From NCBI GenBank assembly GCA_025059875.1, contig JANXCT010000002.1, forward strand, positions 341,180-405,179: 64,000 nucleotides of DNA, given 5' to 3'. The DNA is from Candidatus Kapaibacterium sp. (GTDB lineage Bacteria; Bacteroidota; Ignavibacteria; Kapaibacteriales; HRBIN21). Every line of letters begins with the position of its first letter. Within the stretch, counting starts at the first letter, position 1. This document shows, one piece after another, positions 1 through 64,000 of this stretch. Position numbers and translations under genes: made by a program. The notes under the pieces are model-generated. The model saw nothing but the letters and a program-made list of their open reading frames with translations, was not told the origin of the DNA and ran no database searches.

Positions 1-46
1 GCCCCAGCCAACCGTTGTCAGGCCGCATGAGTTCCCACCACTCCAC
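1..46 (-). CDS. possible start of a gene running off the left edge
   Basis: A reading frame on the minus strand opens at GTG (46), has an in-frame ATG at 28, and is open to the window edge; its residues begin VEWWELMRPDNGWLG. A second frame opening at ATG 78 is also open to the edge, so the frame is not settled. A TAnnTTTG promoter-like element lies upstream at 147-154 on the same strand, which supports a gene starting here. Only about 15 residues are visible and no family can be named. Confidence 0.25.
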   Translation of the reverse strand, partial: MEWWELMRPDNGWLG

Positions 47-146
47 GTCCTATCGCCGCACAACCAGCTCAATACCATACCCTACGCCGGTAGCTCTGGG
101 GCAGCTTGCTCCCTCCACAGTGGCTGAGACCCTCTCACGAACGCTG

Positions 147-154
147 CAAAAATA
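147..154 (-). promoter_or_regulatory. TATTTTTG promoter -7 element
   Basis: On the minus strand the bases read TATTTTTG, matching the TAnnTTTG -7 consensus of Bacteroidota-type housekeeping promoters. It lies between the stop of the cation-efflux gene and the putative gene that leaves the window at base 1, so it probably drives that gene. Confidence 0.45.
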
Positions 155-182
155 CGCTGCCAGCGGCAGCATCGGCTATCCA

Positions 183-1121
183 TCACCTCTGCCGCAAAGT
201 AGGCTCTATAGGCTCGTCGTGCACCGGCGGATGGTCCTCTCCCTCCAAGTGCGAAACGATGTCGGCTCGGACAGGCAAGGCCTGGGCAATCCGCCGTTCC
301 GCAGCAGTCGCCAAGGCATGGGCCTGCTCTATCGGGGTGCCGTTAGCAAACTGCAAGTGGAAGTCGATGTGCACCTGTGGGCCTGCTTGCCGAAGACGGA
401 AGCGGTGGTAGCTTAGGCCATGCTCAGAACAGAATGCCTCCAGCGCCTGTAATGCTTGCTGCTCCAGCTCTGGGTTTGTTCGATCCATAAGGCCATGGAT
501 AGCCTGCCGTACCTGCAACACTCCTTCGCGAATGATGTTAGCCCCAATGAGGAGGGCTATGATCGGATCCAGCACCTGCAACCCCGTCACGTGAACCACC
601 AATAGCCCCGCAACTGCGCCTCCACTGGTCCAGGCGTCGGTCAAGACATGCTTGCCGTTTGCCGTCAAAATTGGGGAATGCGAGTGCTTCCCCTCACGTA
701 CAAGCACCGTTCCCAGAATGCCGTTGACGAGGACCGTGAACAACGTCAGCCCCAAGCCGTACTCCAGACGCTCCAGCGAGACACCCGTAAGGAGCTTCTC
801 CACCGCAGAGCCAACGATGAAGAGTGCCGCAAGGATGATCAGTCCCCCCTCCATACCAGCGGAGAAGTACGACACCTTGAAGTGTCCGTAGGGATGCTCC
901 CGGTCTGGTGGCCGGAAACTGACCCTTAGGGTGTGCCACGCCAGAGCTACAGCAACTATGTGGACGATAGACTCCAGAGCGTCAGAGAAGATCGCTACGG
1001 AGCCCGTCAACACGTATGCGGTCCACTTCACAAGGAGCAGCAGGATACCGACCCCCAAGGAGGCGTTCATCAAGGCTCGGTGTCGGCGTGCAAGGGGAGA
1101 AACCGAGCCTGAGGCCTGCAT
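183..1121 (-). CDS. cation diffusion facilitator (CDF) metal efflux protein
   Basis: This 312-residue inner-membrane protein has the CDF layout: about six membrane helices in residues 18-205, then a cytoplasmic ferredoxin-like domain to the end. Helix 2 carries the acidic cluster SDALES (D47, E50) and helix 5 carries HVLTDAW (H158, D162), which fits the HxxxD half of the CDF metal site. The family exports divalent cations such as Zn, Fe, Mn or Cd in exchange for protons; the metal cannot be predicted here. The C-terminal tail contains several His and acidic residues. It starts 15 bases after the end of rho on the same strand, so it is probably cotranscribed with it. Confidence 0.85.
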   Translation of the reverse strand: MQASGSVSPLARRHRALMNASLGVGILLLLVKWTAYVLTGSVAIFSDALESIVHIVAVALAWHTLRVSFRPPDREHPYGHFKVSYFSAGMEGGLIILAALFIVGSAVEKLLTGVSLERLEYGLGLTLFTVLVNGILGTVLVREGKHSHSPILTANGKHVLTDAWTSGGAVAGLLVVHVTGLQVLDPIIALLIGANIIREGVLQVRQAIHGLMDRTNPELEQQALQALEAFCSEHGLSYHRFRLRQAGPQVHIDFHLQFANGTPIEQAHALATAAERRIAQALPVRADIVSHLEGEDHPPVHDEPIEPTLRQR

Positions 1122-1136
1122 CGTCCCTCGGGAGCG

Positions 1137-2489
1137 TTATTGCGTCGTCAGCGTGTTGAGCGTCGCCAGGAATTCGCGGTTGTTGCGCGTCCGCCGCATG
1201 TGTTCCAGCAGCAACTCCATCGCCTCCACAGGGGGAAGCTCGCTCAGGACTTTGCGGAGGACCCAGACTCTGTTAAGCTCCTCCGGGGTCAGCAGCAGCT
1301 CCTCCCGGCGGGTCCCCGAGCGATTGATGTCAATTGCTGGGAAGATACGCCGCTCCGCTAGCTTGCGGTCTAACACTAGCTCCATGTTCCCCGTCCCCTT
1401 GAACTCCTCGAAAATGACCTCGTCCATCCGGCTCCCCGTCTCGATCAGTGCTGTAGCAATCACGGTCAGCGAGCCTCCCTCCTCAACCTTGCGAGCAGCA
1501 CCAAAGAAGCGCTTCGGACGATGCAGAGCATTCGCATCCACTCCCCCAGAGAGGATCTTGCCCGAATGGGGGATAACAGTGTTATTCGCCCGCGCTAGCC
1601 TGGTGATGGAGTCTAAGAGGATGACGACATCATGCTTACACTCCACCAGGCGCTTCGCCTTCTCCAGCACGATATCCGCCACCTGTACATGCCGCTCTGG
1701 AGGCTCGTCAAACGTGGAAGAGATGACCTCTGCACCCCGGACCGAACGCTGCATATCGGTGACCTCTTCCGGACGCTCGTCAATCAGGAGGATGATGAGT
1801 TTTACCTCGGGGTGATTGCGGCTGATGGCGTTAGCTATCTGCTGTAGCAGAATTGTCTTCCCGGACTTCGGCGGCGCTACAATCAATCCACGTTGTCCCT
1901 TCCCTATCGGACACAGCAAGTCTATGATGCGAGTTGAGTACTCGTTCGGAACTGTCTCAAGCCGAAAGCGTTCGGTCGGATACACTGGTGTAAGGTTCTC
2001 AAAGAGGGGTCGATCCTTAACGGCCTCGGGGGGAAGGTAGTTCACTGACTCTATCTTCAGTAGGGCGAAGTAGCGCTCCCCTTCCCTTGGTGGACGCACA
2101 TATCCGCGAATTGTATCCCCAGTACGCAGCCCAAAACGCTTGATCTGAGACGGCGAAACGTAGACATCGTCAGGGGATGGCAAATAACTGGAGTCCGAAG
2201 AGCGCAGGAAGCCGTGGTTTCCTTCAGGGACGATCTCCAGAACGCCTTCAACTGGTGTACCCCCAACCTCCGCCTCTGGCGCTCGCGCTTGCTGCTCTCG
2301 CAGCATCTGCCCTTGTGCTTCCATGATTCGAAAGATGAGCTCCTGCTTTCGCATGTCAGCATAGTTCGGGATACCAAGCGCCCGGGCGATTTCAAAGAGC
2401 TCCGCGATCTTCCGGCTCTGCAGGGTCTCTACATCGAAGAGGGAGGGGATACCTGCAGCGGGTCCGTTCATGCGGTCCTGCTGTTCCAT
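1137..2489 (-). CDS. rho: transcription termination factor Rho
   Basis: At 450 residues this is a full-length Rho hexameric RNA helicase. Residues 17-60 form the Rho N-terminal helical domain, about 75-150 the cold-shock-like RNA-binding domain, and the rest the RecA-type ATPase, with the P-loop APPKSGKT near 205-212 and the conserved LIDERPEE motif further on. Rho ends unprotected transcripts. An alternative start is Met7. The upstream 200 bases hold only a weak promoter-like TAAGTTG on the minus strand (2510-2516). The long untranslated leader is compatible with autoregulation, but no specific signal is visible. Confidence 0.97.
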
Positions 2490-2691
2490 GGATTGCGTCC
2501 CAACTAAATCAACTTACGCGAGTACTGGCCTAGGCTTAGCCTACCTCACACGTACCCAGCCCACCTACGCCAAAACCTCGAGGGAGAATGAGTCCGAAAG
2601 GAGTAGAGCGCGCTGGCACTGCAGACTTCTCTGTCCACCGCCCTGCTCCAAGGCTGCTATCATAGACGTACCATTGCTGCCAACATTGCCT

Positions 2692-3459
2692 TTAGCTCCG
2701 CCAAGCCGAATATCTCTTGAGCAACCGTACCAACAACGCTCCGCAGACAGCAATACCGAGGATACTTCCCCAAAGTTCCGGCAGCTCTACATTTCCCTTT
2801 CGGTGCCACAAGAGCATTCCTTCTAGCAAGGTATAGCTGGTCAACACTGCCAACCACGTAGAGTACTCCTGGAACACAAGCTTCCTCCATTGGAATGCCT
2901 GTGCAGAGGGACGATACATCCTGGTGTGCAAAAGGACGGCTGGAGTTTGGGCAGCCCACTGCTGGAAGGACTCCCCAAATCGCCGTACCAGGAATGCCTC
3001 CTCTGCCAACATGATGCGCTCGTAGACCACCACAAACCACCCCATGCCTACCAGCCACAGCCACCAGATGCCAGGACGGAGTAGTATCCCCGACCAGAGA
3101 AGGGCATTGGCAACATACAGTGGATGGCGCACAACCGAATACGGCCCTGTTGTGTTGAGCTGCTCAGCGATCTGTTCCCGAGTGTTGCGGCCAGAAGTTC
3201 CCTCGGGAACCTGCCCGACTACCCATCCCCGCAAAACCAGCCCTGCAGCAATCCACGCCCAGCAGACCAACTGCCACCAGAGGGAATCCACAAAGTCCGG
3301 CACTGGCCCCTGAAAGACCGCTACAATAACCACTGGCAGCAGTAACAGGGGCATCCAGCCACGGTTGCGGAACAGCCACTCTCCCTGTCGCCGCAGAGTC
3401 TCCGCAAGCGGTGCCACCATACCCCAAGTACGCCCCCAGCTATGGCCGTAGAAACGCAC
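2692..3459 (-). CDS. isoprenylcysteine carboxyl methyltransferase-like membrane protein
   Basis: This 255-residue integral membrane protein has about five hydrophobic segments. The central block GPYSVVRHPLYVANALL, followed by YERIMLAEEAFL and a Trp- and Pro-rich stretch, is the signature of the ICMT/PEMT-like methyltransferases, in which these residues bind S-adenosylmethionine and the lipid substrate. Bacterial members modify lipids or quinone-like compounds and their substrates are mostly unknown. The start at 3459 could instead be the Met at 3420. It ends about 200 bases before rho on the same strand. That gap holds no other recognisable gene. Confidence 0.75.
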   Translation of the reverse strand: MRFYGHSWGRTWGMVAPLAETLRRQGEWLFRNRGWMPLLLLPVVIVAVFQGPVPDFVDSLWWQLVCWAWIAAGLVLRGWVVGQVPEGTSGRNTREQIAEQLNTTGPYSVVRHPLYVANALLWSGILLRPGIWWLWLVGMGWFVVVYERIMLAEEAFLVRRFGESFQQWAAQTPAVLLHTRMYRPSAQAFQWRKLVFQEYSTWLAVLTSYTLLEGMLLWHRKGNVELPELWGSILGIAVCGALLVRLLKRYSAWRS

Positions 3460-3517
3460 AACGAGGCGGCCCTCGTGTATAAGCTACCGCAATGGGAAGT
3501 ATCCAGGGCCAAATGGC

Positions 3518-3525
3518 TAATTTTG
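3518..3525 (+). promoter_or_regulatory. TAATTTTG promoter -7 element of the atp operon
   Basis: TAATTTTG lies 36 bases upstream of the chosen atpZ start and fits the Bacteroidota TAnnTTTG -7 box. No clear TTG -33 box is seen at the usual distance. It is the only promoter-like element before the ATP synthase genes. Confidence 0.5.
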
Positions 3526-3560
3526 TGTGCTATTCATGTAACACGCTAGCCTCCTCGTCG

Positions 3561-3818
3561 GTGAGCGCTTCCGCACAACCACGCGTAGCCCCTCGCAGTT
3601 CTGCATGGAAAGAGCTGGCAGTATATGCCAACCTCGGCATGACTATCGCCGTAGCCTTTGGAGTCTGCGGGCTGCTAGGCTGGTGGATTGACCAGCACCT
3701 CCACAGCTCACCTATCGGACTACTGAGCGGGTTGACTGTTGGGTGTGCAGTCGCTCTCCGAGAGATATGGAAAGTGGTTCGCAAACTCAACGCCTCGTCG
3801 GAGGGACATCACCTATGA
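3561..3818 (+). CDS. atpZ: AtpZ/AtpI-family membrane protein
   Basis: This 85-residue protein has two membrane helices, around residues 23-43 and 49-67, with the motif GLLGWWIDQHLHSSPIG between them, typical of the AtpZ/AtpI family. These proteins sit at the head of ATP synthase operons and help assemble the c-ring or carry Mg or Ca. I chose GTG 3561 because the longer reading frame would begin upstream of the promoter at 3518-3525. It overlaps the next gene through ATGA at 3815-3818. Confidence 0.8.
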   Translation: MSASAQPRVAPRSSAWKELAVYANLGMTIAVAFGVCGLLGWWIDQHLHSSPIGLLSGLTVGCAVALREIWKVVRKLNASSEGHHL

Positions 3819-4132
3819 GCTCTGAAGCCCTAACTGGCGTCGTGTGGGGAGTAGGCTTATGCAGTGCTAACTTCCTGCTCTCCTACCTCACTGCCCGCTG
3901 GGCCTTTCGGAAATCACTGCAGCTCTTCCTCCGTTCGGTGCTCGGTGGGATGGTAGTTCGGCTCTTAGCGACTAGCGCTACAGCAGGCTACCTCTTAGCC
4001 GTTGAGAAGGTCTACCCGCTCGGGTTTGCCCTGTCGTTCTCTGTGGGGGTAGCCGTGCTACTGACCGCAGAAATCGTAGACTTCCACCGACGGTACGAGA
4101 CCTTTCGTCTCCGCCCGCTCACAATACCGTAA
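3815..4132 (+). CDS. small membrane protein of the ATP synthase operon (AtpI-like)
   Basis: This 105-residue protein has about four hydrophobic helices and a short polar tail with DFHRRYETFRLR. Its size, topology and place between atpZ and atpB match the AtpI-like accessory proteins of F-type ATP synthase operons, which act in c-ring assembly. The sequence itself is too diverged to name firmly. It starts at ATG 3815, overlapping the atpZ stop, so the two are probably translationally coupled. Confidence 0.65.
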   Translation: MSSEALTGVVWGVGLCSANFLLSYLTARWAFRKSLQLFLRSVLGGMVVRLLATSATAGYLLAVEKVYPLGFALSFSVGVAVLLTAEIVDFHRRYETFRLRPLTIP

Positions 4133-4137
4133 GCCTA

Positions 4138-5061
4138 ATGAGCGCTACGCCTACCGGAGACGGCAATGTCTTCACCCAGCTCTTAGGGAAGCTGGGTGAT
4201 CACCACGGGTTCTACATCGGCCCCTACAAGGTACTCAGCCTCCCAATCATCCTGTGGGACGACGGCCAACTCCATGTTTACCGATCGCCCTCAGAGATGG
4301 AGGCGAGCGGCAAATACCGCATGGTTATGGGGCATCCCGTGCGGACGCTCGACGGAACAAAGCCAGCCTTAGACCTCTCCATCACGAACTTGGTCGTATA
4401 CCAGTGGTTGGGGATGCTGCTCCTCGGGTGGCTCTTATGGCGCACCGTGAGTCGTTACCGCAAGGCACCGCTGCAGCCCCCACGCGGGCTGCAGAATGCC
4501 ATAGAGGCTATCGTGCTCTTCATTCGGGACGAAGTCGTCCGACCGAACATCCCCTCTCACCATCTTTCCCAGCGCCTACTGCCGTATTTCCTAACGCTCT
4601 TCTTCTTCATCCTCGTTCTCAACCTACTAGGGCTATTGCCCGGCGGGCACACGGCCACGGGCTCCTTGGCAGTTACGGGAGCTCTCGCGCTGACGGCCTT
4701 CCTCGTCATCAACGGTGGGGCCATCGCCACAATTGGCCTCAAGCGCTGGCTTCGCCACCTCCTCGGCGGCGGTCCCCTGTGGCTGAGCCCAATCCTGGTG
4801 CCGATTGAGGTCATCGGGATGTTCGCTAAGGCCTTCGCCCTCTGCGTCCGATTGTTCGCGAATATGACAGCAGGGCATATCGCTTTGCTAGCCCTCGTGG
4901 GGCTCATCTTTTTCTTCGGCACCGTGCTCATTGCACCGGTGTCCATTGCTTTCTCGGTATTCGTGTACTTCCTGGAAACCCTGGTGGCCTTCCTACAGGC
5001 CTACATCTTCACAATTCTCACTGCGGTCTTCCTCGGCTTAGCGACCGAGGAGAGCCACTGA
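4138..5061 (+). CDS. atpB: ATP synthase F0 subunit a
   Basis: This is the proton-channel subunit a of the ATP synthase, 307 residues. About 105 residues precede the first strong helix, an extended periplasmic N-terminus like that seen in Bacteroidota and Chlorobi subunits. The essential arginine lies in FALCVRLFANMTAGH, and the final helices with FVYFLETLVAFLQAYIFT match the family. It follows the AtpI-like gene by five bases. The 77 bases after it, before atpE, include a short CCCTC/GAGGG hairpin that might affect atpE translation. Confidence 0.95.
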   Translation: MSATPTGDGNVFTQLLGKLGDHHGFYIGPYKVLSLPIILWDDGQLHVYRSPSEMEASGKYRMVMGHPVRTLDGTKPALDLSITNLVVYQWLGMLLLGWLLWRTVSRYRKAPLQPPRGLQNAIEAIVLFIRDEVVRPNIPSHHLSQRLLPYFLTLFFFILVLNLLGLLPGGHTATGSLAVTGALALTAFLVINGGAIATIGLKRWLRHLLGGGPLWLSPILVPIEVIGMFAKAFALCVRLFANMTAGHIALLALVGLIFFFGTVLIAPVSIAFSVFVYFLETLVAFLQAYIFTILTAVFLGLATEESH

Positions 5062-5138
5062 CGTTGGCACTGTTCAGCCTCCCTCCCATGAGGGATGGTA
5101 GGGTGAGATGGTGTAACAACATAACGGAGTGACGTGCC

Positions 5139-5369
5139 ATGGAGCTAGGACTAGCGTGGTTAGCTGCAGGCATTGGTGTTGGCATCAGTGTCTTGGGAGC
5201 AGGTACCGGCATTGGGCGTCTGGGTGCTGCGGCTCTGGAAGCTGCCAGCCGCCAACCAGAAACGGCTGCTGAGACGCGGACACTGATGCTGATTGCAGCT
5301 GCCCTCATCGAGGGAATTGCCCTCATCGCCTGCATCGTCTGCATCCTGTTGGCTGTCAAGACTGCATAG
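5139..5369 (+). CDS. atpE: ATP synthase F0 subunit c
   Basis: This 76-residue hairpin proteolipid forms the rotating c-ring. Helix 1 has the glycine-rich GVGISVLGAGTGIGR, the loop has SRQPE, and helix 2 has the ion-binding carboxylate E58 in AALIEGIAL. The residues around E58 lack the Gln and Ser/Thr set known for sodium-binding rings, so proton coupling is inferred. The gene keeps the usual order between atpB and atpF. Confidence 0.96.
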   Translation: MELGLAWLAAGIGVGISVLGAGTGIGRLGAAALEAASRQPETAAETRTLMLIAAALIEGIALIACIVCILLAVKTA

Positions 5370-5393
5370 TGCCCCATCCCAAGAGAGAGTACC

Positions 5394-5891
5394 ATGCCCA
5401 ACTTCCTGGAGGTCTCTCCCGGCTTGATGTTCTGGACTCTCCTCAATTTCGGCATCTTCCTGGTGCTGCTAGCACGTTTTGCATGGAAGCCCATCTTGAA
5501 TGCCGTAGAGCAGCGCGAGCGCACGATTGCAGAAGCGCTCAGTAGCGCTGAGACTGCGCGCCGAGAAGCTGAGCGACTCCTCCAAGAGGCTCACCAGCGC
5601 CTCCAGGAAGCACAGCAGGAGGTCCATCGCCTGCTCCGCGAGGGCAAACAACAGGCAGAAGCTCTCCTACGAGAAGCCAGCGAGCGTGCTGAACAACTGA
5701 AGCGGCAGAAGCTGGAGGAGACCCAGCTGGAAATCCAACGCCAGCTGGAGCGCGCCTATGCCCAGCTCTACGCCGATGTTGCCAACCTAGTGGTAGAGGG
5801 CACAGCTCGTCTGCTTCAACAGACGCTCGATCCGGAAGCCCACCGAAAGCTGGTAGAATCTTTCGTCAACGAGATTGCACGACAGAACTGA
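5394..5891 (+). CDS. atpF: ATP synthase F0 subunit b
   Basis: This 165-residue subunit forms the peripheral stalk that holds the F1 head still. It has one N-terminal membrane helix (about residues 12-30) followed by a long, charged, Gln- and Glu-rich helix to about residue 130 that would form a coiled coil. The start of the mature helix, WKPILNAVEQRERTI, is characteristic. It lies 24 bases after atpE and 10 bases before atpH. Confidence 0.94.
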   Translation: MPNFLEVSPGLMFWTLLNFGIFLVLLARFAWKPILNAVEQRERTIAEALSSAETARREAERLLQEAHQRLQEAQQEVHRLLREGKQQAEALLREASERAEQLKRQKLEETQLEIQRQLERAYAQLYADVANLVVEGTARLLQQTLDPEAHRKLVESFVNEIARQN

Positions 5892-5901
5892 GCCAAGTGG
5901 G

Positions 5902-6501
5902 ATGTCGCCCCTGCGGATTGCGCGTCGGTATGCTACAGCGCTCCTAAGGTTAGCGCAGGAGGGCTCCCTCCATGCTCAGGTCTACGAGGAGCTCTGCTGG
6001 TTGCGGGACCTCCTACGGCGTTCCTCGGAGCTGCGGGCCTTTCTACGGAACCCCGTCATCCGAGCGGAGCGGAAACGGGCCGTGGTAACGGAGCTCTTTG
6101 CTGGACGGCTGACACCCCTGCTGCTACAGTTCCTGTTGCTGCTCGTCGACAAGCGGCGCGAGGCACTGCTACCAGAAATCATCACCGCTTACGAGGAGCT
6201 CTACTTCCAGTACACCGACCGCCTAGCAGTCACGGTCCGCTCCGCTATTCCGCTAGAGACACCGCTCCAGAACCGGCTCGTCGAAGCCTTGCAGGAGCGC
6301 ACCGGAAAAACGATTGTCCCAATCTTCGCTGTAGATCCTACCCTCATCGGAGGGGTGCAGCTCCAGATTGGGGACACCGTCATTGACGGCTCCCTCCGCC
6401 ACGCCCTGGAGCGCCTCCGGCGAGACCTACACCAGAAAGCCCCCACACGCTGGCTCCGCTCAAACGGCGAGACAAGTCCCCTAACGGATCACAAGCCATG
6501 A
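5902..6501 (+). CDS. atpH: ATP synthase F1 subunit delta
   Basis: This 199-residue protein joins the b stalk to the top of F1. The N-terminal helical domain opens with [14 protein letters not shown], typical of delta, and the C-terminal part has [17 protein letters not shown], the family signature. ATG 5902 is chosen over an upstream in-frame start because it leaves the family N-terminus at the expected place. Its stop overlaps the atpA start (ATGA, 6498-6501). Confidence 0.93.
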
Positions 6502-8060
6502 TCGAGCTCCGACCAGAAGAGATTTCGACGATCCTTCGGCGCCAGTTGGCTGGATTTGAGCGCGAGGTTGACATCTACGATGTGGGCACCGTCCTTCAGG
6601 TCGGCGACGGAGTAGCCCGTGTCTATGGCTTACGTCAGGCGATGATGTCTGAGCTCGTTGAGTTCCCTAACGGGGTTGTGGGCATGGTCCTCAATCTGGA
6701 AGAGGACCACGTCGGCGTCATCCTCTTTGGTGACGATCGCCTGGTAAAGGAGGGCGATGTGGTCCGCCGTACCGGCCGCGTGGCCTCTGTTCCCGTAGGC
6801 GAAGAACTGTTGGGCCGTGTCGTCAATCCGTTGGGGGTCCCCTTGGACGGCAAGGGCCCTATCAACGCCAAGCAGTATTTGCCGATGGAACGGAAGGCCA
6901 TTGGTGTCATCTACCGACAGCCCGTCAAGGAACCGCTCCAGACCGGTATCAAAGCCATCGATGCCCTCATCCCAATTGGACGAGGACAGCGCGAGCTCAT
7001 CATCGGAGACCGCCAGACTGGGAAGACGGCTATCGCTATCGACACCATCATCAACCAGAAGTACACCCACACCGAGGAAGCCCGTCGCCGCGGGATTAAG
7101 CCTGTCTACTGCATCTACGTCGCAATTGGACAGAAAGCTTCTACCGTCGCAAACGTCGTGGCAACATTACGAGAATACGGGGCTATGGACTATACGATTG
7201 TTGTAGCCGCGAATGCCTCTGACCCTGCCCCGCTACAGTATATAGCACCGTACTGCGGTGCTTCCATGGGCGAGTACTTCCGAGACACAGGGCGCCATGC
7301 GCTGATTGTCTACGACGATCTCTCCAAACAGGCTGCGGCCTATCGGCAGGTCTCCCTTCTGCTCCGCCGTCCGCCAGGACGGGAAGCATACCCAGGAGAC
7401 ATCTTCTACGTCCACAGCCGCCTGTTGGAGCGCGCAGCGAAGCTCAGCGATGAGCTTGGCGGAGGCTCTCTAACCGCCTTACCCATCATTGAAACCCAGG
7501 CCGGAGATGTGGCTGCCTACATTCCTACGAACGTCATCTCCATCACTGATGGGCAGATCTACCTGGAGACCGGCCTCTTCAACGCTGGCATCCGTCCCGC
7601 TATGAACGTCGGGATCTCTGTCTCCCGCGTTGGCGGCAACGCCCAAATCAAAGCAATGAAGCGCGTTGCCGGGCCGCTGAAGATAGAGCTCGCAATGTAC
7701 CGCGAACTAGAGGCCTTCGCCAAGTTCGGCTCAGACTTAGACCCGACCACCCAACGCCAGCTCCGCCGTGGAGCCCGGCTGGTGGAAATCCTCAAGCAAC
7801 CCCAGTACTCACCAATGCCCGTTGAGGAGCAGATTGCTATCCTATACGCTGCCACCAACGGCTGGCTAGATGAACTCCCGCTAGAGTTGGTTGCAGCCTT
7901 CGAACGGGAATTCCTGGAGTATCTCCGTACCTTCCACCAACGCTCTATCTTAGAAGCCATCCTAGACACGCAGGACCTCACACCCGAGATCTCCCAGCGG
8001 CTGGACGAAGCCCTACAGCACTTCTGCACGGAATTCCGGCAACGCCACGGGCTCTCGTAG
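6498..8060 (+). CDS. atpA: ATP synthase F1 subunit alpha
   Basis: At 520 residues this is full length. It has the N-terminal beta-barrel, the nucleotide-binding core with P-loop GDRQTGKTA near residue 170, and the C-terminal helical bundle. Alpha binds nucleotide at non-catalytic sites and shares the catalytic interface with beta. The neighbour is normally atpG, but here hldD intervenes, six bases downstream. Confidence 0.98.
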
Positions 8061-8066
8061 TATAGC

Positions 8067-9026
8067 ATGATTCTACTCACCGGCGGTGCCGGCTTCATCG
8101 GTAGTTGCTTCCTCTGGAAGCTGAACCAAGAGGGGATCTTCGATGTCATCGTCGTAGACCGACTCAGCGGCGAAAAATGGAGAAACTTAGTCGGCAAGCG
8201 CTTCCGTGAGTTTATCCACAGGGACGACCTCCTACCCCGCCTACTACGGAACGAGCTAGGCACACTAGAGGCCATTGTCCATCTGGGAGCCCGTACCAAC
8301 ACGACGGATTCCAACATCGCTGCTCTACTGGCCGATAACTACGAGTACAGCAAGGTCCTCGCGCGCTATGCGGTCGAACGAGGAATTCGCTTCATCTACG
8401 CCAGTAGTGCGGCAACCTACGGCGCAGGCGAGCAAGGGTTCCAGGAATCTCGGCTCTGGGCTCTCCGCCCACTCAGCCCGTACGGGTTTTCCAAGCACCT
8501 TTTTGACTGCTGGGCAGCAGCAGAAGGAATTCTAGAGCATGCCGTCGGAGTGAAGCTCTTCAACGTCTACGGCCCCAACGAGTACCACAAGGGGCCGATG
8601 GCGAGCATGGTTTGGCATGGTTTCCGCAAAATCCAGCAAACGGGCAAAATGCAGCTCTTCAAATCTACCGACTCGCAGTACGTCGACGGCGAACAGAAGC
8701 GAGACTTCACGTACGTCAAGGACGTCGTCGCAGTGCTGTGGAAGCTCTTGACACAGCCAAAGCTCGTGGGTCTCTACAACGTCGGTACTGGACAGGCTCG
8801 AAGCTGGAACGAGCTTGCCCATGCACTATTTGCTGCCTTAGGCAAACCTGTGCAGATCGAATACATTGAGATGCCCGCTGAGCTGCGTTCCCAGTATCAG
8901 AACTTCACCCAGGCCGATCTTAGCAAATTGCAGGCCAGCGGGGTCGTTCACTCCTTCCGGTCACTGGAGGAAGGAGTGACGGAATACGTGCAGGAGTACC
9001 TCCTCCCCGGGCAGTTATACTTGTAG
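8067..9026 (+). CDS. hldD: ADP-L-glycero-D-manno-heptose-6-epimerase
   Basis: This 319-residue short-chain dehydrogenase/epimerase makes the heptose used in the LPS inner core by inverting C6 of ADP-D-glycero-D-manno-heptose. It has the NADP-binding motif GGAGFIGS at residues 6-13, the catalytic YGFSK (Tyr and Lys), and HldD-type stretches such as NVYGPNEYHKG and KRDFTYVKDVV. It lies inside the atp operon, six bases after atpA and ten bases before atpG, in the same direction, so it should be cotranscribed. This placement is unusual. A GT9 heptosyltransferase at 24149-25234 would act later in the same pathway. Confidence 0.9.
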   Translation: MILLTGGAGFIGSCFLWKLNQEGIFDVIVVDRLSGEKWRNLVGKRFREFIHRDDLLPRLLRNELGTLEAIVHLGARTNTTDSNIAALLADNYEYSKVLARYAVERGIRFIYASSAATYGAGEQGFQESRLWALRPLSPYGFSKHLFDCWAAAEGILEHAVGVKLFNVYGPNEYHKGPMASMVWHGFRKIQQTGKMQLFKSTDSQYVDGEQKRDFTYVKDVVAVLWKLLTQPKLVGLYNVGTGQARSWNELAHALFAALGKPVQIEYIEMPAELRSQYQNFTQADLSKLQASGVVHSFRSLEEGVTEYVQEYLLPGQLYL

Positions 9027-9036
9027 GAGTGCAATC

Positions 9037-9918
9037 ATGGCGACGTTGCGAGACATCCGGCGGCGAATCCAGGCTGTGCGAAACACAGCGAAGATTACTG
9101 CGGCTATGCGCATGGTCTCCGCAGCCAAGCTGCGACGGGCCCAAGAAGCCATTTGGGCAGCTCGGCCATATGCCCACAAGCTCACGGAAATCCTCTGGCA
9201 CTTGTCTGGGACAACCCGCGATTTCCTCCATCCCTTCTTCGAAGCACGAAAGGAGATACGCTCTGTCCTGCTGGTGGTCGTCACAGCCGACCGCGGGCTA
9301 TGTGGGAGTTTCAACAACAACGTCCTCCGGGCAGCGCTCCAGCGCTTGGAAGCTCTACGGCACGATTTCCCCAAAGCGACTGTGCAGATAGCCGCCATCG
9401 GGCGGCGCGGGATCTCGTTCTTCCGCAAGCGTGCCAGCGAACCTATCGCCTACGAGAAACCGGACGTCTTCTCACCCCTACGGTACGAGACGGCTCAAGA
9501 AATAGCCCAGTTCTGCATGGATGCCTACATGGCAGGACGCTACGACCGAGTGGAAGTTCTCTACAATGAGTTCCGTTCCGTCCTCCGGCAAGAAGTACGC
9601 CACGAGCTCCTTTTGCCGATTACCCCACCGGCGCAGATGGAACTCCCGCGCCGAGAGTACATCTACGAGCCCTCCCAAGCAGACATCCTGACAGCGCTCC
9701 TTCCGCTCTCTATCCAAACCCAGCTCTGGCGGATTCTGCTGGACTCCTCAGCGGCCGAGCATGCTGCCCGGATGATCGCCATGGAGAATGCAACTTCCAA
9801 CGCCCACGAGCTAATCCGCCATCTTCAGCTCCAGTACAACAAAGAACGGCAAGCAGCGATTACGAAGGAGATGGTAGAGATCACCAGCGGAGCTGAAGCA
9901 CTCCGCGGAACAGGATAG
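9037..9918 (+). CDS. atpG: ATP synthase F1 subunit gamma
   Basis: This 293-residue subunit is the central rotor shaft. Its N-terminus ATLRDIRRRIQAVRNTAKIT and C-terminal helix with ARMIAMENATSNAHELI are diagnostic, and the middle has the TADRGLCGSFN motif. No atpD or atpC follows. The next reading frame is a broken acyl-CoA synthetase, so beta and epsilon must be coded outside this window, as in many Chlorobi and Bacteroidota. Confidence 0.97.
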   Translation: MATLRDIRRRIQAVRNTAKITAAMRMVSAAKLRRAQEAIWAARPYAHKLTEILWHLSGTTRDFLHPFFEARKEIRSVLLVVVTADRGLCGSFNNNVLRAALQRLEALRHDFPKATVQIAAIGRRGISFFRKRASEPIAYEKPDVFSPLRYETAQEIAQFCMDAYMAGRYDRVEVLYNEFRSVLRQEVRHELLLPITPPAQMELPRREYIYEPSQADILTALLPLSIQTQLWRILLDSSAAEHAARMIAMENATSNAHELIRHLQLQYNKERQAAITKEMVEITSGAEALRGTG

Positions 9919-9926
9919 AGAGTTGC

Positions 9927-12101
9927 ATGACGGACTCCCCCTCCATGGCACTGCCAGAAGACTTGGGTCCCTTCATCGATGTCCGTCCGCTCCTGGAGCC
10001 ACGCTCGATTGCTGTCATTGGGGCCTCTCGTCAGCCTCACACCGTCGGATGGCTGATCTTGGATAACCTCCTGAGCTGCGGATATACAGGGGTCGTCTAC
10101 CCCGTGAATCCCCGCGCCCATGCTGTGCGGGGTGTTCGGGCATATCCCAGCATAGAGGCTGTCCCCGAGAGGGTAGAGTTAGCCATTATCGCAGTACCTG
10201 CCCCTATAGTCCCTGAGGTCCTAGATGCATGCGGGCGGCAGGGAGTGCAAGCCGCTATCGTGCTGAGCGCCGGCTTCAAAGAAATTGGCCCAGAAGGAGC
10301 CCGACGCGAGGCTCTCATCCGCGACCTTAGCCAGCAGTACGGTATAGCCCTCCTCGGCCCGAACTGCCTAGGAGCCATGAACACAGATCCCACAGTCCGC
10401 CTCAATGCCACTTCTGGACAGGCAATGGCACAAGAAGGAAGGATTGGCTTCATCAGCCAGAGCGGAGCTCTATGTGCCGCTGTCTTAGACTACACTCGTG
10501 CCCAGAACATCGGACTGAGTAAGGTCATCAGCCTCGGCAATAAAGCTGGAGCAACGGAGGTAGACTTCTTAGCCTACCTTTGACAGGATCCGCAGACAAA
10601 GGTCATCCTGCTCTACATCGAAGAACTCTCCGATGGCCGCCGCTTCCTAGAGTTTAGCCCACCGGATTACGAGCGATACCGATAACCCCAAACCCATCTT
10701 GGCCCTGAAAAGCTGGACGGACTGTTGCCGGCGCCCGAGCTCTTGCTTCACACACAGGCTCCCTTGGTGGTAGCGACGAGGTCTATCAGGCCCTCTTCAA
10801 GCAGGCCGGGGTTCTGCGTGTGGAGACGGTAGAGGACCTATTCGAGTACGCTCTTGCTTTCGCCCACCAGCCCGTCCCAAAGGGTCCGCGGGTGGCTATC
10901 ATCACGAATGCTGGTGGTGTGGGGATCTGGCAGCCGATACTTGCATTCAACATGGGCTGGAGGTCCCCTCCTTGTCCCAACCGGAACAGTTTCGAGAGCA
11001 TTGCCAACTTCCACAACACGCTGGGGTAAGCAATCCGATAGACCTCATCGCTGATACTCGCTTGGAGCGATAGGCCTGTGTCCTCGACGTACTGCTCCAT
11101 GACCCTGCGTTTGATACCCTTCTGGTGCTCTTCGTCCCGATTCCGACAGCAGACACGGAAGAGATTGCTGACGTCATCTTGCAGGTAGCCCACCAGCGCC
11201 ATAAGCCACTCGTGACCTGCTTCATGGGTGTCATCGGCATTGGTCCGGCGAAGACAAAGCTCCGAGCAGCCGGTATCCCCTGCTACGACTTTCCTGAAGA
11301 TGCTGCTCGCGCCTTAGCTGCAATGGTGCGATACCATCGTTGGCGTACACGTCCATCCACTGGACCGCACCTATGTTGTCCAGCATAATGTAGCACGCCA
11401 GCTCTTAGAGAATGCTCCTACTACTCCCCACGGATTCATCGCTGAAGACATTGCTTTCCGCGTGCTAGAAGCGTACGGGTTCCCTCTACTGCCGTGGGCA
11501 ACGGCGCGTTCGCCGGAAGAAGCCGTTGCTGTTGCAGCCCAACTCGGCTTTCCTGTTGCACTCAAAGTACTCTCGCCAGACATCATCCACAAGTTCGACA
11601 TCGGCGGAGTCCTACTGAACGTGTCCTCTCCAGAAGCCCGTCCATGCTGGATTCCAGCACATCCAGCAAGCTGTCATGCAAAATGCACCCCAAGCTCGGT
11701 TTGAGGGGGTTATTGTCCAGAAGATGGGTGCGCGAGGGCACGAACTCATCTTGGGCATCAAGCGCGATCCACAGTTTGGACCCATCATCATGGTCGGTCT
11801 AGGAGGGATTTACGTCGAGGTCTTCCGTGACGTTGCATTCCGGATTGCCCCACTTCGCGAGCGCAGCGCTTACCTGATGATTGAGGAGACCCGTGTCGCC
11901 TCACTACTCCAGGGCATCCGCGGCCAACCTCCAGCCGATATCGACGCCGTTGCCGACTGCCTCCTCCGCCTTTCCCAGCTATCGCTGGAACAGTCGCTGG
12001 TGGACGAGTTGGACATCAATCCTCTACTGTATCCGAAAGGCAATGGGGTTGCCGTCGTTGACGTCCGTATAGCCGTTCGGCGGCATCCTGAGTCCAAGTG
12101 A
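9927..12101 (+). pseudogene. ADP-forming acyl-CoA (acetate-CoA) synthetase, disrupted
   Basis: Joined across frames, this matches an NDP-forming acyl-CoA synthetase of about 720 residues: a CoA-binding domain (IGASRQPHTVGWLILDN), a ligase domain with GFISQSGALCAAVLDYT, and a C-terminal ATP-grasp domain (FPVALKVLSPDIIHKFDIGG). Such enzymes make ATP from acyl-CoA. The frame is broken by about seven lesions: an in-frame TGA (10581), an extra A near 10660, an extra T near 10714, a lost base near 10927, an in-frame TAG (11071), and extra C bases near 11350 and 11638. Both flanking genes are intact. The last segment still runs into radA through a GTGA overlap. I read it as a true pseudogene. Confidence 0.85.
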
Positions 12102-13456
12102 AGGTTCGCACAGTTTACATCTGCCAGAACTGCGGTGCAACCTCTGCCCGTTGGAGTGGACGCTGTCCCTTCTGTGGTGAGTGGGGGACCTTCGTTGAGG
12201 AACGGCGGGAGGTCCCCTCTGCATCCCAAGGGGACAGCGATTCCACCGAGCTCGTACAGCCTCTGCCACTCAGTCTCATTGTTTCCCAGAGCGTCGAGCG
12301 CCTGCCGACAGGAATCCGAGAGCTGGATCGCGTCATCGGTGGCGGCTTCGTACCAGGAACACTCGTTCTCTTGGCTGGAGACCCAGGGGTCGGCAAATCC
12401 ACCCTACTACTCCAGGTCTGTGCCCACCTTGTAGAGCAACATCCCTTATACGTCTCCGGCGAAGAGTCCTTGGAGCAGCTCCGGCTCCGTGCTGAGCGCC
12501 TCATACCCTCCCCCTCCACTACGGAGGCACTCTCGGAGACGGAGCTAGAGCGAATTGAAGCAGCCCTTGCACGCAGTCCCGCGACGCTGGTTGTTCTTGA
12601 CTCTGTGCAGACAGTATACAGCTCAGCGCTGGAATCCCCCCCGGGTTCCGTTACTCAAGTCCGAGAAGTTGCTTCTCGCCTACAGCGCTTGGCAAAACGA
12701 ACCGGCAAGATCATCATACTCGTCGGGCACGTTACTAAAGAAGGACTGATTGCTGGCCCAAAGGTGCTAGAGCACGTCGTGGATGTAGTCCTGCAGCTGG
12801 AAGGGGAGGTCGGATACCCTTACCGTGTCCTAAGAGCACTCAAGAACCGGTTTGGCCCCACTCATGAATTGGGCTTCTTTGAGATGACCACCGAAGGACT
12901 TCGGGAGCTGCCGAACCCTTCTGAACTCTTTCTCAGTGACGGGACAGCAGGACAGTCAGGAGTCGCAATTGCTGCTGTGCTAGAGGGAACTCGTCCTCTG
13001 CTGGTCGAAGTACAAGCACTGGTGACGCCAACGCACTATGCAGTCCCTCAGCGGAATATCACGGGCTATGACTACCGTCGCTTGCAGATGATCGTGGCCA
13101 TCTTAGAGCGCCGACTGGGAATTCCACTGCGGCAGTACGATCTCTTTGCGAATGTTGTCGGTGGGCTCCGTCTCAGCGACCCCGCTGGCGATGCTGCTCT
13201 AGCACTAGCTATTGTCAGCTCCTACCGTGATCAGCCCTTATCACCAGGTACTGCTATTTTTGGCGAACTAGGGCTGACTGGCGAATTGCGCCCAGTCCGC
13301 ATGCCGGAGGTACGCATTCGCGAGGTTCAGCGGATTGGTTTCCGGCGGGTCATTCTGCCTGCGACGACTGCCAGAGCTCTGCAGGCAGCTACTACGGATA
13401 TAGAACTCATTCCCGTAGACCGTCTCTCGGTAGCACTCGTCCGGCTCTTTACCTGA
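12098..13456 (+). CDS. radA: DNA repair protein RadA
   Basis: This 452-residue RecA-like ATPase helps process recombination intermediates. The N-terminal zinc finger has C9, C12, C23 and C26 (CQNCGATSARWSGRCPFC). The ATPase has Walker A GDPGVGKST and the RadA-specific KNRFG motif, and the C-terminal part is the Lon-protease-like domain. The GTG start at 12098 overlaps the stop of the preceding pseudogene, so translation may once have been coupled. Confidence 0.96.
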   Translation: MKVRTVYICQNCGATSARWSGRCPFCGEWGTFVEERREVPSASQGDSDSTELVQPLPLSLIVSQSVERLPTGIRELDRVIGGGFVPGTLVLLAGDPGVGKSTLLLQVCAHLVEQHPLYVSGEESLEQLRLRAERLIPSPSTTEALSETELERIEAALARSPATLVVLDSVQTVYSSALESPPGSVTQVREVASRLQRLAKRTGKIIILVGHVTKEGLIAGPKVLEHVVDVVLQLEGEVGYPYRVLRALKNRFGPTHELGFFEMTTEGLRELPNPSELFLSDGTAGQSGVAIAAVLEGTRPLLVEVQALVTPTHYAVPQRNITGYDYRRLQMIVAILERRLGIPLRQYDLFANVVGGLRLSDPAGDAALALAIVSSYRDQPLSPGTAIFGELGLTGELRPVRMPEVRIREVQRIGFRRVILPATTARALQAATTDIELIPVDRLSVALVRLFT

Positions 13457-13480
13457 TGTCCCACTCACGTCGGTAAACGA

Positions 13481-14122
13481 ATGGCTCTCCGTGTCGGTGA
13501 GCTCAAAGCCCTTGGGCAACTGAGCGATGAAGAGCTCATGCGGCTCTTCCAGCAGGAGGGGTCCGAGGCTGCCTACACTGTTCTAGTGCGCCGCTACAAA
13601 TCTGCAATTGTGAATTTCCTCTACCGCTACACTGGCAACTACGATGACGCCCTTGACTTAGCGCAGGAAACCTTCCTGCGGTTGTACAAGTATAAGAGCA
13701 CGTACGTTCGCAACCAGCGCTTCGCAACATGGCTTTACACAATTGCCACGAACGTTGCCCGCACCTTCTACCAGCAGCAACAGCGGCATGGTACAGTTCC
13801 TCTATCTTCGCTCAACCAGCAAGATGACGAAGAGTTACAGGAATGGGAAATCCCTGACACCAACTATGTGCCTGACACTCGGGTTGACTCCTCATACATT
13901 GCTCAGCGAATCCAACAAGCTCTCATGCAGCTCCCGCCAGTGTTCCGAGAAGTCATCGTACTCCGAGACATCATGGAGCTATCGTATGAGGAAATCGCTG
14001 CAGCTACGCAGGCAGAGCTAGGGACAGTAAAATCGCGCATCAACCGTGCGCGTCAACGTCTACAGGCCCTGCTCCGTGACCTTTACGAGGAACTGTACGG
14101 TACACCTCCAACACAGCCATGA
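13481..14122 (+). CDS. RNA polymerase ECF sigma factor
   Basis: This 213-residue sigma-70 family protein has region 2 (RLFQQEGSEAAYTVLVRRY and DDALDLAQETFLRLY) and region 4 (LPPVFREVIVLRDIMELS followed by a helix-turn-helix ending in VKSRINRARQRL). It lacks regions 1 and 3, as in ECF sigma factors. Target promoters cannot be told. It overlaps the next gene through ATGA, the usual arrangement for a sigma factor and its membrane regulator. Confidence 0.9.
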   Translation: MALRVGELKALGQLSDEELMRLFQQEGSEAAYTVLVRRYKSAIVNFLYRYTGNYDDALDLAQETFLRLYKYKSTYVRNQRFATWLYTIATNVARTFYQQQQRHGTVPLSSLNQQDDEELQEWEIPDTNYVPDTRVDSSYIAQRIQQALMQLPPVFREVIVLRDIMELSYEEIAAATQAELGTVKSRINRARQRLQALLRDLYEELYGTPPTQP

Positions 14123-14559
14123 CAGAACATACCCATCGCCAACCACCTCGACTCAAAGACTTGCTGCCAGAGGTCCCGGTACCACAGGGATTTGAGCTCG
14201 GGCTTTGGTTGCGCCGCGCCTTACAAGAGTTGCCCACAGCGCCAGTTCCGCAAACTTTCGAGCAAGACCTCTGGATTCGCATTCGCCGTGAACGACGGCA
14301 GGCGATACTCCGTAGAAGTCTTGGCGTCCTTGCAGTTGCTCTTGGGCTGCTAGGTGGTGGACTAGGTCTGTGGCATCTACTAACTCCGACACCACCCTCC
14401 CAAGCCCCTCTCCAGAGTGTCTCCACGATTGCCCCGCTGACCGTCCCAGAGGTGAAGGCTGTCTCATCCCGGGTGCTCTCAACGTCATCTCCGAAGCTGC
14501 GGCATTCTCCCACCCCCCTCCGGGGCGCAGAAACCCCGCTACCTCCTCCTGAGGACTGA
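14119..14559 (+). CDS. single-pass membrane protein, putative anti-sigma factor
   Basis: This 146-residue protein has a polar N-terminal part of about 68 residues, one hydrophobic helix (LGVLAVALGLLGGGLGLWHLL, about residues 69-89) and a Ser/Pro/Thr-rich tail that would be periplasmic. It overlaps the ECF sigma gene by four bases. Position and topology suggest a regulator that holds the sigma factor at the membrane. No zinc-binding HxxxCxxC motif is present, so it is not a classical ZAS anti-sigma. The N-terminal part contains a repeat-like pair, PEVPVPQGFELGLW and PTAPVPQTFEQDLW. Confidence 0.5.
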   Translation: MTEHTHRQPPRLKDLLPEVPVPQGFELGLWLRRALQELPTAPVPQTFEQDLWIRIRRERRQAILRRSLGVLAVALGLLGGGLGLWHLLTPTPPSQAPLQSVSTIAPLTVPEVKAVSSRVLSTSSPKLRHSPTPLRGAETPLPPPED

Positions 14560-14602
14560 ACTTCCGTACCCCCAACTGCACGAGGAAAGGAACAGCCCCA
14601 CA

Positions 14603-14644
14603 AAACGAAGGGGCACCCTTCCCCTGAGGGTGCCCCTTTCTGTT
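14603..14644. terminator. bidirectional intrinsic terminator
   Basis: A perfect nine-base stem, GGGGCACCC (14610-14618) with GGGTGCCCC (14628-14636), is flanked by an A-rich left side and a T-rich right side. It sits between convergent genes, the putative anti-sigma gene (+) and 3-HAO (-), and should work in both directions. The rest of the 175-base gap holds nothing else recognisable. Confidence 0.85.
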
Positions 14645-14734
14645 TCCTCCGTTCCATCATCCCTTGCTGCGGGCACCCCGGGCACCTTGCACCCAGGGAC
14701 CCGCACACAAGGGAGACAGCTTCCCCGCGGTCTT

Positions 14735-15262
14735 TTAGCGTGCCGGTTGGGGTGGTTCCATAACAGCCCCGCACTGTTTGCAAGTGCGGAGCTCAACGGA
14801 GCTGTAGAAGCGCTCAAAGACCCGTGGAAGCTGCTCTACGATGTCGCTCACGTGAAGGAATTCCTCGTACAACTTGTTTCCGCACTGCTCGCAGAACCAC
14901 ATGAAGCCATCCAGCTCGTCCGGACGGCGCTTGCGCTCAATGACTAACCCAACCGTGTTGGCCGGACGCTGGGGGGAATGCGGTACACGAGGGGGCAGAA
15001 GGAAGATTTCTCCTTGGCGGATTAGAATCTCTTTCGGCTTCCCATCTTCAATGACCTTGAGCACGATATCGCCCTCAATCTGGTAGAAGAACTCTTCACC
15101 CTCGTCGTAGTGGTAGTCCTTGCGAGAGTTAGGGCCACCAACAACCATGATGATGAAGTCTGAGTTGTCCTTGTAGACGACCGCATTCCCCACAGGGGGC
15201 TTCAGTAGGTGCCGGTGCTCCTCTATCCACTGTTGAAAGTTGATTGGCGGCAGTAGTGGCAT
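14735..15262 (-). CDS. nbaC: 3-hydroxyanthranilate 3,4-dioxygenase
   Basis: This cupin enzyme opens the ring of 3-hydroxyanthranilate, giving the precursor of quinolinate and NAD. The 175-residue protein keeps the iron ligands H51, E57 ([11 protein letters not shown]) and H95, and the substrate residues R47, R99 and E110, at the positions known for bacterial enzymes. C124, C127, C161 and C164 form the rubredoxin-like second iron site of bacterial forms. The start at 15262 gives the family N-terminus [17 protein letters not shown] element at 15316-15322 on the same strand may be its promoter. Kynurenine monooxygenase is 33 kb away (47959-49350), so the pathway genes are dispersed. Confidence 0.93.
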
Positions 15263-15315
15263 GGTTGTTTCTCTGGTCGATGCAACCACCTCTGGCTTGG
15301 TATGTCTGGAGGTCG

Positions 15316-15322
15316 CAATTTA
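15316..15322 (-). promoter_or_regulatory. TAAATTG, possible -7 element for 3-HAO
   Basis: The minus-strand bases TAAATTG resemble the TAnnTTTG box but are one T short. It lies about 54 bases upstream of the dioxygenase start in a 130-base gap that holds nothing else I can name. Confidence 0.25.
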
Positions 15323-15392
15323 AGGAAAAAGGTCCGAAGGACAGTTTGCACAATTCGTTGCATTCCAACAGCTTAGCAACGGCCTTCCGCGC

Positions 15393-17369
15393 CTACGGTG
15401 GAGCGCCCCCTCCCTCCCCAGAGGGTGCTGGAAAAGACGGCACAACGATAGGTGGCACTCCTCCAGAATCCAAGACTGGCTCAGCCGGTGGGGGGGAGGA
15501 TTGGAGAGACTGCTGCTCCTGTTGCTGCGGTTGGCTAGTCTCCGAAGGTGGAGCTCCACGGCGCACACGAGCGTATGTGACACTGGTTCGAACATCAGCA
15601 GCGTAGTCCGTCTCGGGATAGCGCTCCACAAGGAGCTGGTAGTACATCAAGGCGCTGTCGGTATTCCGGAAGGGACCATGCTCATAGCTCCAGCCCAACG
15701 CATACAGGGCCTGGGGGGCTGAAGGGGATGTGGAGAAGTTGCTAACAACCCGTCGCCATTGCTCTCGGGCGAAGGCGTGCTCGCCAATCCGCCACAGACG
15801 CAGGCCCGACTCGTAGAGCTCTGCCGCAGTATCTACAACCGCCTCCGGCGTATAGCCCAGTAGGAGCTGCGCTTCCCGGCCATAGGGTGTCTTTGGACAG
15901 CATGCAACGAGCTCCTCCAGCAGAGAATCCGCCACCGATGATGGACCTGTAGCAGAAAGCAGCGACGCTAGTGCGAAGAGTGCTCGAGGACGCTGCAAGC
16001 CTGTATCCGGGGCTACCTGCAGAGCCCGATCGTAGTAGTACCGTGCCGAGTCCTGGTTCCCTAACCGGCTGTGGACCCGGCCTAAGTCGTAGAAAGCATC
16101 GCTGAGCTTGGCTCGGAGGCTATCCGAGAGGGGAGTCGAGGGAGAAGCTCCCCGAGCAACCGCTGTAGTTGCCATAGCCCGTTCCCAGCGAACTAGGAGT
16201 TCGCTGTAGTCCCTAGCTTTGGCAAAGACTGGGGAGCGTGTCACGCTGGCACGAGCGAAGAGTCGCTGAGCTTGTCGGTAGTCCCCTTGCTGCAGGAGCT
16301 GTAGGGCATGTTCATACTGCACCGCTAACAGCGCCGGATTGCCAGGGAAGGCGGAGTCTGCACGCCGTTCAAGCATCCGCAGGGTATCCTCCGAGGCTTT
16401 CATAAGGCGTCGAAGGGCCAGCTCCTGAGCTATGGTGTAGCTGCTCCACTGCTCATACCGACGACGCTGCTTAAGTTTGCTTAGGAGTTGGTCAGCTTCT
16501 CGGAAGCGCCCACTCCGCGCTAATGCCGCTGCCCGGTAGAGTTGTGCTTCGTACTCTATCACTACCGACGGGCTATGTCGGAGGACCTCAGCGAAGGCAG
16601 CCTCCGCTTCCGCAAAGCGACCCAGGCGGTAGTAGATCGCTCCAATTTCAAACTGCCAGCGAGCCCTTAATTCCCCGTCCGGTGCCAACAACATCGCCTG
16701 ACGATAGGGACGGAGGGCTGCCTCTACATCACCCTGGCTCAGCGCTAGTTCCGCAAGCAACCGGAAAGCCTCGCTGAGCACGTCGTACCGCCGACGGTAC
16801 CAGGCAATATCAATCGCGCGCGACAAAGCCTGCTGCCCAAGCGAGACCTTGCGCTGCATCAGATACGCCTTCGCCAATAGTAGCTGGGCGTCTGGTGCCA
16901 AATCCCCCTTTGGCGACAGTTGCAGCAGCTCCTGGCACTTAATCTGCGCAGGGAGCCACTCGCTGCGATAGAAGAAGGCCTGCGCCATTAGGAAGAGGGC
17001 ATCGTCCACGAAGTCCGACCGACTGCGGAAGGCCAAAATTTTGGATCCCTTCTGGAGGATGGAGTCCAACTGCCGTGTGACCGGTTGGAGCTTCGGCGGG
17101 TCAATGACAAACTCCTGGAGGAATGGCGGGACTTCGCCTGTCTGCGCTGTTGGAACAACTGCAGGGTCGGGCACGATGACACGCGGGCGCTGCACTCGAC
17201 GCGTCTCATCGTAGTAGCCAAACTCCTCCTCTACTTCGCTCATAAGGCGGCGCATGTTGTAGTAGGTGTTGAAGTAGGCCTCCGCATTCCACCAGAGTTG
17301 GCAGCCGGAGGTCCAGAGGAGCAATACCCCTACGGCAACTTTCGCTATTCGGAACCCCATGGGGACCAC
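15393..17369 (-). CDS. TPR-repeat lipoprotein, possibly SprE/PorW-like
   Basis: This 658-residue protein has a lipoprotein signal peptide (lipobox ending at C23, LWTSGC) and then many tetratricopeptide-type helical pairs, for example GRFAEAEAAFAEVLRHSP and QDSARYYYDRALQVAP, to about residue 600. The tail is rich in Pro, Ser and Gln. The mature N-terminus, WWNAEAYFNTYYN, recalls the start of the T9SS lipoprotein SprE/PorW, but this is only a resemblance. It should lie at the outer membrane and bind other proteins. Its start overlaps the end of the M61 peptidase gene by about 25 bases; Met4 is an alternative start. Confidence 0.6.
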   Translation of the reverse strand: MVPMGFRIAKVAVGVLLLWTSGCQLWWNAEAYFNTYYNMRRLMSEVEEEFGYYDETRRVQRPRVIVPDPAVVPTAQTGEVPPFLQEFVIDPPKLQPVTRQLDSILQKGSKILAFRSRSDFVDDALFLMAQAFFYRSEWLPAQIKCQELLQLSPKGDLAPDAQLLLAKAYLMQRKVSLGQQALSRAIDIAWYRRRYDVLSEAFRLLAELALSQGDVEAALRPYRQAMLLAPDGELRARWQFEIGAIYYRLGRFAEAEAAFAEVLRHSPSVVIEYEAQLYRAAALARSGRFREADQLLSKLKQRRRYEQWSSYTIAQELALRRLMKASEDTLRMLERRADSAFPGNPALLAVQYEHALQLLQQGDYRQAQRLFARASVTRSPVFAKARDYSELLVRWERAMATTAVARGASPSTPLSDSLRAKLSDAFYDLGRVHSRLGNQDSARYYYDRALQVAPDTGLQRPRALFALASLLSATGPSSVADSLLEELVACCPKTPYGREAQLLLGYTPEAVVDTAAELYESGLRLWRIGEHAFAREQWRRVVSNFSTSPSAPQALYALGWSYEHGPFRNTDSALMYYQLLVERYPETDYAADVRTSVTYARVRRGAPPSETSQPQQQEQQSLQSSPPPAEPVLDSGGVPPIVVPSFPAPSGEGGGAPP

Positions 17370-19228
17370 AAGGCAAAGGGGACAGCTTCACTCAGCTGTG
17401 GCTCCAGCAGAGGCTTACGCAGCCATGTCTCCAGGAGGCGGAACTGAGGACTGCCTTCAGTGGCAACCACCTCTAGCTGCGGACGGCAGCGAGGTTCTGA
17501 GCTCAACTGCGTTGTATAGAGTCGTCCGTCGCTAGCAGCTAGAATCTCAACAGGACCTTCCGCCATTCCGAGGAACGCTTCCAGTTGTCCGGGAGTCCGC
17601 AGCCGGATACCATTCACAGCTATCAACTCATCGCCAACGGCAATACCAGCAGCGGCAGCAGGCGAGAACTCCTCTACCGCCTCCACTACGACCGAGCCGT
17701 CCTCTTGGCGAAGTGTTAGCCCTGTGAAGCGAGCTGTCGGGATGCGGCCGAAGACACTTCTCTCCCCAACCAGCCGGTCCTGCTCACTACCCCTAGTCCA
17801 CGATAACCGCAACCCAATGGCCGGAAGCACCTCCTCATAAGGCAACTCGCCACGCCCTATGAGCCATTCCATTAAGGGCTCCTTGAGACCGACACCCGTA
17901 CCGGCCTCTAATGCTGCTACGATCTCCTCTTCGGTCCACCCACGTTCAGGCTGCTGACGGGTCCAGCGCCATAGCTCTTGTAGGCCATCCTGGAGGCGCT
18001 TCTGTCCTTGGGTCTGTGCTATAATCCAGGCATCTAGCAACCAGGCGATCTGGGCCCCCTTGAGGTAGTACGATGGGAACCGATTTGGCCCATCAGGGCT
18101 CCTGGCGTATAGCTTGACCCAAGCCAGAATGCTGCTATCCCGAACGGAGAGGTAGTAGCGCCCGGGGACGTGGGATAGCTGCTCCACTTCCCAACCCAGG
18201 TGTGCCAGAAGCTCACGCCGCGTGAGGAAGCCACACCAGTAGGCCAGCATAACTTCGTAGTACGATGTCACTCCTTCCACTAGCCACAGCAGCGGCGTAT
18301 AGAGCTCGCGCTCGTAGTCAAAGGGTCCTAGACCTACTGGGCGAATACGCTTCCCGTTCCATGTGTGGAAGAACTCGTGGCACAGCAGCCGTAAGAACCG
18401 GTGGACCCCAGCAATCTCCCGCAATGCTGCGGGATCTACTGCTAAGACATGTGCCCGAGCATGTTCTAGCCCTCCAGAGCCATTGGGAACGAAGTGGAAG
18501 AAGAAGACGTAGCGGTCATACGGGAGCTCTCCTCCCCAGAATGCAGCGGTAACACGGACGACCTGCTCTGCGGCCCGGAGGAGCCACTCTTCGTCAACCG
18601 GCTCATCGCTGACGATGGCTACCTCATGGAGCCGGTCCCCTACAGTGAAGGCAGCTACGCGATGGCTACCCACCTGGAGAGGGGAGTCCGCCAGGACATC
18701 GTACGTTACAGCACCGAAGCGCGGAGGGAATCCGATGTCTACCGGCGCCAGAGGAGTCGTTACCCGAGGCCATCGCGCAGGGTCGTGTTCCACGACAACG
18801 TGGCAAGGCTCCTGCAGCCGCCCTTCGACGTAGGGGCAGCAGGTAGAGGGCATAATGAAGGCTGACCATCGATTCACGTGGGTTGTCCGAACGGAGCGCT
18901 CGTTGGCGAAGTAGACGGCCTTCAGGTAGAGCTTTTGCGCACCTGGGCAGAACACACGGAAACGGTTCTTTGCCCGCCACTCCACCTCCAGCATACGCCC
19001 ACGTTCATCCAGCGCATTCTCCACCGTGAAATGGGTGCTGAACTCGCGCACCTTGTAACTGCCCGGTGTCCAGGTAGGAAGGACGAACTCCAGTGCATCC
19101 TCCCCGCGGGTCTCAGCCTCTATCCGCAAGCCCAGGAGGTGACGCTCGGCCCGCTCGAAGGAGAAGGTGTAGCAAATCGAAGCTGGCAACCCGAAGGCCT
19201 CCGTATCACGCTGGTCAATTCGGTACAT
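17345..19228 (-). CDS. M61-family peptidase with PDZ domain
   Basis: This 627-residue protein matches the M61 (glycyl aminopeptidase) family: an N-terminal beta domain, a thermolysin-like catalytic domain with the zinc motif HEFFHTWNG (H284, E285, H288), and a C-terminal PDZ domain around residues 500-580 with AAGIAVGDELIAVNGIRL. M61 enzymes cleave N-terminal residues from peptides. No clear signal peptide is seen, so a cytoplasmic place is likely unless export is unusual. It overlaps rlmB by 14 bases and the TPR gene by 25, suggesting one transcript. Confidence 0.88.
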   Translation of the reverse strand: MYRIDQRDTEAFGLPASICYTFSFERAERHLLGLRIEAETRGEDALEFVLPTWTPGSYKVREFSTHFTVENALDERGRMLEVEWRAKNRFRVFCPGAQKLYLKAVYFANERSVRTTHVNRWSAFIMPSTCCPYVEGRLQEPCHVVVEHDPARWPRVTTPLAPVDIGFPPRFGAVTYDVLADSPLQVGSHRVAAFTVGDRLHEVAIVSDEPVDEEWLLRAAEQVVRVTAAFWGGELPYDRYVFFFHFVPNGSGGLEHARAHVLAVDPAALREIAGVHRFLRLLCHEFFHTWNGKRIRPVGLGPFDYERELYTPLLWLVEGVTSYYEVMLAYWCGFLTRRELLAHLGWEVEQLSHVPGRYYLSVRDSSILAWVKLYARSPDGPNRFPSYYLKGAQIAWLLDAWIIAQTQGQKRLQDGLQELWRWTRQQPERGWTEEEIVAALEAGTGVGLKEPLMEWLIGRGELPYEEVLPAIGLRLSWTRGSEQDRLVGERSVFGRIPTARFTGLTLRQEDGSVVVEAVEEFSPAAAAGIAVGDELIAVNGIRLRTPGQLEAFLGMAEGPVEILAASDGRLYTTQLSSEPRCRPQLEVVATEGSPQFRLLETWLRKPLLEPQLSEAVPFALWSPWGSE

Positions 19229-20003
19229 CGGCGAGCTTCAGCGACTCGGACCAGAGACCGATCTGGTATCGCTGGCGCTGTATCTCGAAGAGCAGGACGG
19301 CAGCAGCGGCAGCAGCATTGAGGGATTCCACCCGTCCACGGAGCGGAATCCGCACGATGAGATCACATAACGCCCGAATGCTCGGACGCATACCACGATG
19401 CTCACTACCAACGACCAGCACAACAGGCCGGTCGTACAAAGGCTCCCAGTAGAGCCGCTCCCCTTCTACGGCAGAGCCCACAATCCACCACCCTAACCGC
19501 TGTAAGCGCCGAAGCACATCCCCTAAGTTCACCACGTGGGCCACCGGCAGATGCATGAATGCCCCTGCAGCCGCCTTTACCGCAGCAGGGGTCAGCGGAG
19601 CCGCACGGTGGCGCGGTACGATCAAGCCCTGAGCTCCCGCAGCCTCGGCACAGCGCGCGATTGCCCCAAGGTTCTGCGGGTCCTCCACGCCGTCTACGGC
19701 TACCAGCAGGCCTTCAGCCGTTGGAGCCGCACGTTCGAGAAGCTCCTCGGCACTCAGCACCGGTAGCGGATAGACCAACGCAATGACTCCTTGACTCTCC
19801 TTCAGCGTCGTACCCGCAGCTTGCGCCAACTCTGTAAAGCGCTGGCGCGATAGCTCGGACACGGGAACACCGGAACGTCGTGCTCTCTCCTGGATGTCCG
19901 CGGCACTGCCGTAGAGCACGTAAAGCTTCTGCACTCTGGCAGCCTGTCGTAGCGCCTCCACAATAGAGCGACGTCCGTAGATGTAGAAGGCCTCTGACAT
20001 CAA
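19215..20003 (-). CDS. rlmB: 23S rRNA (guanosine-2'-O)-methyltransferase, RlmB/TrmH family
   Basis: This 262-residue SPOUT methyltransferase has an N-terminal L30e-like substrate-binding domain (IYGRRSIVEALR) and the C-terminal trefoil-knot domain with motif 1 NLGAIARCAEAAG, motif 2 VVGSEHRGM and motif 3 LRGRVESLNAAAAAAV. These match RlmB, which methylates G2251 of 23S rRNA; the exact target is inferred. It follows rpsP by 12 bases. Confidence 0.9.
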   Translation of the reverse strand: MMSEAFYIYGRRSIVEALRQAARVQKLYVLYGSAADIQERARRSGVPVSELSRQRFTELAQAAGTTLKESQGVIALVYPLPVLSAEELLERAAPTAEGLLVAVDGVEDPQNLGAIARCAEAAGAQGLIVPRHRAAPLTPAAVKAAAGAFMHLPVAHVVNLGDVLRRLQRLGWWIVGSAVEGERLYWEPLYDRPVVLVVGSEHRGMRPSIRALCDLIVRIPLRGRVESLNAAAAAAVLLFEIQRQRYQIGLWSESLKLADVPN

Positions 20004-20015
20004 GCCATTTGGAGG

Positions 20016-20414
20016 CTACTGCTCTTCTACCTCTGCAGCCGCTGCCCGGCGCCTCTCACGCAGTTTGCGTCGTTCCTTGAGGCGGAAGTAGCGCTGCCGA
20101 GCTCGTTCTCGATGCTCGGCCACCAGTCGCTCCACCTCCTCAGGTGGTTTCCCACTCTTCAATAGTCGGCGGCGGAGCAAGACCCCGTCGTAACTCAAGA
20201 GCAACCGCACAATGTGCGTCGGTCGGGCGCCGACGTCCAACCAGTAGATTGCCCGCTCATGGTTTACCACGATCGTAGAGGGCGACGTGTTTGGGTCGTA
20301 GTACCCAATCCGCTCTATGAATCGCCCATCGCGGGGGGCACGACTGTCGGCGGCGACGATGTCGTAGAAAGCATAGTTGCGCCGCCCTCGGCGCCGCAGT
20401 CGGAGTTTTACCAT
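20016..20414 (-). CDS. rpsP: 30S ribosomal protein S16
   Basis: This 132-residue protein begins with [12 protein letters not shown], followed by the S16 core ([15 protein letters not shown]). The C-terminal tail of about 50 residues is longer than the minimal S16, is highly charged ([20 protein letters not shown]) and is probably helical. Extended tails occur in Bacteroidota and Chlorobi. It follows ffh by 12 bases. rimM and trmD, often next, are absent and rlmB takes their place. Confidence 0.96.
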
Positions 20415-20426
20415 GGATAGCAGTGC

Positions 20427-21749
20427 TCACAGTTTGTGGAACTTACCGATGATCCCCAACGGGAAGCGCCCGCGTTGCCACTGCTGAAGTAGCTCCCGCA
20501 TCTGCTCAAGGTGCGCAACAAGACGATTGACCTCCTGGACCGTTGTGCCACTACCACGGGCAATGCGGCGACGCCGCGAGGCGTTCAACAAGTGCGGGTT
20601 GCGCCGCTCTTCAGGAGTCATTGACAGGATGATCGCTTCCGCTCGGACCAGGGCCTTGGGATCCAGGGTCAACCCCTTTGTCCATTGGGCTGCCCCGGGC
20701 AGAAGCTGCAGCAACTCCGTCAATGATCCCATGCGGCGGATGGAGCGGATGTATTCCAGGAGCGTCTCGAAGTTGACCTCCTCCGCTGTGCGCGGCTGCG
20801 CTTTCGGAGCCGCTTCCATCAGCTGTTGCTGGATCCGCTCCACCAGCGTCGCAATATCCCCCATGCCCAGAATTCGAGAAGCAATCCGCTCGGGATGGAA
20901 TGGTTCGAGCGCCTCGGGGCGCTCGCCGGTGCCATAGAACTTGATGGGAACTCCAATCGCAGCCCGCAGAGAGAGGGCAGCTCCGCCCCGCGCGTCCCCG
21001 TCTAGCTTTGTCAGCACAATCCCCGTCAAGCCAACAGCAGCATGGAAAGCCTGGGCTGTCGGCAGGATGTCCTGGCCACTCATAGCGTCTCCGACGAAGA
21101 GGACCTCGTCAGGCTGCAGGGTTCCCCGGATTCGGACCAGCTCTTGCATCAAAGGCTCATCAACGGCTAGCCGTCCGGCCGTGTCTACAATCACCACATC
21201 GCGAGCGCCGAGACGTGCCCGGTGAAGTGCTGCTTCCACGACCCTTTCTGGCTCTGCAATCCCCTCGGGACGAAAGAAGGCAACGCCTACCTGAGCTGCC
21301 AAGCACTCCAACTGTTCAATAGCCGCAGGGCGGCGCAGGTCAGCGGACGTCAGCAGGGGATGTCGGCCCTGTCGCCGGAGGTAGAGTGCGAGCTTGGCTG
21401 CTGTCGTCGTCTTGCCAGACCCTTGGAGACCTACAAGCAGAATCCGTGTCGGAGGCTTCGAGGCAAAGCGCAGCGGTACCCATTTCGTCCCTAAGAGCTG
21501 CAGCAGCTCTTCGTAGACGAGCTTCAGCAGGAACTGCTCCGGTAGTACCATCGGCGGTATTTGTGCCCCAACCGCTCGTTCGCGGACCCGCTCCAAGAAC
21601 TGCCGAACGACGCTGACGTGGACGTCTGCTTCCAAGAGAGCGCGGCGGAGTTCCTGGAGTGGCTCTTCCAACTCGGCCGCGCTCAGGCTACGAACTCCAC
21701 GCAGTCGACGCAGGACCTGCTGGAGACGCTCAGTCAGACGTTCAAACAT
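20427..21749 (-). CDS. ffh: signal recognition particle protein Ffh
   Basis: This 440-residue GTPase binds signal sequences and SRP RNA to target membrane proteins. It has the N domain, the G domain with GLQGSGKTTTAAK, DTAGRL and TKLDGDARGG, and the M domain with the RNA-binding RRRRIARGSGTTVQEVNRL-like segment near residue 400. A TAGTTTTG promoter element lies at 21778-21785 on the same strand. It probably leads the operon with rpsP, rlmB, the M61 peptidase and the TPR lipoprotein. No SRP RNA motif was seen beside it. Confidence 0.97.
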   Translation of the reverse strand: MFERLTERLQQVLRRLRGVRSLSAAELEEPLQELRRALLEADVHVSVVRQFLERVRERAVGAQIPPMVLPEQFLLKLVYEELLQLLGTKWVPLRFASKPPTRILLVGLQGSGKTTTAAKLALYLRRQGRHPLLTSADLRRPAAIEQLECLAAQVGVAFFRPEGIAEPERVVEAALHRARLGARDVVIVDTAGRLAVDEPLMQELVRIRGTLQPDEVLFVGDAMSGQDILPTAQAFHAAVGLTGIVLTKLDGDARGGAALSLRAAIGVPIKFYGTGERPEALEPFHPERIASRILGMGDIATLVERIQQQLMEAAPKAQPRTAEEVNFETLLEYIRSIRRMGSLTELLQLLPGAAQWTKGLTLDPKALVRAEAIILSMTPEERRNPHLLNASRRRRIARGSGTTVQEVNRLVAHLEQMRELLQQWQRGRFPLGIIGKFHKL

Positions 21750-21777
21750 CCGACTCTCCGTATCGTCCCAGAACTTG

Positions 21778-21785
21778 CAAAACTA
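21778..21785 (-). promoter_or_regulatory. TAGTTTTG promoter -7 element for ffh
   Basis: The minus strand reads TAGTTTTG, an exact TAnnTTTG match, 28 bases upstream of the ffh start. It is back to back with the plus-strand element at 21857-21864. Confidence 0.5.
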
Positions 21786-21856
21786 CACCTGCGTGCAACT
21801 CTATAGCCCCGTCAACAACGCGGTGCCGATCTCTTGCATCTATCGCTGCGAGTGCG

Positions 21857-21864
21857 TAATTTTG
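21857..21864 (+). promoter_or_regulatory. TAATTTTG promoter -7 element with TTG -33 box
   Basis: TAATTTTG is preceded by TTG at 21834-21836, with a 20-base spacer, as expected for a Bacteroidota-type promoter. Transcription would start near 21871, about 160 bases before the amidohydrolase-like gene. Confidence 0.6.
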
Positions 21865-21876
21865 TAGCGCCTCCTA

Positions 21877-21957
21877 ATGGCCTCCTTTGTGGTGGTGAAA
21901 GGTGGGAAGGGGAGTGCCCCTCGGCAGCCAACTGTCGAGGGGCATCTCACTTTTTAG
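21877..21957 (+). other. candidate 26-codon leader ORF or small RNA
   Basis: Just after the predicted start site, an ATG frame of 26 codons (MASFVVVKGGKGSAPR...) ends with TAG exactly within the T-tract of the hairpin at 21912-21955. It could be a leader peptide whose translation controls the hairpin, or chance within a small RNA of about 85 bases. No ribosome-binding site is visible. Confidence 0.3.
21912..21955 (+). terminator. terminator-like hairpin in a leader (attenuator candidate)
   Basis: GAGTGCCCCTCG (21912-21923) pairs with CGAGGGGCATCTC (21936-21948), with one bulged T, followed by ACTTTTT. It lies between a promoter and the next gene on the same strand, while the neighbour on the other side (ffh) is divergent, so it cannot serve as an ordinary gene-end terminator. 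Confidence 0.6.
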
Positions 21958-22031
21958 AGCCCCAGAGGCACTCAAGCATTACCGCCCTGCGTCAACAGTC
22001 GCCGAGGTCTGTCCACAAGGAGCGGCGCCCG

Positions 22032-23303
22032 ATGGTGGTCTCTCTGTTGCTGCTCTGTTGTAGCGGCATACTCCTGGCCCAGGTCCCTGGAGCACCTCAG
22101 CAGAGGCCAATAGCCCTCGTGAATGCGACTCTCTACACCGTCTCGCACGGCATCATAGAGGGTGGGACGCTGGTCTTCGACAAGGGCCGCATTGTTGCTG
22201 TTGGGAAGGATGTGACCATTCCTCCGACAGCCCTCCGCATCGACTGCACTGGTAAGCAGGTGTATCCTGGCTTCATTACTGCGTTCTCGCAGCTGGGACT
22301 CGTCGAGATTGATGCCGTCCGCGCTACGCGAGACGTGGCTGAAGTTGGAGACTTCAATCCAAATGTCGTAGCAGCCACCGCGTACAATGCCGATAGCGAA
22401 ATCATTCCCACCGTCCGCTCTACTGGCGTCCTGATTGCCCACGTTGCCCCATTAGGAGGGCTCGTTGCCGGACGAAGTTCGGTGATGCATATGGACGGCT
22501 GGAACCACGAAGATGCTACCCTCCGACGGGTTGCCGGGATCGTGGTCTCTTTCCCCTCGCTGAGCCTCCGTGGCAGTTGGTGGGACCAGCGCTCTGTGGA
22601 GGAACGTCGCCGGGAACAGCGAGAACGGCTGCAGAAGCTCTACGACTTCTTCGAACAAGCCCTTGCATACCACCGGGCAGCCTCAGCTGGGACAGTTCAC
22701 CTGGTAGACCTGCGATTTGAGGCAATGCGGGCTGTCTTCCGAGATTCGCTACCGGTCTTCATCCTAGCGGACGAATATGCCCAGATTCTGGAAGCCCTCC
22801 GCTTCGCCCGACACTTCGGGCTTCGGTGTGTGATCGTTGGAGGTGCTGACGCATGGCGCTGTCTGGAGGAGTTACGAGAAGCACGAGCAGCCGTCATCGT
22901 GCACGTCCATCGACTCCCTCGGCGCGAAGAGGACCCGTACGACATCGCCTATCGGCTTCCGGCGATACTGGAACAGGCAGGGATCCCGTTCGCAATCACC
23001 GAAGAGCACACTTGGCCTCAGCGGAATCTCCCCTTCAACCTCGGCACAGCTATAGCGTTTGGCCTCTCCCCTGAAGCAGCTCTCCGCTCCGTGACACTCT
23101 CCGCTGCAGAAATCCTGGGAGTGGCTGACCGTGTCGGCTCTCTGGAGGTTGGCAAAGACGCGACACTCTTCATCTGCTCTGGCGATCCCTTCGATGTACG
23201 CACCAACCGCGTGGAGTATGCTTTCATCCAAGGGCGTGCTGTTGACCTCAGTAGCCGCCACACGCGCCTGTCGGAGAAGTATCGGCAGCGCTATCGCCAG
23301 TGA
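22032..23303 (+). CDS. amidohydrolase-like secreted protein lacking the HxH metal motif
   Basis: This 423-residue protein has a signal peptide (MVVSLLLLCCSGILLAQ) and the amidohydrolase fold: the first beta-sandwich half (LVNATLYTVSHGIIEGGTL), the barrel, and the C-terminal VGSLEVGKDATLFICSGDPFD. The normal HxH after the first strand is replaced by PGFITAFSQLGLVE, so the usual binuclear metal site appears absent. Similar proteins occur in Bacteroidota as imidazolonepropionase-like amidohydrolases of unknown function. ATG 22032 is chosen because it begins the signal peptide. It probably forms an operon with the following hydrolase gene. Confidence 0.75.
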   Translation: MVVSLLLLCCSGILLAQVPGAPQQRPIALVNATLYTVSHGIIEGGTLVFDKGRIVAVGKDVTIPPTALRIDCTGKQVYPGFITAFSQLGLVEIDAVRATRDVAEVGDFNPNVVAATAYNADSEIIPTVRSTGVLIAHVAPLGGLVAGRSSVMHMDGWNHEDATLRRVAGIVVSFPSLSLRGSWWDQRSVEERRREQRERLQKLYDFFEQALAYHRAASAGTVHLVDLRFEAMRAVFRDSLPVFILADEYAQILEALRFARHFGLRCVIVGGADAWRCLEELREARAAVIVHVHRLPRREEDPYDIAYRLPAILEQAGIPFAITEEHTWPQRNLPFNLGTAIAFGLSPEAALRSVTLSAAEILGVADRVGSLEVGKDATLFICSGDPFDVRTNRVEYAFIQGRAVDLSSRHTRLSEKYRQRYRQ

Positions 23304-23309
23304 GTCTGA

Positions 23310-24200
23310 ATGACCGGACAACTCGTTGACCAACAGCCGGTAGAGATCCCATCGAACATCCGGTCGCTCTACCGGCGGCGCCTTTCTCCGGAAGCCTTCG
23401 AGCGCTTTTGCCGAGTCCGGCTCTACGGCATCACGTACCTCAGTGATGGCCTGCGAATCCGAGGGTTTATGGCACTACCTCCTGAAGAGCACTTGCCAGC
23501 CCCAGCACTCATCTTCAACCATGGTGGGGCAGGCGAGCGTGGGGCCCTGACGGCACGAACTGCTGCAGCAACCATCGGGCTCTTTGCAAGCTGGGGATAC
23601 GTGGCGCTTGCTAGCCAATACCGCGGCGTTGGGGGCAGCGAGGGGACGGAGGAATGGGGCGGAGCAGATGTTGACGATGCGTTAGCCCTCCTCCCTCTCC
23701 TGGAGCGCCTCCCGTGGGCTGATCCCGATCGGATCGGACTCATCGGTGGCAGCCGAGGTGGGATGATGGCCCTACAGATGCTGCGTCGCACGAGTCGCTT
23801 CCGCGCTGCCGTAACGATTGGTGCTCCTACAATGCTCCACGCCTTGCCCCAAACCGATCCGCTCTACCGGACGATGCTCCGCTTCCTCCCGCCCCATGTC
23901 TCCCCTTCGGAAGCGGCCGCGGAGCGCTCCGCGGTGCTTTGGGCCCATGAACTCTGCAAGACGACACCACTCCTAGTACTCCACGGCACCGGGGACCGCC
24001 GAGTCTCCCCTGAGCATGCACTCTACCTCGGCTTAGCCCTCCAGCGCTCGCTCCATCCGTACAAGCTCATCCTCTACGACAACGCTGACCACGTCCTAGC
24101 TGGCCGGTGGGCTGAAAGCCTTGCTGACATCCGGTGGTGGCTGGACCACTACGTACGCGATCGCGCTCCGCTTCCCAAGGTAGGCCCCCATGGGGCTTGA
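23310..24200 (+). CDS. alpha/beta hydrolase (prolyl oligopeptidase-like)
   Basis: This 296-residue protein has the alpha/beta-hydrolase core: HGGAGERG oxyanion region, nucleophile elbow GGSRGG (Ser near residue 147), an acid after LVLHGTGDRRVSPEHA, and a His in NADHVLAG. The arrangement fits dipeptidyl-peptidase or acylpeptide-hydrolase-like enzymes of the S9 type; the substrate is unknown. It has no signal peptide. It follows the amidohydrolase-like gene by six bases, and its last 52 bases overlap the convergent heptosyltransferase gene. Confidence 0.8.
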   Translation: MTGQLVDQQPVEIPSNIRSLYRRRLSPEAFERFCRVRLYGITYLSDGLRIRGFMALPPEEHLPAPALIFNHGGAGERGALTARTAAATIGLFASWGYVALASQYRGVGGSEGTEEWGGADVDDALALLPLLERLPWADPDRIGLIGGSRGGMMALQMLRRTSRFRAAVTIGAPTMLHALPQTDPLYRTMLRFLPPHVSPSEAAAERSAVLWAHELCKTTPLLVLHGTGDRRVSPEHALYLGLALQRSLHPYKLILYDNADHVLAGRWAESLADIRWWLDHYVRDRAPLPKVGPHGA

Positions 24201-25234
24201 GTACCTGCTGAGCACCACTGCTGCAGCACCTCTATGGCGTGGAGCACATGGTGGGGTTCCAACGCCGTCATACAGCGGAAATGCCCCAATGGGCACCGCT
24301 CCCGGCCAATGTGAGTGCAGGGACGGCAAGGCAGCGGGTACTGCACTACAACGTGCAGCACTCCGACCGGCTCAAACCCTAGCTCTGGTACCGTCGAGCC
24401 AAAGATGACAACGCTCGGAACCCGCCGTGCTGCGGCCAAATGGATGATACCACTGTCATTCCCCACAACGAGGTCCACCCCATCCAGCCGACGCGCAAGC
24501 TCTAGGAGGGAGTTGGTCACAACAAGCTCCACATCCGAGCCGATTTCGGTAGGCAGGGAATGAGTGCGGGCGTCGCCAGGATCCGTAACCACGACGAGTT
24601 CATATCCCCGCTGTCGCAGCAGCCGTCCGAGCGCTTGGAACCGTTCCAGTGGCCACCGCTTCGTCTGATGCCGGGCACCAGGCACAAGCGCAATCCGCTC
24701 CCACCGCCGTGGGCAGGACCGCAGCGAAGGCGGATAGACCTCTGCCGTTCGCTCCTCCGGCAGCCAACACTCTAGCCCTTGTCCGTCATCTTCGATACCG
24801 AGCTCCGCAACGGCCTGCCGATACCGCTCCACCACTGAAGGCAGTCGCCACCATCCCCATCGCTTGGCCCATACTAGTAAGAGCTTCCTCCAGCGCGCCT
24901 TCGGAGCCCGAAAGAGGCGAGCCCGCGGTCCCCAGCGTAGAAACGCTGTCCGCCAGTTGCGGTGGAGATCCACAATCCACAACTGCTCCCTGGGATTAAG
25001 CAGTCCAGCTCGCAGTAGACGGCGCTCCCTCTGGGCACTCCAGAAACCACCGGAGGCCTCGTAGGGCACCACAGCCGTCAAATACGGGTTGTACGCCAGC
25101 AGCTCGCGGTAGGATGATCGGACCACGGCAACGAGCTCGGCTGTCGGGAAATGCCGCCGCAGCTGCCGAATCAGAGGGGTCATCAGCAGGACATCACCAA
25201 GCGAGCTAAGCCGCAGCAGGACGATGCGGAGCAT
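24149..25234 (-). CDS. ADP-heptose:LPS heptosyltransferase-like, GT9 family
   Basis: This 361-residue glycosyltransferase has the GT9 pattern: N-terminal ILLRLSSLGDVLLMTPLIRQLRR, and the C-terminal donor-binding domain with LVVGNDSGIIHLAAARRVPSVVIFGSTVPE. Family members add heptose to the LPS inner core at the inner membrane. HldD at 8067-9026 supplies the sugar type. The last part continues beyond the usual end with a Cys-containing segment (CRPCTHIGRERCPLGHFRCM) common in GT9 proteins. It follows dtd without a gap. Confidence 0.88.
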   Translation of the reverse strand: MLRIVLLRLSSLGDVLLMTPLIRQLRRHFPTAELVAVVRSSYRELLAYNPYLTAVVPYEASGGFWSAQRERRLLRAGLLNPREQLWIVDLHRNWRTAFLRWGPRARLFRAPKARWRKLLLVWAKRWGWWRLPSVVERYRQAVAELGIEDDGQGLECWLPEERTAEVYPPSLRSCPRRWERIALVPGARHQTKRWPLERFQALGRLLRQRGYELVVVTDPGDARTHSLPTEIGSDVELVVTNSLLELARRLDGVDLVVGNDSGIIHLAAARRVPSVVIFGSTVPELGFEPVGVLHVVVQYPLPCRPCTHIGRERCPLGHFRCMTALEPHHVLHAIEVLQQWCSAGTQAPWGPTLGSGARSRT

Positions 25235-25684
25235 CTACTCGGCTGCCTCGCGTTCAATCCAGATCGTGACTGGTCCATCGTTGAGGAGCTCCACCTCCAT
25301 CATCGCCCCGAAGATGCCCGAAGCTACAGGAACATCGTAGTCACGGCAGAAGAGGAGGAACTGGTCGTAGAGCTGTCGAGCCTGTTCTGGCGGAGCAGCA
25401 TCGGTGAAGCTCGGGCGAAAGCCACGTCGGACGTCGCCGTAGAGCGTAAACTGTGACACCACCAACACCCCTCCCCCAACCTCCCGCACAGAGAGGTTCA
25501 TCCGCCCTTCGGCGTCCGGGAAGACCCGCAAGTGGAAGAGCTTATGCGCCATCCAACGGAGCACCTCCAGGGTATCCGTTGAGGCAAAGCCGACGAATGC
25601 GAGGAGTCCTGGACCAATCTCCGCGACTACCTCTCCATCGACCCGAACGCGAGCGTAACGCACACGCTGCACCAATGTCCTCAT
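25235..25684 (-). CDS. dtd: D-aminoacyl-tRNA deacylase
   Basis: This 149-residue enzyme removes D-amino acids from mischarged tRNA. The family N-terminus MRTLVQRVRYARV, the SQFTLYGD motif and the C-terminal NDGPVTIWI (the Gly-cisPro element is NDGPVT) are all present, and the length is normal. It belongs to the minus-strand cluster rsmF, small membrane protein, dtd, heptosyltransferase. Confidence 0.96.
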   Translation of the reverse strand: MRTLVQRVRYARVRVDGEVVAEIGPGLLAFVGFASTDTLEVLRWMAHKLFHLRVFPDAEGRMNLSVREVGGGVLVVSQFTLYGDVRRGFRPSFTDAAPPEQARQLYDQFLLFCRDYDVPVASGIFGAMMEVELLNDGPVTIWIEREAAE

Positions 25685-25687
25685 CGC

Positions 25688-25891
25688 TCACCAGGGCTGG
25701 AACGGATACCCATTTCCAGTTACGTCCCTGCGGCGATGCCAGCGCCGCAGTAAGTACATCACCAACGGCGGAGCAAAGACTAGCACCAGCAGCACAACGC
25801 CCGTCAGCCAGTATACCACCGCCGCCAGCAGAAGCCCCAATAGCACTCCTAGCAACGAGAGTCCCCACGCTTGGCGTTCCAACTCATCCAT
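25688..25891 (-). CDS. small membrane protein of unknown function
   Basis: This 67-residue protein has two adjoining hydrophobic helices (about residues 9-46), a basic segment RRWHRRRD and a short tail. Its start (ATG 25891) overlaps the rsmF stop (25884), so the two are probably translationally coupled. I recognise no family. It may be a small inner-membrane protein with the basic end in the cytoplasm. Confidence 0.6.
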   Translation of the reverse strand: MDELERQAWGLSLLGVLLGLLLAAVVYWLTGVVLLVLVFAPPLVMYLLRRWHRRRDVTGNGYPFQPW

Positions 25892-27308
25892 TTTCCACCG
25901 CAACGATGGTCTGCAGACTCCGAGGGATTTGGGAATGGAGCTGTCCGCGGGCATAGAGCCCACAGCCAAGCTCAAACTCGCGGTAGCGCACGTGGACGAA
26001 GCCAGAATCTGAGAACCCTGCAGCTACATTCTGGGACTGCCCACTGACGAACCGAAGCGCTTCTTCACGACTCTGCAGCTCAACAACATGGCGCTGGATT
26101 GCCGCACCGAGTAGTTGGAGGGCCGCTGTCTTCGGCTTCACATGGCGCCGCTTGTAGCTCAGCAGCGGGATTCCGATGCTCTCCGGCGGGAGCAACGACG
26201 GCGGAGTGGTCTCAGGCGTGCTCATCCATACGACCTCCTGCCCACGCATCCAGTAGCGGTAACGGTCGAACAGCTCTGGATCTATCCCAAAGTGCGCCTT
26301 CATCCACTCTATCCCTTCCAGCCGAGCAGCTGGGACCATTGGGGCAGCCTGCCGAGGCAGCGTCTTCGCTTGCAGAGGCGGTAGAGGCACATCGGTGCGT
26401 CGAATCCGGGCCACGAAGAAGCCTCCTGTGTCGTTCAAGTGCGGCCAGTAGCGGCACGCGTGGACGAGATCGCTCCGCAGCTGTTTTCCTTCCCACTGCG
26501 TGATCCCAGGCATCGCCTGGAGCTCAGGGATGGAGTATGGCTCAATGACTCCATAGTCTCCAAGCACCGCGTCCAGCACCAACTCATTCTCCTCGGGGGC
26601 AAAGGTGCATGTGCTGTAGACGACCACTCCACCCGGCTTGACCAGCCGCAGGGCATGGCGGAGCAGAGCCCGCTGGACGGCCGTACAGTACTGCCGGAAG
26701 CGGTCCGTCACAGGTCGCCAGCTCTGGCCCGCCTTTCGTACCGTGCCTTCGCCAGTACAGGGAGCATCCACCAGTACGCGGTCCCAGACGCCCTCAGGAA
26801 GAGGCAGGAAGCGTCCGTCGTGCCAAGTCACCAGGACATTGACCAGCCCCAGACGGTCAACCGTCGTCCGCAAGCTCGACAAGCGCTCCCGTTGGAGTTC
26901 ATTGGCCAGTACGCTCCCTGCGGGATAGACACGGAGAGCAAGCTGGGCGGTCTTCCCCCCTGGGGCAGCGCATAGGTCCACCACGTGTTCCCCCGGCTGC
27001 GGGTCTAGCGCCACCACAGCCGCCATAGCGATCTCTTCCTGGACGTAGTACCACCCCGCGATAAAGGGCAGTGTAGCACCCGGACGGTCAGAATTCCGCA
27101 GCCGGAAGGCCCCCGGATACCACGGCACTGCCTCCAGTTCGAATCCCTCCTCAGCACAGTAAGCCTGTAGCGCTTCCGGCGTGGTCTTGAGGGGATTGAC
27201 CCAAATGCACGGAGTCAGCGGGACCTGCAGGCAGGCCCAGAAGTTTGCCGGGTCGTCCAACAGCGGCACGTACCGCGCGAAGGCTTTCTCGATTCGCTGC
27301 CACTCCAT
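25884..27308 (-). CDS. rsmF: RsmF/NSUN-type rRNA (cytosine-C5)-methyltransferase
   Basis: This 474-residue RNA m5C methyltransferase has the SAM motif VVDLCAAPGGKTAQL near residue 110, the motif IV VLVDAPCTGEGT and the catalytic STCTFAPEENE. The C-terminal region of about 150 residues matches the additional domain of RsmF/YebU-type enzymes. It probably modifies 16S rRNA; the exact base is inferred. It starts 64 bases from the divergent lptF/G gene. Confidence 0.9.
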   Translation of the reverse strand: MEWQRIEKAFARYVPLLDDPANFWACLQVPLTPCIWVNPLKTTPEALQAYCAEEGFELEAVPWYPGAFRLRNSDRPGATLPFIAGWYYVQEEIAMAAVVALDPQPGEHVVDLCAAPGGKTAQLALRVYPAGSVLANELQRERLSSLRTTVDRLGLVNVLVTWHDGRFLPLPEGVWDRVLVDAPCTGEGTVRKAGQSWRPVTDRFRQYCTAVQRALLRHALRLVKPGGVVVYSTCTFAPEENELVLDAVLGDYGVIEPYSIPELQAMPGITQWEGKQLRSDLVHACRYWPHLNDTGGFFVARIRRTDVPLPPLQAKTLPRQAAPMVPAARLEGIEWMKAHFGIDPELFDRYRYWMRGQEVVWMSTPETTPPSLLPPESIGIPLLSYKRRHVKPKTAALQLLGAAIQRHVVELQSREEALRFVSGQSQNVAAGFSDSGFVHVRYREFELGCGLYARGQLHSQIPRSLQTIVAVENG

Positions 27309-27347
27309 GTGTCCTTGGCGCTCCAGAGGTAATGACGAGGGGCCGCC

Positions 27348-27355
27348 TAAATTTG
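27348..27355 (+). promoter_or_regulatory. TAAATTTG promoter -7 element
   Basis: This TAnnTTTG match lies 18 bases before the lptF/G start, in the 64-base gap between divergent genes. It would drive lptF/G and the GldL/GldM-like pair. Confidence 0.5.
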
Positions 27356-27372
27356 CGAGCGGCGCAGCACCT

Positions 27373-28455
27373 ATGTGGCAGCTGACACTCTACATCGTAC
27401 GCCAAATTGCTGCAATCTTTGGCTTCGGGATTGCAGCGCTCTGCATCATCTTCATCGTGGTCAACCTCATCGAGAACTTGGACGATTTCCTGGACACCAA
27501 CACACCACCCGCGGTCATCGTGGAGTACTACCTCCTCTTCCTGCCGGAGATGTTGAAGTACGTCGCCCCGGTGGCTACCCTCCTGGCATGCCTCTTTGGG
27601 ATCGGCCGCCTGACGCAGCGCCACGAAGTGACCGCAATGAAGGCGGCCGGGGTAGGACTCCACCAGATCACCGGCCCCGTTGTCGGTGCTGCGCTCTCGC
27701 TGAGCTTACTGCAGCTCGGCTTCAACGGCTGGATAGTACCGAAGGCTGCTGAGCGGAAGCTCAGCATTGAACGACGATACCTCCATCGCTCGCCTGGCAG
27801 CTCCACGCTTTTCCACTTAGCTTTCCGCGAGAGTCCCACGCTGACCATTCTCATCCAGCGCTACGAACCCGAGCGCCAACGAGCCTATGGGGTGGCCGTA
27901 GAGGAGTACTCCTCAGAATCCTCACCCCGGCTGCTGCGCCGTATAGAGGCAGCCGAGATGGTGTGGGACAGCTCCCTACAGCGATGGCGATTGTGGGACG
28001 TCCGTGAGCGGCACTACGCCGGAGGAGGATCGACCGTGCGGGCCTTTCCTGAGTTGACACTGGCTCTGCGTCTTCGGCACGAGACCATCCTGCAGCTCCA
28101 GCATACCCCTGCAGAAATGACACTACCAGAGCTCTCCCAGTACATTGCCACCCTCTCTACCAGCGGCCAAGACGTGCGAGCACTTCAGGTGAGGTACGTC
28201 AGTGAGTACGCCTTGCCATTCGCCCATGCAATCGTCGCACTCCTTGCGGTGCCGCTCGCTTCGGTCTACCGTCGCGCGGGACTAGCGGCTCAATTCGGGA
28301 CAGCAGCCGTGCTGGCGTTTGTTTACTTAGTTGTCGCCCGCATGAGCCAGACAGCAGGTGCTGTTGCTGGACTCCCGCCGCTAGTGGCGGGATGGCTTGC
28401 AAATGGGTTGTTTTTGCTCATTGGCCTCGTCATCCTATGGCGCACGCGGACATAA
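27373..28455 (+). CDS. LptF/LptG-family LPS export permease
   Basis: This 360-residue protein of the YjgP/YjgQ family has three N-terminal helices (residues about 1-110), a periplasmic beta-jellyroll region and three C-terminal helices. The segment FLPEMLKYVAPVATLLACLFGIGRLTQRHEVTAMKAAG is the family signature. LptF and LptG pass LPS from the inner membrane to the periplasmic bridge. Whether it is F or G is not decided. ATG 27373 is taken because the longer frame overlaps rsmF. It overlaps the next gene by 19 bases. Confidence 0.88.
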   Translation: MWQLTLYIVRQIAAIFGFGIAALCIIFIVVNLIENLDDFLDTNTPPAVIVEYYLLFLPEMLKYVAPVATLLACLFGIGRLTQRHEVTAMKAAGVGLHQITGPVVGAALSLSLLQLGFNGWIVPKAAERKLSIERRYLHRSPGSSTLFHLAFRESPTLTILIQRYEPERQRAYGVAVEEYSSESSPRLLRRIEAAEMVWDSSLQRWRLWDVRERHYAGGGSTVRAFPELTLALRLRHETILQLQHTPAEMTLPELSQYIATLSTSGQDVRALQVRYVSEYALPFAHAIVALLAVPLASVYRRAGLAAQFGTAAVLAFVYLVVARMSQTAGAVAGLPPLVAGWLANGLFLLIGLVILWRTRT

Positions 28456-29114
28456 GGGACTCCACTTCCCAACTCTCGGAGCGAGCACGGGAACTCCTCA
28501 GCACTCGAGGAAGGCTCTCCGCCCTAACCTCCACGCTCCGCCTTAGCATCTACGGTGACCCTCAAGAAGGACTTCCCCAAAACGGCTGGGGCAAGGGGAT
28601 CGCAATCTGGTGGCGCGCCGTTGTGGTTCCGTTCTATTCACACTGGATCTCCAGCGCTGTCTATGCTGGGGCCGCCTTGCTACTGTTCCTGGTTGGTCTC
28701 CGGCGCTTTGCAGATGCCGTCAGCACCGAACTCCTCATAGTGGGATTTGCTGCTGAGGCAGTGCTCCTCCTCCTACTTGCGCTGGCGTCGCTCGCTGCAC
28801 CCGTGGAAGCTCCCCAAAGCCCGAAGGAGCTGCAAGCTCTGACAGGACACATCGAAGGAATGGCCTCACACGTTGCTGACATCGCCGAAATTCTAAGCCA
28901 CTCGCGGGGGCAGACGGCTACATTGGAGCAAGGCGTAGCCCAACTGACCCGATCCGTCGGCGAGCTTGTCCAGTTACTCCGGCAGACAACACAGGAACTC
29001 CAGCAGTGGCGCACCCAGGAGCTTCGGAGCCTGGTCCGCCAGGAGTTAGAGCAACTCCTCAGCGATGCTGTTAGGGAGAAGTTGAGCAGAGGCGGACGGG
29101 ACACCGCCGAATGA
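28437..29114 (+). CDS. GldL-like T9SS motor stator protein
   Basis: This 225-residue protein has a polar N-terminal stretch of about 65 residues, two membrane helices (about 71-88 and 98-119) and a cytoplasmic part (133-215) rich in Leu, Gln and Glu that should form a coiled coil. Helix 2 contains AAEAVLLLLLALASL with Glu107, matching the place of the helix-2 glutamate that GldL uses for proton flow, and is followed by AAPVEAP, as in GldL. It is paired with a GldM-like gene by an ATGA overlap. The long N-terminal stretch is unlike standard GldL. The call rests on topology and the motif, not on an alignment. Confidence 0.55.
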   Translation: MAHADIRDSTSQLSERARELLSTRGRLSALTSTLRLSIYGDPQEGLPQNGWGKGIAIWWRAVVVPFYSHWISSAVYAGAALLLFLVGLRRFADAVSTELLIVGFAAEAVLLLLLALASLAAPVEAPQSPKELQALTGHIEGMASHVADIAEILSHSRGQTATLEQGVAQLTRSVGELVQLLRQTTQELQQWRTQELRSLVRQELEQLLSDAVREKLSRGGRDTAE

Positions 29115-30511
29115 TGCATCCTTCTCTGCGGCGCGTGGAACCGTACTTCGTGCTCTACCTGATTGCCCTCTTCCTGCTCCTTGACCCCGCGCCACGGGCG
29201 ACGGACCGACCTCGCACGCCGTCGCCTGACGAGCCCGCAGCCGTGGAGTTCTCTCTGCAGCCCACCGAACTCCGCTGCATCATCGTTGACAGCAGTGGCC
29301 GCAGATTTCTCCGACACTACGACTCCGTTGCAGAGCTACGATACTCTCGTCCGCTGAAATCCGCACGGCTCTCTCTGCAGTTGGATTCCGCAGGACATAC
29401 GATTTGGCGCTCCGAAGCCAGCGACGTAGCCCCAATCCTCGCCGAGCATTCTCCGCAGGAACGCTGCTTCCGAATACTCTGGCGTTTCCCTTGGTGGAGG
29501 CCGGTGCTTCCGCCAGGAGAACACGTCTACACACTGTGGCTCCTGCTTCGCCACTCCGGCCCATTAGGATACTTCACGGAGCGCCTTTCTGCAGCGCTCC
29601 GCATTAGCGTCTTAGCCCATTCTCAAGCGGGCACCCAGCCAGAGCCTGCACCACCAGCTATAGCGTCGCAGCCTGCCCCTCCACCACCCCTACTGCTGGT
29701 GGCACCAGATACCGTCCTAGAGACCGCCCCATACAGCTCGTGGGAGCTAGACATCCTCGTCTATGGGGCGAGCCTCCCTGCTGATTTGGCCGCTCCCCCA
29801 GAGATTCAAGTCACAAGCGCCGCCGGAGGCACTGCAACCGTGATCCGCTACACAGACAACGCCGTGCGCCTTGGCGGCGTAGCCCCCCGCGAAGGGACGA
29901 TGGACATCCGCCTTACACTGCTCCGCCGCGACGGACAGCAAAGCAGCGTCAGCCTCAGTGTCACAGCTCGTGCCCTACCTAATCCAGAGGTACCCTTGGA
30001 GCTCTACCCAGAGCGCACTTACACCATCGACCCCGCGCTCCGCCTACGTGGACAACGCACCCGCGCCGAACTGTGGGATGGGAACCGCCTGTGGGCATCC
30101 TCCACCGGCACGCCCCTCTCTATCTCTCCCCAATTGGCCGATACCGGAACAACCCTCCTCCTCCGCCGCTTCGTCAACGACCGCCTGGTTGACGAGTTCC
30201 GCATACCCATCCGCGACTTTCCCGCGCCGGAAGTAGTGGAAGTCCTTGCCGAAGGCTCAACACTTGTGGCCCGAACGCGGTGCTTCGGCACAGTCCGAAG
30301 CGAGCCCAACCGTTGCGAGCTCCGCTGCCGTGATGGGGCTGTCCGCGAGCTCTACGGAAACCGACGCCGCTACACAGTCGAGCCCTACGGGGTCGTGACG
30401 GAACAGAGCTTCGTCATAGAGAGCGTGGGTCCAGCCACCAGCGTAGAGTTCTCCGTGCACGATGCCGCTGGACGAGCGACCTACTGGCGCGGACGTCCGC
30501 GCAACCGATAG
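29111..30511 (+). CDS. GldM-like single-pass periplasmic protein
   Basis: This 466-residue protein has one N-terminal helix (YFVLYLIALFLLL, residues about 12-24) and a large periplasmic part, probably beta-sandwich domains split by a Pro-rich linker near residues 176-200. Its N-terminus resembles that of the second GldM-like protein at 62517 (both have YFVLYL just before the exported part). It overlaps the GldL-like gene by four bases, as gldL and gldM do. A few Cys residues (RTRCFGTV, NRCELRC) lie near the end. The rest matches no family I recognise, so the GldM call is tentative. Confidence 0.45.
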   Translation: MMHPSLRRVEPYFVLYLIALFLLLDPAPRATDRPRTPSPDEPAAVEFSLQPTELRCIIVDSSGRRFLRHYDSVAELRYSRPLKSARLSLQLDSAGHTIWRSEASDVAPILAEHSPQERCFRILWRFPWWRPVLPPGEHVYTLWLLLRHSGPLGYFTERLSAALRISVLAHSQAGTQPEPAPPAIASQPAPPPPLLLVAPDTVLETAPYSSWELDILVYGASLPADLAAPPEIQVTSAAGGTATVIRYTDNAVRLGGVAPREGTMDIRLTLLRRDGQQSSVSLSVTARALPNPEVPLELYPERTYTIDPALRLRGQRTRAELWDGNRLWASSTGTPLSISPQLADTGTTLLLRRFVNDRLVDEFRIPIRDFPAPEVVEVLAEGSTLVARTRCFGTVRSEPNRCELRCRDGAVRELYGNRRRYTVEPYGVVTEQSFVIESVGPATSVEFSVHDAAGRATYWRGRPRNR

Positions 30512-30518
30512 CACATGC

Positions 30519-31859
30519 TCACTCTGGTAGCTCCCACACTGCCTGGCGGAAGACCTCGCCGCGGTGCTCGAAGTTGAGGAACATGTCGAACGACTTACAC
30601 GCCGGCGAAAAGAGCACTACATCCCCCGGCTGAGCAGCGTGAGCCGCAATCTGGACTGCTTCCTGCAGGGAGCTTGCCTTTTGGCACCGGACCATCGTGC
30701 AGAAATGTGCAAAGAGAGCGTCCGCCTCTTCGCCGATGGCAATGAGCATCCGAACCCGCTGGCGCACGAGGTCGTCTAGTAGGCTGTAGTCGTTGTGCTC
30801 CCCACGTCCTCCGGCAATCCAGAGAATCGGCTGAGTGTAGCTGGAGAGGGCATACCAAGCGGCACTGACGTTGGTTGCCTTGGAGTCATTGATGAAGTCT
30901 ACTCCCCGCCACCGACGGACGAGCTCCAGCCGGTGCTCCACGCCTGAAAACCGCATAAGGCTGTCGCGGAGGTCTTCATTGCGGATTTCCAGTGCCCGAG
31001 CCGCCACCGCTGCTGCCAGAGAGTTGTAGAGATTGTGCACCCCTGGCAGGCGCACCTCGTCGGTTCGCATCACCACTTCCTCTCTCTGCTGCCACACAAT
31101 CACGATGTCCTTGCCTCGGACATAGGCACCCTGCGGGACGGGCCTCTGTCCGAAGTAGGCACACCGTGCTCGCGTCCGGCGCTCCGCTGCACGAGCATGC
31201 CGGTCATCTGCATTCAAAACTAGCAAATCCTCCTGGCGTTGCTGTGCTGTGATCCGCCACTTCGCACGGCGATAGGCAGCAAAGCTTCCATGGTAGTCCA
31301 AATGGTCCGGCGTAATGTTTAGCAGCACGGCAATATCGGGTCGGAAGCGGTAGCAGAACTGGAGCTGGAAGCTGCTGACCTCCAGAACGACGATTGCCTC
31401 CGGCGGGATTCCCTGCAACACAAGCTCTGAGAGTGGTGTCCCGATGTTACCACCGACGACTACCGGCTTACTGGCCTGCCGGAGGATGAACCCCAGAAGA
31501 GCTGTGGTCGTTGTCTTGCCGTTTGTTCCTGTCACGGCCACGACCCTCTGCCCAGAAAGCTGCTGCCAGGCGAACTCCAGCTCCGAGACGACTGGAATCC
31601 TCCGGCATAGGGCTTGCTGCACTATCGGTGCGTGTGGAGGGATTCCAGGGGAGATGATGATCTGCGCTGCCTGGAGTACACGCTGACTGTGCCCTCCGAA
31701 CTCAGCCAGTATGTCCTCTTGCTGCAGTGTCTGAGCTGCCCTTGGACACTGCTCTGCTGGCAAGCGCTCGGAGACAAACACCGACAGTCCCAATCGCCGG
31801 GCCAATCGAGCGGCTGCTATCCCGCTACGCGCTGCTCCCAGAACAGCGACGTCAGTCAT
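30519..31859 (-). CDS. murD: UDP-N-acetylmuramoylalanine--D-glutamate ligase
   Basis: This 446-residue Mur ligase adds D-glutamate to the peptidoglycan precursor. It has the N-terminal UDP-binding Rossmann domain (VLGAARSGIAAARLARRLG), the ATP motif TGTNGKTTTTALLG near residue 118, the central VLLNITPDHLDYH block, and the C-terminal ligase domain with DSKATNVSAAW. Its start overlaps the preceding phosphatase/nuclease gene by eight bases. It stands outside a division-and-cell-wall cluster, which is unusual for murD. Confidence 0.97.
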   Translation of the reverse strand: MTDVAVLGAARSGIAAARLARRLGLSVFVSERLPAEQCPRAAQTLQQEDILAEFGGHSQRVLQAAQIIISPGIPPHAPIVQQALCRRIPVVSELEFAWQQLSGQRVVAVTGTNGKTTTTALLGFILRQASKPVVVGGNIGTPLSELVLQGIPPEAIVVLEVSSFQLQFCYRFRPDIAVLLNITPDHLDYHGSFAAYRRAKWRITAQQRQEDLLVLNADDRHARAAERRTRARCAYFGQRPVPQGAYVRGKDIVIVWQQREEVVMRTDEVRLPGVHNLYNSLAAAVAARALEIRNEDLRDSLMRFSGVEHRLELVRRWRGVDFINDSKATNVSAAWYALSSYTQPILWIAGGRGEHNDYSLLDDLVRQRVRMLIAIGEEADALFAHFCTMVRCQKASSLQEAVQIAAHAAQPGDVVLFSPACKSFDMFLNFEHRGEVFRQAVWELPE

Positions 31860-32757
31860 TATCGGGCTGGGTCACGTCGAATTGCGCCACCACAGGGCAG
31901 TGATCGGAAAGGCGCTCGGCCTCGGAGAAGGGGTACTGGGCATAGAAGTTCACGACATGGGCGCTGCCCGAACGGAAGCGCTGCCGGAAGCTACTGCTGA
32001 CAACCACGTGGTCAATCACATACGCCCGCTCATATCGGCAGCTCCGTAGCTCCGCAGTAAGAAACACCAACGCGGGGTTCTCCAGTAGTGGGGTAAGAGT
32101 CGGGTACTTCCGCCGACGCGGAGTGTCGTTGAAATCCCCAACGATCACGATGTCCCTCTCCCTCGATCTTGCCAGCAGCGAATCCACCCACTGGGAGAGA
32201 CGCTGCGCTTGTCGGAGGCGTAGCTGACGAGACAACACCTGCAACTCCGGAGTGTCGTCGTAGCGTGAGGTAGACTTCAAGTGGACCACCATCAGGTAGA
32301 AGTCCGCATTCCCGGCACGGCAGTATGCCAAGAGGCCTGGTCGGGTCCGCCCTGGCTGAACCATCAACGGCGTGTACTCCCCAAGGGAGCGAACCTGCAC
32401 CGAGCGGCGATAGAGGAGTCCGAGGTTCTGCTGTCCTCCCAGGGAACCAACGATGCCCTCAAAATCCGGCAGATACCGCAGCAGCCGCCGCAGGGCCCGG
32501 TCGTTCTCCACCTCCTGCACCCCCAGGAGGTCTACGCCTGAGCGCCGAATGAGCTCCCCCAGACGCCGCAAGTCCTCTTCTGTACGAGGCTTGCGGTCGT
32601 TGATTCCGTCGCCCAGCCACTCGATGTTGAAGGTCCCAATCGTGATGAACGACTGGGCATCCCGTTGGGCCGACTGCTGCTGGAACTGGCATGAGCCGAT
32701 GCTGAAGTAGACGAGGAGCAAGAGGCCAAGGCGGCAGCCCCGCATGGTGCCCATCAC
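31852..32757 (-). CDS. endonuclease/exonuclease/phosphatase-family lipoprotein
   Basis: This 301-residue protein has a lipoprotein signal (MRGCRLGLLLLVYFSIGSC, lipobox Cys at about 23) and an EEP-family (DNase I-like) domain. Catalytic motifs visible are TFNIEWLG (Asn), GVQEVEND (Glu), VVHLKST (His), IVGDFNDTP (Asp/Asn) and LSDHCPVVAQF (Asp-His). The substrate might be nucleic acid or a phosphoester outside the cytoplasm. Its start overlaps the proline dehydrogenase stop (ATGGTGCC-type junction), and its stop overlaps murD. Confidence 0.85.
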   Translation of the reverse strand: MMGTMRGCRLGLLLLVYFSIGSCQFQQQSAQRDAQSFITIGTFNIEWLGDGINDRKPRTEEDLRRLGELIRRSGVDLLGVQEVENDRALRRLLRYLPDFEGIVGSLGGQQNLGLLYRRSVQVRSLGEYTPLMVQPGRTRPGLLAYCRAGNADFYLMVVHLKSTSRYDDTPELQVLSRQLRLRQAQRLSQWVDSLLARSRERDIVIVGDFNDTPRRRKYPTLTPLLENPALVFLTAELRSCRYERAYVIDHVVVSSSFRQRFRSGSAHVVNFYAQYPFSEAERLSDHCPVVAQFDVTQPDND

Positions 32758-33665
32758 CGCTGCCGATCGAACTGGAGGAGGGTTCGGAGGATATGCCCGA
32801 CAATGTTAGGATTCTCCCGCAGACGCCGCAGGGAGTAGCCGTACCAGTTATGCCCAAACGGGATGTAGACCCGCACTGGATGGCCCTGCTGCCGCAGAAG
32901 GCGACGACGCTCCGGGCGGACACCCAGGAGCATCTGGAACTCGTACTGATCGGGTGGTACTTCGTATCGCCGAAGCGCTACCTCTGCGAAGCGTAGCAGC
33001 TCTTCGTCGTGGGTAGCAATGGCCGTCGGTATATCATGCCGCAGCATGAGTTCCAGGAGCTCCTTATAGCTCCGTCGGACTTCTTCTCGGCTCTGGTAGG
33101 CGATCTCTCGAGGTTCGATGTAGATGCCCTTGCACAGCCGTATGGACGGTCGCAACGGTAGGAGCGACTCCACGTCGGCTCGGCTTCTCCGAAGGTAAGC
33201 CTGAATGACGATGCCAACGTTGTCGTAGCCTTCACCACGGAGTCGTCGGTAGAACGCGAAGGTAGTGTCCGTGTACGGCGAACTCTCCATGTCTATCCGC
33301 ACGAAGAGCCCTAGCTGGCGAGCCTGCTCGACAAGTCCCCGTAGCAGTCCGTAGCTGGCCTCACGGTCGATATCGACGCCAAGCGCTGTTAGCTTCACAG
33401 ACAGGTAGGCTGGTAGCTGATGCTGTGCTATCGCCTGAAGCACCTCCGACGCTTGTGTAGCATACTGCTGCGCTTGGGCCCAGTCTGTGACGAACTCCCC
33501 GAGCACGTCTAACGTACTCCGGATGCCTTGAGCAGCGAAGGTGGCAGCACACCGCACAGCGTCGCTCAGCTCCGCACCAGCAATGTAGCGGCGCCCTACT
33601 GCCCACACGAGCTGCCGCGGCAGCAGCGGCAGTACCTGTGCAACCACTGCTGCAATCGCCCCCAT
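32754..33665 (-). CDS. putA: proline dehydrogenase
   Basis: This 303-residue FAD enzyme oxidises proline to pyrroline-5-carboxylate. The barrel motifs YLSVKLTALGVDID, FVRIDMESS, GIVIQAYLRRS and RLCKGIYIEP are family hallmarks, and the C-terminal HNWYGYSLRRLRENP completes the FAD site. It is the stand-alone, single-domain type; the second enzyme of the pathway is not here. It lies 11 bases after the metalloprotease gene. Confidence 0.93.
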   Translation of the reverse strand: MGAIAAVVAQVLPLLPRQLVWAVGRRYIAGAELSDAVRCAATFAAQGIRSTLDVLGEFVTDWAQAQQYATQASEVLQAIAQHQLPAYLSVKLTALGVDIDREASYGLLRGLVEQARQLGLFVRIDMESSPYTDTTFAFYRRLRGEGYDNVGIVIQAYLRRSRADVESLLPLRPSIRLCKGIYIEPREIAYQSREEVRRSYKELLELMLRHDIPTAIATHDEELLRFAEVALRRYEVPPDQYEFQMLLGVRPERRRLLRQQGHPVRVYIPFGHNWYGYSLRRLRENPNIVGHILRTLLQFDRQR

Positions 33666-33676
33666 GGTCTAGTCCC

Positions 33677-36148
33677 CTACCAGATGACCCTCAGCGGCAG
33701 GCTCCATTGGGCACGATCGGACAAGAATTGCAGAACGTACAGTCCGCTGGGGAGCCTGGTCGGAAGCGCAACACTCAGCACCTGCTCCCCCGCTGGCAGT
33801 TCCTCCCAGCGCTCTTCATCAATGAGCTGCCCAAGGAGCGTAGCCAGCCGGACTCGGACCCTCCCGAGAGGTTCCTCCGCGCGAATCCGTATCCACGCCC
33901 ATGAGCCTTCTACCACGGCGGACGGCGGCTGCACTGGAATGGATCGGTCACCCTGCGACACAGAAGAAGCGGGTTCGATGGCAAAGACAGCAGCGCTCTG
34001 AACAGTCTGGCTGGGATTTGCCACGTTGCGTAGCCGCACCAACGCCTGTTCTGTTGGCGTATTCGGCACTTGCCAGAGGTACTCCTGCGGCGCCGCTTCT
34101 TGGGAGGCTCGGACGACGATCCAACTCTGTCCACCATCGGTGGAATACTCAATCCGCAGGCGGCTGAGGAAATCCGAACACCACCGAATCCGCTGCTGGC
34201 TCCCAACCGCCCACCGCTCGCCTCCATTTGGAGCCAAAAGCTCCAAAACCGGCGCTCCAATAGCAAATGGCTGGCTTTGATCGGCCACCCTTAGATCTGC
34301 CGTATCCTGAACCCGCACCACTGCTCGGTCTGTCACGATCGTCGTCGGGACAGTCCATAGGTACGAGCGTGCCGTTGTGGCCCTCGCTAACGTATCCCAC
34401 CGAGTCCCACCGTCGGACGAAAAGAGCAGATGGACCGCGGGGACCAGAGTCGTGCTCCACTCAATGCTGACCCGCTCCCGGTGGCCGTACCGCTCCCCAC
34501 CCCGTGGGGTATTGAGAGAGACAGTTGGGACAGCAAGCGCAAAGCTCGCCGTCGTTGTATCCCCAACTTGCGGATTCGTCACGTCGTAGATCCGCAACCA
34601 CACCCGAGGAAAGGTCTGCTGCGGCGTTACCCACCGGTATTTCCGCTGCGCTGCCAGTACTCCCGAAGCAATGCGCTGCCACGTCCGCATGGTGTCCGTG
34701 GAGTACTCGATGGCTACAACTTGGACCTGTGCGGAGGTCCAGCGGACTTCCACGGTATCTCCCCCTCGGAAGTTTTGGTTCCCGACAGGGTGCTGAAGGA
34801 GGAGTTTGGGTGCCGTCGGCACGGGCAAGCAGCTCTCAGCACGGCTGTTCCGGATGACAACGGCCACACGTGGCCGAAACGTCAGCGCAACATCTGACTG
34901 CACCAAGTGGCAATAGCTCATGATGCTTCCTCCGTCCCACGAGCTGCGCGGTCGAATCGGGGACCGATAGCAGGCGTCCGGCGTTGGATAGGGCTGCCCG
35001 TCCTGCGTAACGCATGTATCCAGCGGTGGACTCCACACGCAAGCATGCGTATGGGGAGCACCGAACACATGCCCAATTTCGTGAGCGACGACATGCACAT
35101 CCCACGTGTAGCTCAGCGTGGGGTACTGGTAGCTCCCTCGGACACCACTGATGCTGTAAGCCCCTCCACGATCACACAGCGTGTTAAGGCGTGCGATCCC
35201 GCCGACCATTGTCCCGCCAGGAGCGCTCATCACGTGGACAAGGTCGCGCGGAACATTCCGGCGATTGGCATTCCAGTACGATGCGACTTCACCCAAGAGC
35301 GCACCGATGTCGTTGTTGTTGTCGCTCACGTACGGGTCCTCCTCCCCGTCGGGAGGAGCCATCCAAATGAGCACCCACGAGAGTTCCAGCGTGACGTTGA
35401 CCTCGTCCTCGTAGATGCGGCTCACCATCGCAAACACCGAAGCCACGTAAGCAGCAACTCGGTCGTAGTCTCTGTTGAGGCGCTGGTAGAGCGAAGAGGT
35501 CGTCTCCACAGCAACCCTTGCCACCTTCAGAGTCACCATCTGCGGTAGTGGCGGTAGTGGTTCCTTGAAAGAGCGAAGTTGCTCCCAATACTCCGCTGTC
35601 TGCTCAATCCCACAGATCCAGGGTCGGAGCTCGCGGAGAGCATCCGAGCCGAAGACATGCTCATAGCGCTCTCCCTGCCTCTGGCCCGTTGGGACCAATG
35701 CGAACCGGCGGCCATCCGCACGCCACACTATGCCGTAGAGCTCCCCACCGACGATGCTCAGCACGACCCTCGAACCCTGCTCGCCGACGATCGTACCGGT
35801 GAAGACATACTGAGCTCGGCCAGGCATCGGCTCAAGGTGTTCTAACTGTCCAGGGCGGGCCGGACGCACTCCGCGCCACCACTGGGTCTGCCCATCCACT
35901 ACCGAACGGCTGCGCTGAAGAGCAACGGTGGCTTCTTCTCCGCTACCTACCGGAAAGTCCCGAAGCTCCAGCGACGCAACTGGCAGCTTTGCCACGGCAT
36001 GGAGTGCTTGCCTGTCTACCCAATACCGTACCGCTACCTGCGGAGCCAAGACCTGCTCGCTGGACTGCAGGAAGAGCCGCGCCGAGAGGAGCTCCCGGGC
36101 TACCGCGCAGATAGCAGCAATTCCGAGGATCAGCCCACAACGCCACAT
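33677..36148 (-). CDS. secreted reprolysin-like metalloprotease with T9SS-type C-terminal domain
   Basis: This 823-residue protein has a signal peptide (residues about 1-18), a propeptide-like part to about 200, a metzincin zinc-protease domain (zinc motif HEIGHVFGAPH at 356-366, Met-turn SIMSYC near 410) and three similar beta modules of about 85 residues, each with G(G)E.W..G...I.W and a YSTDGG-like turn. The last 75 residues match a type A T9SS sorting domain, ending LPSGLYVLQFL...RVIW. It should be exported by Sec, then by T9SS to the surface or medium. A TATTTTC element at 36181-36187 may be its promoter. Confidence 0.85.
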   Translation of the reverse strand: MWRCGLILGIAAICAVARELLSARLFLQSSEQVLAPQVAVRYWVDRQALHAVAKLPVASLELRDFPVGSGEEATVALQRSRSVVDGQTQWWRGVRPARPGQLEHLEPMPGRAQYVFTGTIVGEQGSRVVLSIVGGELYGIVWRADGRRFALVPTGQRQGERYEHVFGSDALRELRPWICGIEQTAEYWEQLRSFKEPLPPLPQMVTLKVARVAVETTSSLYQRLNRDYDRVAAYVASVFAMVSRIYEDEVNVTLELSWVLIWMAPPDGEEDPYVSDNNNDIGALLGEVASYWNANRRNVPRDLVHVMSAPGGTMVGGIARLNTLCDRGGAYSISGVRGSYQYPTLSYTWDVHVVAHEIGHVFGAPHTHACVWSPPLDTCVTQDGQPYPTPDACYRSPIRPRSSWDGGSIMSYCHLVQSDVALTFRPRVAVVIRNSRAESCLPVPTAPKLLLQHPVGNQNFRGGDTVEVRWTSAQVQVVAIEYSTDTMRTWQRIASGVLAAQRKYRWVTPQQTFPRVWLRIYDVTNPQVGDTTTASFALAVPTVSLNTPRGGERYGHRERVSIEWSTTLVPAVHLLFSSDGGTRWDTLARATTARSYLWTVPTTIVTDRAVVRVQDTADLRVADQSQPFAIGAPVLELLAPNGGERWAVGSQQRIRWCSDFLSRLRIEYSTDGGQSWIVVRASQEAAPQEYLWQVPNTPTEQALVRLRNVANPSQTVQSAAVFAIEPASSVSQGDRSIPVQPPSAVVEGSWAWIRIRAEEPLGRVRVRLATLLGQLIDEERWEELPAGEQVLSVALPTRLPSGLYVLQFLSDRAQWSLPLRVIW

Positions 36149-36180
36149 CTGTCCTTACGCTGCAACGGTTCGTGTACGGC

Positions 36181-36187
36181 GAAAATA
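36181..36187 (-). promoter_or_regulatory. TATTTTC, possible -7 element for the metalloprotease
   Basis: The minus strand reads TATTTTCG, one mismatch from TAnnTTTG, 33 bases upstream of the protease start. The 133-base gap to topA holds no other clear signal. Confidence 0.3.
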
Positions 36188-36281
36188 CTAACCATAGCCA
36201 TCCCTACTGGCGAACCCCTACAACGCTCACGACACCGGTATGTCTTAGCGTCTATACTCCGCGACTGTTCAGGCAGGAGCG

Positions 36282-38711
36282 ATGCCACGGCAGCAGACAA
36301 AGAGTAAGCGGAAAACAGCTAGCAAGGTAGCGCATCGCCAATCTTCGGCAGCTTCAACGATAGCTACGACGACTTCTGCCCGGCACCTCGTGGTGGTAGA
36401 ATCTCCAGCCAAAGCACGGACAATCCAGCATTACCTTGGCAAGGACTACACTGTGGAGGCATCCCTAGGCCACATCAAGGACCTGCCAGAGCACAGCTTA
36501 GGGGTGGATGTTGCGCGTGGCTTTCAGCCCTACTATATCCTCATCCCTGAACGCCGTAAAGCCCTCGAGCGGCTTAAAGCTCTTGCTGCAAGCGTCGACA
36601 GCATTCTGCTAGCAACAGACCCAGACCGTGAAGGGGAGGCTATCGCCTGGCACCTCGCTGAAGAGCTCCATCCCATCAACCCGAACATCCGCCGTGTCCT
36701 CTTCTACGAGATCACCAAGACCGGCGTCCAGAACGGCATTGCGCAGCCGCGGGAGCTCGACCGTGACCTTGTCCTCTCCCAGCAGGCTCGCCGCGTCATG
36801 GACCGCCTCATCGGTTATGAGATCTCTCCATGGCTGAGCGACGCATTGGCTCACGAAGTCTCGCATGCCCTCTCCGCTGGCCGTGTCCAATCGGTGGCAC
36901 TCCGCCTCATCTGCGAACGCGAAGAGAGCATCGAACGCTTCCAGCCCATTCCCTTCTGGCGCATCCGTGCCTACTTCCTTCTGCCCTCAGGTCAGGGATT
37001 CTGGGCCGAGCTTATTGCCTACCACGGCAAGCCCATTCGGAACCCTGAGGGTTCGATGCACGAACTGTCGCCAGAACAGCTCAGCAACCTCCACTATCTC
37101 CGCTCGGAGGCAGAAGCCGAACGAGTACTGGAAGCGCTCCGCAGATGCTCCTCCTGGGAGATAGCCGAAGTCCGCAAGCGGCGGCAGAAGCGTCAGCCTC
37201 CCCCACCGTTCACGACCAGCCTCCTCCAGCAAGAGGCCTCGCGCCGGCTTGGACTCTCGCCACGGCAGACAATGCGCTTGGCACAGCAGCTCTACGAAGG
37301 CGTCACCGTAGGAGGCGAAGGGCCCGAAGGGCTCATCACATACATGCGCACCGATTCTATGCGCGTCAGCCACGAAGCCCAGCAGGCTGCCCGTACCGCC
37401 ATTGCAAATCTCTTTGGCACCGAGTATCTCCCGCCGGAACCACCACAGTACACCAGCAAATCCGCCCATGTCCAAGATGCCCACGAAGCGATCCGGCCTA
37501 CCCACCTGGAGTACACCCCAGAGCGCGTCCGCCCGTACCTACCGGAGGAATTGGCAGAGCTATACGAGCTCATCTACACCCGCTTCCTAGCCTCCCAGAT
37601 GCAAGCAGCAGAGCTGGAGTCCGTTACGGTCATCATCGCTGGGGACGATTTCCGTTTCCGCGCTAGCGGTAGTAGCATCCTCTTCGACGGCTTCCTCCGC
37701 GCCTATGCTGAGTTCAGCGATGAAGACGACGAAGAAGAGCGCCAGACGCTCCCAGCCGAGCTGACCGAAGGGCTTTCACTGAGTCTCCAGACGTGGGAGG
37801 TCAAGCCAAGCCAGACGAAGCCGCCTTCTCGATACACAGAAGCCACCCTTGTCAAAGAGCTTGATGAGCTCGGCATCGGACGGCCAAGTACGTACGCCAC
37901 GATCGTCAGCACGCTCTTCGAACGCCAGTACGTCCGTCGACAGCGCAAACAGTTGGTCCCAACCCCGCTGGGACGGAAGGTGAACGACATCTTGGTGCGC
38001 TTCTTCCCGGACATCTTCTCCGTTGGCTTCACTGCTGCTATGGAGCAAGACCTGGATGCCATTGCAGAAAGACAGGCCAGTTACCGCTCTGTGCTGGAGC
38101 GCTTTTACAGCCCGTTCCGCAGCGCCCTGGAACGAGCACAGCAGTCGCTGCGGTCTCCTTTCGCTTGTCCCGCATGCGGCGTGCCGATGCAGGTTGCACG
38201 CTCACGCCGAGGGAAGCGATACCTACGATGCTCACAATGCGGCAAGACCCAGCCGCTCCCAAAATCCGCGCAGCCCTCAGAGCCGCGGGCCGACCTCCCC
38301 TGCCCAACCTGCGGAGCACCGATGGTGCTGCGGCAGAGTCGGTATGGTGCCTTCTACGGCTGCTCGCGCTATCCCGAGTGCAACGGTACCCGCCCGTTGA
38401 GCTCTGGCGTTCGGTGTCCACAGTGCGGCGAAGGAGAGCTTGTCGAACGGATGGACCGCCATCAGCGGCGCTTCTGGGGATGTTCGCGCTATCCCGACTG
38501 CCGCTATGCATCCCGCTACCGTCCTCTTCCCTCGCCATGTCCTCAGTGCAGCCATCCGTACGTTGAGGAGCGCGGACGATGGTCCGATGGCGAGTGGGTT
38601 ACTCTCTGGCACTGTCCGCAGTGCCACTCCGAGCTGACGCCTGCCCCTCCGCCAGAGGCAGAGGAAGAGCCGATCTCCTCCGGCAATCCTATCTCAGAGA
38701 CCCCCGCATAG
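36282..38711 (+). CDS. topA: DNA topoisomerase I (type IA)
   Basis: This 809-residue enzyme relaxes negative supercoils. The Toprim domain starts near residue 32 with VVVESPAKA (catalytic Glu) and DPDREGEA. The catalytic Tyr lies in GLITYMRTDSMR. The C-terminal 180 residues hold four CxxC zinc ribbons (CPAC...CSQC, CPTC...C, CPQC...C, CPQC...CPQC). The N-terminal 30 residues are a basic, Ser/Thr-rich extension. It leads a cluster with the macrodomain gene 28 bases downstream. Confidence 0.97.
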   Translation: MPRQQTKSKRKTASKVAHRQSSAASTIATTTSARHLVVVESPAKARTIQHYLGKDYTVEASLGHIKDLPEHSLGVDVARGFQPYYILIPERRKALERLKALAASVDSILLATDPDREGEAIAWHLAEELHPINPNIRRVLFYEITKTGVQNGIAQPRELDRDLVLSQQARRVMDRLIGYEISPWLSDALAHEVSHALSAGRVQSVALRLICEREESIERFQPIPFWRIRAYFLLPSGQGFWAELIAYHGKPIRNPEGSMHELSPEQLSNLHYLRSEAEAERVLEALRRCSSWEIAEVRKRRQKRQPPPPFTTSLLQQEASRRLGLSPRQTMRLAQQLYEGVTVGGEGPEGLITYMRTDSMRVSHEAQQAARTAIANLFGTEYLPPEPPQYTSKSAHVQDAHEAIRPTHLEYTPERVRPYLPEELAELYELIYTRFLASQMQAAELESVTVIIAGDDFRFRASGSSILFDGFLRAYAEFSDEDDEEERQTLPAELTEGLSLSLQTWEVKPSQTKPPSRYTEATLVKELDELGIGRPSTYATIVSTLFERQYVRRQRKQLVPTPLGRKVNDILVRFFPDIFSVGFTAAMEQDLDAIAERQASYRSVLERFYSPFRSALERAQQSLRSPFACPACGVPMQVARSRRGKRYLRCSQCGKTQPLPKSAQPSEPRADLPCPTCGAPMVLRQSRYGAFYGCSRYPECNGTRPLSSGVRCPQCGEGELVERMDRHQRRFWGCSRYPDCRYASRYRPLPSPCPQCSHPYVEERGRWSDGEWVTLWHCPQCHSELTPAPPPEAEEEPISSGNPISETPA

Positions 38712-38739
38712 CTAGTTCCACTATCGCTGTTCGCCTACC

Positions 38740-39267
38740 ATGTTGGAGCGGATTGAGATCGTGCGCGGAGACATCACAACGGAACAGGTAGACGCAATCG
38801 TCAACGCTGCCAACTCAGCACTGCTTCCAGGTGGTGGTGTCTGTGGAGCGATTCACCGTGTAGCAGGACCAGAGCTAGCGGAGGAGTGTCGACAAATTGG
38901 TTACTGTGCCCCTGGGGATGCTGTCATCACGAAAGGCTATCGCCTCCCGGCCCGCTTCGTCATCCATACCGTTGGGCCGATTTGGCGTGGTGGAACTCAC
39001 GGCGAAGACGAGACCTTAGCATCGTGCTACCGCCGTGCGCTGGAGCTCGCCCACACGCATGGCATCCGCACCATCGCCTTCCCATCCATCAGCACCGGGG
39101 CTTACGGCTTCCCCGTCGACCGGGCCTGCCGCATTGCCTTGCGGGAGCTCGCTGCCGGGCTGCTCAAGTTTCCAGATATCGAGCGTGTCCGCATCGTTTG
39201 CTTCGACGAAGCAACCTACTGCTCCTACCTCGAGGCCTACCAGCAAATGACAGATGCACAGCAGTAA
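38740..39267 (+). CDS. macrodomain protein (ADP-ribose binding / O-acetyl-ADP-ribose deacetylase)
   Basis: This 175-residue macrodomain starts with the typical [22 protein letters not shown], then GGGVCGAIH and the second loop [13 protein letters not shown]. It should hydrolyse O-acetyl-ADP-ribose or remove ADP-ribose from proteins. Its TAA stop overlaps the ATG of the next frame (TAATG, 39265-39269). Confidence 0.93.
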
Positions 39268-40639
39268 TGGAAATCGGCTTCTGGGGTGCAGCGCAGACCG
39301 TTACCGGTTCGCTCCACATCGTGCATGTCAACGGCCACTACATCTTCTTGGACTGCGGACTCTTCCAGGGCCGACAGGCAGAAGCATACGAGCGGAACTG
39401 CACTCTCCCAATCCCTCCCACAGACGTCCATGCTGTCGTGCTCTCCCATGCCCACATAGACCACTCGGGCAATCTCCCCACACTCGTCAAGCATGGCTTC
39501 CCAGGGCTGATCTACGCAACCCCACCAACCCAAGACCTCTGCGCCATCCTCCTTGCCGATAGCGCCCAGATCCAAGAGAAGGATGCCGAATACCTACTCC
39601 AGGAGCGGGGTGAGCACATCGTTCCACTATACTGCGGGGAAGACGTACCGCGCACAATGGCGCGCTTCTTCCCGATTGCCTACGAGGAGCCCGTGCAGAT
39701 CGCACCGGGGGTTCTACTGCGCCTACGTCAGGCAGGGCATATCTTAGGCTCAGCGCAGATACTCCTAACTCCCTGAGCGCGGGCGTACGGTCCGCGTAGG
39801 CTTTACTGGCGACCTCGGCCGCCAATCCCCTCTTCTACTCTCTCCCCCTGCTCCCCCGGAACCTGTGGACCTCCTGCTTGCTGAGTCCACATACGCTGGG
39901 TGCCGACACGAAGGAAGCCAGGCTGTCCGTCAGCGGCTCTGTGACATCTTCCACGAGATTGCCCGTCGAAAAGGTGTGCTCCTCATCCTTGCCTTTACCG
40001 TTGGGAGAACCCAAGAGCTCCTCTTCCACCTCAACGCACTGGCACACGCGGGGCAGCTCCCACCGATCCCTGTCTTCGTCGCCAGTCCGCTGGCCGCAGC
40101 AGCAACCCAGCTCTTCCGGACCCATCTGGCGGAATTCAACCAGACCGTTCAGGAGCTTCTCGCTTCGGATCCCGATCCATTCGGCTTTCCACATCTGCGC
40201 TTTACCCAGAGCGTAGAAGAATCCAAAGCAACCCTCCGTGAAGCCCCACCGTATGCTGTCATTGCCGGCTCGGCGATGTGCGAATCCGGCGCATCCTGCA
40301 CCATCTCAAGCACCACATCGGGAACCCGCGTACGCTCATCCTCTTCGTTGGCCACAACGCTGCCCATACCTTTAGGACGCCGCCTGGTAGAAGGAGAACG
40401 GCGAGTGCGGATCTTCGGAGAGTCGTACACAGTCCATGCCCACGTAGAGGAACTCCCTAGTTTGAGCGCTCATGCCGATGGAGAGAGACTCCTGCACTAT
40501 CTTCGCCCGCTCCTCACCAGCACGACGATTGTGCTCGTTCATGGGGAGCAACCCCAACAAAGAGCTACTCCGACAGCAACTGCAGGCGTATGGCTACACC
40601 GTTATCATCCCTCAGGCAGGCAAATGGCTGACGCTATGA
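39267..40639 (+). pseudogene. beta-CASP metallo-beta-lactamase RNA nuclease, frameshifted
   Basis: Joined across frames, this is a beta-CASP protein of about 455 residues (YSH1/CPSF73-like exonuclease family): GAAQTVTGS start, zinc motif SHAHIDHSG, GHILGSAQ, GDLGR, beta-CASP GSAMCESGRILHHL and HADGERLL. It is broken by four one-base frameshifts: an extra T near 39773, a lost base near 40287, an extra T near 40372 and an extra C near 40550. The segment between the second and third lesions returns to frame. The stop overlaps the next gene (ATGA, 40636-40639). No stop-codon substitutions are seen, so decay is recent or the base calls are wrong. Confidence 0.8.
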
Positions 40640-41526
40640 CGGCGGTGGATGTTGTCGCCGGCGTCCTCGTGTCCAACCAGCACGTCCTCCTGTGCCAGCG
40701 TGCACCAGATGTCCCATACCCGCTTCAGTGGGAGTTCCCCGGTGGCAAGGTAGAACCCAACGAAACTCCTGAAGAGGCTCTGCGCCGTGAACTTCGAGAA
40801 GAGCTGGGCATTGCTGCCCAAGTAGGAGCCAACCTCTGGCTGACGGAGTTTGAGTACCCCGACGGCAAGCGCTTCCGCCTCCACTTCTACGCCATAGAAA
40901 GCTGGACTGGGGTCCCCCAGCCACGGACAGGCATTTCCCAGGTGGCCTGGATCCCTCTTTCGGACTTAGAACGTTACAACGTCCTAGAGGGAGACCGGGA
41001 GTTCTGCCTCGTACTCCCGTGGCTCCTAGACCCAACGAGCGTCGAAACCGATGTCCTCTTCATGCGAATAGCCCTGCTGGAGGCGCAACGGGCATTCCAT
41101 GATGGGGAAGTCCCCGTAGGCGCAGTCATCGTCCGAGACGGACGCATTGTCGCACGTGGTCGGAATGCTGTTGAGCGCGGCGGGGACGCTACGCTCCACG
41201 CTGAAGTCAACGCCATCCGACAGGCCTCCAAACACTTCGGACGTCGCCTTGAAGGCTGCACCCTCTACGTTACCCTGGAACCCTGCCCTATGTGTGCAGG
41301 AGCGATTGTCTGGTCACGAATCCAGCGTCTGGTCTACGGCGCCCCCGACCTCCGAGCAGGGGCCTGCGGAACCCTCTACAACATCGTGGAGGATGAGCGA
41401 CTCAACCACCGTTGCGCCGTCCGCAGGGGAGTTTTGGCCGAAGAGTCTGCCGCACTCCTCCGTCGGTTTTTCCAACAGCTACGAGCCGAAGACCGTGGAG
41501 TGGACACCGGAGCCCCTTCAGAATAA
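40636..41526 (+). CDS. fusion of Nudix (MutT-like) hydrolase and tRNA adenosine deaminase (TadA)
   Basis: This single frame of 296 residues joins two enzymes. Residues 1-130 form a MutT-like Nudix domain with a complete Nudix box at 37-59 (G37, E43, R51-E52, E55-E56, G58) that hydrolyses 8-oxo-dGTP or a similar nucleotide. Residues about 142-285 form a TadA-type deaminase with the zinc motif HAEVNAI (188-194) and PCPMCAGA (216-223), which converts A34 to inosine in tRNA. No stop or start signals separate the halves, and the joint is VETDVLFMRIAL near 137-146. The start at 40636 overlaps the previous stop. Confidence 0.85.
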   Translation: MTAVDVVAGVLVSNQHVLLCQRAPDVPYPLQWEFPGGKVEPNETPEEALRRELREELGIAAQVGANLWLTEFEYPDGKRFRLHFYAIESWTGVPQPRTGISQVAWIPLSDLERYNVLEGDREFCLVLPWLLDPTSVETDVLFMRIALLEAQRAFHDGEVPVGAVIVRDGRIVARGRNAVERGGDATLHAEVNAIRQASKHFGRRLEGCTLYVTLEPCPMCAGAIVWSRIQRLVYGAPDLRAGACGTLYNIVEDERLNHRCAVRRGVLAEESAALLRRFFQQLRAEDRGVDTGAPSE

Positions 41527-42202
41527 GCTCTACGTCGTGCCGACCCCCATTGGAAACCGCGGGGATATCACTCTGCGGGCGCTGCATGTCCTGCACAACG
41601 CGGAAGCCATCGCCTGCGAGGACACCCGCCGAACAGGGCTGCTGCTGAAAGCGTATGGGATCGTCCCCCGCCGCCTCCTACGCTGCGATGAACACACAGA
41701 GACCCGTTGTGCTGCAGAGCTTCTGCGCCTCCTGCAGGAGGGGAAGAGCGTCGCGCTAGTGAGTGACGCCGGTACGCCTGGAATCTCCGACCCCGGAGCC
41801 CGCCTCATTCGGCAGGTACTGGAGGCAGGCTATAGCATCACCGTCCTCCCAGGCCCAACAGCACTGATACCTGCTCTCGTTGGCAGCGGACTCCCTCCGC
41901 AGCCGTTTGTCTTCTGGGGTTTCCCGCCCGTCCGTGGTAGCCAACGTCGAGAGCGACTGGAGGCAATTGCAGCATGTCCCTGGACCAGTGTCATCTACGA
42001 GGCCCCTCACCGACTCCTACTGCTGCTGCATGACCTCGTTGAGCTTTGCTCCCCTGACCGTCGTGTCTGCATTGCCCGCGAGCTTAGCAAGTTCAACGAG
42101 GAGTACCTCCGCGGTACCCTCGCAGAATGCTGCCGTATCTTGGAGCAGCGCCTGCGAATCCAAGGGGAATGTGTGGTGATCCTGCAGGGAGCGGTGTCGT
42201 GA
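41495..42202 (+). CDS. rsmI: 16S rRNA (cytidine1402-2'-O)-methyltransferase RsmI
   Basis: This 235-residue tetrapyrrole-methylase-fold enzyme methylates the ribose of C1402. It has LYVVPTPIGNRGDITLRAL, ACEDTRRTGLLL, LVSDAGTPGISDPGARL and YEAPHRL. No ATG is close to the family start, so GTG 41495 is chosen, giving 10 residues before LYVVPT. It overlaps the TadA part by 32 bases and the tmk start by four (GTGTCGTGA). Confidence 0.93.
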   Translation: MEWTPEPLQNKLYVVPTPIGNRGDITLRALHVLHNAEAIACEDTRRTGLLLKAYGIVPRRLLRCDEHTETRCAAELLRLLQEGKSVALVSDAGTPGISDPGARLIRQVLEAGYSITVLPGPTALIPALVGSGLPPQPFVFWGFPPVRGSQRRERLEAIAACPWTSVIYEAPHRLLLLLHDLVELCSPDRRVCIARELSKFNEEYLRGTLAECCRILEQRLRIQGECVVILQGAVS

Positions 42203-42819
42203 AGGGCATACTCATCAGCTTCGAAGGCCTCGATGGCTGCGGGAAATCAACCCAAGTCGAGCTCCTCGCCGAACGGTTACGATCGCTAGGCTACGCCGTC
42301 CAGGTTTTCCGAGAGCCCGGGGCAACTCCACTCTCAGAGTCCATCCGCCAGCTCCTCCTCCACACCCCTACGGAGATCGTCCCTGTAGCGGAGATGCTGC
42401 TATTCAACGCAGCACGCGCCCAGCTCGTTGAGAGTGCAATCCGTCCGGCATTAGCGGCTGGTGCTATCGTACTCTGTGACCGCTTTGCAGACTCCACCAC
42501 CGCATACCAAGGGTATGGTCGCGGTCTGCCGATAGACCAAGTGCTGCTTTGCAATCACATTGCTACTGGCGGCCTCAAACCAGCTTTGACGCTCTTCCTG
42601 GACGTCCCCGCGGAGGTAGCTATCCAACGCAGCCAGAAAGGAGACCGCATGGAGCGCTCGGGATACGAGTTCTTCGAGCGTGTCCGGCAGGGGTACTGGG
42701 AGATTGCCCGCCAAGAGCCAGAACGGGTCGTCTGCATAGAGGCCTCCTCCTCACCTGAGCGAGTTCACGCCACTGTCTGGGAACACGTCCGCCGACTACT
42801 CCCGCAGCCCCCAGGGTAA
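42199..42819 (+). CDS. tmk: thymidylate kinase
   Basis: This 206-residue kinase makes dTDP. It has the P-loop FEGLDGCGKST, the DRFADSTTAYQGYGRG DRx motif and the lid region QKGDRMERSG. It starts at GTG 42199, overlapping the rsmI stop. It ends four bases from the convergent thioredoxin-like gene. Confidence 0.95.
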   Translation: MKGILISFEGLDGCGKSTQVELLAERLRSLGYAVQVFREPGATPLSESIRQLLLHTPTEIVPVAEMLLFNAARAQLVESAIRPALAAGAIVLCDRFADSTTAYQGYGRGLPIDQVLLCNHIATGGLKPALTLFLDVPAEVAIQRSQKGDRMERSGYEFFERVRQGYWEIARQEPERVVCIEASSSPERVHATVWEHVRRLLPQPPG

Positions 42820-42823
42820 ATCC

Positions 42824-43312
42824 TCAACGTCGCAAAGCCTCCAAGATCACCTGCTCCAACGTCTTGCCTGGTGGCAACCCACCGGCGATGCTTCCCAGAA
42901 TTTCCTGCCCGCGGGTGATGAAGAAGGATGGCAAGGTCTGGATGTGGAGCCAATGTTGGTGGGGGTGTCTATCGGCAGCAGTGTGCATCGCGTAAATCTC
43001 GCACTCCCCCTCTGGCACACCGGCCGCATGGAGGATTCGCAAGAAGCGCGGGAAGAGCTTCTGCGTCCCTACACACGAGCATGTTGGCTCAACGTAAGCG
43101 TAGAAGCGATGCTGGCCCGGAACGTACGCTGCCCGGATCTGCTGCACTAGCGCTGAGTCTGGCTGGTACGCTTGGAACTCTGCCTCAAACCACGCAAATC
43201 CAGGAGTAGAGCGCAAGGCTTGCAACGTAAGCCGCTCAGCAACTCCCTCCGGCTGTGTGCTCTGCGTACAGGCAAGGAGGGCGAGCGCCCCTACTGCCAC
43301 CACGTATCGCAT
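42824..43312 (-). CDS. thioredoxin-like lipoprotein
   Basis: This 162-residue protein has a lipobox (VGALALLAC, Cys15) and a thioredoxin-fold part with the possible redox site PTCSC and the cis-proline LPSFFI. The spacing is unusual (CSC rather than CxxC), so disulfide chemistry is not certain. It should face the periplasm. tRNA-Pro lies 34 bases upstream on the same strand and may share its transcript. Confidence 0.65.
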   Translation of the reverse strand: MRYVVAVGALALLACTQSTQPEGVAERLTLQALRSTPGFAWFEAEFQAYQPDSALVQQIRAAYVPGQHRFYAYVEPTCSCVGTQKLFPRFLRILHAAGVPEGECEIYAMHTAADRHPHQHWLHIQTLPSFFITRGQEILGSIAGGLPPGKTLEQVILEALRR

Positions 43313-43345
43313 CTCCCTACGCCACTACGCAGCACCACTTCTAGT

Positions 43346-43420
43346 CGGGGCGGTGGGATTCGAACCCACGACCTCTTGGTCCCAAACCAAGCGCGCTCAA
43401 CCAGGCTGCGCTACGCCCCG
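43346..43420 (-). tRNA. tRNA-Pro (anticodon UGG)
   Basis: On the minus strand the 75 bases fold into a cloverleaf: acceptor stem CGGGGCG with CGCCCCG, anticodon stem CTTGG/CCAAG around TTTGGGA (anticodon TGG, read Pro), and T arm with GTTCGAATC. The CCA end is not encoded. A TATCTTTG promoter element ends 10 bases upstream. Confidence 0.97.
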
Positions 43421-43429
43421 ACTGGCAAG

Positions 43430-43437
43430 CAAAGATA
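43430..43437 (-). promoter_or_regulatory. TATCTTTG promoter -7 element for tRNA-Pro
   Basis: On the minus strand TATCTTTG matches TAnnTTTG, with its last base 10 positions before the tRNA 5' end. This is a good position for a tRNA promoter and the best internal support for the motif. Confidence 0.6.
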
Positions 43438-43502
43438 CAGAATCTCTTGCGCCCGTATCCCCACCCGTCATCGGAATTGCCCTAATTTTCCTTCCGCAAG
43501 CC

Positions 43503-44807
43503 ATGCTAGCGAACATGCAGGACGAATACCACAGTTGGAGCTTCGAGGCGATCTCGCGCAAATTCAAGCAGGCAGCCGATTTTGTCTGCCGCCGGGTGGT
43601 GAACCGTGAAGAAGTGGTCGAGCAAGCGTTCTGTGCTCTCATCACTGGGGAACACTTGCTCCTACAAAGCCGGACAGGGGTCGGCAAGAGTCTACTGGCA
43701 GAGCAGATCTTCCAGATGTTCTCCGGGGCTCATGTCTTCCGTGTCCAAGCTAGCAAAGAACAGCAGCCCGATACCTACTTTGGGGCCCTGGATATCGAAG
43801 AGCTCAAGCGCGGCCGCATCGTCCACAACATTGAAGGTTCGATTGTGGACTGCGAGTTCGCCTTCATCGACGAGATCTTCGACGCCAACGACTTCACTCT
43901 CCGGGCACTCTTATCAGTTCTCAACGAGCGACAGCTCATGCGAGGGGTGCAGTGCGCACCAGCGAAGCTGCATACCGTCATCGCAGCCACAAACTACCTG
44001 CGGGTCAGCGAGATCACCGAGGCAATCCTAGACCGCTTCCTCTACAAGGCCCTCATCCTTCCCGACAAAGAGCCATATATCCAGTACAAAATTGCCCAGC
44101 AGTTCTTGCTGCACGGAGGTAAGCCAGCTCAGCCGCCCGAGCGGATTCCATTTGCGCTCCTCCGCTACGTCTACAGTATCGCCACCGGCCAGAATAGCCG
44201 GCAAATCCGTATTCGGCCCGAGCTGGTTTACTTTGCTAACCTTGTCATCCGCCAGTACGAAGTGCTTCGCAATCGCGCCCTCCGTGAGCAATACCGCGGG
44301 GCCGCTCCACCAATCGACTACTACATTTCACCCCGAACCCAGGCCAAATCTTTGAATCTGCTCCGTGCCATCGCTCTCCTCCATGGACGAGACGAAGTAG
44401 TTGTGGAGGACATCAGCAAGCTCTACTTCCTCTTCGCCACTGTAGGGGTACCAGAGGAAGTGGAGCTCTTCCGGCGGGCTTACACAACAGTCCTCCACTC
44501 CCTCCACGCCTCCCACGGTTTTGAACAACTGCAGCTCCTGCTATCCTTCCAGTCGCTGCTAGAACAACTCCAACAGGACCGCAGTCTCTTCTTTAAACCG
44601 CTGAGCAGCCTCACCAACTCGCCCCTCCGCCGAACATTCCTACAGTGGCTCAAAGAGACGTTTGGAGGCGCCGATCAGACCGTACAGCAGAACAAGCGTG
44701 TCTTGGAACAGTTCCTGCGCGACTTCGTCCCGGCTTGCGAAGAGGTCCGAGAACTGAAGCAGGCACTAGAACGCGAGCTCGCTGCACTCCTACGGACCCT
44801 TGAGTAG
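43503..44807 (+). CDS. MoxR/RavA-like AAA ATPase
   Basis: This 434-residue protein has an AAA core with Walker A SRTGVGKSLLA (about residue 60), Walker B FAFIDEIFD, sensor AATNYLRVSE, and a C-terminal extension of about 140 residues rich in Gln and Leu. MoxR/RavA proteins remodel partner proteins, often with a von Willebrand A protein coded nearby, but none is seen here. ATG 43503 or 43515 may start it. A TAATTTT element at 43483-43489 lies 13 bases upstream. It is followed by rpoN. Confidence 0.85.
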   Translation: MLANMQDEYHSWSFEAISRKFKQAADFVCRRVVNREEVVEQAFCALITGEHLLLQSRTGVGKSLLAEQIFQMFSGAHVFRVQASKEQQPDTYFGALDIEELKRGRIVHNIEGSIVDCEFAFIDEIFDANDFTLRALLSVLNERQLMRGVQCAPAKLHTVIAATNYLRVSEITEAILDRFLYKALILPDKEPYIQYKIAQQFLLHGGKPAQPPERIPFALLRYVYSIATGQNSRQIRIRPELVYFANLVIRQYEVLRNRALREQYRGAAPPIDYYISPRTQAKSLNLLRAIALLHGRDEVVVEDISKLYFLFATVGVPEEVELFRRAYTTVLHSLHASHGFEQLQLLLSFQSLLEQLQQDRSLFFKPLSSLTNSPLRRTFLQWLKETFGGADQTVQQNKRVLEQFLRDFVPACEEVRELKQALERELAALLRTLE

Positions 44808-44839
44808 CACGCCTCACCATACTCGATAGCCCTTTTCCG

Positions 44840-44847
44840 TAGTTTTG
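44840..44847 (+). promoter_or_regulatory. TAGTTTTG promoter -7 element for rpoN
   Basis: TAGTTTTG is an exact TAnnTTTG match, 33 bases before the rpoN start and 33 bases after the MoxR stop, so rpoN may have its own promoter. Confidence 0.5.
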
Positions 44848-44879
44848 TAGCCGCCCCGCACGTTCAGCACTACGTAGCA

Positions 44880-46559
44880 ATGCCGCAGCAGAGGCTCCAA
44901 CTCACCTATGGCCTGCGCCAGCAGCTCAAGCTCAATCCTGCCCTCATCCAACAGCAAGCACTATTCCAGAAACTGCTCACGTTACCACACGACGAGTTGG
45001 AAGAAGAGCTGCTAAGCCAGTTAGCTGAGAACCCCTACCTGGAGCTAGAAGAGTTCCTGAAGGAAGAGCCACAACGGCTAGAGGTATCAGATACCCCCGA
45101 AGCAGAGTCTGAAGAGAGGGGCACTGAAGAAGCTGCCCTGGAAAGCGCAGGCGAGCAACTACGAACGCCAGACACAACAGGGTACGACACGCTCCTTGAC
45201 CCATTCATCTTCCACTCCATGTTCTGGCAGCCCCAGGCTCCTTTGCCTGCAGAAGGTGGTGGCGAGGAGGAGGAAGAGCCTTTCCAGCCTGATGCACGCC
45301 CCAGCTTCTACGAAGAGTTGCTGCAGCAGGTAGCCCTCTTGAATCTGACCCCCGAGGAGCGTATCCTCGCTGAAGAGATCATCGGTAACCTGGACCACAA
45401 CGGCTACCTTCGGGAGTCTCTCAGTGATGTTCTCGCCAATGCAAATGCGCGGATCGCGGAGTTGAACACAGAACACCTCCTCTCTACTCGGCGGAGCACA
45501 TCTGATAACCCTGCCCATCAGTATGCTCTGGATCCTGTGGCAGCATACCTGGTCCTCCACCATGAACTCCCCTCGGTGATGCTGCTCCAACCGCTGAATT
45601 ACGAACAGGCAGAACGCCTGCTCTGGCGGCTGCAGCGAGAGCTAGACCCGCCTGGTCTCGCTGCCCGCAACCTCCAGGAATGCCTCGTCGCCCAGTTAGA
45701 GGCTCGGCCACTCCAGAGTGAAGCTGAACACTGGGCACTCCGTATCCTCAAGGAGGCTTTCCCGAGCCTGACCCGCCGTACGTGGTCCGAAGTCATTAGG
45801 CATTTTGGCGATGAATTGACCCCTGAGATGCTACGTGACGCCCTGGAAATCCTTCGCCACCTCAATCCTGCCCCCGGAGGCACTCTCTCCGAGCCTGCAC
45901 AGCAGCGATCTCCCGATTTCGTCGTCACCCGAGACCCCGAGACTGGCGAACTGGCCCTTTCGTTCAACGATTCCTCCCTCCCGAGGGTAAGCATTAACCG
46001 TCTGATGGAGAGACTGAAGCAGCTCTCCCGACGCTCTCCTCTCCGTGAGCAAACCAAGCGGAACCTGTCTACTTGGCGTCAAGAGTACTACACAAAAGCC
46101 CGAGCACTCCTCAGCGCACTCCAACAACGTAAAGAGACTCTTGCCCGCATCATGACGGTGATTATCAAACTCCAGCGAGACTTCTTCGAGCATGGACCAG
46201 AACATCTCAAGCCAATGATCTATGCCGATGTTGCCCGAGAGAGTGGGCTGGATACTTCCACAGTCTGCCGGGCTGTGGCGAACAAGTCCGTAATGACCGA
46301 CTTCGGAGTCTTCGCGCTAAAGGACCTGTTCTCAGAAGCTCTTCCAAGCACGGAAGGTGAGGGCAGAGTCTCTGTGGAAGTGGTCAAGCAGAAGTTGCGA
46401 GAGCTGTTGGAGCAGGAAGACCCCAAGTCACCCCTCAGCGATAACCAGTTAGCTGAGGAGCTTCGAAAGACGGGGTACCAGATCTCTCGACGGACCGTCG
46501 CTAAGTACCGAGAGGAATTAGGATTCCCCGCCATGTGGAAGCGGAAAGAGCTCTCATGA
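44880..46559 (+). CDS. rpoN: RNA polymerase sigma-54 factor
   Basis: This 559-residue sigma-54 has the Gln/Leu-rich region I (LRQQLKLNPALIQQQALFQKLL), an acidic region II (residues about 55-135, EEEEE), the core-binding region III and the C-terminal RpoN box SRRTVAKYREELGFP. Sigma-54 needs AAA activators to open promoters; none is in this window. It overlaps the following gene by four bases (ATGA). Confidence 0.97.
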   Translation: MPQQRLQLTYGLRQQLKLNPALIQQQALFQKLLTLPHDELEEELLSQLAENPYLELEEFLKEEPQRLEVSDTPEAESEERGTEEAALESAGEQLRTPDTTGYDTLLDPFIFHSMFWQPQAPLPAEGGGEEEEEPFQPDARPSFYEELLQQVALLNLTPEERILAEEIIGNLDHNGYLRESLSDVLANANARIAELNTEHLLSTRRSTSDNPAHQYALDPVAAYLVLHHELPSVMLLQPLNYEQAERLLWRLQRELDPPGLAARNLQECLVAQLEARPLQSEAEHWALRILKEAFPSLTRRTWSEVIRHFGDELTPEMLRDALEILRHLNPAPGGTLSEPAQQRSPDFVVTRDPETGELALSFNDSSLPRVSINRLMERLKQLSRRSPLREQTKRNLSTWRQEYYTKARALLSALQQRKETLARIMTVIIKLQRDFFEHGPEHLKPMIYADVARESGLDTSTVCRAVANKSVMTDFGVFALKDLFSEALPSTEGEGRVSVEVVKQKLRELLEQEDPKSPLSDNQLAEELRKTGYQISRRTVAKYREELGFPAMWKRKELS

Positions 46560-47695
46560 GCTGGGGACAACACCTTCTGCGGCTGGGGCACCAGGCACGA
46601 CTGCTCCCTTTGCCATTCCCGTTATCCTTGAGACTCAACAGTTGGGGACGTCGCCTCCTGTGGAGGCTGTTGAGCTCCCGATCCCCTCAAGAGAGCTTCG
46701 TTCCGCCTCCTGCTTTCTGCCGCCGGCTCTGGGGATTGAGCTTCCGCTTCCCACTATTCAACGCCGCCGGGATGTTCAAATACGCTGAAGGATACAACTG
46801 GGCATATCGTCAGGGAGCAGGAGCCTACTTGGTAGGGACCACCACGAGTCGTCCCCGCTCAGGACTCCGCCGAGATGGGATCCGTCAGCCCTTCATGAGC
46901 TACGTCCGATCTCGAGCTGCCCTCAATGCACTTGGACTCCCGAACCCCGGACATGCTGTCGTCGCTCGAATCCTTGAGCGGTTGCCACGATACCCTAATT
47001 TCCCTGTGGGCGCTAGCGTCGCTCTAGACCCAGAGCTTCCCCCACAGGAGGCCTTACACCTCCTGCTGGAAGGTATGCGGCTTTACGTAGCTGCTGGTGT
47101 CGACTTCATAGAGCTCAACGAGAGCTGTCCGAACGTACCCCACGATCCTGCCTGGAACTCCTCGGAGACTCGGCTTCGATGGATTGCTGAGCACTTCCTC
47201 TCGTGCCGAGAGCGCTCCGTCCCGGTCATTGTCAAGGTCTCGGTTGACATAACACCAGAACTCCTTGTCGCCCTTTTGGAGCTACTGCTTGAGCTCGGAT
47301 ATGACGGCCTCTGCATCGGAAACACTTCCACGGCCTATGAGGGGCTCCTACCAACCATTGCAGTGGAGGAGCGCCCCGACTTCGTTGCCTTCTGGCGACG
47401 CATCGGCGGTGGGGTCAGCGGAGCCCCAATTGCTGACCGACGCCGCCACCTGGTCCGATTCGCCACCCAATGGTTGGCCCAGCAGCGGCCTAAGCGTGAG
47501 TTCCACATCATCGCCGCCGGCGGAATCCTGACCCCTAGCGATCTTTCCAGCGCTCTTGCAGATGGCGCTAGCCTAGCGGAGTGGTACACGGGCTATATCT
47601 TCGCCTACGCTGAACACGGGGAGAGGGTCTACCGATGGATGGCCTCCTGTCTTGGAGCAAGTTCGTACGAAGGCAGTGCTACGCCCTTGCGCTGA
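46556..47695 (+). CDS. pyrD: dihydroorotate dehydrogenase-like flavoprotein
   Basis: This 379-residue FMN barrel protein has an N-terminal extension of about 75 residues rich in Leu, Arg and Trp, as in membrane-associated class 2 enzymes. The core has FPLFNAAGMFKYAEG, ELNESCPNVPHDP and AAGGILTPSDL. The active-site loop has Cys (ESCPN) where class 2 enzymes have Ser and class 1 have Cys, so the class is mixed. Start ATG 46556 overlaps the rpoN stop. It is likely the DHODH of pyrimidine synthesis, but another dihydropyrimidine substrate is possible. Confidence 0.75.
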   Translation: MSWGQHLLRLGHQARLLPLPFPLSLRLNSWGRRLLWRLLSSRSPQESFVPPPAFCRRLWGLSFRFPLFNAAGMFKYAEGYNWAYRQGAGAYLVGTTTSRPRSGLRRDGIRQPFMSYVRSRAALNALGLPNPGHAVVARILERLPRYPNFPVGASVALDPELPPQEALHLLLEGMRLYVAAGVDFIELNESCPNVPHDPAWNSSETRLRWIAEHFLSCRERSVPVIVKVSVDITPELLVALLELLLELGYDGLCIGNTSTAYEGLLPTIAVEERPDFVAFWRRIGGGVSGAPIADRRRHLVRFATQWLAQQRPKREFHIIAAGGILTPSDLSSALADGASLAEWYTGYIFAYAEHGERVYRWMASCLGASSYEGSATPLR

Positions 47696-47982
47696 TAGCC
47701 CTCGTGAGTAGCTGCCAGAGCGAGTGGAGTCCAGAGGCCGAACGCTTCACTCAGACGTATGCAGAGATTCTCGTCGCCCGTGAGCTCTATCCGGACACTG
47801 CTCAGAGTAACCGGCAGGTCCAGGAGCTCTTGCGGCAGCACGGCTACTCAAGCGAGCAAGAGTTCCGGGAAGCCTTCCTCCGGTTTGCCCAGGACCCCGA
47901 GCTCATCCGCCGCATCTTCGATTCTGCCCTCGCCCGCTCGCAGCGAATGCTGGCTGACTCACTCCGCCAGCGCTCCCAATAG
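47635..47982 (+). CDS. small helical lipoprotein
   Basis: This 115-residue protein has a signal peptide and lipobox (LALIALVSSC, Cys27) and a helical mature part (AERFTQTYAEILVARELY, EEFREAFLRFAQDPE). The size and pattern loosely recall the DUF4296 lipoproteins of Bacteroidota, but I cannot confirm this. Its start lies inside the pyrD-like gene (61-base overlap) and its end overlaps the convergent kynurenine monooxygenase gene by 24 bases. Confidence 0.55.
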   Translation: MDGLLSWSKFVRRQCYALALIALVSSCQSEWSPEAERFTQTYAEILVARELYPDTAQSNRQVQELLRQHGYSSEQEFREAFLRFAQDPELIRRIFDSALARSQRMLADSLRQRSQ

Positions 47983-49350
47983 CAGCCTCTCGTCACACGG
48001 CTCCAGCTCCGCTATGAGCTGGTCCATAAGCTGCTGGAACGCAGGATCGTGCCAGTCCTCCTCGGAGTTTGTTCGCTCCATAAGCGCATCCAAGATGCGG
48101 TCCTGTAGGCGCCCCCGCTGTAGCGCTTCCGCGTAAGGCATGTGGCTAAAGGTTACCATCGTGTAGAGCGGCACGAAACGGTCGGGATACCGGTCGGCAA
48201 GGTACTGCTCTAGGCGTTTCCGCAGTAGAAAACGTGGATCGGCAACTTTGTCGCGCATCTCCACGAAGTTCTCCAAAGCTAGCTGCGCAATGGCATCCGC
48301 ATGGGGTTTGCGGAAGCGCTCAAAGGCTCGAAAGGCCGCTGCCCAGTCCGAATCATAGCGCCGGAGGAAGTCCAGTAAGAGCACGCAGTCTTCAAAGCCA
48401 GCGTTCATTCCCTGGCCGTAGAACGGTACGATAGCATGGGCCGCATCCCCTAAGAGGAGTACCTTCCCGCTGTAGCTCCACGGAAAGCAGCGGATAGTCA
48501 GCAGGCTGCCCGTAGGATTGGTGAAGAACTCCTCTGTCAGGGCTGGCATAAGTGGCACAACGTCTGGGAATTGGCTACGGAAGAAGTTCAGCACATCGGC
48601 CTCAGTGCGCAGAGCAGCGAACGAGAGTTCTCCTTCGAGAGGAAAGAAGAGCGTGCAGGTAAAGCTGCAGTCGGGGTTGGGGAGCGCGATGAGCATGAAG
48701 GAATGGCGGGGCCAGATGTGGAGTGCCCGTGGTTCCAGGGCCCACTGGCCTAAAGGTGTCGGCGGAATGGTAAGCTCCTTGTACCCGTAGTCCAAGTACT
48801 CCTGGCAGTACGAAAAGCCCTCCAGACGCTGCAAGCGAGCACGAACAGCGGAGTATGCTCCGTCAACACCAAAAACGACCTCTGCTTCCAATCGCTGCAC
48901 TTCTCCCGAAGGAGTCTCCACGACTACTGCGGGGGTGTCGAGGTCGACATCAACACAGCGGTGTTCGAAGAGGAGCGTAGTCCCTGGCAGTTCCTCTACG
49001 GACGTCAAGAGCAACTCGTTGAGCCGACGGCGGTGGAACGAGTAGATGGCCTGTCCTGGCTTGCCGTAGGGTTGGAATCGCTGCTGGCCATCGAGGTCAT
49101 GGATCATCCGCCCCTCCATTGGAAGCGCGAAGGGTCGGACTCGCTCTTCTAAGCCCGCCAACCGTAATCCACGCCATCCTCGCTCGGAGACGGCCAGGTT
49201 GATGGAACGCCCACCGGAGATATTCGTCCGCCGCATGTCCGGACGGCGCTCCACAAGCGTCACGCGGTGCCCACGCTGCGCCAAGAGGCGAGCCCACAAT
49301 GACCCAACCAACCCAGCTCCAACAACGATCACCGAACGCCGCTGTGCCAT
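47959..49350 (-). CDS. kmo: kynurenine 3-monooxygenase
   Basis: This 463-residue FAD hydroxylase converts kynurenine to 3-hydroxykynurenine. It has the FAD motif VVGAGLVGSLWARLL (residues about 9-23), the second-site GVDGAYSAVR, the FAD-contact GDAAHAIVPFYGQGMNAGFED, and a C-terminal membrane-facing tail (HMPYAEALQRG). The long frame upstream overlaps the lipoprotein gene, and ATG 49350 gives the family start. With 3-HAO (14735-15262) it implies NAD synthesis from tryptophan. Confidence 0.93.
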   Translation of the reverse strand: MAQRRSVIVVGAGLVGSLWARLLAQRGHRVTLVERRPDMRRTNISGGRSINLAVSERGWRGLRLAGLEERVRPFALPMEGRMIHDLDGQQRFQPYGKPGQAIYSFHRRRLNELLLTSVEELPGTTLLFEHRCVDVDLDTPAVVVETPSGEVQRLEAEVVFGVDGAYSAVRARLQRLEGFSYCQEYLDYGYKELTIPPTPLGQWALEPRALHIWPRHSFMLIALPNPDCSFTCTLFFPLEGELSFAALRTEADVLNFFRSQFPDVVPLMPALTEEFFTNPTGSLLTIRCFPWSYSGKVLLLGDAAHAIVPFYGQGMNAGFEDCVLLLDFLRRYDSDWAAAFRAFERFRKPHADAIAQLALENFVEMRDKVADPRFLLRKRLEQYLADRYPDRFVPLYTMVTFSHMPYAEALQRGRLQDRILDALMERTNSEEDWHDPAFQQLMDQLIAELEPCDERLLLGALAE

Positions 49351-49955
49351 TCCTCCTTTACGCCGAGCAAAGGAATGACTTCCTGCAGAGCAAGTCCATG
49401 CAGCCAGACCGTAGAACCAGGCAACGGCTCTATGAGAACCCATTCCGTCAGTGCCCCTTCGACCGGAATCCATCGCTGGGGCAGGCACTCGAAGCGTATC
49501 CAGTAGCCACGCTCTAACTGCACGAGCTCCCACCGATGCCTACCAGCGGGTAACTCCAGCGTGTCCCAAACCGTCGGCGTTCGAAGGGTACAGGTTCCCA
49601 TCGAATCTACCGTTAGCACTACGGGAGCGGTACGTCCCCGCTTCTGCTCTGTCGGCGTACTCCGTAGGAGGAGACGGTAGCCGCGGGTAGAAGAGACGTG
49701 TAGTGTTGCTCGGAACATTGTTAGCCCAGGCACACGTACCCCAATTCCACCACCTGGAGCAACTTGCAGCCCACCATCCTCCGCATACCACCACCTCGGC
49801 TCAGTTCCCCATACGGCGACATCCACAGGCAGTAGGACTCCCTGCTGTTCTGCACGGAACCCCTCAGGAGTCGGCAGGTTGTCAAGCAAGAGCGAGACGG
49901 CTAGCCCGCAGCCTCCGAGACTTGCAGCAAGGATGAGAGCAGCCACCGCCTTCAT
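49329..49955 (-). CDS. lipoprotein of unknown function
   Basis: This 208-residue protein has a lipobox (LILAASLGGC, Cys16) and a mature part that looks like beta strands (LQVAPGGGIGVRVPGLTMFRATLHVSS, ELPAGRHRWELVQLERGYWIRFECLP). No family is recognised. It overlaps the kmo start by 22 bases and the HMT-MTHFR stop by four, within one minus-strand operon. Confidence 0.6.
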   Translation of the reverse strand: MKAVAALILAASLGGCGLAVSLLLDNLPTPEGFRAEQQGVLLPVDVAVWGTEPRWWYAEDGGLQVAPGGGIGVRVPGLTMFRATLHVSSTRGYRLLLRSTPTEQKRGRTAPVVLTVDSMGTCTLRTPTVWDTLELPAGRHRWELVQLERGYWIRFECLPQRWIPVEGALTEWVLIEPLPGSTVWLHGLALQEVIPLLGVKEEWHSGVR

Positions 49956-51814
49956 ATGCCGACTGCCTGCTGTTCTAGCACCGGCAACAGCCCTGCTTGG
50001 CGCAGGACTTCTACTGCGACGTCGTACCGCCGAAATGGGGGCATGAGGTAGACCCCGTCAACCGTATGCCGCACTGCCCGGAGGAATTCCACTGCCAAGG
50101 CTATGCCCTCGCGCATGGCTGCCTCCGGGGTCGTAGCCCGTGCCATCCGCTGCCGGACCCACTGCGGAATGCTGATTCCAGGCACTTCGTAGTGCAGGAA
50201 CTCAGCATGGCGCAAGCTCCGCAGCGGCAGCACGCCTACAAGGACCCGCACCGGCAAATGCGCAATACGGCTCCGGAAGAGCTCCCAGAGCTCCACGTCA
50301 AACACTGGCTGTGTGAAGACCACTTGGGCCCCCTGGGCAACTTTGCGCTCCAGCCGCTCTATCTCCTCCTCCCACTGCTCGGCCACCGGATTACAGGCAC
50401 AGGCGATGCAGAAATTTGCCGCCTGGCCTAGCGGGTTTCCCATGGCATCCACCCCCTCGTTGAGCGCTGCGAGGATGCGGATGAGCCCGATGGAGTCAAC
50501 GTCGAACACTGCTGTCGCGTTTGGGTAATCGCCAATGTGCGGCGGATCGCCGGTTACAGCAAGGATATTGCGCACGCCCAACGCGTGGGCTCCAAGAAGC
50601 TCCGCTTGGAGCGCTACGATGTTGCGATCACGGCAAGCGATGTGCGTGATACACTCTATTCCTGCCTGGGTCTGCACCAAGTAGGCCAAAGCAATCGGGC
50701 TCATCCGGAGCCGTGCCCGAGCTCCGTCGGAGATGTTGACGGCATCAATGCCGTGTCGGCGCAGAAAGCGAGCACCCTCGACCACCGATGCCATTTCCAG
50801 CCCGCGGGGGATATCAAGCTCCACGGTGACAACGAACCGCTTCCCTAGTGCCTGCTGGAAGCGCGTTGGCAGAGGCTTCTCCTGGCTCACAGGGGAAGGC
50901 ATCTCCTGCGGAGCCTCAGCAATCTCCGGCACCGTTGATGGCGGAGCCTGTGCGGCTGCGCGTGCTACTGCCCGAACACACTCCACTGTTGCACCTCCAT
51001 CGACTCCCACGATGCGCACCCCAAGCGCGATGAGTTCCTGCACCTTACGGGCGATGTAGTCGGGATCGGGATCGTAGAACCGCCGCTCGCCGACAATCCG
51101 AGGTACGCTCACATCGGGCAGCGCCGCAACTGGTAGACTCGCCCCGCTGATGAGAGAGCGGGCGATTCCAACCATCCGCTGGGGACCTACTGTCCCCGCA
51201 GCACCGATCGCCGCAACAGGCTGCTGGCTAAGCTCGACGGCAACCTTCCTGGGAAAAGAACCCATCAGCACGGCGCCATCCTCCGGGAAGGCCTTCAGTG
51301 CTACGATCGGCAAGTGAGGACTAACCAACCGCGCTGCCTCGATGGCCAGCAGTAGCTCCCGCAGCTCGATGAATCCCTTGAGCAATAGCAGCTCTGCACC
51401 TCCATCCACCAACGCGACGATCTGTTCCACGAACACCTGCCGCGCCTCTTCGGGCGATAAATTCCCTAGCGGAGCCAAAAACCTCCCTGTCGGTCCAACA
51501 ACGCCAGCAGTGTACGCACGGTTGAGTGCAGCACATCGGGCTAACCATATGCCCGTTCGGTTGAGCTCGTAGACCTTCTCTGCGAGTCCATACCGTTCCA
51601 GAGCAAGCCGATTGGCCCGCAGTGTGTTTGTCTGCACTAGCTCTGCTCCAGCTTCCACGAAGGCCCGGTGGATCTCCTCCACAATGACTGGCTGTCGCAG
51701 CACGTAAAGCTCTGGCGGGAACTCCGTCAACCCCCGCCGCCATAGCTCTGCTTCCAAAGAGCCGTCGCAGACGAGAACACCCTGCCGTAGCCGCTCTGAG
51801 AAGGGCAGCTTCAT
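49952..51814 (-). CDS. MTHFR fused to a degenerate homocysteine methyltransferase domain
   Basis: This 620-residue protein has the YitJ-type layout: a homocysteine S-methyltransferase (HMT) barrel in residues about 1-285, a Pro/Glu-rich linker (286-318) and a methylenetetrahydrofolate reductase (MTHFR) barrel in 319-620, with VTVELDIPRG, VTGDPPHIGDY and TQPVFD. The HMT part keeps AGAELVQTNTLRANR but lacks its three zinc cysteines: the usual NCSxGP is AAGTVGP (205-211) and the usual GGCCGT is VGVDGGAT (269-276). The first loop (DGAMGT) is DGSLEA. The MTHFR half looks active. Start ATG 51814 overlaps the MauE-like stop. Confidence 0.9.
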   Translation of the reverse strand: MKLPFSERLRQGVLVCDGSLEAELWRRGLTEFPPELYVLRQPVIVEEIHRAFVEAGAELVQTNTLRANRLALERYGLAEKVYELNRTGIWLARCAALNRAYTAGVVGPTGRFLAPLGNLSPEEARQVFVEQIVALVDGGAELLLLKGFIELRELLLAIEAARLVSPHLPIVALKAFPEDGAVLMGSFPRKVAVELSQQPVAAIGAAGTVGPQRMVGIARSLISGASLPVAALPDVSVPRIVGERRFYDPDPDYIARKVQELIALGVRIVGVDGGATVECVRAVARAAAQAPPSTVPEIAEAPQEMPSPVSQEKPLPTRFQQALGKRFVVTVELDIPRGLEMASVVEGARFLRRHGIDAVNISDGARARLRMSPIALAYLVQTQAGIECITHIACRDRNIVALQAELLGAHALGVRNILAVTGDPPHIGDYPNATAVFDVDSIGLIRILAALNEGVDAMGNPLGQAANFCIACACNPVAEQWEEEIERLERKVAQGAQVVFTQPVFDVELWELFRSRIAHLPVRVLVGVLPLRSLRHAEFLHYEVPGISIPQWVRQRMARATTPEAAMREGIALAVEFLRAVRHTVDGVYLMPPFRRYDVAVEVLRQAGLLPVLEQQAVGI

Positions 51815-52311
51815 AGCGACCGCCGCAAGTACCGCTCTATGCTCCACCGACGCGGCGTCCAGACGATCAGCCACAGTGATGCAGCCAACAACGCGATATC
51901 TTCCACCACCCGCCCCCACCCGATCCGCTCCGCTGCAGTCTGAGAGAAGCAGCCGCAATGGATGTCCAGACCTCGCACCAAAGCCGAGACCAAAGCCACC
52001 GTGAAGATTCCCAATAGAACGGCACTGACAAGCGCCGCCGCCCGAACCCGTATCCCTGCCACAAGCATTAGCCCCACAAATAGCTCCAACCACGGCAGTA
52101 CGATCGCCGGTAGATTGACCAGCTCGATTGGCAGCAACCGGTAGTTAGCAATCGTGCGTGCAAAGAGTTCGGGGTTTGCGAGCTTATCCGAGGCGGCAAC
52201 CAGGAAGACCATTCCCACCACGACCCTCAAGGCAAACCCCACAAGCTCTCGCAGCCGTATCAACCCAGGAAGCAGACGCGTCACCATGGGAATCCGAGCT
52301 CGCTGTAGCAT
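51811..52311 (-). CDS. MauE/DoxX-like membrane protein
   Basis: This 166-residue protein has four membrane helices. The pattern RVVVGMVFLVAASDKLANPELFARTIANYRLLP is typical of the MauE/DoxX family, and a CGC motif (DIHCGCFS) before the last two helices matches the MauE branch, whose members are linked to disulfide formation or export of redox proteins. A second start at 52287 is possible. It overlaps HMT-MTHFR by four bases and lies 26 bases after the flippase gene. Confidence 0.8.
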   Translation of the reverse strand: MLQRARIPMVTRLLPGLIRLRELVGFALRVVVGMVFLVAASDKLANPELFARTIANYRLLPIELVNLPAIVLPWLELFVGLMLVAGIRVRAAALVSAVLLGIFTVALVSALVRGLDIHCGCFSQTAAERIGWGRVVEDIALLAASLWLIVWTPRRWSIERYLRRSL

Positions 52312-52337
52312 TGCAGCACCGAAATTACAGCAAACCC

Positions 52338-53771
52338 CTAAACCCACCGACTCCGCCACCGCCACCAACCGGCTAAGAGCAGTCCGCCGAGGAAGGTCCC
52401 CAACCCCCGAGCGGCCAGATCGCCACTCCCCACAGCCACGGCTGCAAGGACTATAGCCCACGCCACCCCTACCGAACCCCACGGATACGGAACCGGACGC
52501 AAGCGCTGCCCGACGGCGAGCATAACACCTGCCGCCAACGCAAAGGCCGCCGCCGTCGCCCACGCTGCCCCAACGTAGCCCAAACGAGGCACCAGGAGCC
52601 AGATGAGTCCAACATTCGTCAGCACCGCTAACCCCATCGCCAGCGAGAGATGCTCCGTCTGCTTCTGAATGTGGATCGCCGATGCCGCGATAGTGTAAAT
52701 GCCCAACGCAACGTAGCCAGCTGCCACAATCGGCACAACGCCCAACCCCTCCCAGTACGTCGGATGGATCAACGGGCTCCCCCAGAGCGGTATCCGCACC
52801 ATGACAGGCATCCACAGGACCAACACCATGTACACGAACGCAGCCGCTACATTCCAGTGCCAAAAGACCCGAGCAAAGAGTCTCGGCGCATCCGCTGCCT
52901 CGGCTTGCTCCAGGAAGAACGGTCGCCAAGCGTACTCAAACACCGAGACCATCAGCAGCATCGGTAGTGCCAACCGGTAGTTCGCCTGGTACAGCCCAAC
53001 AGCAGCAGCATCCATCAGCACCATCAGCAACGGACGATCTAGCACATGGAGGGCAATTCCAGCTAGAGCCGCCGGAACCGTCGGCAACCCATACCGAAGC
53101 ATCTGCCGCACAAGCTCCCCACACCATTCCCACTGGAACTGGCGCACGACCAACGGGCTCATCGCTACCGCTGTCGCCGCAGAGGCAAGCGCCCCCGCAC
53201 CTAAGACACCAAGCGCACCCCAGTGCAGGACGAAGAGGAAGTAGACCGTCGCTGCCACCATCAGGACAATATTCCCGAGCCGGAGTGCAGCAAAGAGGCC
53301 TAACTGCCGCCGTAGACGCAGCTCTGCAAAAGGCACGGCAGCCACCGCATCGCAGACGGCAATCAACGCTGCTAACCGAATCCCATCCGCCCCAAGGTAG
53401 CGCAATTCTAGCCACTCGGCAACATTTGGAGCTCCCCACCAGAGCAGGGTCCCAGCAAGTAGGCTATTGAAGGCCACCATTGACCAGGCGAGCGTGAAGA
53501 TGCGGCAGCGTTCCCAGTCCGCTGCCTCAACAGCAAAGCGCATGTACGCCGACTCCCATCCCAAGGTCAGAAACACCATCGTGAATGCAAGCCCAGCGTA
53601 GACGTAGCTGACCTCCCCCAGTTCCGCCGGCTGGAGTGCGTGGGTGTAGACCGGGGTCAACAAGAAGGTGAGGAGCCGGACCAGAACCGTCGTGATACCA
53701 TACGCGACAACGTCCCAGGCTAGTCGCCGTAGGACGTCTCTACCTGAACGCAGTCCCGCTGCTTCCCAAAT
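52338..53771 (-). CDS. Wzx/MVF-type polysaccharide flippase
   Basis: This protein of about 477 residues has about 14 hydrophobic helices and the pattern of polysaccharide exporters (LLTFLLTPVYTHALQPAELGEVSYVYA). It should move lipid-linked sugars across the inner membrane. No ATG, GTG or TTG is in frame near the family start: the frame downstream of the promoter at 53825-53832 offers only ATT 53771 (after GAGG) or CTG. I take ATT 53771, but the true start is uncertain and an error is possible. Confidence 0.75.
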   Translation of the reverse strand: MWEAAGLRSGRDVLRRLAWDVVAYGITTVLVRLLTFLLTPVYTHALQPAELGEVSYVYAGLAFTMVFLTLGWESAYMRFAVEAADWERCRIFTLAWSMVAFNSLLAGTLLWWGAPNVAEWLELRYLGADGIRLAALIAVCDAVAAVPFAELRLRRQLGLFAALRLGNIVLMVAATVYFLFVLHWGALGVLGAGALASAATAVAMSPLVVRQFQWEWCGELVRQMLRYGLPTVPAALAGIALHVLDRPLLMVLMDAAAVGLYQANYRLALPMLLMVSVFEYAWRPFFLEQAEAADAPRLFARVFWHWNVAAAFVYMVLVLWMPVMVRIPLWGSPLIHPTYWEGLGVVPIVAAGYVALGIYTIAASAIHIQKQTEHLSLAMGLAVLTNVGLIWLLVPRLGYVGAAWATAAAFALAAGVMLAVGQRLRPVPYPWGSVGVAWAIVLAAVAVGSGDLAARGLGTFLGGLLLAGWWRWRSRWV

Positions 53772-53786
53772 GGCCTCAGAAAGTCC

Positions 53787-53794
53787 TATTTTTG
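53787..53794 (+). promoter_or_regulatory. TATTTTTG promoter -7 element for the M28 peptidase
   Basis: TATTTTTG matches TAnnTTTG, 27 bases before the M28 start. It faces the divergent element at 53825-53832. Confidence 0.5.
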
Positions 53795-53821
53795 CGCGAC
53801 TCTGCGAGCCTACGGACCTAG

Positions 53822-55681
53822 ATGCAAAGCTACCGATTTTCAGCGCTGCTGTTGTTGCTGTACTTTTCGACGTGGGGCCTGTCCCAAGCCACTGAGAGCC
53901 TTTCGCCGACAGCACTCCGACTTCGAGAACACGTCCGCTTCCTGGCATCGCCTGAGTTAGAGGGGCGTGCGCCAGGTAGTCCCGGCAACTACCGTGCTGC
54001 CGCATACATTGCCGAACACTTCCGGCAGGCTGGAGTTTCACCAGTGGCAGGCCGGTACGAGCATCCCTTCTCGCTCGTTGTAGACCTGCGCATCGGGGCT
54101 GGAACACGAGCGGAATTCACTATCACCGTAGAGCGTCTCGATCTCCCCCGCGATATGTGGCGCTCTTACAAGGTGCGGTGGACACCCGGCAAGGACTTCG
54201 TGCCCCTGAGTTTCAGTGCCAACGGTACCGCCCGTGGGACCCTGGTCTTTGCCGGCTTCGGCATCTCCGCCCCAGAGCGAGGCTATGATGACTACGAAGG
54301 CCTCGATGTTCAGGGAAAAGTTGTGCTCATCCTCCGCGGGACTCCATGGGATGAGCGGCTGCGCTCCAAGCTCGTGCGTGAAAAGCTCCAGGAGGAAAAG
54401 CACTCTGTAGACCCCCGCTACGCTTCGCTGCGTTACAAGGTCTCCACCGCAGAGAGCAAGGGTGCAGCAGCCGTGATCATCGTTGACCCGCAGGGCGATT
54501 CTTCCAACGTCTTGCTCCCGCTCTCTCCCGAGGCGATGACGCCCCAGGCAAGCATCCCTGTCATCCACGCCCAACGCGTCGAAGCCGCCAAGCTCTTTCC
54601 GCGAGACCGCTCACTGTACACTCGTGAGCTGGAGATTCTGCGCACGCTTAAGCCCTACAGCTTCGAACTCCCACTGGTGGAGGCCCACATCACGGTAGAG
54701 CTGGAGACATCACAGGCAGAAGTGCCGAATGTCATCGGCTACATCCGCGGGAGCGATCCCCAACGAGCCCACGAATACATCATCCTGGGTGCTCACTTCG
54801 ACCACCTAGGCTGGGGTGGTTCTGGCTCTCTGTCAACCTCTCAGCAACCGGCAATCCACCCGGGTGCCGATGACAATGCCTCTGGAGTCGCACTCCTCCT
54901 TGAGCTCGCCTCCCGCTTAGCTCAAGCCCCACCACCCCGGTCCGTGCTGTTGATTACCTTCAACGCGGAAGAGCGTGGACTCCTCGGCTCCAGCTCCTAC
55001 GCACGTCGTCCCTTGCTCCCTTTGGACAGTGCGATCGCAATGTTCAACTTCGACATGGTAGGCCGTCTACGAGACAGCACCCTCATTGTACACGGCGTAG
55101 GAAGCTCTTCGGTGTGGCGTCCTCTGCTGGACTCCATAGTGCCCCTATTTGGCCTTCGAATATCAACGGCTGAAAGCGGCTTCGGCCCAAGCGACCATAC
55201 GACCTTCCACGCCCGCGGTCTACCGGTCCTCTTCTTCTTCACTGGCCTCCACAGCGACTACCATCGCCCTAGCGACACCTGGGGCAAGCTCAACTACAGT
55301 GGCATGGCAACACTTGCTGATGCCGCTGAAGCCCTCATCCGCGCAGTCACCGCTCTCCCTCAACGCCCTGATTTCCAACGGACGCAGGCCCCAGCGGATC
55401 TACGTGCCCCAGGGCGGCTACGGGTTCGCCTTGGTATCATCCCAGACTACAGTGACCATCCCGAAGGTCTCCGCCTTAACGGTGTCAGCGAAGGGAGCCC
55501 AGCCGAACGGGCTGGACTTCGATCGGGAGACATCCTGACGGCGCTGGGAAGTACCCGGATCCGCACTATCTATGACCTCATGCAGGCACTCCAGGATTTC
55601 ACCCCCGGGGACACGGCGACGGTAGAGTTCCTCCGTGATGGCATCCCCCGGAAAGCGACGGTTCGCTTCCAGCAGCCATAA
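53822..55681 (+). CDS. M28-family zinc peptidase with PDZ domain
   Basis: This 619-residue secreted peptidase has a signal peptide (LLLLLYFSTWGLSQA), an M28 catalytic domain interrupted by a PA-type domain (about 110-300) and a C-terminal PDZ domain (about 540-615). The metal residues are GAHFDHLGW (His), GADDNASG (Asp), AEERGLLGS (Glu pair), FDMVGR (Asp) and DYHRPSD (His). It should cut N-terminal residues from peptides outside the cytoplasm. It leads a short operon with a hydrolase, a lipoprotein and a thiamine-binding protein. Confidence 0.93.
   Translation: MQSYRFSALLLLLYFSTWGLSQATESLSPTALRLREHVRFLASPELEGRAPGSPGNYRAAAYIAEHFRQAGVSPVAGRYEHPFSLVVDLRIGAGTRAEFTITVERLDLPRDMWRSYKVRWTPGKDFVPLSFSANGTARGTLVFAGFGISAPERGYDDYEGLDVQGKVVLILRGTPWDERLRSKLVREKLQEEKHSVDPRYASLRYKVSTAESKGAAAVIIVDPQGDSSNVLLPLSPEAMTPQASIPVIHAQRVEAAKLFPRDRSLYTRELEILRTLKPYSFELPLVEAHITVELETSQAEVPNVIGYIRGSDPQRAHEYIILGAHFDHLGWGGSGSLSTSQQPAIHPGADDNASGVALLLELASRLAQAPPPRSVLLITFNAEERGLLGSSSYARRPLLPLDSAIAMFNFDMVGRLRDSTLIVHGVGSSSVWRPLLDSIVPLFGLRISTAESGFGPSDHTTFHARGLPVLFFFTGLHSDYHRPSDTWGKLNYSGMATLADAAEALIRAVTALPQRPDFQRTQAPADLRAPGRLRVRLGIIPDYSDHPEGLRLNGVSEGSPAERAGLRSGDILTALGSTRIRTIYDLMQALQDFTPGDTATVEFLRDGIPRKATVRFQQP
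53825..53832 (-). promoter_or_regulatory. TAGCTTTG promoter -7 element for the flippase operon
   Basis: The minus strand reads TAGCTTTG, a TAnnTTTG match inside the first codons of the M28 gene. A start near 53817 would leave only a non-standard start codon for the flippase. Confidence 0.4.
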
Positions 55682-55693
55682 GGCACCGCTGGT

Positions 55694-56557
55694 ATGTCCA
55701 TTGCGACGATTGTGACCGAGCGCTTCCGGCTGACCTCTACCTCTGGCGAGCACATCTTAGGAGACCTCCGTTGGCTCCCGACCCGTGGGAATGGCCCAAT
55801 GGTCGTCATGCTCCATGGCTTCACCGGGTTCAAGGATTGGGGCTTCTTCCCATACGTGGCTACAGAACTTGCACAACGAGGAGCCTGCGTGGTAACGTTC
55901 AATTTCTCCCTCAGCGGTTACATCGAAGGGTCGGACCGCGTCGAGCGCCCTGAGCTCTTCGCACGCAACACCATCCGCCAGGAGATCGATGACACCGTCA
56001 CCGTACTGACAGCGCTTCTGAAACGGACGGTAGAGGCCCCCCCATCGTGGTGGAAGCGCTGGAACAAGCAGCTGTTTCTCCTTGGCTACTCTCGCGGAGC
56101 TGGAGTTGCCCTCATTGTACTCCGAGAACATCCTCAGCTCTCGGTTCAGCGGTTAGCACTCTGGTCCCCCGTCACTACCTTCCACCACTACACCGAACGC
56201 CAGAAGAAGCGCTGGCGGCAACGAGGAACGCTGGAAATCTCCCATACCCGCACCAGCCAAATCCTCCTGATGAACGTGCAGTACCTGGATGACCTGGAAG
56301 CCAACAAGGAACGATACGATCTCTTCCGGGCAATGGCTTCGCTACGCTGCCCTACACTGATTGTTCACGGAATGCACGATATCACCGTACCGCTGCGCTC
56401 TGTACAAGAGCTTGCAGCGGCTGCTCCACCCGACATGATTCAGCTCCATGTGCTGCCTCATACGGGTCATACGCTAGGCGTGGACCATCCCATGCGCCAA
56501 CCCTCTCCTGCTGTCGTCGAAGCCACAGCGGTCACGGTGGCTTTCTTTGGTCTCTGA
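55694..56557 (+). CDS. alpha/beta hydrolase
   Basis: This 287-residue protein has the alpha/beta-hydrolase landmarks: HGFTGFKDWGFFP, nucleophile GYSRGAG (Ser near 130), an acid after LIVHGMHDITVPL and His in PHTGHTLG. No signal peptide is seen. The lid region (FHHYTERQKKRWRQRG) is basic. The substrate is unknown. It follows the M28 peptidase by 12 bases and precedes the lipoprotein by two. Confidence 0.82.
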   Translation: MSIATIVTERFRLTSTSGEHILGDLRWLPTRGNGPMVVMLHGFTGFKDWGFFPYVATELAQRGACVVTFNFSLSGYIEGSDRVERPELFARNTIRQEIDDTVTVLTALLKRTVEAPPSWWKRWNKQLFLLGYSRGAGVALIVLREHPQLSVQRLALWSPVTTFHHYTERQKKRWRQRGTLEISHTRTSQILLMNVQYLDDLEANKERYDLFRAMASLRCPTLIVHGMHDITVPLRSVQELAAAAPPDMIQLHVLPHTGHTLGVDHPMRQPSPAVVEATAVTVAFFGL

Positions 56558-56559
56558 CT

Positions 56560-57012
56560 ATGACAGGCTCGGTTCTTCTATGGCTGTGCCTCCTCGTAGG
56601 GGCTTGTCGGAGCACACGCCCTGAGGCAGTCCAAGGTCCATATTCGCTTCCACCACAGTCTACTCCACTTGGAACGGCTCTCCCCTTCAAAGCAGCTATA
56701 GACAGCGGGCGGACCTCTGACGCACTCTTGCTCTTCACCCTTGCTGACGGCAGACCACTACTAGCTGAAGAACGCTACGAGCTTGTCCCCGAGCTGGAAC
56801 GGCTTTCTAGTCAGATTGCCCGTCTACCAATCACGGGCATCCGTACCGATAGCCTCTCGCCAGCGCTAGTCCGCGTCGAGATGGAGCTTGACTACTGGCA
56901 AACCCTCCGCTTCACCTTGCGGCGTCACAGTAGTTTTTGGGTTGTCACAGGATTAGAGCGAATCCCGTGGAATCGTCCCGCCATTCGTATTTTCCCGCAG
57001 CTGGCAGAGTAG
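56560..57012 (+). CDS. lipoprotein of unknown function
   Basis: This 150-residue protein has a lipobox (WLCLLVGAC, Cys16), a Pro/Ser-rich spacer and a compact C-terminal part (RVEMELDYWQTLRFTLRRHSSFWVVTGLE) that looks like beta strands. No family is recognised. It starts two bases after the hydrolase and ends 66 bases before the thiamine-binding gene. Confidence 0.55.
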   Translation: MTGSVLLWLCLLVGACRSTRPEAVQGPYSLPPQSTPLGTALPFKAAIDSGRTSDALLLFTLADGRPLLAEERYELVPELERLSSQIARLPITGIRTDSLSPALVRVEMELDYWQTLRFTLRRHSSFWVVTGLERIPWNRPAIRIFPQLAE

Positions 57013-57078
57013 GGCATTCTACGACCGACCGTCGATTCCGGCAAGAAGGCCGCCGTCTCACAAGATCGGGTTCTCCCC

Positions 57079-57387
57079 ATGAAGGTCACTGGCATGGTTA
57101 GCGTTACGCCGATTGGGACAGGGCTGTCGCTCTCCCACTACATTGCTGTATGTGTCCGTACCCTTCAGGAGGCTGGACTCCAGTGCCACCTCCACGCACA
57201 CGGCACGAACGTCGAAGGGGACTGGGAAGTCCTCGCTGGTGCTCTTCGTCGATGCTTTGAGCGGCTCCAGCAGGAAGGTGTGCAGCGCATCACCCTATGG
57301 CTCAAGGTAGAGATGCGAGCTGACCGCGAGCCTTCGCTGGAAGCAGCGGTTCGTTCCGTCGAACGACGCCTTCAACCTTCAGTGTAA
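57079..57387 (+). CDS. MTH1187/YkoF-family thiamine-binding protein
   Basis: This 102-residue protein matches the MTH1187 family (SVTPIGTGLSLSHYIAVCV, HAHGTNVEGDWEVL, ALRRCFERLQQEGVQRI), a ferredoxin-like fold whose members bind thiamine or similar molecules. Its exact task is unknown. The length is normal. It is the last gene of the plus-strand group that starts at the M28 peptidase. Confidence 0.85.
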   Translation: MKVTGMVSVTPIGTGLSLSHYIAVCVRTLQEAGLQCHLHAHGTNVEGDWEVLAGALRRCFERLQQEGVQRITLWLKVEMRADREPSLEAAVRSVERRLQPSV

Positions 57388-57456
57388 GTCCACATCCAGT
57401 TCCGTAGTTCGAGAGATGCCCCACAGGTCCTCTGGCTAAAGGGTGGTCGGTTGTTG

Positions 57457-57464
57457 TAATTTTG
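57457..57464 (+). promoter_or_regulatory. TAATTTTG promoter -7 element for nrdJ
   Basis: TAATTTTG lies 81 bases before the nrdJ start. The rest of the 158-base gap holds no cobalamin riboswitch motif that I could see. Confidence 0.5.
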
Positions 57465-57545
57465 CCCCCAACTCTCTGCTCACTGTCCTCGTCGGTGGTG
57501 AGAATCCCCTCTTGAGGTTTGTCCCATAGCCCCCACCTACTCCCT

Positions 57546-60500
57546 ATGAAGATCCCCCGACGCTTTACAGAGGCTGGGCGGTCCCCCTACGACTACTTCA
57601 GCTACGAACGCCGTTCCTCTGTTCTGCGCAACCCTGATGGTACCGTCGTGTTCGAGATGCACAATGTGGAAGTTCCCATCCATTGGTCTCAGGTGGCTAC
57701 AGACATCTTAGCCCAGAAGTACTTCCGTAAGACGGGAGTGCCGCAGTACGACGAGCATGGCAATCCACTCCTGGACAGCGAGGGTAAGCCAATCTTAGGC
57801 CCCGAGCGCTCCATCAAGCAGGTAGTCCACCGACTCGCCGGCTGTTGGCGATGGTGGGGCGAGCAGTATGGCTACTTCGATACACCTGAAGATGCTCAGG
57901 CCTTCTACGACGAGATCGCCTACATGCTGCTTGCCCAGATGGCGGCACCCAATTCCCCACAGTGGTTCAATACAGGGCTCGCCTACGCCTACGGCATCAC
58001 AGGTCGGGGACAAGGGCACTGGTACGTCGACCCTGCTACCGGCCGCCTCCAGCGCTCCAAGGATGCTTATACCCACCCACAGGCCCACGCTTGCTTCATT
58101 CAGTCCATCCAAGACGATTTAGTCAACGAAGGGGGGATCTTCGACCTCCTAACGCGTGAGGCTCGGGTCTTCAAGTACGGCTCTGGCACTGGTACCAACT
58201 TCTCCCCCCTGCGGGCGGCTGGTGAACCACTCTCCGGCGGGGGTGTCTCCTCAGGGCTAATGAGCTTCTTGAAGATCTTCGACCGGGCAGCGGGGGCTAT
58301 CAAGTCGGGTGGTACCACCCGCCGTGCAGCCAAGATGGTGATCGTCGACATTGACCATCCTGACATCGAAGAGTTCATCCTGTGGAAAGCTCGTGAAGAG
58401 GAGAAGGTCGCCTCGCTCGTTACCGGTTCGCGGATCTGCTCCACGTTCCTCCAAGCCATTATGGATGAAGCCGTAGCCCGCGGTACGGATTGGCGGAGCA
58501 ACCCACGCTTGCAGACCCTCATCCGCCGAGCACTCCACCGCGGAGTCCCCCGCGCATACATCCTACGAACGCTCTCCCTCGTTGAGCAAGGCTACACTCG
58601 CCTTGACTTTCCCGTCTTCACCCTGGACTACGAGGGCGAGGCTTACCTAACTGTCAGCGGCCAGAACTCCAACAACTCCGTGCGTGTTCCCAACGAGTTC
58701 ATGCAGGCTGTCCTCCAGGATGGCACGTGGGACTTGCGTTGGCGCACCGACGGACGCGTCTGCCGGACCGTACGAGCCCGTGACCTGTGGAATGCAATCG
58801 CCCTCGCAGCATGGAAGTGCGCCGATCCGGGGCTGCAGTTCGACACGACCATCAACGAATGGCATACCTGCCCCAACTCCGGCCGCATCAACGCCTCCAA
58901 CCCGTGCTCGGAGTACCTCTTCCTAGACGACACGGCCTGTAACCTGGCGAGCCTCAACCTGCTGAAGTTCTACGATGAAGAGACAGGACTCTTCCGCGTT
59001 GAGGACTTTCGCCATGCCGTCCGCCTCTGGACGATCGTCCTAGAGATTTCGGTGCTCATGGCCCAGTATCCCTCCAAGGAGATCGCCCGGAAGAGCTACG
59101 AGTTCCGCACCTTGGGGCTGGGCTATGCTAACCTTGGAGCACTCTTGATGGTCAGCGGTATCCCCTACGATTCTCCCCAAGCCTTCGCTATAGCTGGTGC
59201 AATTACCGCGATAATGACCGGAGAGGCTTATGCCACCTCCGCTGAGATGGCTCGTGAGCTGGGGCCATTCCCTGGATTCGCCGTCAACCGCGACGCGATG
59301 CTCCGTGTTATTCGCAATCACCGCCGAGCAGCGTACAATGCCCCACCTCACGAGTATGAGGGCCTCAGCATCATCCCTATGGGAATCGACCCCAAGTACT
59401 GTCCCGACTACTTGCTCCATGCTGCCCGGGAAGCGTGGGATCGAGCGCTTGCACTCGGAGAACTCTACGGTTACCGCAATGCTCAGGTGACGGTCATTGC
59501 TCCCACGGGGACTATCGGGCTACTCATGGACTGTGACACAACAGGCATCGAGCCCGACTTTGCCCTCGTCAAGTTCAAGAAACTTGCTGGCGGAGGCTAC
59601 CTGAAGATCGTCAACCAAGCTGTCCCGAAAGCGCTTCGCAGACTAGGCTACAGCGAAGACCAGATCCGAGACATCGTGGCATACTGCATCGGTCATGGGT
59701 CGCTCGTGGGCTGCCCCACGATTACTCATGAGCGCCTTCGGCAGAAGGGCTTCACGGACAAGGAAATAGCGCTCGTAGAATCCCTCCTACCGAATGTGTT
59801 CGACATTCGCTTTGCCTTCACGAAGTGGACCCTCGGAGAAGAGTTCTGCCTGCGATTGGGCTTCAGCCGCGAACAGTTAGAGTCGCCGACATTCGACCTA
59901 CTACAGGCTCTCGGCTTTACGCCAGAAGAGATTGAAGCTGCAAATGAGTATGTCTGCGGCACGATGACTGTAGAAGGGGCTCCGCATTTACGCCCCGAGC
60001 ATCTCCCGGTATTTGACTGCGCAAACAAGTGCGGAAAGCGAGGCACACGCTACATCGACTACCTGGCCCACGTACGCATGATGGCTGCTGTCCAGCCGTT
60101 CATCTCCGGCGGAATTTCCAAGACTGTGAATATGCCAATGGAGGCAAGTGTTGCCGACATCGCTGAGGTCTATCTCCAGTCCTGGCGGATGGGGCTGAAG
60201 GCTATCGCGCTCTATCGAGACGGTTCTAAGCTCTCGCAGCCCCTCAGCACAGGTATCGCAGAAGGGCTGGAGGATGAGATCGTCATGCTCGGCGACGAGG
60301 AGACCCTTGACGAGACGAAGGGTCCGAAAGAGGTGCAGGAACGCATCGTAGAACGGATTGTCTACCAGCGTCCCCAACGGCGTCGGCTTCCCAAGAAGCG
60401 CCATGGCTTCGTTCGCGAAGCCTACGTCGGCGGACACAAGGTTTACTTACGCACTGGCGAGTACGAAGACGGCACCCTCGGAGAGATCTTCATCGACATG

Positions 60501-61118
60501 TACAAGGAGGGGGCATCCTTCAAGGGCTTGCTCAACTGCTTCGCTGTTTTAGCTTCGAAGGCACTCCAGTACGGCATTCCGTTGGAAGAGCTGGTGGATA
60601 CCTTTACCTTCACCCGCTTTGAGCCGTCTGGTCCTGTTGAGGGTCACGAAGCGATCAAGTACGCCACCTCCGTACTCGACTACGTCTTCCGCTCTCTGGC
60701 CTACGACTACCTGGGGCGCACTGACTTCGTCCACGTCAAAGCCGTTGACGAAGTCCCGCCCGACACTTCCCATCCCACTACATCGGCCGGGGAAAAATCC
60801 GCATCGCCAACAGCAACTCCTCCTGCACATCCCAGCAGTGGGTCAAGCGGGTCACCCCTACCAAACCCATCTCCGTCCGGGGCATCCCCACAAGTAACTC
60901 GAATCATCGAGTGGGAAAACTCCTCGGCCGCGGAGGAACCAGAACTCGTCACTGCTAACGGGATTGGGATTAACGGTGCCTATGCCCGCCGCGTTGCGGA
61001 AGCAAAAGCCCGAGGCTACACGGGCGAGGTATGCCCTGTCTGCGGCTCGATGCGGATGCGGCAGAGCGGGAGCTGCTCCGTCTGCGAAGACTGTGGCACA
61101 ACCAGCGGCTGCTCGTAA
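57546..61118 (+). CDS. nrdJ: vitamin B12-dependent (class II) ribonucleotide reductase
   Basis: This enzyme of about 1,190 residues reduces ribonucleotides to deoxyribonucleotides using adenosylcobalamin. The barrel contains NSPQWFNTG, the catalytic [11 protein letters not shown] and [23 protein letters not shown]-terminal region (about residue 940 on) holds a TSCPD-like domain ([14 protein letters not shown]). The tail has a redox/zinc motif [25 protein letters not shown] 57546 is chosen over an upstream in-frame start. Near 1,080-1,120 is a low-complexity Ser/Pro-rich linker. Confidence 0.97.
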
Positions 61119-61123
61119 TTGCG

Positions 61124-62032
61124 ATGAGGAGCGGAATTTGGATTGTCGATCACCACACCCAAGATTTGGAGTTCCACTATCGGGTCACGGAAGTCCTGTA
61201 TTCCGGAACCACCGCCTACCAGCGCGTCGACATCGTGCGTGCTCCCGCCCTGGGAAAAGCACTCTTCTTGGATGGGCGCATCCAGTCGGCCCAGATCGAC
61301 GAATTCATCTACCACGAGGTCCTCGTCCATCCCGCGCTTCTCGCACACCCTGAACCACGACGGGTCCTCATCATGGGAGGCGGGGAAGGAGCGACCCTGC
61401 GAGAAGTGCTCCGCCATCCCTCAGTACAGCTTGCCACAATGGTTGACATTGACCGCGAACTCGTAGAGCTCTGTGAACGCTACTTGCCGGAATGGCATCA
61501 GAACTGCTTCCGCGACCCGCGCTCTCAGCTCGTCTTCGGGGATGCCAGGGCCTTTGTGGAAGGGACAACCGAGCTCTACGACATCATCATCTCCGACCTG
61601 ACCGAGCCGATAGAAGGAGGTCCTTCAGTGATGCTGTTCACCGTAGAGTTCTACGAGTGCCTAGCTCAGCGGCTCACTGACAACGGGCTCTTCGTGGCCC
61701 AGGCAGGGAGTGCCGACCCGGTATATCCCGAGTTCGTTACTAGCCTCTCCCGAACCCTTCGAGAAGTCTTCCCGTATGTACGGGTCTTCTGGGCTTTCAT
61801 CTACTCCTTCCAGCTCCCCTGGGCATTCGTGTTGGCAAGCAAACGTGATGATCCTGCTGCACTTTCCACTGAGGAAATACGAGAACGCTATGCTGAACGG
61901 GGGCTCAAGACGCAGTACTACTGTCCCGAGCTCCACTCAGCACTATTTGCCCTACCAGTTTACCTACAGGATGCCCTCCGTCATCGGGGACAACGCATTA
62001 CCGATCGATCAGCCTTTATATGGCATGCTTAA
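61124..62032 (+). CDS. speE: polyamine aminopropyltransferase, thermospermine-synthase-like
   Basis: This 302-residue enzyme transfers aminopropyl groups from decarboxylated SAM. The dcSAM loop is GGGEGATLREVLRH rather than the GGGDGG of common spermidine synthases. The acidic loop is DLTEPIEGGPSVMLFT rather than the DSSDP of spermidine synthases. These features resemble thermospermine/agmatine aminopropyltransferases (ACL5-like). ATG 61124 lies five bases after the nrdJ stop. The polyamine made is therefore inferred, not known. Confidence 0.85.
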   Translation: MRSGIWIVDHHTQDLEFHYRVTEVLYSGTTAYQRVDIVRAPALGKALFLDGRIQSAQIDEFIYHEVLVHPALLAHPEPRRVLIMGGGEGATLREVLRHPSVQLATMVDIDRELVELCERYLPEWHQNCFRDPRSQLVFGDARAFVEGTTELYDIIISDLTEPIEGGPSVMLFTVEFYECLAQRLTDNGLFVAQAGSADPVYPEFVTSLSRTLREVFPYVRVFWAFIYSFQLPWAFVLASKRDDPAALSTEEIRERYAERGLKTQYYCPELHSALFALPVYLQDALRHRGQRITDRSAFIWHA

Positions 62033-62057
62033 GCCCTGTGGCAAGTGGAGTACTGCA

Positions 62058-62065
62058 TATATTTG
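62058..62065 (+). promoter_or_regulatory. TATATTTG promoter -7 element
   Basis: TATATTTG matches TAnnTTTG, 57 bases before the cysteine-rich gene. It probably also serves the GldM-like gene 28 bases beyond that. Confidence 0.5.
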
Positions 62066-62122
62066 TGGGTTGTCTGTCTACAGTAAGTGCGACTGCGCTG
62101 TCTCACACCGAATGAGCTACGG

Positions 62123-62488
62123 ATGCGCACCCTGAGTCTTGGAGCTATGACAGCTTTCCTGTTATGCCTGAGCGTCTCTCACCTCGTTGCTCACGACGGC
62201 TGCGCCCAACAGGCCAAAGCTTCCTGCTGTCGAGCAAAAGCCACAAAACAAGTCGAGCAGCAAGAAGCGACGCCAGAACGGGCTGCAGTGCCAACAACGG
62301 TTGCTGACCGAGAGCAAGGGACAGCGGACAAAGAGGGATGTTGTCGCAAAAGTTCATCTGCAGCAAAAACGGCAGCAAAGTTTGATTCCTGCCATGACGA
62401 CGAAGCAACTCAGGCCCAGGATGGCTGCTGCAGCACCCGATCTACAACGGAAGAAGGCCCTTCCTCCAGCGAGGAAGCCCCACAGTAA
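62123..62488 (+). CDS. cysteine-rich exported protein of unknown function
   Basis: This 121-residue protein has a signal peptide (about residues 1-24, ending near SHLVAHDG) and a polar mature part rich in Lys, Glu, Ser and Thr. It carries paired cysteines in CCRAK, CCRKS and CCSTR, plus single Cys in DGCAQ and SCHDD. The spacing between CC pairs is about 40 residues. No known family is recognised; metal binding or disulfide cross-linking is possible. ATG 62123 is chosen because it begins the signal peptide. Confidence 0.6.
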   Translation: MRTLSLGAMTAFLLCLSVSHLVAHDGCAQQAKASCCRAKATKQVEQQEATPERAAVPTTVADREQGTADKEGCCRKSSSAAKTAAKFDSCHDDEATQAQDGCCSTRSTTEEGPSSSEEAPQ

Positions 62489-62516
62489 CACGGTTGGACC
62501 GTTCTAAGGAGCTCTC

Positions 62517-64000
62517 ATGGCGCGTGGTGGTGGTGCCGGCAAAGTCTACTTCGTGCTCTACTTAGCCGTAGTCCTGGAGCTACTCCTCATCATCGTGGAG
62601 CGGGATGAAGCTGAGGAGCACCTGCTGAAGAAGCAGAAGGAGTCCATGAGAATTGTACAGAGCATCCTGTCACAGCTCCAGGTCGGGACAGGGACGGAAG
62701 GCATCAGCACACGTCCAAAGGACGAGATTACGATTGCCGAAAGTTATCTCCAGGCAGCAGGAGGTCCACAGATTCGCCAGGACCGCTACTACGAGGTTGA
62801 GGTCGGGGTCACCGACATCAGTGGCATGGGAGCAACCGAAGGCATGGAGCCAGCGGAGGCGAAGAAGCGACTGGAAACTCTGATGCGCTTAGCAAATGTC
62901 CAGGAGCTCGACTACCAAATCTTCTACCATCCTAGTCCTAATCCCCAACAGCCACCCTCATTCCCTCCCGATGATACCCTTCGTCGCCTCCGCTGGGAGA
63001 CCTTCGTGGAAGGTCAGCCGATTGGTCCAGAGGTGGAAGGTTCTCCATGGCGGCTACTCGTGATGAGACGCCTGGAGCTAGACCTATCCGCTATGCGCGA
63101 CTATCAAACGCCTATCTACAAAGCTTACACCATCGCCATCGGGGATATCCGGCGCTTTGCTCCACCAGATGCGGTTGCCAAAGACAGTATCTACTGGTAC
63201 GACCACAAGCGAACGCTGGAGCGCGCCCAGCAGAACGGTGGACGTATCAAGAAGCGTGTCTTTGCTGTTCGGTTCCAACCACCCGCGCAACCTGGTTGGT
63301 ACAAACTCCGCTTCGCCTCCCGGACGAACCGTATCCTCGGTATCCAGGCCGAGCAGCCGCTGGAGCTTGGCGGCGAGGAGACCGTCAACATTGGCACAGT
63401 ACAGATCAAAGTCAAAGACCTACAGCTCGTCAAACGCGAGTTGGAGTATGAGCTAGATGCTTATAATCCGCCGTTAGCCGATGACCTCATCAGCGGACGC
63501 ATAGATGCTGAAGGATTCCTCAATGGCCTTGCGGCCTCGATAGAGTACGTACGCCGCGAGTTTCCAGAGAAAGCCCCTGAAATCGCCAACAAGTTGGAGC
63601 TCTATGGGTACATTGCACGGCTGCTCGCCCCAGGGCAATCCGCCGGCTTCGAACAGAATCGGTCCAGCATTGCGATCGATATCCGTGTCATCAAGCCTGC
63701 CGTTCCACCACCAGCAGATCCCAAGGTCTTCTTGACTCAGGAGGAGTTCTACTCGTTCGACAAAGCCCAGCGCACCGTTATTCCCTTTACAGCAGGCCCC
63801 ATAAACCCCGGAGGTAGACCACCGACAGTTACGATCCAACCGCCCCTCTCCTTCCGACTCGTAGACCTGGGACCTGAGTTGGTCGCAGGAGGTCCTACCG
63901 CTGGGGGTGGAACGAACCATAAGTTTGAGCTCCAAATCAACGAGCCAATAGCAAGCGGAGAGTACACCATCCGGATTACCCACACGAACATAGCAGGGAA
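62517..64000 (+). CDS. GldM-like T9SS motor protein, cut by right edge
   Basis: This frame is open from ATG 62517 to the window end (over 494 codons). It has one membrane helix (VYFVLYLAVVLELLLIIV, about residues 10-27), a charged helical stretch (about 28-60), then a large periplasmic part that looks like beta domains, with Pro-rich linkers (about 140-160 and 395-402). Its size and layout fit GldM, which spans the periplasm and carries motor force to the T9SS channel. A GldM-like gene is also at 29111-30511. No GldL-like gene lies directly upstream; the preceding gene encodes the cysteine-rich protein. The match is tentative. Confidence 0.55.
   Translation, partial: MARGGGAGKVYFVLYLAVVLELLLIIVERDEAEEHLLKKQKESMRIVQSILSQLQVGTGTEGISTRPKDEITIAESYLQAAGGPQIRQDRYYEVEVGVTDISGMGATEGMEPAEAKKRLETLMRLANVQELDYQIFYHPSPNPQQPPSFPPDDTLRRLRWETFVEGQPIGPEVEGSPWRLLVMRRLELDLSAMRDYQTPIYKAYTIAIGDIRRFAPPDAVAKDSIYWYDHKRTLERAQQNGGRIKKRVFAVRFQPPAQPGWYKLRFASRTNRILGIQAEQPLELGGEETVNIGTVQIKVKDLQLVKRELEYELDAYNPPLADDLISGRIDAEGFLNGLAASIEYVRREFPEKAPEIANKLELYGYIARLLAPGQSAGFEQNRSSIAIDIRVIKPAVPPPADPKVFLTQEEFYSFDKAQRTVIPFTAGPINPGGRPPTVTIQPPLSFRLVDLGPELVAGGPTAGGGTNHKFELQINEPIASGEYTIRITHTNIAG

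Follow-up and report, generated by a model that had tools for sequence, protein, structure and literature searches.

The fusion gene and its neighbourhood

The locus described here lies on the minus strand of a 64,000-nucleotide stretch of DNA, which was analysed as a whole and is referred to below as the window. Its central gene encodes a YitJ-type protein in which an N-terminal homocysteine methyltransferase (HMT) domain (PF02574) precedes a C-terminal MTHFR domain (PF02219), the order found in bifunctional HMT/MTHFR proteins. Read along the minus strand, the genes are a flippase, a DoxX/MauE protein, the fusion, a 208-residue ORF and kynurenine 3-monooxygenase (KMO), with ATGA overlaps flanking the fusion:

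49952-51814, minus strand: HMT-MTHFR fusion gene, YitJ type, 620 residues, ATG start
50957-51775, minus strand: degenerate HMT (beta-alpha)8 barrel, residues 14-286 (Pfam PF02574, E 3.1e-39)
50042-50845, minus strand: MTHFR domain, residues 324-591 (Pfam PF02219, E 1.8e-33), catalytic residues conserved
51811-52311, minus strand: gene for a DoxX/MauE-type membrane protein, overlapping the fusion start by ATGA
49329-49955, minus strand: ORF for a putative lipoprotein-like protein of 208 residues, between the fusion and KMO, no Pfam family
47959-49362, minus strand: KMO (phmmer to KMO 6lkd, E 2e-111)

The fusion protein matches NF006396 (YitJ/PRK08645) over residues 5-606 with a score of 611 against a cut-off of 453, so annotation pipelines will name it a bifunctional HMT/MTHFR. 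In an AlphaFold2 model built from 72 sequences (pLDDT 91, pTM 0.83), the HMT half matches BHMT (1lt8) with Z 34.7 and rmsd 2.4 over 272 residues, and the MTHFR half matches the T. thermophilus MTHFR (8eac) with Z 30 and rmsd 2.3; as modelled, the HMT barrel is whole and its fold is fully that of an HMT. The first-pass annotation of this DNA held that the MTHFR half keeps its motifs, and this is borne out: E332, H391, R395, D396, D423 and Q502 are kept in every aligned row, which makes the catalytic Glu, Asp and Gln of MetF (E332, D423 and Q502) invariant. Searches of the window's genome found the fusion to be its sole S-methyl_trans gene and its sole MTHFR gene. The same economy is general, in that all 58 genomes with a match, of 61, have a single MTHFR gene, and in nearly every genome the fusion is that gene. 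Genomes G012, G020, G027 and G030 (families f8 and f3) are without the fusion and carry stand-alone MetF and MetH, and G035 has a match for neither MTHFR nor the fusion.

The proximity of KMO had been remarked on as an odd context for methionine synthesis. The KMO gene is genuine and its linkage to the fusion is kept in most of the window's genus; in four other families (f2, f4, f6 and f10) the gene for tryptophan 2,3-dioxygenase (TDO), the first enzyme of KMO's pathway, is found shortly downstream of the fusion, and TDO lies within about 2 kb downstream in G006, G008, G010, G014, G022, G024, G029, G031, G034, G041, G049, G051, G054 and G058. This context is nevertheless uninformative about the HMT domain, because genomes that lack TDO keep the degenerate fusion: G004, G015 and G021 have neither TDO nor the PF04199 formamidase candidate and retain it. 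Across genomes that candidate tracks TDO with few exceptions (G044 and G056), which, together with the fusions of those TDO-less genomes, rules out a role in the kynurenine pathway, for example with the barrel as the missing formamidase. A link through formate is possible, with the formate released from formylkynurenine feeding the folate pool. On the other side, several families have the DoxX/MauE gene conserved upstream of the degenerate fusion; its absence beside the fusion in f7, f13, f19 and the f4 loci checked excludes it as an obligate partner.

Nor is the fusion the sole methionine synthase of the cell, which is ruled out by MetE or MetH elsewhere in the genome. The separate enzyme that the first-pass annotation proposed looking for is present and intact, as MetE in the genome of the window and as MetH in most relatives. 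The MetE has 775 residues and complete zinc ligands (HMC, Glu and NPDCG; an HxC/E/C site), and MetE is present in 6/6 genomes of the window's genus; searches of the window's genome found neither MetH nor the MetH reactivation domain. Other relatives usually have a separate MetH alongside the fusion. In a sample of 20 such relatives, every MetH retains its zinc motifs (NC and GGCCG), and PNAGLP is matched in 17/20. Given these separate intact enzymes, the HMT activity of the fusion would be redundant, and losing it should carry little cost. The redundancy probably predates the loss, because canonical fusions of f3 also co-occur with MetH. The window also contains a B12-dependent ribonucleotide reductase (57519-61118, plus strand; NF005736), and the window's genus, which has MetE and no B12-dependent MetH, seemingly still needs B12 for this reductase.

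The former zinc and homocysteine site

Pocket positions are numbered by T. maritima MetH (1Q7M/1Q8J), to which the window protein aligns without gaps over residues 109-287. We take Cys207, Cys272 and Cys273 to be the zinc ligands of that enzyme, and Glu146 and Asn234 to be its homocysteine site (structures 1Q8J/3BOL). In the window protein the ligand positions hold G207, D272 and G273, K146 stands in place of the Glu that binds the homocysteine amino group, and D234 in place of Asn234. The codons, placed by alignment, are:

51377-51379, minus strand: K146 (position of Glu146)
51194-51196, minus strand: G207 (position of zinc ligand Cys207)
51113-51115, minus strand: D234 (position of Asn234)
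50996-51001, minus strand: D272-G273 (positions of zinc ligands Cys272-Cys273)

It had been claimed from the window sequence that all three ligand positions (within residues 205-211 and 269-276) and the first substrate loop were altered. Both observations hold, the loop reading DGSLEAEL as against loops of the DGAMGT type in intact relatives; the changes at 146 and 234 come on top of them, and the extent of change in the pocket had been understated.

The replacements are consistent across relatives. Among the 54 dereplicated degenerate rows, position 146 is K in 50, R in 3 and L in 1 (E in all intermediate and canonical rows), position 207 is G in 50 and S in 4 (C in all intact relatives), and position 234 is D in 53 and E in 1, where intermediates have A (once S) and canonical rows N. 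Position 272 is D or E in 43/54 and position 273 is G in 49/54, intact relatives all having CC; position 272 is not fixed, with D, E, S, Y, C, A and F seen. K174 and R213 are present in 54/54. Over the full clade of 67 rows, Cys at 207 or 273 occurs in none, while K or R occupies position 146 in 66/67 and the charge pair K/R146 with D/E234 is likewise found in 66/67.

An artefact of sequencing, assembly or alignment deserves next to no credence as the source of this pattern. Nearly all of the genomes are assemblies of uncultured organisms, but the 67 sequences come from many independent assemblies at about 77% to 49% identity to the window protein, their frames are mostly open, and the alignment is unambiguous. 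None of the alignments restores cysteines at the ligand positions, and close relatives, instead of exposing a sequencing error by intact cysteines, share the same type of change.

Both MetH and MetE combine a (Cys)3Zn site with a carboxylate that forms a salt bridge to the homocysteine amino group (PMC539065). Judged by its residues, the HMT half appears to have lost its zinc site, and homocysteine methyltransferase activity of the fusion is almost surely absent. Continued methylation of homocysteine by the HMT half, without zinc or with another metal, is very improbable: a complete HMT fold and the backbone motifs TVGP and P-x-x-x-x-P are retained, but the zinc ligands are replaced, the Glu that would hold the amino group (PMC539065) has become a Lys, and separate methionine synthases are present.

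Distribution, history and selection

Searches covering 61 relatives, 294 genomes from the class and GTDB contigs yielded 108 fused sequences that were aligned. A canonical pocket (E146, C207, N234, CC) is found in 18 rows, including Zixibacteria and families f3, f11, f20, f24 and f28. An intermediate pocket (E, C, A/S, CC, with new K174 and R213) is found in 19 rows (L115-L133; families f12, f14, f16, f17, f21, f23, f25, f29 and f31), and the degenerate pocket, with majority letters K, G, D, D/E and G, in 67 rows from ten families (f1, which is the window's, f2, f4, f5, f6, f7, f9, f10, f13 and f19). The trait is clade-wide in uncultured bacteria related to Candidatus Kapabacteria, and not a local oddity. 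In the phylum sample, strong relatives outside the class were not found by a search that is blind to independent losses in distant sequences. One contig labelled as a Bradyrhizobiaceae MAG (L042) carries a fusion that nests within the Kapabacteria-related clade, with DoxX adjoining, and is probably misbinned or mislabelled.

In a tree built from MTHFR columns only, which are free of the pocket trait, the degenerate rows form one clade (UFBoot 99, SH-aLRT 93; 43 rows, 24 of them degenerate representatives), and with 67 rows the SH-aLRT for this clade is 92. The pocket loss in the degenerate clade has a single origin, and the loss of Cys207 amounts to two changes on the tree. A second loss of the zinc site is found inside f3 (4 rows: L092, L095, L143 and L144; genera g16 and g28), where Cys207 is replaced by Ser, Asn234 by Ser and Cys273 by Val or Leu, with Glu146 retained (motifs NSTVGP and GGC[VL]GT); it is independent of that in the main clade, within the same order. 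Because the nearest relatives of the degenerate clade are the cysteine-keeping intermediates, Asn234 was probably lost first and the cysteines later, an order that depends on placing the root with the canonical and Zixibacteria rows. The HMT activity of the intermediates, in which PNAG has become PAAG and K174 and R213 have been gained, is likewise questionable.

Over the 23 pairs of degenerate sequences whose dS was usable, dN/dS has a median of about 0.065 in the HMT half and 0.043 in the MTHFR half. On this comparison the HMT domain is maintained under strong purifying selection and is not a decaying remnant; taken with the 67 relatives, it rules out local decay or sequencing error. Loss of catalytic residues combined with purifying selection is one mark of a pseudo-enzyme, a non-catalytic homologue retained for another role, and the HMT half shows both. 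Sites fixed in the degenerate clade and fixed otherwise in the intermediates number 10 in the HMT half and 1 in the MTHFR half (Fisher p 0.001). Seven of the 10 fall within what were the zinc and homocysteine motifs (19, 146, 147, 207, 234, 273 and 275), which leaves 28, 52 and 90, the last a Trp in 54/54. Conversely, 28 formerly fixed positions of the HMT half are now variable, including 21 and 22 of the substrate loop, as against 6 of the MTHFR half. A rebuilt and maintained pocket fits this pattern of sites better than neutral loss.

That residues were newly fixed and not just lost (K146 in 50/54, D234 in 53/54, K174 and R213 in 54/54) could be imagined to reflect a new, zinc-independent (beta-alpha)8 enzyme acting on another substrate, possibly a folate-linked compound or an amino-acid derivative, with Lys146, Lys174, Asp234 and Arg213 placed inside the former active site or close to it. 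The clustering of type II sites in the pocket motifs and the strong purifying selection would agree with this. However, neither a substrate nor a pathway gap was found: the kynurenine link was looked at and the domain is kept in genomes without the pathway, the PF04199 formamidase candidate largely co-occurs with TDO, and the variability of position 272 would be odd for a catalytic residue. We consider a new enzyme unlikely.

A passive relic, on which the MTHFR folds or oligomerises and whose pocket changes were packing repair after zinc loss, without ligand or regulation, is similarly doubtful. It would account for the relaxed homocysteine loop (21, 22 and 65 variable), for the K/R146-D/E234 charge pair, and for a ratio of HMT to MTHFR divergence of 1.28 in the degenerate clade versus 0.78 in its cysteine-keeping sister group. 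But specific charges fixed across ten families exceed the needs of packing, and the similar ratio of canonical relatives (1.16) speaks against any unusual relaxation of the barrel. It is the HMT half of the intermediates that is unusually conserved, at 0.78 of the divergence of their MTHFR half.

Role of the barrel and relation to known systems

The explanation that we favour as probable makes the HMT half a pseudo-homocysteine-methyltransferase that persists as a partner of the MTHFR, in a structural or an allosteric capacity. Methionine synthesis would have passed to a separate enzyme, at first MetH and later, in the window's genus, MetE. After that the fused barrel would have had its zinc and homocysteine site dismantled in the ancestor of the clade, with Gly taking the place of Cys207, Asp-Gly that of Cys272/273, Lys that of Glu146 and Asp that of Asn234. 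The barrel would then have been retained as the non-catalytic partner of the cell's only MTHFR, which it may support or tune allosterically. An internal salt bridge between Lys146 and Asp234 may close the rebuilt pocket, or the pocket may bind a small anionic or zwitterionic regulator; the 146-234 pair, at the former place of zinc and homocysteine, could accordingly be either the bridge or a ligand holder. Weighing against the pseudo-enzyme reading, the conserved pocket charges would suit a new enzyme equally well.

The earlier suggestion that this half has ceased to act as a zinc homocysteine methyltransferase, and might serve as a regulator or a lid, thus gains support from the clade-wide occurrence of the trait and from purifying selection, while the further option of a barrel with another substrate stands as the unlikely rival above. 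More tentatively, the protein may represent a bacterial MTHFR with its own metabolite-sensing domain, in which an HMT was converted to a zinc-free, ligand-binding barrel (the Lys146/Asp234 pocket) for allosteric control of methyl-folate synthesis, with a fold unrelated to that of the eukaryotic SAM domain.

When pathways of these uncultured bacteria are reconstructed, the fusion will be counted as a methionine synthase, which it probably is not. The canonical, intermediate and degenerate relatives, together with the second independent loss, form a natural series in which the disarming and re-use of an enzyme domain can be followed. Regulator binding in the pocket would amount to a type of MTHFR control unknown in bacteria; catalysis there would give a familiar barrel a new activity.

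A zinc-less HMT-MTHFR was not found described in the open-access literature searched; the architecture itself is that of YitJ/PRK08645. With YitJ/PRK08645 the window protein shares architecture, length, an intact MTHFR and homology over residues 5-606, but its HMT domain is without the zinc and homocysteine site and has a conserved Lys/Gly/Asp set instead. The HMT domain of T. maritima MetH (1Q8J/3BOF) has the same fold and the gap-free alignment given above, whereas the fusion lacks the zinc ligands, Glu146 and Asn234 and has no pterin or B12 domain. The regulatory domain of eukaryotic MTHFR (e.g. 6fcx, 8qa6) is C-terminal, binds SAM and is of unrelated fold. The idea of a second domain controlling the MTHFR catalytic barrel is shared, although the candidate in the window is N-terminal and barrel-shaped. 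In the N-terminal barrel of MetE, mutation abolished both the zinc and the homocysteine site, and the barrel survived as a partner of another (PMC539065), as we propose for the HMT half of the fusion. The MetE barrel arose by duplication inside MetE and has the homocysteine barrel as its partner, whereas that of the window sits on an MTHFR, and the replacements differ.
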